IMG/VR virus record: IMGVR_UViG_3300005289_000092
Coordinates: 1-20,967 of that record
Length of the DNA stretch: 20,967 nt
Source of the DNA: a virus
Direction: 5' to 3' (one strand)
Position numbers and translations under genes: made by a program. Under the pieces are notes generated by a model, which had not been told where the DNA came from, did no database searches, and saw nothing but the letters and a program-made list of their open reading frames with translations. Of the stretch, positions 1 to 20,967 are shown one piece after another (the first letter of the stretch is position 1; every line of letters starts with the position of its first letter).

Positions 1-2
1 TA

Positions 3-689
3 TCATAGTCGTATTAAGTTGTAAGAAATGCCAATTCCAAAACCGGGATAAAATTGATTTGCTGCAGGAGCATAATAATATCCGGCCTGGATGCCTAATC
101 CAAATCTTTTCGGCCTTACATCAATTCTTTTTTTGAAGTGTTCAACACCATTAATTTTCATATTATTATCCGGAGACGAAATATCTATATAAGTATTTTC
201 TTTTCCTAAAAGCCACTTTCGGTCCTGATACTTTACAACATCTACGATTGCATTGTATTTGTACTTAATCGTACTGTCCAACGTGTTAGAAACAATCTGC
301 ATGTATTTGTTTTCATAGAATACCCGATCTTTTTCTCGCTGATCCTTAGATGCTTTCAACTGCCCCTCCAGATTAAACTTAGCACGGGTTAATTCATCAA
401 TTTTTTCAGTTGCAATATTTAATGCAGGAGCTAAAGTATCCTGAACATAAGTCATGTATTTCTCAGTTACGTAATTATTAATAACTTCTCCTTCTTTTTG
501 CTTGAAGTTTCCATGCAATGTGCTGTCAACACGGTTCATCCAGGTGTGTAACATTGTGCTATCTCGTTTCCTATTATATTCATCGGCAATCCTATCATTT
601 TTAGATGGGATAAACCAGCCTTTGAAAAGGTTTGCGACTAAAACGATAACCGCTAAAACCAAAATCGTAATTACTAGGTTCTTTTTCAT
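3..689 (-). CDS. Membrane-anchored coiled-coil protein, lysis/spanin candidate
   Basis: 228 residues. One hydrophobic helix spans about residues 4-24 directly after MKKN, giving a predicted N-in anchor. A long charged, coiled-coil-like stretch follows (about 30-150). The C-terminal tail of about 32 residues is rich in alternating aromatics and glycine (GLGIQAGYYYAP, then FGIGISYNL) and resembles outer-membrane beta-strands. The start codon overlaps the stop of the upstream gene by 4 bp (ATGA), so the two are translationally coupled. An inner-membrane anchor, a periplasmic rod and an outer-membrane-like end would suit a spanin that joins both membranes during lysis; this is inference. Proteins of similar layout are annotated as hypothetical in Bacteroidota phages. 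The stop codon is at positions 3-5, so the gene is complete. Confidence 0.85.
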   Translation of the reverse strand: MKKNLVITILVLAVIVLVANLFKGWFIPSKNDRIADEYNRKRDSTMLHTWMNRVDSTLHGNFKQKEGEVINNYVTEKYMTYVQDTLAPALNIATEKIDELTRAKFNLEGQLKASKDQREKDRVFYENKYMQIVSNTLDSTIKYKYNAIVDVVKYQDRKWLLGKENTYIDISSPDNNMKINGVEHFKKRIDVRPKRFGLGIQAGYYYAPAANQFYPGFGIGISYNLIRL

Positions 690-997
690 TTCGCTTTGTT
701 TAAAAGTGTCTTAGCCTGTTCCTGCGTTTTTTCACGTAAAGTACTATCGGCTTTTTTAATCGTTTCTTTCTCTATATATCCGGCTTTCGTTAGAAGCTGA
801 TCTTTCAGGGCGTCCTTTTCGCCTCTTTCCTTTTCGTACAACTCCTTCCAATACTGCTCAGCATCACTATTTTTATTCATATTAATGAAATAGGTAATCC
901 AGAACATAAGAAAGAAAACCGCAGCAACGAAAGCAAGAGGATTCCTAGTGATAAGCTGCTGAAATCGCCCGATTTGATTTGTATTTGGATTCGCCAT
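686..997 (-). CDS. Small single-TM protein with coiled coil (holin or i-spanin candidate)
   Basis: 103 residues. A strong transmembrane helix lies at about residues 19-39 (PLAFVAAVFFLMFWITYFI). A highly charged, helix-forming tail of about 60 residues follows, rich in Lys and Glu (AEQYWKELYEKERGEKDALK). It sits between the tail fibre gene (21-bp gap) and the other single-pass protein, with which it overlaps by 4 bp. Position after the tail genes and topology fit a lysis cassette, as an Rz-like inner-membrane spanin subunit or a single-TM holin. No catalytic motif is visible. The endolysin, if present, would lie beyond the left edge. Confidence 0.8.
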   Translation of the reverse strand: MANPNTNQIGRFQQLITRNPLAFVAAVFFLMFWITYFINMNKNSDAEQYWKELYEKERGEKDALKDQLLTKAGYIEKETIKKADSTLREKTQEQAKTLLNKAK

Positions 998-1018
998 TTC
1001 ATTTTATTGGGTTTAATA

Positions 1019-2713
1019 TTACTTTTCGCTTGCGTAAATCCAAATATTTCTAATAACAGGCTTTACACACAACCTATATCCAAAATCATTTGGATGAAGC
1101 CCGTCCATTGTAGTAATGGACAACGTTTCATCAGTTATTTCACTTTGTCGAAATTGATCAACAAAACGCCATCCATTTAATGAGCAAATAGTCATTATTG
1201 CCTTTTCGTAGTCTGCCAAAGTATGTCCCGCCGTATTAGTTGATGTTGATGTGTAGCCACCATTGTTCCGCCTAAGCGCATTAAAAGCGATAACAGGGGC
1301 GTTAGGGGTAAGTGACTGCACTTTATTAAAGAAAGCCTTCAAAGCTCCGTAATATGTCAAAATACCTGTCGCATTATTATAATCGTTAATCGTTCCGATA
1401 GGAATATTTCTTTTGAAATCGTTCGTGATAGTATCCAGCGTCCAAAACGCATCTGATGTATCGGTCCAAGTTCCAAACATACTGGCAATAGAAGCAGTAT
1501 CACTTTCAGTTAAACCGCCTAATGAATATCCTGAATAAGCATATTTATTATAACTATTAAATTGGAAAATTCTTTTTACAAGCGTTTGTATCCCAATTGC
1601 TACGTTTGAAGTTCCAGAGTATACATTCCCATCTTGCCACCATATCGAATGACCGACGCAATTCCAGGTTTTGTTTACTTTAATTTTCGAATCGCTTGAT
1701 CCTATTACCTCTTTTCCTTTATCGGTTAAAGAAATTTGGTCTTCAAAAGAGTTGAATTCAAAAAACGCATCTATATAAGCCTGTGACGTAGCAAATGTTG
1801 TTCCGTCTAAATTATTCACAGTTGTAATATATGGTTGACCGTACCCATTTGCTGCAGTTCTTGCTGTAGCAGGTGAAACTCTCTTGTAAGCCCAAGGGTT
1901 GTTCATTAGTACCTGAATCCACATTTCACCAGAATAACTTATCTTAGTGTCAAATTGCAACACATTACTAACTTGTACGCCAGCACTTGCGGAAAATGTT
2001 TGTCTCTTTTTTGCAATCAACGTCCCTCCAACTGTCTTACCTTGAAATAACCTAACTTCAATTTGCGTAATGGGAGTCGCTGCATTTTGAGCAAAAGAAA
2101 CTGTTATTTTATCAAATGTTTTTGGGACTATTCCAATTGAAGCTGATAAACCATGAACTGTTCCGACTCCAGAATTTGAAATAGAACCTGTAGCAGTTGG
2201 TTGTTTTACAGCTGTTTCAACTTGACCTTGAGTAAATAAAGCATCTTGAACGGAAACTCTATCTCCAACATATTCTGAAACACTTTTCCCGGTTTCTGCT
2301 TTGTTTATTGATGCAGGATCTAAATTACCAGCATTATAATCAGTGGATGGTAAATCAGTAACTTCTTTTTTTGAAACTCCATTTGTTACCCAAATTTGAA
2401 CAATTTTCTGATTTAAGTCTGAAGTAGTTACTACTATAGGGTTATTACTTGCGTCTTTGAAGTTTGTATAGGTGCCATCCGTTTTTACGTCCCATTTTTC
2501 AAATAAATCTGGATCTCCTGCCGCCCAGGGTGTGGGGGAACTTACGGGAGTAGCCTCCCCTTTTACTCCTGAAATAACAGAATTTTTAAGTAATGAATAT
2601 TCTGTTTTAACCATATTATTATCGCCTCCCGCAGTTAGAAGGTATTGTGGATCATTATCTGTTCCTAACTCTTGAACAGTTTTTATAATTAATAAATTAG
2701 GATCAATTGCCAT
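1019..2713 (-). CDS. Tail fibre / receptor-binding protein with C-terminal SGNH hydrolase domain
   Basis: 564 residues. The N-terminal part (about 1-150) looks like a virion-attachment and linker region. The middle (about 165-330) is beta-rich and resembles a jelly-roll or carbohydrate-binding domain. The C-terminal about 220 residues carry SGNH/GDSL-hydrolase blocks: a block I variant G354-H355-S356 (NCVGHSIWW), a block III-like TND with N431 (TITNDFKRNIPIG), and block V D537-G-L-H540 (MDGLHPND). Such esterases on phage fibres typically deacetylate host surface polysaccharide; the substrate here is unknown. Block I has His where the family usually has Asp (GDS). The start is 2 bp after the upstream stop. 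Confidence 0.85.
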   Translation of the reverse strand: MAIDPNLLIIKTVQELGTDNDPQYLLTAGGDNNMVKTEYSLLKNSVISGVKGEATPVSSPTPWAAGDPDLFEKWDVKTDGTYTNFKDASNNPIVVTTSDLNQKIVQIWVTNGVSKKEVTDLPSTDYNAGNLDPASINKAETGKSVSEYVGDRVSVQDALFTQGQVETAVKQPTATGSISNSGVGTVHGLSASIGIVPKTFDKITVSFAQNAATPITQIEVRLFQGKTVGGTLIAKKRQTFSASAGVQVSNVLQFDTKISYSGEMWIQVLMNNPWAYKRVSPATARTAANGYGQPYITTVNNLDGTTFATSQAYIDAFFEFNSFEDQISLTDKGKEVIGSSDSKIKVNKTWNCVGHSIWWQDGNVYSGTSNVAIGIQTLVKRIFQFNSYNKYAYSGYSLGGLTESDTASIASMFGTWTDTSDAFWTLDTITNDFKRNIPIGTINDYNNATGILTYYGALKAFFNKVQSLTPNAPVIAFNALRRNNGGYTSTSTNTAGHTLADYEKAIMTICSLNGWRFVDQFRQSEITDETLSITTMDGLHPNDFGYRLCVKPVIRNIWIYASEK

Positions 2714-2715
2714 TG

Positions 2716-3216
2716 TTATTCTGTTTTTATTACTGTATTGTTTTCATCTCCATAAATAGTATCCTTCTGCTCACCCAGTAAATAAATCTTATCGGTGCTT
2801 TCTTCAGGCTTACCAAATCCTAATAACGTCGCGCTAAACGATATGAATTCTCCCGCCGTATCTGTGTCTGAAATTGTTGTTATATGCGCTTTTCCTGAGT
2901 CAACATACCACCCAGATAATGTTTTACGCATCCATTCAATCAACACTCTATTTCTTTTATATGATCGTAATTCCCGATAAGAAATAATATTATTACCACT
3001 ATCTACATCATCCTTGATCATCATTCCTGATAACTCGATTGAGTAACTTTGATTGGTGATATAATCTGTATTCCATCCGGCATTATCCCGGGTGGTTGTT
3101 TTTATCGTTTCTGAATTTTCGTTAATAGGACTGGCAGTAAGGCACGCGACCGGCACCCAAGTATTATTCTTTTTAATATAAAAAAGGTTCTCTTCTCCTT
3201 TAATCTGCTCCATCAT
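2716..3216 (-). CDS. Second tail-tube-like protein (TP901-1 major tail protein fold)
   Basis: 166 residues. It has the pattern of TP901-1-type tail tube proteins: FYIKKNNTWVPVACLT near the N-terminus, then TTTRDNAGWNT, NQSYSIELSG, and a C-terminal GKAHITTIS...GEFISFSATLLGFG. The same landmarks recur in the tail tube gene at 8946-9425 (PVGCLTT, then GKGFLSDLS...GEITFSGTIQGSG), so the two look like distant paralogues. Its position downstream of the large baseplate-type gene and under its own promoter motif (3222-3238) suggests a special tail-tip or fibre-collar subunit, not the main tube; that is inference. Two adjacent ATG codons (3216 and 3213) are possible starts. Confidence 0.85.
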   Translation of the reverse strand: MMEQIKGEENLFYIKKNNTWVPVACLTASPINENSETIKTTTRDNAGWNTDYITNQSYSIELSGMMIKDDVDSGNNIISYRELRSYKRNRVLIEWMRKTLSGWYVDSGKAHITTISDTDTAGEFISFSATLLGFGKPEESTDKIYLLGEQKDTIYGDENNTVIKTE

Positions 3217-3221
3217 ACCCT

Positions 3222-3238
3222 TTTCTCTAATATAGTGA
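3222..3238 (-). promoter_or_regulatory. Copy A of the 17-bp phage late promoter motif
   Basis: The minus strand reads TCACTATATTAGAGAAA, one mismatch from the consensus TCACTATATTAGAGATA. It fills the short gap after the stop at 3246 and ends 5 bp before the ATG at 3216, so it would drive the second tail-tube protein, the fibre and the lysis candidates. No terminator precedes it. Confidence 0.65.
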
Positions 3239-3245
3239 AAATCAA

Positions 3246-5471
3246 CTATACAATTGTAACTTTTGTCTCATTTCCGTAGTTATATTGTTTATCAACCTTA
3301 AAATCTTTCTCATCTAAATAAACAGATGAAAACTCCTTGCTCGATAGTTTTAAAATTCCCGTGCTCGTGTCAAATGAATATGCTGTCGGTTGAAATTTTT
3401 TACCAGGAATATTTGCAAAAGAAATTAAACTTATGAAAGGTATATACCCATAAACATCTCCTTCAAATATCATCATAGGCCGAGGCGATAAACGAAGATT
3501 GTCTTCAGCGTTTATTTCTAACAATTCTTTAAATGTAGATCCGGCTCCGGGTTCATCAACCCTATACCAATTACTAGTAGGTGTATCAGCGTCTATTTTG
3601 TAAATAGTTCCCACAAACAAATCAGATACTGAATCTCCATTATATAGTGTTATATTAGGTTTTGTAACGGTTGATATTTTCTTAGTTCTACTAGCTGTAT
3701 ACTCTCTTCCTTTAATATTTCCTGAATCATTTGGCGCGACTTGTACAGAATATAATTTGAAATCCCCAGCACCTAATGGATGTTTATCTCTAAAAATATT
3801 TAGTTCTAATGTTCCTGATGTTGGAGCTTGCACAACTAATTCATATGTAGCATCACCTAATCCTTTACATATTTTTTCACCACCTGGATAATATCCTTCG
3901 AATGAGTAGTTTGCTACAAAATTAATATATCCTGAACCCTGCCATCCACCACTTTCTATATTAAAGTATTGTCCACCTACCGCAATTGAAAACCTTAGAC
4001 CTACGGAATTTATATTTTCATTAGCAAACTGTACAGTCAACTTTATGACCGCCCCCCCATTAATATCAATCGATTGGTTTAATTTCAAAATAAATGATTC
4101 GCCACTGCCAGTAAAAGTTTTAGATGTTAGCCCAGATCCATTAGGCAACCTATTAACCATTCCATCATCATTAACCACTATCCATCCCGGTATGTCTAAT
4201 CCACCACCTGAAAGCTTCAATTCTCCATTTCTGAAAACAGAATTTGCATTTCCATATTGATATGTTACTCGATAGGCCTGTACACTTGCTGCAATACTTT
4301 TTTTCTGGTTTGCATTGCAGTGAAATACATTAAAATAATCAATATGACTACCAATTTCTATGGCTGGATAAATTGAAAATGTTGTATCATAAATGCCATC
4401 AATATATTTATTGAAAACAGTATTTGTAACCAAATCAATTGACCTATTTATATACCACTCACCGTTATGTTGAAATAAGGACGCATTAAATAACTGTAGT
4501 ATAGATTTTAATACACTTTCACAATCCATAGGATCTGAGATGCTTTGAGAATACCTTTGAGTGTTTAAGTAAAATGTTTCAAATGTATTATAACTTCCAG
4601 GAGAGCCTTCATAGAACACGCTGCAGTTTACATTTATTGGCAAATCAAGGCCAGATTTTTTAAGGCAGCTTACAATAACATCGAAAGCCGTGTATAGTCC
4701 GGAGAAAGAAATTCCATTTTCGTTAGAGAAAGACATATTCTTTAACGTAGAAAGTCCATCAAAAGCATCAATTGATAATTCCCATTTGTCATAAACATAA
4801 TCTTCAAATATTCCATCCGGTTTAAGAAATCCAATAAAAATGACTTGCCCATTTCTTTTTAAATATACCTTGAAATTTTTTTCATCTTCAGAGTATAAAT
4901 CTTGTAAAGAAATTGATTGATCAGCCATTAAATTAAGGCTTAAACTTGATGCTATGATAGGCTGGAAATGATCTGGCTTATCTTGATATTTAATTTCACA
5001 CCTCCCTTCTATTTGAATTGGATCTCCTTTATATTGATTTTCATGGATTTCACAAACATACAAATCATTTGATGACTTGTTTTCCAGGTAATATTTTAAT
5101 TTATATTCAACCGGCGGATCAACAGTTCCTCCTCCCTCACTGATTACTTTTAGATAAATAGGTATGTTTTTCTCTTCCGATGTTGCATTAGTTAATATTA
5201 AAGAATATTCATAATCGCCGGGTGTTAAGTCGAATTCACTCTCATCAATTGAAATAGTAACAAGGCGTGGACGGTCCTCTACTTCAATAAATACAGGAGG
5301 TGTAAAATTGAAAAAACTATATGCATTATAATATACCTTATAATCATCTAATGGCTCATCTACAACGAATAATGAAACCGAAAATATATTATCTCCACTT
5401 AACTCATGTGTCGCAGTATTATAAACAAGTGACAACGAGCTTTTATTTGTATTTATTACACTAACCTGCAT
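3246..5471 (-). CDS. Large baseplate / distal tail-type structural protein
   Basis: 741 residues directly after the tape measure gene, overlapping it by 11 bp. The first about 120 residues are beta-rich and look like an immunoglobulin-like domain (ending LILTNATSEEKNIPIYLKVI). A GGGTVDPPVEYKLKYYLE linker leads into a long beta-rich body containing a segment typical of distal-tail/hub proteins (KVYLKRNGQVIFIGFLKPDG, then YDKWELSIDAFDGLSTLKN). The region at about 480-580 looks like a further beta-sandwich, possibly carbohydrate binding. In siphovirus order the gene after the tape measure encodes the distal tail or tail-hub protein, so a baseplate role is likely. No enzyme motif was recognised. 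Confidence 0.8.
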   Translation of the reverse strand: MQVSVINTNKSSLSLVYNTATHELSGDNIFSVSLFVVDEPLDDYKVYYNAYSFFNFTPPVFIEVEDRPRLVTISIDESEFDLTPGDYEYSLILTNATSEEKNIPIYLKVISEGGGTVDPPVEYKLKYYLENKSSNDLYVCEIHENQYKGDPIQIEGRCEIKYQDKPDHFQPIIASSLSLNLMADQSISLQDLYSEDEKNFKVYLKRNGQVIFIGFLKPDGIFEDYVYDKWELSIDAFDGLSTLKNMSFSNENGISFSGLYTAFDVIVSCLKKSGLDLPINVNCSVFYEGSPGSYNTFETFYLNTQRYSQSISDPMDCESVLKSILQLFNASLFQHNGEWYINRSIDLVTNTVFNKYIDGIYDTTFSIYPAIEIGSHIDYFNVFHCNANQKKSIAASVQAYRVTYQYGNANSVFRNGELKLSGGGLDIPGWIVVNDDGMVNRLPNGSGLTSKTFTGSGESFILKLNQSIDINGGAVIKLTVQFANENINSVGLRFSIAVGGQYFNIESGGWQGSGYINFVANYSFEGYYPGGEKICKGLGDATYELVVQAPTSGTLELNIFRDKHPLGAGDFKLYSVQVAPNDSGNIKGREYTASRTKKISTVTKPNITLYNGDSVSDLFVGTIYKIDADTPTSNWYRVDEPGAGSTFKELLEINAEDNLRLSPRPMMIFEGDVYGYIPFISLISFANIPGKKFQPTAYSFDTSTGILKLSSKEFSSVYLDEKDFKVDKQYNYGNETKVTIV

Positions 5472-8292
5472 TTAATCTACTATTACTGTTATTAGCTCTA
5501 TTTAAAACTCCAACTAAATCTGAACCCGAAATCCTAAATACAACCTCTCCTCCATTCGATCCAGAAGAGAAATTAGAAGAATATGTATTACTTGAATAAT
5601 TTGCACCGGTTCCTGTTGAAACAGATCCTCCAGAATTCATTCCTGATTTAGCTTTAGAACCAATTGCACTGCCCGCTATAGATAACGCAGCTCCAACCCC
5701 TATGGCTGCAATACCAGCAGCTATTGCTTGAAAACCTCCCGTTTTTATTATTTCATCAAGAGTTCCCTTCATTATTGCCAATGTTCCATATTTTATTAAC
5801 ATACTTCCCATGTCTGATAAAAAACTACCGAACATCTTTAATAAGCCATTTCCCAGCGCGCCAATAACATCACCTCCGGAGCCTATCGCATCTCCAATCG
5901 AAGTAAGCATTTCAGTAATGCCATTTGATATGGATGAACTAAGCAAATTGTCAAAATCTTTACGCATTTGCTCTGCCATCTTTTTAAGTTCCTCTGCCTT
6001 AACTTTAGCACTATCAATACCTAAACCTATATTTTTAGGCAACATTAAAAAAGAACTTCCTATCTGATTGATGAAAATAGGCACATCAACACTTAACTTT
6101 TCTAAATTGGTGACTATTGCATTTTTAAAGTTTTCGACTTTACCGATAGAACTACCTAAAGAATCAATATTTTTTACAATACTATCAAACGGATTAACAT
6201 TGCTTCCCAAAGTAAAATCAAACCCTGCAGCAGCAGAATTTATTTGATTGAGTTCATTTGTGAAATCCTCTCTGAATGCTTTAAAGTCTGATATACCGGA
6301 CGGAGGCTTAACTTCTAATAAAGATATTTGTGCTAGTAGCTGTTCTAATTGTTCTTTAGCCTCTTGAAGGTTTAATGTTACACCAGTAAAATAAGGTTGA
6401 CCTTTTTTATTAGTTTCCTTTCCAAACTTATCCAGACCTCTTATTTTAACAATATCATTTACAGATGTGTCTATTGCTTTTTTTAATAAATCAGCTCTTT
6501 GTTGCAACTCTGCAATTGAACCTTTTGAAAATATTTCTGCCAATTGTTTCTCTGCCTCCTTTTTTACTTTTGGAAGTCCAGGTAAAAAATTATTTGGCGC
6601 TGCTACATCTAGGTTTTTAATATCATCTACTCCTCTATTTAAAATGTCTAAAATCGGTTTGTCTTCTATCTTCCCTGCTCTTAATTCCGAAGTAAATGAG
6701 TTTAGTAAGTTCTTTGCTGCTCTTTTTGCAATAGCTTTAATCTCTTTGTCATCTTGAAATGCTGAATTAGCAAAAGGGTTTGCAATCCCTCCTAACAATT
6801 TTTCAGTAGTAGTTAAAGCATTTTCAAAATCTTTAATATAGCCCCTCATTGCCTCAGAATTATTAGTTTTCTGAATTTGAAATAAAGCGGTTAATTTTTT
6901 TCTTACCTCAACTTCTCTCTTAAGTCTATCCTCGGACCTTGTGTCCAATTCTTTTTGTGCAGCACGCGCTAGTGATGCATTAACTATAGCAGTTTTAAGT
7001 TTTTTATATTGTCCAGCTGCTTGACCCGCTAAAATGGCCTCATTACTTAGATTGCCAAAGTAAAATGGATATTCTTTCTGAATTTGATCAACCGCAGCGT
7101 TTCTTTCCTCAATAGCCAGCTTATGATCTTGAGTTTTTTTGTATAAAGCTTCTAAATTTGCAATCTCTACCCTGGCACTTGACCTCGCTTCTGACAATGA
7201 CTCGTTCCACCTGTCTAATCTATCATTAGCTGTTTCAATTGATGATTTGTATAATCCCACAGCTGTAACCAACGACAATATAGCCGCCCCAGCTGCTAAA
7301 TAAGGATTAGTCAACATCGCCGTATTGAATGCGATAACAGCCGCCCTAACCGCTGTAAATCCGCTAACTAATGTTGGTAGGAATGCTAAAATTCCACCTA
7401 TTCCTAATAAAACAGGTCCAGTAGCCGCAGCTAAGCCAATAAATATTAACGATAATTCTTGAACCGGTTTACTTAAACTTTCAAATTTAGAAATGGCCTT
7501 ATCGATGAAATCAGTAAGCTTATTTATTATACCAGAAATATCAAAGTTTTTATCAATCAATTCCCCAATTCTCGCAAGATTCTGCTGCATTGAATCTTTT
7601 AAATTTTCAAATGCATTTTTGACACCTCCCGAAACTCTAGGCAACTTTCCTAAGCCCTCAACTATAACATCCATTACCTGTTTTGAGCTTATCTTAAGCT
7701 TTTGAAGGTCTTCTGTTCTTGATGTACCAAATGCCGCTTTTAATAATGTGGCAACCTGTGGCAAGGCATCCTTGATGATGTTTAAATCCTCTCCTAAAGG
7801 AAAGTCTGTATTTGCTAATTGTTGAACACCATATATAGCCCTCTCAAATTCTACACGACCTTTTCCGACCGTAGCAATTGCATTTCCAAATTCGCTAAGT
7901 ATTTTTTCCGCATTTCCTGCAGAATAACCAATTGCCTGAAGACCTACCGATCCTTTAGCTGCTTCTTTTAATCCAAGCCCAGGCAATTTAGCAATCTCTC
8001 TTAAGTCATCCATTTGCTTAACAGCATACGATGCAGATCCCGCCACCGCTTCAATACCTAATTCAAGAGCTTGCAAATCCCCATATGCTTTGATTGAAGC
8101 TGCTCCTAGTCCTAAAATTGGAGTAGTAACATACAGAGTAAGTTTTTGACCTACATCTGATAATTTATCACCAACCTCTCCTATTTTTTCAATGTTTTTA
8201 TTGAAATCAGAAAGAAGTCTTTGTGCCTCATTTAATCCGTTTCTTAAGCCGTCAATTGACGCCCCTATTATTACCTGTAAGTTGTCCGCCAT
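5461..8292 (-). CDS. Tail tape measure protein
   Basis: 943 residues, the longest gene in the window, placed directly after the tail assembly chaperones as in lambda-like phages. The N-terminal region is helical with repeated coiled-coil character. Hydrophobic segments lie at about 280-345 (SLIFIGLAAATGPVLLGIGG, then YLAAGAAILSLVTAVGLY). A second hydrophobic, glycine-rich region lies near 850-900 (IAAGIAAIGVGAALSIAG), followed by a Ser/Gly-rich tail. It would set tail length and be ejected with DNA; at the usual about 0.15 nm per residue the tail would be roughly 140 nm. It overlaps the preceding chaperone frame by 41 bp and the following gene by 11 bp. Confidence 0.93.
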   Translation of the reverse strand: MADNLQVIIGASIDGLRNGLNEAQRLLSDFNKNIEKIGEVGDKLSDVGQKLTLYVTTPILGLGAASIKAYGDLQALELGIEAVAGSASYAVKQMDDLREIAKLPGLGLKEAAKGSVGLQAIGYSAGNAEKILSEFGNAIATVGKGRVEFERAIYGVQQLANTDFPLGEDLNIIKDALPQVATLLKAAFGTSRTEDLQKLKISSKQVMDVIVEGLGKLPRVSGGVKNAFENLKDSMQQNLARIGELIDKNFDISGIINKLTDFIDKAISKFESLSKPVQELSLIFIGLAAATGPVLLGIGGILAFLPTLVSGFTAVRAAVIAFNTAMLTNPYLAAGAAILSLVTAVGLYKSSIETANDRLDRWNESLSEARSSARVEIANLEALYKKTQDHKLAIEERNAAVDQIQKEYPFYFGNLSNEAILAGQAAGQYKKLKTAIVNASLARAAQKELDTRSEDRLKREVEVRKKLTALFQIQKTNNSEAMRGYIKDFENALTTTEKLLGGIANPFANSAFQDDKEIKAIAKRAAKNLLNSFTSELRAGKIEDKPILDILNRGVDDIKNLDVAAPNNFLPGLPKVKKEAEKQLAEIFSKGSIAELQQRADLLKKAIDTSVNDIVKIRGLDKFGKETNKKGQPYFTGVTLNLQEAKEQLEQLLAQISLLEVKPPSGISDFKAFREDFTNELNQINSAAAGFDFTLGSNVNPFDSIVKNIDSLGSSIGKVENFKNAIVTNLEKLSVDVPIFINQIGSSFLMLPKNIGLGIDSAKVKAEELKKMAEQMRKDFDNLLSSSISNGITEMLTSIGDAIGSGGDVIGALGNGLLKMFGSFLSDMGSMLIKYGTLAIMKGTLDEIIKTGGFQAIAAGIAAIGVGAALSIAGSAIGSKAKSGMNSGGSVSTGTGANYSSNTYSSNFSSGSNGGEVVFRISGSDLVGVLNRANNSNSRLNAG

Positions 8293-8629
8293 TTACCACT
8301 TCATTTATCGCCTTCATTAATAAATCCTTTCCTCTATCGGTAATTCCGCCACCTTTCTTAGTTATTCCACTATATATAGGGAAGAATTTCTCTTTTGATA
8401 CTTTTTTGGTATCTATCGCTCCAGTTGCAGCTAAAGCATAGTAAGATACATCTCTAGTATGCTCCCACTTTACTTTGTTTTCTCGATCAAACCCTAGCCT
8501 TCTTAACTGAAATTCCCTCCAAGTCATATCTTCAACATATTCCAAGGAGGGGCATTTTAATTCTACCAACGCAAAGGATAGTATATCATGATCAAAGTTT
8601 ATTTTTTCACTGGAGCCTTCTTCTTTCCC
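8252..8629 (-). CDS. Tail assembly chaperone, frameshift extension (T-like part of GT)
   Basis: Reading frame in the -1 phase of the upstream chaperone. It has no good start of its own: the first candidate is a TTG at 8569, but the frame is open upstream through the stop of the first gene back to the slippery GGGAAAG at 8623-8629. After slipping, translation would continue EEGSSEKINFDHDIL and then into VELKCPSLEYVEDMTWREFQ. The product would add about 123 residues to the first 107 of the upstream protein, about 230 in all. By analogy with lambda gpGT it would bind the tape measure and help assemble the tail tube. Its end overlaps the tape measure gene by 41 bp. Confidence 0.75.
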   Translation of the reverse strand, partial: GKEEGSSEKINFDHDILSFALVELKCPSLEYVEDMTWREFQLRRLGFDRENKVKWEHTRDVSYYALAATGAIDTKKVSKEKFFPIYSGITKKGGGITDRGKDLLMKAINEVVNGGQLTGNNRGVN

Positions 8630-8943
8630 TCTAATTCAGTTTTTTGCTCCGTTGTGATTGATGCTGTAAATGCTTCAATAAACTTCACTAACTGCGGTGA
8701 TGTCAACCCTCCGTCTTCATCAATCATATCCTCTACCTGATCTATTGTATAATTAAAATCGGCAGTACCTTTTTTTAATGAATTGTACATTAGTGGAGCA
8801 GCAACCAACGGAAGATTTTTAGCAAACAACTGAAAGAACTCCTGAAGTTCTAATTCAAGGTGTTTGACTGTATTTCCAATTACTGCTAATCCAAATTTAG
8901 CTTTGAATTCTTTACCTTCAAATGTTAAAATAGTATGATTCAT
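8599..8943 (-). CDS. Tail assembly chaperone (lambda gpG-like)
   Basis: 114 residues, mostly helical, between the tail tube gene and the tape measure, the invariant site of siphovirus tail chaperones. The C-terminus is Lys-rich (ELEGKKKAPVKK). The codons GAG GGA AAG at residues 105-107 contain G_GGA_AAG, the lambda G/GT slippery heptamer, 22 bp before the zero-frame stop. Most ribosomes would make this 114-residue form and a minority the GT-like fusion. No enzyme motif is expected. The start is 2 bp after the tail tube stop. Confidence 0.85.
   Translation of the reverse strand: MNHTILTFEGKEFKAKFGLAVIGNTVKHLELELQEFFQLFAKNLPLVAAPLMYNSLKKGTADFNYTIDQVEDMIDEDGGLTSPQLVKFIEAFTASITTEQKTELEGKKKAPVKK
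8623..8629 (-). promoter_or_regulatory. Programmed -1 ribosomal frameshift site GGGAAAG
   Basis: The minus strand reads G GGA AAG in the zero frame of the chaperone gene (codons at 8628-8626 and 8625-8623), matching the X_XXY_YYZ rule and identical to the heptamer used in lambda G/GT. The -1 frame downstream is open to the stop at 8252. No strong downstream hairpin or pseudoknot was seen. Confidence 0.8.
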
Positions 8944-8945
8944 GA

Positions 8946-9425
8946 TTATACGTGTAAATCTGTGTTAGAAATTTCTCCACTACCTTGAATTGTTCCTGAG
9001 AATGTAATTTCACCTTCAACTGGAGCTGATCTAGATAGATCACTTAAAAAACCTTTACCAAATTTTGTTTCCTTGGTATCATCTGCCATCGTTGTTTCTA
9101 TTTTCCAGTAAATATGTTTTTTAGTTTTATAAGCGTCCATCATAATAGCAGAAACAGCATCATAACTTGCCAATAACCCATCTACTTCCATTGCTACAGC
9201 ATCAAATGTTATCTGATAACTGTACCCATTATATGTCTTATCCGGTGACAGATTACATTTAGTCTTTGTTCCGTCATTTAATTCTACGGTTTCCGATAAT
9301 TCATTTGTTGTCAGACACCCTACCGGAAAGTAGTTTGCCGCAACTGCTTCTCCTGCTGCATCTTTAATAGGACCATAAATGAAAAGAATTTCATTGGCCC
9401 CAAGTAATGTTTGATTACCTGCCAT
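8946..9425 (-). CDS. Major tail tube protein
   Basis: 159 residues in the tail-tube position, between the tail terminator and the tail chaperones. The sequence fits the TP901-1-like tail tube family: beta-rich, with PVGCLTTNELSE near residues 33-44, YQITFDAVAM in the middle, and a C-terminal GKGFLSDLS...GEITFSGTIQGSGEI. It would polymerise into the tube through which DNA passes. Related landmarks occur again in the protein at 2716-3216. The start overlaps the upstream gene by 11 bp. Confidence 0.85.
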   Translation of the reverse strand: MAGNQTLLGANEILFIYGPIKDAAGEAVAANYFPVGCLTTNELSETVELNDGTKTKCNLSPDKTYNGYSYQITFDAVAMEVDGLLASYDAVSAIMMDAYKTKKHIYWKIETTMADDTKETKFGKGFLSDLSRSAPVEGEITFSGTIQGSGEISNTDLHV

Positions 9426-9834
9426 CTTCTTTAAGTTTTAATGAATATTTAATTATTTTTCTGTAAATCGTTTCCGTTGTAGTTGATTGATTGAGATCTA
9501 ATGGAAATGAAATATTGAAGTATTGAACAATAAAATTTTCTACTGTAATTTTATCAGTTCGTTGTAGAATTTCTTCAATAATATCATCAAGTAATACCCT
9601 GCTTCCAACATTTCCCTTATATCGAGTAATAACGTCAATATTAATTTCTCTCATCTTATCAACAGAACATTTTGTATTCCATTGATCTGATCCACTTTGA
9701 GTGGAAAGAACTATTAAAACATTGTCATTATTAGGAGTGGTAGTATCGTATAGTTTAACGGGAATTCCGTTCACTACCATATTTGAAAGTGTTTGATAAA
9801 AATATTTTCTAATCCACTTATCCGGATTCTTCAT
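9415..9834 (-). CDS. Probable tail terminator protein
   Basis: 139 residues, first gene of the tail operon behind terminator 9893-9920 and promoter copy B. Position just before the tail tube gene and after the HK97 gp10-like gene matches tail terminators (lambda gpU/DUF3168 type). Visible features fit a small alpha/beta protein: an early helix (YFYQTLSNMVV), central strands (NVLIVLSTQSGSD, REINIDVITRYKG) and a C-terminal strand (YRKIIKYSLKL). Assignment is mainly by gene order and overall pattern, without a signature motif. Confidence 0.7.
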   Translation of the reverse strand: MKNPDKWIRKYFYQTLSNMVVNGIPVKLYDTTTPNNDNVLIVLSTQSGSDQWNTKCSVDKMREINIDVITRYKGNVGSRVLLDDIIEEILQRTDKITVENFIVQYFNISFPLDLNQSTTTETIYRKIIKYSLKLKEDGR

Positions 9835-9848
9835 AACTCCAACCTCAT

Positions 9849-9865
9849 TATCTCTAATATAATGA
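9849..9865 (-). promoter_or_regulatory. Copy B of the 17-bp phage late promoter motif
   Basis: The minus strand reads TCATTATATTAGAGATA, one mismatch from consensus, 14 bp before the ATG at 9834. It lies about 30 bp downstream of the terminator at 9893-9920, forming a terminator-promoter unit that separates the head-joining from the tail operon. Confidence 0.7.
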
Positions 9866-9892
9866 ATTAAAACTAATTACGGAATAGGTAAA

Positions 9893-9920
9893 CAAAAAAA
9901 ACACCTTTATTTAAGGTGTT
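9893..9920 (-). terminator. Rho-independent terminator after the head-joining genes
   Basis: Perfect 8-bp stem AACACCTT/AAGGTGTT with a 5-nt loop (9900-9920), followed on the minus strand by an uninterrupted run of T (9893-9899 and the last stem bases). It abuts the stop codon at 9921. Confidence 0.88.
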
Positions 9921-10370
9921 TTAAATTCTGGCATTAAATTCTCTTTTTAATTGATCTAAAGCATTCCTCAAATCCTGAAGGTATCTATTCCTACCTTCTA
10001 TGAAAGCTGGATAAAAATAAGGGTGTGGATGCATTTGTCCCCGCCCATTAATATAGAATTGCCATGCGATATTTTTCCATTCTTCTGCAACCTCAACATA
10101 TGTTCCTGTGCCAAATTCAATATAAGCACCCATAGGCACCTGATTTACTGAAATAATTGATTTAAATCCGTTTTCGTCAGATCTAGCATTTATTGATTGT
10201 CCAATTGTTCCGGTTTCATCAACATCTGAATAGGCAGATAGATTTTGAGCCGCCTTAGTGGCTATTTCTTGTCCATTAACTGCTGTTATTTGTCGAATCC
10301 TCGTTTTACCCTTAGTTCCAAACTGATTTAGTTTAGCTAAAGTTTCCCTTACTCCTTCAACTCTCATCAC
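9921..10370 (-). CDS. HK97 gp10-like neck / tail-component protein
   Basis: 149 residues with the pattern of the HK97 gp10 family: an N-terminal helix around LAKLNQFGTKGKTRIRQ, the mid-protein signature MGAYIEFGTGTYV, and a C-terminal HPHPYFYPAFIEGRNRYLQDL (the family motif around P-F-x-P-A). Proteins of this family sit at the neck between head closure and tail. It overlaps the preceding head-closure gene by 14 bp and ends at a terminator. Two consecutive ATG codons begin the frame. Confidence 0.88.
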   Translation of the reverse strand: MMRVEGVRETLAKLNQFGTKGKTRIRQITAVNGQEIATKAAQNLSAYSDVDETGTIGQSINARSDENGFKSIISVNQVPMGAYIEFGTGTYVEVAEEWKNIAWQFYINGRGQMHPHPYFYPAFIEGRNRYLQDLRNALDQLKREFNARI

Positions 10371-10680
10371 AAAATAAATTTAATTCCATTTGCTCAAGCC
10401 TTCTATGTTCAGTCCCCTTAATGAAATATTCTTTACCTTGATATTTAACAAAGTGATTCTCAGAATATATTATTTCATTTTTTTTATCTCTTACAGAAAA
10501 AATAACCGGGTTTTTAAAATCCTGAATTCCATAATTTACAAAACGGCTCCCGGCATTAGTCGTTATTTTAGCCCAGACTTTTTCCACAAATACATCTGAA
10601 GGTAAATTACCTCCAAAATCATCAGGAACGTGTGTTTTGTTCCATATTTCAATTAATCGATTATATTCCCTTGCTAACAT
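10357..10680 (-). CDS. Head closure / head-tail joining protein (SPP1 gp16-like)
   Basis: 107 residues. The sequence has the pattern of the phage head-tail joining family: REYNRLIEIWNKTHVPDDFGG at the start, VWAKITTNAG in the middle, and FSVRDKKNEI...VKYQGKEYFIKGTEHR near the end. It would plug the connector after packaging and give the tail its docking surface. It overlaps the connector gene by 7 bp and the gp10-like gene by 14 bp, which fits a tightly coupled operon. Confidence 0.85.
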   Translation of the reverse strand: MLAREYNRLIEIWNKTHVPDDFGGNLPSDVFVEKVWAKITTNAGSRFVNYGIQDFKNPVIFSVRDKKNEIIYSENHFVKYQGKEYFIKGTEHRRLEQMELNLFCDES

Positions 10681-11138
10681 GCGATAAAACGTCTATTTGT
10701 GTCTATGACCTGTTTTACATTTTCAGGCAAAAGTGTAGTATTTATATTCTTCTCTGCTTCATAATACCAAACCTTTATCATTTGAAGTGCACAATCAATA
10801 AGTTCTGAAGGTGCATTTTCTTTCGAAGTATATCCAACATTTACCGTGATAGAATCAATTCCGCAAAACCTGACAAAGCCAGGATAATACAAAGGCACTT
10901 CATTATCCGGAAAAGTAGTTGTATTAATTGGATGATCATAAATGTTAATATATCCAGTATAGTCTTTGTTATATGTTTTGTCTTGTGATTTAAAAATATG
11001 TTGTGTTTGCTTCTCGATGTAACCAAACGCAGAATTAATCATTCGACTAACATCATTATCGTCTTCTGAGAAATCATCCAAGCGCAAATATTTCTTAGTT
11101 TCCTCCAGTGATAAAATATGTTCGTAATTATTCGCCAT
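10674..11138 (-). CDS. Head-tail connector (HK97 gp6-like adaptor)
   Basis: 154 residues. The N-terminal pattern SLEETKKYLRLDDFSEDDNDVSRMINSAFGYIEKQT is typical of the gp6-like head-tail connector family, in which an amphipathic helix bundle forms a ring under the portal. The C-terminal region (ELIDCALQMIKVWYYEAEKN) is the usual closing helix. It is followed directly by the head-closure gene (7-bp overlap). The start ATG shares one base with the upstream stop (TAATG). Confidence 0.88.
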   Translation of the reverse strand: MANNYEHILSLEETKKYLRLDDFSEDDNDVSRMINSAFGYIEKQTQHIFKSQDKTYNKDYTGYINIYDHPINTTTFPDNEVPLYYPGFVRFCGIDSITVNVGYTSKENAPSELIDCALQMIKVWYYEAEKNINTTLLPENVKQVIDTNRRFIAC

Positions 11139-11377
11139 TAATTTTGGTTTAATTTATCGTAATCAACTGCGTTTTTCCAATCTGGTTCATAGCTTCCTTC
11201 CTTACAAGGAATTTCTTTGACTAATTGCCCAGTAATTATCAGGTAGTGATAATTTTCTTTATCAATAATATCCTGAGCCAGTTCCCACGTTGGCGCCTCA
11301 ATCCTCATTCCATCAATCCAAACCAATTCTTTAGTATGTTGATTGACAACCTGCATTTGTGTACAGAAAAAAGGCAT
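11138..11377 (-). CDS. Small protein of unknown function in head-joining operon
   Basis: 79 residues, no recognised domain. It begins MPFFCTQMQVVNQHTKELVWIDG and is acidic towards the C-terminus. No transmembrane helix or signal peptide is evident. It is coupled on both sides: its start shares one base with the preceding stop at 11377 and its stop overlaps the connector start at 11138. Position between capsid and connector would suit a small head-associated or accessory protein, but that is only context. Confidence 0.72.
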   Translation of the reverse strand: MPFFCTQMQVVNQHTKELVWIDGMRIEAPTWELAQDIIDKENYHYLIITGQLVKEIPCKEGSYEPDWKNAVDYDKLNQN

Positions 11378-11607
11378 TAATCAGTTTTTTTTGTTTCAAT
11401 AATTTCTGATCCTGCCTTCGTGACCTTTTTCTTTTTATCTGTTGGAATCGACACCTTTTCTTGTGACTTACCGTCAATCCAAACTGCAACTCTTTTATTT
11501 ACTGCAGCCTTATTTCTTTCTGCTCCTAAATCGAGTTCTGTTCCAACTTCATACATTACCATGTGGTTATCTCTATCCGACACAGGCTGAATAATTCTTA
11601 TCCTCAT
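11377..11607 (-). CDS. Small Lys-rich protein of unknown function, first gene after the capsid
   Basis: 76 residues from the ATG at 11607 (MRIRIIQPVSDRDN), with a Lys-rich C-terminal tail (PTDKKKKVTKAG). The frame is open further upstream to an ATG at 11673, but that start would lie beyond promoter copy C (11626-11642) and inside the capsid terminator, so 11607 is preferred. The N-terminal half looks beta-rich (MVMYEVGTELDLG, RVAVWIDGKS). No function is recognised; small proteins with this look follow the capsid gene in other Bacteroidota phages. Confidence 0.72.
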   Translation of the reverse strand: MRIRIIQPVSDRDNHMVMYEVGTELDLGAERNKAAVNKRVAVWIDGKSQEKVSIPTDKKKKVTKAGSEIIETKKTD

Positions 11608-11625
11608 CTTATTTCTTTTTAGGTT

Positions 11626-11642
11626 TATATCTAATATAGTGA
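11626..11642 (-). promoter_or_regulatory. Copy C of the 17-bp phage late promoter motif
   Basis: The minus strand reads TCACTATATTAGATATA, one mismatch from consensus, 18 bp before the ATG at 11607. It lies about 20 bp downstream of the capsid terminator (11661-11689), so it would restart transcription for the head-joining genes. A TTTG lies 19 bp upstream of TATATTAG here, the best match to a host -33 element among the five copies. Confidence 0.7.
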
Positions 11643-11660
11643 TTTTCAGTTTTATTTCAA

Positions 11661-11689
11661 ATAAAAACCACACCCTTTACAGGATGTGG
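11661..11689 (-). terminator. Rho-independent terminator after the major capsid gene
   Basis: The minus strand forms an 8-bp stem CCACATCC/GGGTGTGG with one G-T wobble and a 6-nt loop (11668-11689), followed by TTTTTAT (11661-11667). It lies 25 bp after the capsid stop codon at 11715. Confidence 0.85.
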
Positions 11690-11714
11690 AAAATAATAAA
11701 CTATGCAAAAAGTA

Positions 11715-12989
11715 TTAAACTGTTTCTGGTTTATTGATTGCTGTAATTGCTGCAGCAAATGTTCCTTGCAAGAATGCAGGGATGTGATGCTTTTTGATAT
11801 AGTGTACAGCTCTCATTTCGGCAAGGATGGTCACTAAGTTTTTAGTAAAGTCATCATTTTCATAACCTAAGTTAATATTGATTTCTTCACGAATTCTTAG
11901 GTTAGATTTTGTAAAATCACCAATCAAGAAAGATCCTTCCTCGATAGCTTCATTTTCAATTACTAAAATACCGGCAATTCTTTGCCCGTCAGCAGTAACA
12001 AATGGAGGTAAAATATAATGCCCATCAGTACCTTTTTCAAGATCCATCAAAGCAGCATCCATTGGACTAATCACAATGTAATTAGGATTAAATCTATTTT
12101 TCTTAACCAATGCTACTGCGGTTCTTAAAACATCCAGCCTGTTAGCATTGAAAACAGCTGTAGCGAATGAGGTTCCAGTTACGTTGAATGTTGGGGCATA
12201 CTGAAGAATACCTTTAAGGTTTTGACCCACTCCATCCCCGTCAGAAATTTGCTCATCAAGTTTGATTTCAATAGCTTCCCTTAAGTCTGTGTTAATCTCA
12301 GATCTTAAGAAGTCTAGATCATCCAGGGCTTCCTTAGAAATCTTAACAAAGGCTGTTATTTTTTTAACATCAGCACTCTCTTCTGTATACGTCCAGCTGA
12401 TTTGAGATTTTTTAGCACCTTCCGCCGTCATCCCAGCTGTTCCTTCCTGAGCCTCCTTGTTTACCCACGTAACTTTATTACCTCTGATTGTTGAAACATT
12501 TACGATATTTCTAAACAATGGCATCCTTTGGGGAGCTGCGGAAATAACACGATCTATTTCGGTTGTTAATGCGTTACCGGCATAACTACCCAAAACCATT
12601 GTTGCAGGTGCTTTCACCTCAAATGGTACGGATGAAGCTCTGTTATTTTTTAATTCAGCAATAGCATCTTGAACGGCTTTTTCTTCGAATTTTGCCTTTA
12701 CTTCTTCGTCCATTGTTTTTACAATCCCCTTTACGGATCCGGACTTCTGAAGTTTAATATCCAGCTTATCTAAATGATCCTGCATCTTTTCCAAAGACTC
12801 TTTGACTTCTTGGGAATTATCCGCAGATTTTAAGCCTTCTTCTATTTGTTTTTGGAAATCTGCCATCTTTTGGTCAATTGCTTCTTTTACCTGCTTTGCC
12901 GTATTTTCGCCCGCAGATTTTTCAAATTCTGAGACTTGTTTTTTAATTGCGTCAAGCCCATCCTGCATTTTTGTTTCTAATTCTGTCAT
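11715..12989 (-). CDS. Major capsid protein, HK97 fold
   Basis: 424 residues. The first about 105 residues are a charged coiled coil (LETKMQDGLDAIKKQVSEFE, then VKESLEKMQDHLDKLDIKLQ), as expected for the delta/scaffolding domain removed during maturation. From about 120 on the sequence follows HK97-type capsids: LTTEIDRVISAAPQRMPLF, VSTIRGNKVTWVNKEA, VKISKEALDDLDFLRSEI, then NPNYIVISPMDAALM and the C-terminal LAEMRAVHYIKKHHIPAFLQ. It lies directly downstream of the prohead protease with no gap and is followed by a strong terminator, so it shares promoter copy D with the protease. Whether the capsid cross-links as in HK97 cannot be judged. Confidence 0.95.
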   Translation of the reverse strand: MTELETKMQDGLDAIKKQVSEFEKSAGENTAKQVKEAIDQKMADFQKQIEEGLKSADNSQEVKESLEKMQDHLDKLDIKLQKSGSVKGIVKTMDEEVKAKFEEKAVQDAIAELKNNRASSVPFEVKAPATMVLGSYAGNALTTEIDRVISAAPQRMPLFRNIVNVSTIRGNKVTWVNKEAQEGTAGMTAEGAKKSQISWTYTEESADVKKITAFVKISKEALDDLDFLRSEINTDLREAIEIKLDEQISDGDGVGQNLKGILQYAPTFNVTGTSFATAVFNANRLDVLRTAVALVKKNRFNPNYIVISPMDAALMDLEKGTDGHYILPPFVTADGQRIAGILVIENEAIEEGSFLIGDFTKSNLRIREEININLGYENDDFTKNLVTILAEMRAVHYIKKHHIPAFLQGTFAAAITAINKPETV

Positions 12990-13697
12990 TTACTTGATTT
13001 TAAAATTTAACATTGTATTAAATAACGGCTCATAAGTTTTCAATTGAGTGTCTGCGGACGGCTCATTTTTACTTTGAGTGTTTTCGGTTTTACCTAATTC
13101 GTAAGATTGTAGTTGTAATTGCTTAAGGGCTATTTCAAGAATGGAAAAAGTATCATCTGTAAGATTACCATTTTTAAGCATCTTAACGATTTTACCAACC
13201 ATTTCACTGTTCTCAGCCATAGTTGACTTTATTCCTTCCAATTTTGCTAATGGATTAGCAGCTAACGTAACTGCGGAAAATTCAAACAACTTAACTTCTT
13301 GTAGAATTCTTTTATTTCTCTCATCAACTGATTTAATTGTAGAATACCCAATGCTATGTTCATCAACTAAACCCTCCTCATAAAGTAATATAAGATCATC
13401 CCCATAAGACAACCCTTCTGGAATTTTGGCTTCAAACTTAAGCCCATAATTATCTTCGTGAAGCTTTACATTCTTACTACCTTTATCAATTGGTTTTTCC
13501 CAATTGTGCTGGTATAAGAAGTATATGTCATTTAAACGTTCATTGATTGATTTCGTGAAAGCACCTTTTACTATAACATCGCTGTCATAGTCAGTGTTAT
13601 TAAAAACTGAAGCGTATCCAGTAACCGTGCGAGTCTTTCTGTCTACATCTTTAACTCCTCCACTTTTAACACTTTTGAATTCTAAAATCCCCTTCAT
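12990..13697 (-). CDS. HK97-family prohead protease
   Basis: 235 residues. The protease domain covers about residues 1-160 with the family landmarks: DRKTRTVTGYASVFNN, DSDVIVKGAF, the catalytic His in FLYQHNW (H64), and the catalytic Ser in DEHSIGY (S115), followed by FEFSAVTLAANPLAKL. The remaining about 75 residues are an extension rich in polar residues after a helix. It cleaves the capsid delta domain and itself during head maturation. The capsid gene follows with no intergenic base. The promoter motif lies 13 bp upstream. Confidence 0.93.
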   Translation of the reverse strand: MKGILEFKSVKSGGVKDVDRKTRTVTGYASVFNNTDYDSDVIVKGAFTKSINERLNDIYFLYQHNWEKPIDKGSKNVKLHEDNYGLKFEAKIPEGLSYGDDLILLYEEGLVDEHSIGYSTIKSVDERNKRILQEVKLFEFSAVTLAANPLAKLEGIKSTMAENSEMVGKIVKMLKNGNLTDDTFSILEIALKQLQLQSYELGKTENTQSKNEPSADTQLKTYEPLFNTMLNFKIK

Positions 13698-13710
13698 TTT
13701 TCCTCGTCAT

Positions 13711-13727
13711 TATCTCTAATATAGTGA
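13711..13727 (-). promoter_or_regulatory. Copy D of the 17-bp phage late promoter motif
   Basis: Exact consensus TCACTATATTAGAGATA on the minus strand, 13 bp before the ATG of the prohead protease (13697). It stands back to back with the plus-strand promoter of the inserted genes: only 6 bp separate it from their TTTG element. Confidence 0.75.
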
Positions 13728-13733
13728 TTATAT

Positions 13734-13765
13734 TTTGATTATGTATAACTATTGTTGTAAATTTA
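13734..13765 (+). promoter_or_regulatory. Putative host-type promoter for the plus-strand moron pair
   Basis: TTTG at 13734-13737, a 20-bp spacer, then TAAATTTA at 13758-13765, one mismatch from the Bacteroidota -7 consensus TAnnTTTG. The ATG at 13770 follows after only 4 bp, so the transcript would be leaderless or nearly so. Confidence 0.55.
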
Positions 13766-13769
13766 CCTT

Positions 13770-14084
13770 ATGAACGTTCAAGACACATTACCAAAAGAAA
13801 TTCAGGGAAAGCTAAATATTTACTTTGATCCTATTATTAATAGTTATCATACTTCTTTTTATTCATCCAAGAATGAACGATTGATCGGATACTTATTTTC
13901 AGATCTACCACACATAAAAATGATTGCAGTTGAAGTAGAAAAATTTATTAATGGAAAGAGATACAACTGCTACACAAAAATTTCTTATTCATTGGTTACA
14001 GATACAGATTTAGCCATTGACTTTATAGTTAGTGAAACTAATAATAGCTTGAATAAAGCCTACTTAAGTAACAATCAGAACTAA
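13770..14084 (+). CDS. Unknown protein, first gene of plus-strand moron pair
   Basis: 104 residues, no recognised domain. It begins MNVQDTLPKEIQGKLNIYFD, contains a plausible beta-hairpin (YNCYTKISYSLVTDT) and has no transmembrane helix. It is on the strand opposite to the surrounding head genes, has its own promoter, and is followed after 18 bp by a second plus-strand gene. This arrangement is that of a moron, a self-contained unit that can be expressed when late genes are silent. Function is unknown. Confidence 0.8.
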   Translation: MNVQDTLPKEIQGKLNIYFDPIINSYHTSFYSSKNERLIGYLFSDLPHIKMIAVEVEKFINGKRYNCYTKISYSLVTDTDLAIDFIVSETNNSLNKAYLSNNQN

Positions 14085-14102
14085 TCAATAAAAGACAATT
14101 TA

Positions 14103-14483
14103 ATGGATGCAAAGGATTTAAGAATTGGGAATTTAATTACAAGACATGATTTAGGAACTAGCGAACCTAGGATTGAAACTATCATTGAATTAAGAAAGGA
14201 TAAAGTTTTTACTTCAGGTCCTGTAACTGTAATTTGTGACTATGAAGATCTTAATCCTGTTCCTATAACCGATGAATGGCTTCTAAAGTTAGGTTTTACT
14301 CAGGACGGTGACGAATATTCAAAAGACAATTTTATTGTAAGACTAAATCGAAGAGATTTAGTCATTGAAGGTTTTGAATACGACTACAACGGTATTGTAA
14401 TTTCTACAGAATACTTTTATGTTCACGATTTGCAAAACCTTTACTTTGTTATAAAAAGGCAAGAATTAATCCGTAAAAATTAA
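14103..14483 (+). CDS. Bacteroidota phage-type protein with RIGN and WLLKLGF motifs
   Basis: 126 residues. It begins MDAKDLRIGNLITRH and continues PVPITDEWLLKLGF (about 52-65), then a C-terminal YVHDLQNLYFVIKRQELI. These three landmarks recur in a family of uncharacterised proteins common in Bacteroidota phages and mobile elements (from memory: RIGN near the start, P-I-P-L-T-E-E-W-L-L-K-F-G-F, and Y-V-H-x-L-Q-N-L-Y-F). The function of that family is unknown. The gene is the second of the inserted plus-strand pair and its 3' end overlaps the minus-strand minor head gene by 18 bp tail to tail, with no terminator between them. Confidence 0.85.
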   Translation: MDAKDLRIGNLITRHDLGTSEPRIETIIELRKDKVFTSGPVTVICDYEDLNPVPITDEWLLKLGFTQDGDEYSKDNFIVRLNRRDLVIEGFEYDYNGIVISTEYFYVHDLQNLYFVIKRQELIRKN

Positions 14484-15263
14484 TCCTCCGTTTTCGTCTC
14501 GTTTAGCTTCATAACCAAAAGTACATCTACAGTTGACTGTTTCTTTTGCCGTCCCGTTTTCTCTATCTCCTGGATATTTCATTTTTACACCGCCCACAGA
14601 AAACATTTTATCTTGATCTACTTTTTGCCCATTTGCATGAACATGGGATGACCTTTCTCGCCCATCATTTCTGCCTATCCATATTTTTTGCATCAAAACA
14701 CCAGAAGTCTGCCCGGCTATTTCTTTGGCTGAATTCATAGCAAATCCGGTTTCGGTTCTTGCGATTCTCATTGCCTGCCAAAGATAGAAATCACGTTTGT
14801 TTACAGTTTTGTAAATACGATCTCGCATTTGTTCTACCGTTTCATTTTCGTAAGTTCCTTTGCTTATTTCTGCTACTACAGCAGCTGTCATTGTTTCTGA
14901 AAGGCTACGAATTAAAGTCCCTCCGAATTTTGCGTAGTATTGAATTAAAAACTGCTGAAATGCTTCATTAAAGAATGGTAACGGTCTCCATTTCTTTAAT
15001 TGAATAGGGTTTTCTTTTCTAAGCTGTTTAGCGATGAATGTACCGTAAGCCTTGCCAATTGTGTAATCAACTTTATAGATAGTCTCTTTAAGACTTTCTT
15101 CATCGATGTTTAATACAATTACATACTTAGCATTGTCAAACGTCAAATTATCAAACTTTAAGCCCCTTAATTGCTTACGAAATTCTGCAATAATTAACTT
15201 TAACGCTTTGGCCTCGTAAGCATTGAAATGTTGAATATATGAATTGTAAACCTGATCAGACAT
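14466..15263 (-). CDS. Minor head protein, SPP1 gp7 / Mu F-like
   Basis: 265 residues. The C-terminal half has the family pattern: MRIARTETGFAMNSA, then KIWIGRNDGRERSSHVHANGQ, KMKYPGDREN and the closing NCRC. The N-terminal half is helical. Proteins of this family sit inside the head near the portal and help DNA delivery or head assembly. The start overlaps the portal stop by 8 bp, so it is coupled to the portal and read from promoter copy E. The 3' end overlaps the convergent plus-strand gene by 18 bp. Confidence 0.9.
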   Translation of the reverse strand: MSDQVYNSYIQHFNAYEAKALKLIIAEFRKQLRGLKFDNLTFDNAKYVIVLNIDEESLKETIYKVDYTIGKAYGTFIAKQLRKENPIQLKKWRPLPFFNEAFQQFLIQYYAKFGGTLIRSLSETMTAAVVAEISKGTYENETVEQMRDRIYKTVNKRDFYLWQAMRIARTETGFAMNSAKEIAGQTSGVLMQKIWIGRNDGRERSSHVHANGQKVDQDKMFSVGGVKMKYPGDRENGTAKETVNCRCTFGYEAKRDENGGLIFTD

Positions 15264-16662
15264 TTTTTAAGTATTCGTAAGATTTTTGTACATCTGAAGC
15301 AGTAATTCCAACCTCATCAATACGTTTTAAGCCTGAATTGATCCAAACTGAATCCATTCCATCATCTGCAAGAGTTTCATACTTTAAAGCCGTTCTTTTT
15401 TCGTTTGGTGTTAATGGCGCTCGGTCCATCCAGTCAATCATTGCTTTGTAATCCTCCTGCATTTCCGGAAGCTCGGTTATATCATGTTCTAAAACAGCGT
15501 TTTCATAGCCTTTAAACTTTCGAATGAACCTCTCTGTCATTGCTTGATCAAATAGTATAAGATCAGGCTGTATATTATCAGTCACTACGCGTTTTCGCTC
15601 TTCTTTCTGTTTATCATACTTGCCACCCTCATCATTATTCAATAAAGCATCCGACCAACCTAAGACATTACATATCTGTTTTTGATCATATTTAAGATAA
15701 TCGAAAGGCAACATATCCTTTGTATCTACTGATAGTTTAGTAAATTCAATTGGAACGGATAACCCGGCAATCTTAGCTAATCTTCCAGAATCTTTATCCA
15801 TGTCAACAAGTCGCTGCTTTAATTGCATTGCTTGCTCTGGAGTCATTGCGCTATCTTTACCTGAAAAGAACCCAAATACTCCACTGTTTTTAAGTGTCTT
15901 GACATTATTAGTTAATGCTTCATTGGACGACTCTATATTTCGTAATAAAGCTTTAATAGGTGACAATCCGTATAGGTGTCCACCTTGCATATCGAAAAAT
16001 GGGTTAGGCGTTTTAATGTGAATTACTTGATCTGCTGGAAAGGTAATATTTTGCTCTCCATCCCTGAGCATATAATAATCAATTGGGTCTTCATCGTACA
16101 ATACATCAGCATCTTTTTTAAGTACTATTTTGATCTTATGAGAAGGTAATACATATACCATTTTGGGAACTCCTCTATTTTCTCCTAACTCGGGCCATAC
16201 CATATACAGGTAAAAGTTGCCAGTCATTTTAAGAAAAAGCTTAAATAATGCATGAACATCACCCCAGGTTTGATTTGGATTAGGCTTTTCAAGTGGAAAA
16301 GGCATTTCTTTATCTTCGTAAGCCTTAGATTCAAGTATTAATTTATAGGCTAATTGTTTGGATGAGTAATTTCCATTGGTAGCATCACGTAATGAGGATA
16401 ATTTAGAAAGAGCTTGTTTGTCTTTTATTTTCTTCACAGCATAAGGAACGGCTTTCGTTTTATCACACATCTGTGTAACCACTGAAAATACATCCGGATT
16501 AATACCATAGCCTTTTTCTAAGTAAGTGGAGTCTTTGTAATCGTACTGTGCAGCTTGTCCGCCTAAGAATTGATACCAAGCTTTATTAAATGCGTTATCC
16601 CATGTTTTTTGGCTTCCAAAAGCGCCTCCAAACATTCTACCCCAAAAATTATCCTTCGCCAT
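15256..16662 (-). CDS. Portal protein, HK97 type
   Basis: 468 residues, near the usual size for HK97-like portals. Landmarks include QVIHIKTPNPF, YGLSPIKALLRNIESSNEAL (the conserved wing/clip helix start), LKNSGVFGFFSG and the stem region KYDQKQICNVLGWSDALLNN, then MTERFIRKFKGYEN. It forms the dodecameric ring at the capsid vertex through which the terminase packages DNA. The gene follows the large terminase after 42 bp that hold promoter copy E, and overlaps the minor head gene by 8 bp. Confidence 0.94.
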   Translation of the reverse strand: MAKDNFWGRMFGGAFGSQKTWDNAFNKAWYQFLGGQAAQYDYKDSTYLEKGYGINPDVFSVVTQMCDKTKAVPYAVKKIKDKQALSKLSSLRDATNGNYSSKQLAYKLILESKAYEDKEMPFPLEKPNPNQTWGDVHALFKLFLKMTGNFYLYMVWPELGENRGVPKMVYVLPSHKIKIVLKKDADVLYDEDPIDYYMLRDGEQNITFPADQVIHIKTPNPFFDMQGGHLYGLSPIKALLRNIESSNEALTNNVKTLKNSGVFGFFSGKDSAMTPEQAMQLKQRLVDMDKDSGRLAKIAGLSVPIEFTKLSVDTKDMLPFDYLKYDQKQICNVLGWSDALLNNDEGGKYDKQKEERKRVVTDNIQPDLILFDQAMTERFIRKFKGYENAVLEHDITELPEMQEDYKAMIDWMDRAPLTPNEKRTALKYETLADDGMDSVWINSGLKRIDEVGITASDVQKSYEYLKNV

Positions 16663-16676
16663 TTCCTAACTTCATT

Positions 16677-16693
16677 TATCTCTAATATAGTGA
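16677..16693 (-). promoter_or_regulatory. Copy E of the 17-bp phage late promoter motif
   Basis: Exact consensus TCACTATATTAGAGATA on the minus strand, 14 bp before the portal ATG (16662) and 11 bp after the large-terminase stop (16705). No terminator lies between them. Confidence 0.72.
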
Positions 16694-16704
16694 AAATTAT
16701 GCTT

Positions 16705-18045
16705 TTAAAAAACAAACACTTCTTGTTTTGGTTCTAGTTCAAAAAACATACGCATCATTAATGCATCTGAATAATCCGGTGATCTCCCCAACAACTCTTT
16801 TACTTTTTCTTTTGGAATAACAGCCAGTTTCCCATCCTTATCAATGTTATGGCGCTTGACTTGTTCTAGCTCCTCAATTATAAGATCTTTAAACTCAGTC
16901 TCACAAATCCATAATCCATTATTGTTTATTAAATCTGCAAGCTTAAAATAACATTGTGATTTTAAATTTTGATACTGTGGTTTATTCTCATCATCATTTG
17001 GATTCTTTGAGCTTTCTTCAAATGGTTTTGCATTGTTTACAAAACCTTTGCATCCTAGTATATCTACCACTCCACCTCCCACACCATCTTCATCACAAAC
17101 AGTCTGACTCATTGGTACATGAAATTCATATGATAATTTTTTAATTGTATCTGACAGAAGCGTTATAGAAGATTTCTCAAATGATGTAATTTTAATAACT
17201 CGGAACCCATCCCAAACTTTAATTACCGCTTTATCACTACCATATCGTGCAATATCTGCTGTTATATACTTTTTACCTCGTTCAACAAACTCATTCGACC
17301 AAATATCAACAATGCAATCATATTCAATCAAACGCGCTGGATCATCATCATATTCAAAATTACCATTCAGAAGCCTTTCGATTGTTACCTTATCAGACTT
17401 CCTTAAATTTTCTATGTAAGCCTCATCAACATAAGGATTATCAGTTGCTAATGATTTAATAAATTGCCTATCACTTCTGAGTTTGTTTTCTTTTTCAGGC
17501 TTTACAAATTCAGTATAAATCCAATTTTTGGCCGGATTACAAGTGTATAGTGTTTTGGGGATCGTTTTCCAACCTTTGCCACTTAATACAGAAAAACGAC
17601 CTCTCAACACATTTACAGCCTTAAAATGTATCTGTTGAGATTCGTCTATAAAAGCTCCTGTAAGATCATATGATCCAATACGATCAAACTCCGGATCAGA
17701 AGGAAGATATTTTAATTCTCGAAAGAAAATTACAGATCCGTTATAAAATGTAATTGTGAATGTTTGAGAATTAACGAAGTAGTGAACATCTTTTTTTAAG
17801 CCTATACCATTAGCTACTTTAAAGAAAGTAAGATAAGTTGTATCTCTTAATTTTGTAAGCTCCTCACGGGCAATTAACCAAGCTGATTCAGGTTTAGAAA
17901 TAGCCTCCATAATAACCCAACTACAACCAAACCATGATTTACCTCCTCTAGCCCCTCCTCCATATAAAACCTCGTTAGTCTTTGAATCCCTTAAATACCT
18001 TAAGGCTTTACGTTGGTTCTCAAAGAAACTAAATCGAAGATCCAT
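16705..18045 (-). CDS. Terminase large subunit (ATPase and nuclease)
   Basis: 446 residues. The ATPase half has Walker A GGGARGGKS (29-37, K36), an arginine-rich segment IAREELTKLRD, Walker B AFIDE (131-135, D134/E135) and a coupling-like TCNPAKNW near 168. The nuclease half has a first acidic strand ITADIARYGSDKAV near 265, VCDEDGVGGG near 320 and the last acidic site SPDYSDAL (D424, D427). It packages and cuts phage DNA at the portal. The start overlaps the small subunit by 17 bp. Confidence 0.95.
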   Translation of the reverse strand: MDLRFSFFENQRKALRYLRDSKTNEVLYGGGARGGKSWFGCSWVIMEAISKPESAWLIAREELTKLRDTTYLTFFKVANGIGLKKDVHYFVNSQTFTITFYNGSVIFFRELKYLPSDPEFDRIGSYDLTGAFIDESQQIHFKAVNVLRGRFSVLSGKGWKTIPKTLYTCNPAKNWIYTEFVKPEKENKLRSDRQFIKSLATDNPYVDEAYIENLRKSDKVTIERLLNGNFEYDDDPARLIEYDCIVDIWSNEFVERGKKYITADIARYGSDKAVIKVWDGFRVIKITSFEKSSITLLSDTIKKLSYEFHVPMSQTVCDEDGVGGGVVDILGCKGFVNNAKPFEESSKNPNDDENKPQYQNLKSQCYFKLADLINNNGLWICETEFKDLIIEELEQVKRHNIDKDGKLAVIPKEKVKELLGRSPDYSDALMMRMFFELEPKQEVFVF

Positions 18046-18475
18046 CTATGTCAATAATTGAAATACTAGTTATTTTTTCACCTTTTGAAGTAACATCGAC
18101 TTCTGATTTATCCCCGTACTTTTTAGGATTAAGCTTAGAAATAAGCCACCTCCTTGCATCATACTTCAATCTGCTTCTTTGAATTACCTCGTGATTAACT
18201 TTCGTATTTACAATACCATCACCTAAATCCATTTCCATAATGTCATTATGAGTGTCATCAACAATATCCAACATCTCATCTAGTAATGCTTCTGCTCTTT
18301 CTTCTGTCGCGCGCGCGTATTGTTTTACTTTTTCATCATCTAAATCTATCCATTCATAAAAAGTCTTTGAAGACAATTTAACCTCAATTAAGGCTTTTCG
18401 TAGAGATTTCCCATTTTCAATAGACTTGAAAATAGATTGAAGTAATTCTTCTTTTTGTTTTTCACTATAAGCCAT
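18029..18475 (-). CDS. Terminase small subunit (Sf6 type)
   Basis: 148 residues. An N-terminal helix-turn-helix-like region (LRKALIEVKLSSKTFYEWI, about 24-43) would bind the packaging site. A helical core follows, with the family signature SRLKYDARRWLISKLNPKKYGDKS (about 106-129). This signature is typical of the Sf6-like small terminase family. It lies directly upstream of the large subunit with a 17-bp overlap, and its ATG shares one base with the preceding stop (TAATG). An alternating GC run in codons for ARA (18307-18316) is the only GC-rich spot. Confidence 0.9.
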   Translation of the reverse strand: MAYSEKQKEELLQSIFKSIENGKSLRKALIEVKLSSKTFYEWIDLDDEKVKQYARATEERAEALLDEMLDIVDDTHNDIMEMDLGDGIVNTKVNHEVIQRSRLKYDARRWLISKLNPKKYGDKSEVDVTSKGEKITSISIIDIDGSSI

Positions 18476-18657
18476 TACTTATTCGGTTTAAAAGTCGTTA
18501 ATATTCCCCCTCTCAACGTACAAACTCCAACACGACTCCATGTACTTTCTATCCTCTTCATTTTTTCAAGGTTCTTAATTGCTCGAATTCGGCTTTCGTA
18601 CTCTCTTTCAGAAACCTCCAATTCATTCACCGCACTCCCTGTCACTCCCTCTGCCAT
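18475..18657 (-). CDS. Small helical protein upstream of terminase
   Basis: 60 residues, MAEGVTGSAVNELEVSEREYES at the start, then a charged helix (RIRAIKNLEKMKRIEST) and a basic C-terminus (GGILTTFKPNK). No recognised domain. The stop shares one base with the small terminase start, so it is probably co-translated. It could be a packaging accessory by position only. It is 11 bp from the preceding gene. Confidence 0.65.
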   Translation of the reverse strand: MAEGVTGSAVNELEVSEREYESRIRAIKNLEKMKRIESTWSRVGVCTLRGGILTTFKPNK

Positions 18658-18668
18658 AGATAATTAGT

Positions 18669-18914
18669 TTAGTTTATTACAGGTTTAGAATTAATATTGA
18701 ATTCTGAAACATATTCCCTAGCTCTTTGCAGATATTCAATTAGTTCATCTATTTCCATTTCATTGAAGTCAAAATCTAATTGTTTTTCACCATGTAGCAC
18801 AACTACTCCTAATTCCTTCACCTCCCTATATGGATTAAGATCATTTGTTGTTGCTGTGTAAAATTCAATTTCAGATTTATCACTTCCCCTTTTTCTAAAT
18901 ATTGTGTTCCCCAT
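18669..18914 (-). CDS. Small acidic protein of unknown function
   Basis: 81 residues from the ATG at 18914 (MGNTIFRKRGSDKSEIEFYT), ending with an acidic helix (LDFDFNEMEIDELIEYLQRA). The frame is open to an ATG at 18968, but that longer start would run through the hairpin and T-tract at 18924-18956 and add an unlikely N-terminus, so the shorter one is chosen. No domain recognised. It is followed closely by the next small gene and the terminase pair. Confidence 0.65.
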   Translation of the reverse strand: MGNTIFRKRGSDKSEIEFYTATTNDLNPYREVKELGVVVLHGEKQLDFDFNEMEIDELIEYLQRAREYVSEFNINSKPVIN

Positions 18915-18923
18915 ACTCCATAA

Positions 18924-18956
18924 ATTAAAAGCCCCGCTACCTATTACAGCAGCGGG
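18924..18956 (-). terminator. Rho-independent terminator or attenuator upstream of the 81-residue gene
   Basis: The minus strand forms CCCGCT/AGCGGG (18933-18938 with 18951-18956) around a 12-nt loop, then GGCTTTTAATTT. It ends only about 10 bp before the ATG at 18914. It could terminate the small gene at 19017-19202 or attenuate transcription into the terminase operon. Confidence 0.65.
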
Positions 18957-19016
18957 ACACCAAATCACAAAATATTAATATGAAAAATTCCTACTGCATT
19001 AAATCAATCTACATTT

Positions 19017-19202
19017 TTAAGACTCTTTGTATCGCCTTATTAATTCAGCAATAAGCAAATCAGAGTCGTATCTATTCGGAGGAACTGTCATTCTAAACTT
19101 TTTCCCTCCTTGACATAAATCGGATAATATCTGATCTACTTTTTCAATTAGCTCTTCTTTCGGAATAGCTTCAATTTGTTTTCTTAATTCCTCACTTGTC
19201 AT
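19017..19202 (-). CDS. Small protein of unknown function
   Basis: 61 residues (MTSEELRKQIEAIPKEELIE), helical at both ends, with a central VPPNRYDSDLLIAELIRRYKE segment that I associate with small uncharacterised proteins of Bacteroidota phages. It stands alone between the terminator at 19214-19236 and the hairpin at 18924-18956. No membrane segment or catalytic motif. Its promoter is not evident; it may be read through from upstream. Confidence 0.65.
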   Translation of the reverse strand: MTSEELRKQIEAIPKEELIEKVDQILSDLCQGGKKFRMTVPPNRYDSDLLIAELIRRYKES

Positions 19203-19213
19203 ACTTCATTTTT

Positions 19214-19236
19214 ATAAAAAAACAGACAGGGCTCAA
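19214..19236 (-). terminator. Probable terminator at the end of the structured region
   Basis: The minus strand reads ACAGG, an 8-10 nt loop, CCTGT, then CTGTTTTTTT: a 5-bp stem with a 7-T run. The stem is weak but the T-tract is strong. It would end a transcript coming through 19203-19567 and isolate it from the gene starting at 19202. Confidence 0.55.
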
Positions 19237-19340
19237 TACCTGTAATACTAATTCAAGCGCCTCACTGACTTAATTCAGAATGTCTGGCTAGTATACTTAC
19301 TCTTATATGCGTTAAACTTCCGCCACTGTTCTTTATTTGC

Positions 19341-19408
19341 TAATGCTCCGGACTCGAACCAGATTCTCTACTCTTACTTCATTGCCTATCCACGGCCGTA
19401 GCGCATTA
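19341..19408 (-). other. tRNA-like element (T-arm and end stem, no clear anticodon arm)
   Basis: The minus strand contains TCTGG-TTCGAGT-CCGGA, a textbook T-arm with a 5-bp stem and TTCGAGT loop. It is enclosed by a 6-bp end stem TAATGC/GCATTA and has a D-arm-like GCC-GTGGATA-GGC. The 20 nt between the D-like and T-like arms form no anticodon stem, and the 6-bp end stem lacks a CCA end. It is either a degenerate tRNA gene or a tRNA mimic. Confidence 0.3.
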
Positions 19409-19433
19409 CCTATATGCTAGCATCACGTTTAAA

Positions 19434-19482
19434 TTTAATTGGAGCGTTCTCGCTATTACCTATCATTCTAGAACCAATTAAA
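19434..19482. repeat. 9-bp inverted repeat enclosing a hairpin
   Basis: TTTAATTGG (19434-19442) pairs perfectly with CCAATTAAA (19474-19482). Directly inside the left arm is a small hairpin AGCG-TTCT-CGCT (19443-19454). Confidence 0.6.
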
Positions 19483-19485
19483 AAC

Positions 19486-19547
19486 ACCAAGCACCCTCGC
19501 CATCATCCACCTCACAACCCCAATCTTCTGCTTCATGTGTGCTTGGT
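19486..19547. repeat. 9-bp inverted repeat with a 44-nt loop
   Basis: ACCAAGCAC (19486-19494) pairs perfectly with GTGCTTGGT (19539-19547). On the minus strand the right arm is followed by GTTTTTAATT, which gives it a partly terminator-like look, although the loop is long. The stem is GC-richer than its surroundings. Confidence 0.6.
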
Positions 19548-19567
19548 AATTTAAACAACAATCATAT

Positions 19568-19960
19568 CTACACAACCGCTTTCTTCTTCATTTCCCTAAT
19601 CTTTGAGCGGTAATACTCAATTTTTTCTTTTATCTCCGGAATTGACAACTTAAGTAATGATTGCTTAGCCTTCACAACAAGCATATCAAACCTATCTTGT
19701 CCAATTCGCTTCGGAAGCCTTAACGAATACTCAGCTAGATTACCATGTCTATGTAAATTACACTCAACACAACTTAAATGAACATTATCTTCATTAAACC
19801 TAACATTTGGATGCGATCCAACTGCGAAAAAATGACTCGCATGCCCGTTCTCTTCTACTCTACATCCACAACTTACACACGGCTTCCCCTTGTCTCTTTC
19901 TCTTATAAACCCGTTAAAAACTTTCTGTAAATCGTTTAGATAGTCCTTCTGAGTCTTCAA
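19568..19960 (-). CDS. ninG: NinG/Rap-like recombination protein
   Basis: 130 residues. The C-terminal region has the lambda NinG (Rap) signature: a CVSCGCRVEENGHASHFF zinc/HNH-like knuckle, then VGSHPNVRFNEDNVHLSCVECN and LRLPKRIG. NinG/Rap is a structure-specific nuclease that acts on recombination intermediates. The start appears to be TTG at 19960. The frame is open for about 13 codons upstream (SSWSKEKRILKEN), which also looks NinG-like but has no ATG/GTG/TTG start. The protein is shorter than lambda NinG (about 200 residues) and lacks its N-terminal part. It is divergent from the gene at 20227. Confidence 0.85.
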   Translation of the reverse strand: MKTQKDYLNDLQKVFNGFIRERDKGKPCVSCGCRVEENGHASHFFAVGSHPNVRFNEDNVHLSCVECNLHRHGNLAEYSLRLPKRIGQDRFDMLVVKAKQSLLKLSIPEIKEKIEYYRSKIREMKKKAVV

Positions 19961-19989
19961 GTTTTCTTTTAAGATCCTCTTCTCTTTAC

Positions 19990-20020
19990 TCCAACTGCTT
20001 TATAGTAAAGTTACGGTTCG
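19990..20020 (-). promoter_or_regulatory. Putative host-type promoter for ninG
   Basis: The minus strand has TATTG, a 20-bp spacer, then TAACTTTA, one mismatch from TAnnTTTG. It lies about 30 bp upstream of the TTG start at 19960. Spacing and quality match the moron promoter at 13734-13765. Confidence 0.45.
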
Positions 20021-20163
20021 ATTTGATAAAAAACAATACTAACTAACAAAATGTTTAATACTTTTCTAACTTTTTTTATTTATTAATCTAAGCTGTAAAT
20101 TTTTTAAAAGAAAAACATGGCTTCAAATATTAAATAAAGTATAAAACTTAACTAGATAAATAA

Positions 20164-20183
20164 ATATACTAAATTTAGTATAT
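20164..20183. promoter_or_regulatory. Perfect 20-bp palindrome, candidate operator
   Basis: The core TATACTAAATTTAGTATA (20165-20182) extends by one more pair on each side. It lies 44 bp upstream of the ATG at 20227 and overlaps where the -33 region of the plus-strand promoter would be (possible -7 around TATCTTAG/TTAGTTTG, 20201-20212). A dimeric repressor site is the natural reading. No second copy was seen in the window. Confidence 0.5.
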
Positions 20184-20226
20184 CTATGTATTTTTTTTCG
20201 TATCTTAGTTTGATAAAATAATAATT

Positions 20227-20691
20227 ATGGATATTAAAATTATTAGACACGACGAGCAACTTATGGCCCTGTGGATTAATACAACTGATATAAACATTGT
20301 AAATAAGATTGCAGAAGACTTCTTGAAAGGTTTAGATACGATAAATACAACGTTTAAAATTAAAAAATGTAGTATTTGGAAAAAAGATGATTCTATGATA
20401 AAAGTAGAATATGCTGCCTTTATAAAGAAAGGAACTCCAAAAACTGCAGAAATCGAAGCGATTCAAAATAGGAAATATTCATTAATCATAACAAATAAGC
20501 TAACAAACAATATTGAAAACATTATAGATAGTTTTCATATTATCAAAGAGCGAATTATTGGACTTAATCTGCAAAATTTAAATAAAATGAGAGATTTACA
20601 AATTAACGAAAGTTTAAATTTGAATTATTACTTTGATTGGATTGGTGAAGAACCAGCTCACTACGAATATACAATAACTAGACTTTCATAA
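20227..20691 (+). CDS. Unknown protein behind palindromic operator
   Basis: 154 residues, not recognised. It begins MDIKIIRHDEQLMALWINTT, has a predicted alpha/beta mix with a Lys-rich middle (TFKIKKCSIWKKDDSMIKVE), and a C-terminal YYFDWIGEEPAHYEYTITRL. No transmembrane helix, signal peptide or metal-binding motif. It is transcribed away from ninG and opposite to the late genes. A second gene starts on the base after its stop (TAA ATG), so the two form an operon that ends at a strong terminator. A moron or an early/immunity function are possible; none is supported directly. Confidence 0.8.
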   Translation: MDIKIIRHDEQLMALWINTTDINIVNKIAEDFLKGLDTINTTFKIKKCSIWKKDDSMIKVEYAAFIKKGTPKTAEIEAIQNRKYSLIITNKLTNNIENIIDSFHIIKERIIGLNLQNLNKMRDLQINESLNLNYYFDWIGEEPAHYEYTITRLS

Positions 20692-20889
20692 ATGGCTTGG
20701 CAAATACTAAATATCGCAACATTGCAAAGTGAATACTTTGAAAAGCTTTCTGATTTGGTCCGTAAATATGAATTAATAGAAAGTACCGTTAGAAATAAAT
20801 GGTCTTCAGCAAAAACAGAATACCCAAACGAATCAGATAGATTTATTATGATTGATAAATATAGAATTACAAAGATTAAAATAAATTAA
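20692..20889 (+). CDS. Small unknown protein, partner of the preceding gene
   Basis: 65 residues (MAWQILNIATLQSEYFEKLS at the start), mainly helical with a basic C-terminus (IDKYRITKIKIN). The ATG follows the upstream stop with no gap, so the two are coupled. No recognised domain; size and charge would allow a small nucleic-acid-binding or regulatory protein, but nothing more can be claimed. A terminator follows after 14 bp. Confidence 0.7.
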   Translation: MAWQILNIATLQSEYFEKLSDLVRKYELIESTVRNKWSSAKTEYPNESDRFIMIDKYRITKIKIN

Positions 20890-20903
20890 ATTAATATAAA
20901 AAT

Positions 20904-20931
20904 AACCCCTGTTAATGCAGGGGTTTTGTTT
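20904..20931. terminator. Bidirectional rho-independent terminator
   Basis: Perfect 8-bp stem AACCCCTG/CAGGGGTT (20904-20911 with 20918-20925) and 6-nt loop. TTTTGTTTAT follows on the plus strand, and TTATTTTTAT on the minus strand. It separates the plus-strand pair from a probable convergent gene at the right edge. Confidence 0.88.
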
Positions 20932-20933
20932 AT

Positions 20934-20967
20934 TTAGGCATTGTAATACGCCTCATGTTTAAGCTGT
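20934..20967 (-). CDS. Possible C-terminus of a convergent gene cut by the window edge
   Basis: The last bases on the minus strand read in one frame as QLKHEAYYNA and a TAA stop (20936-20934), just beyond the bidirectional terminator. Only ten codons are visible, so identity is unknown. Confidence 0.35.
   Translation of the reverse strand, partial: QLKHEAYYNA

Follow-up and report, generated by a model that had tools for sequence, protein, structure and literature searches.

Late promoters of T4-type phages are compact, extended −10-type elements at the heads of late units. They have no strict upstream element, and the host core polymerase is redirected to them with a gp55-like sigma factor. 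Reviews of this system exist in the T4 literature (such as PMC2988021). Late activators of the ArpU/RinA type are encoded where the early region ends, before terS, and have a sigma-4/HTH fold. In the Bacteroidota, the primary-sigma promoter consists of a −33 TTTG and a −7 TAnnTTTG element (PMC7366714, PMC9723704), and promoters mapped in Flavobacterium place the −7 box at −12 to −5 (PMC9723704). Our literature search found no late promoter class or late regulator described for temperate siphoviruses of Bacteroidota.

The late region analyzed here resembles each of these systems in part. Like the Bacteroidota primary-sigma promoter, its repeated 17-bp motif has the TA, the TT, and the final G of the −7 box, is frequently accompanied by TTTG, and stands before the first genes of units. 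Unlike that promoter, it has an A at the seventh position and the flanks TCAN and AGA, lacks the −33 element in most copies, and is nearly absent outside phage-derived DNA. The compact −10-type core TCANTATATTAGA at five heads without a fixed upstream element recalls the T4-type late promoters, but the sequence is unrelated, the phage is a temperate siphovirus, and no gp55-like sigma factor was found in the seven phage records. A small ORF that closes the early region immediately before terS, here termed x60, is reminiscent of the ArpU/RinA type, whereas it has no family match, its predicted structure is a helix and a beta hairpin with no sigma-4/HTH fold, and it would act at five promoters instead of one.

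Five motif copies head the late modules

The window, which is the whole stretch of 20,967 nucleotides that was analyzed, is a complete IMG/VR record yet a partial phage, and its early region was read from relatives. Scanning the window identified five copies of the 17-mer, all on the minus strand, two of them exact and three with one mismatch (Table 1), at the coordinates given by the initial annotation. No further copies with up to three mismatches were found in the window, and 100 dinucleotide shuffles produced a mean of 0.20 and a maximum of 2 copies. The first gene of the unit at 11626 had to be corrected to begin at 11607. The distance of 5–18 bp between the motif and the first gene of each module, as originally described, holds with gaps of 14, 13, 18, 14, and 5 nt for copies 1 to 5, respectively.

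Table 1. Positions of the motif copies, first genes of the late units, and associated features (window coordinates unless a record is named)
Feature	Position	Strand	Sequence	Remarks
Motif copy 1	16677..16693	−	TCACTATATTAGAGATA	precedes portal
Motif copy 2	13711..13727	−	TCACTATATTAGAGATA	precedes prohead protease/capsid
Motif copy 3	11626..11642	−	TCACTATATTAGATATA	precedes head-tail connector block
Motif copy 4	9849..9865	−	TCATTATATTAGAGATA	precedes tail terminator/major tail/tape measure
Motif copy 5	3222..3238	−	TCACTATATTAGAGAAA	precedes tail-tube-like protein/GDSL fibre/distal genes
Portal protein	15256..16662	−		first gene of unit 1
Prohead protease (Peptidase_S78)	12990..13697	−		first gene of unit 2
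Small protein	11377..11607	−		first gene of unit 3; start codon 3' of motif
Tail terminator	9415..9834	−		first gene of unit 4
Tail-tube-like protein	2716..3216	−		first gene of unit 5
Intrinsic terminator	11668..11689	−		immediately upstream of copy 3
Intrinsic terminator	9898..9922	−		immediately upstream of copy 4
−33-like element	11658..11661	−	TTTG	19 nt upstream of the copy 3 −7 box; coordinates from spacing
x60	18475..18657	−		60-aa ORF directly before TerS; candidate late regulator
Identical x60 stub	L138:19128-19166, L190:700, L192:1293, L193:2221, L195:1722		MAEGVTGSAVNE	module boundary before TerS

By gene assignment, the five units are the portal, protease/capsid, connector, tail, and tail-tube-like/fibre blocks. 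Unit 2 comprises the S78 protease and an HK97-type capsid protein, unit 4 the tail terminator, the major tail (tail tube) protein, and the tape measure protein, and unit 5 a second tail-tube-like protein and the GDSL fibre. The products of 2716-3216 and 8946-9425 both match tail-tube families (PHROG 1407), and one of them heads the last unit. Terminators directly precede two of the copies, as had been noted, and upstream of copy 2 lie cargo insert genes on the opposite strand. The blocks at 11626, 9849, and 13711 need their own promoters because of these upstream terminators or opposite-strand cargo genes. The cargo insert consists of two genes (13770-14483, plus strand) between a Mu F-like head gene and the protease; some relatives have no room for it.

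The motif is kept in related prophages with lineage-specific spelling

Portal searches retrieved relatives with 64–91% portal identity from viral contigs and Chryseobacterium genomes. Their hosts include C. oranimense, C. indologenes, and C. sp. E1, and the motif-bearing relatives are prophages of Chryseobacterium or close kin. The prophage of C. oranimense DSM 19055 (L027/L010) has five copies. The motif is located at the same five heads in every close relative of sufficient length, where the preceding sequence differs and the surrounding DNA has diverged. The motif is also kept in more distant prophages (L063/L067, L074, and L076). Most exact matches in unrelated viral contigs (L062, L065, L066, L071-L073, L077, and L078) are apparently due to chance, as judged from the local sequence only.

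The spelling of the motif varies between lineages. The prophage in G014, with a 64% identical portal, has TCANTATATTAGAGT at all five heads, and G011 (C. sp. E1) has TCACTAAATTAGATTA or a near variant at four heads and no motif at the connector head. Heads within the same phage differed by 1.77 mismatches versus 3.02 between different phages (permutation p=5e-5). The immediate flanks had no within-phage resemblance (p=0.80 and 0.64); farther upstream, the within-phage effect was only slight (p=0.03). Gene conversion is disfavored and a shared reader favored, because conversion would have brought the flanks along. The lineage spelling common to the module heads thus points to one putative shared reader.

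The motif resembles an altered −7 box

We aligned 57 family copies, near-identical relatives included, and observed a near-invariant core, TCANTATATTAGA, preceded by A/T bases. Part of this core was fixed in the search pattern, and unfiltered head scans agree with it. No position upstream of the core is fixed as strongly as TCANTATATTAGA. The inner motif had been described as close to the Bacteroidota −7 consensus, which is correct in that TA, TT, and G are kept and A replaces T: the −7 pattern TAnnTT-G is retained in essentially all copies, and the aligned copies deviate from the consensus TAnnTTTG as TAnnTTAG, with A at the seventh position. The accompanying statement that no −33 element is shared at fixed spacing holds for most copies but has to be modified for others, as TTTG is present 18–20 nt upstream of the −7 box at 10 of 28 non-redundant family sites, compared with 0.8 in shuffles. 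Among the window copies, this applies to the copy at 11626.

Each late transcription unit very probably has the motif as its promoter. With the −7 spacing in Flavobacterium, the predicted transcription start falls approximately on the last A of the 17-mer; for copy 1, the placement of the box at −12 to −5 predicts a start at 16677. A phage-specific promoter family at the late module heads, as initially proposed, is supported; it is nearly absent from the host background and probably tied to a phage factor. In 400 kb of one host genome, TAnnTTTG was enriched upstream of host genes (55 versus 29 antisense), whereas TAnnTTAG was not (10 versus 12). A scan of 60 genomes with the extended core gave 15 matches. 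Two motif prophages accounted for 8 of these, and the remainder were mostly solitary sites in or beside prophage remnants. We rejected a host regulon using the motif because, in these 60 genomes, the extended core hardly occurs except in phage-derived DNA.

Among 33 records of relatives lacking the motif (39–55% portal identity), TAnnTTTG precedes the portal gene in 24, where shuffles gave 5.1 and at most 13, and TAnnTTAG does so in none. Many of these records are related to each other, and a crude collapse to three lineages versus six gives a Fisher p of 0.012. Because the motif-less relatives have TAnnTTTG before the portal gene, the motif occupies the position of their ordinary sigma-A promoter. 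At the module heads of the motif-less relatives, the repeats are either A/T-rich or of the canonical TATATTTG type, and none is similar to the motif. In one of these relatives, L055, similar canonical −7-type boxes (TTATATTTG and TTATTTTTG) occur at four sites (3077, 4780, 8145, and 12507) upstream of its own genes, and one of them precedes the portal gene.

A small protein, x60, as a candidate late regulator

The initial annotation suggested dependence on a phage-encoded activator, sigma-like factor, or polymerase. The late units probably depend on a phage factor, but neither a sigma factor (seven records) nor a polymerase (one relative) was found. Sigma70_r2 was absent from the seven phage records, with the positive controls detected, and Pfam scans of a 42.9 kb relative, which covered its 45 non-structural proteins, identified no polymerase or sigma factor. 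PF00940 had no match in the seven records, and the same model also missed all control genomes. A phage sigma factor was rejected on the lack of sigma region 2 in the seven records and of any sigma factor among the non-structural proteins of that relative.

The regulator had been expected outside the window; the small-protein candidate, x60, sits inside (Table 1). The x60 gene overlaps the first base of TerS in the window and lies 1.2 kb before TerS in G014. By comparison of the early regions, x60 (60–71 aa) is the only non-structural gene common to the motif phages, and it persists where unrelated terminases have replaced the originals. It was found in 4 of 173 Chryseobacterium genomes, three with motif clusters and one with a variant motif. 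Every checked motif record covering its position contains x60, and all six motif-less relatives checked lack it. Physical proximity to the late modules could explain part of this co-occurrence.

A wider search revealed one more clear homologue of x60, in another Weeksellaceae genome, with an exact motif about 0.4 kb downstream at the head of a tail-only cluster; this region was retrieved via x60, and its motif was unknown beforehand. The cluster (L175:7758-20000 and L176:1-7000) contains a repressor-like gene, x60, the motif, and tail, fibre, holin-like, and lysis-type genes, and has no terminase, portal, or capsid gene. It is possibly an F-type tailocin. A packaging function of x60 is disfavored, as the tail-only cluster (G217) retains x60 without terminase, portal, and capsid. 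Beyond the Weeksellaceae, the order and phylum samples contained marginal matches only, one of which (G384) was checked and has no motif.

x60 has no match in Pfam, PHROG, or NCBIfam. The AlphaFold model (pLDDT 82) consists of a helix and a beta hairpin, for which a structure search returned no structural relatives, and no DNA-binding, sigma-binding, HTH, or sigma-4 fold was recognizable. We put forward x60 only tentatively as the phage factor.

Possible mechanism and alternative explanations

We are inclined, with some reserve, to a model in which the late promoters are read by the host RNA polymerase re-specified by a phage factor, most likely x60. In siphovirus prophages of Weeksellaceae, mostly Chryseobacterium, the 17-mer would be the promoter of every late unit, and the host RNA polymerase would read it with TATATTAG as the −7 box and TTTG at −33 as an optional element. 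The box, altered from TAnnTTTG by an invariant A for T together with the conserved TCAN before and AGA after it, would make the late units dependent on a trans factor that the phage encodes and produces late. This factor would most likely be x60, encoded immediately 5' of TerS. We infer the start of transcription, the late timing, the host polymerase as the reader, and x60 as the factor. A more far-reaching version, in which x60 as a new family of 60–70 aa switches the host polymerase from TAnnTTTG to TCANTATATTAGA, co-evolves with the promoter in each lineage, and also drives the tail-only cluster, is possible and rather doubtful.

These results yield a concrete promoter family with a compact candidate factor, as well as a natural promoter-switch series with TAnnTTTG in relatives without x60 and TAnnTTAG in those with x60. 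Redirection of the Bacteroidota polymerase thereby becomes testable. If the model is true, hosts for which few genetic tools exist would gain an inducible pair of promoter and regulator.

The motif could alternatively be a strong variant of the host sigma-A promoter that functions with no phage factor, the late timing being imposed via a repressor, DNA replication, or readthrough. We regard this explanation as a serious contender, even if it is more likely wrong than right. The retained TAnnTT-G, the frequent TTTG at −33, the solitary copies surviving in decayed remnants without phage genes, and the lack of an encoded sigma factor in seven records would all be accounted for. However, a reader of host origin alone would be expected to accept or favor T at the seventh position, where A is invariant. 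The spelling shared by the heads of one lineage, the lack of enrichment of TAnnTTAG upstream of host genes, and the nearly phage-restricted extended core also argue against a host-only promoter.

An operator for a dimeric regulator, overlapping the promoter, is improbable. The motif contains a near-dyad, TCnCTAnnnTAGnGA, in which five of seven symmetric positions agree in the commonest spelling, but position 4 varies (C, T, or G) against an invariant G at the partner position 12, and position 14 varies whereas position 2 is nearly fixed. The fixed positions are those of the asymmetric promoter, and the dyad operator was rejected because the symmetry is not conserved across the aligned copies.

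Even less credible is a role of the motif within the 5' leader as a signal for translation or RNA processing. Such a signal would explain why the motif is always on the coding strand a short way 5' of a start codon, but the distance to the start ranges from about 5 nt to more than 300 nt, internal genes lack the motif, Rfam gives no match, and relatives have a −7 box at the same position. A Shine-Dalgarno sequence was rejected, as a purine-rich box is found at just two of the five heads by the pattern used. A T7-like promoter for a single-subunit phage polymerase, in line with the resemblance raised in the initial annotation, is very unlikely: the motif shares TCACTATA with the T7 consensus, but a matching upstream recognition region is missing, the motif has TTAGAGATA instead of the GGGAGA of T7 promoters, and no polymerase gene was found when the 45 non-structural proteins encoded by the 42.9 kb relative were scanned.

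Exceptions and solitary motifs

One record, L187, combines a full-length x60 with a late block that is unrelated, and the approximately 20 kb seen downstream contain only one imperfect motif. A second Chryseobacterium prophage family and many of its decayed remnants contain just one exact copy, which follows the portal or head genes, and these solitary motifs are all located upstream of a variable small cargo gene. TTTG stands 18–20 nt upstream at 10 of 16 solitary sites, compared with 0.3 in shuffles. Solitary copies occur in L091, L101-L115, L139, and L190, many of them directly after a C-terminal remnant of the portal gene, and a short inverted repeat is often found 3' of the motif.

The TerS region was seen in five records, and in these x60 is reduced to a stub of 12 codons whose DNA is nearly identical (Table 1), possibly a recombination linker or a conserved DNA element. 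The motifs at the cargo sites do not need x60 in cis because x60 is absent there or reduced to the stub, and they may be read by the host alone, aided by the better −33 element. A near-exact motif (TCACTATATTAGAGATT) is also present in C. indologenes (L092:6695-6711, minus strand), where it precedes a small host ORF whose ISGG leader is of a double-glycine-like kind.
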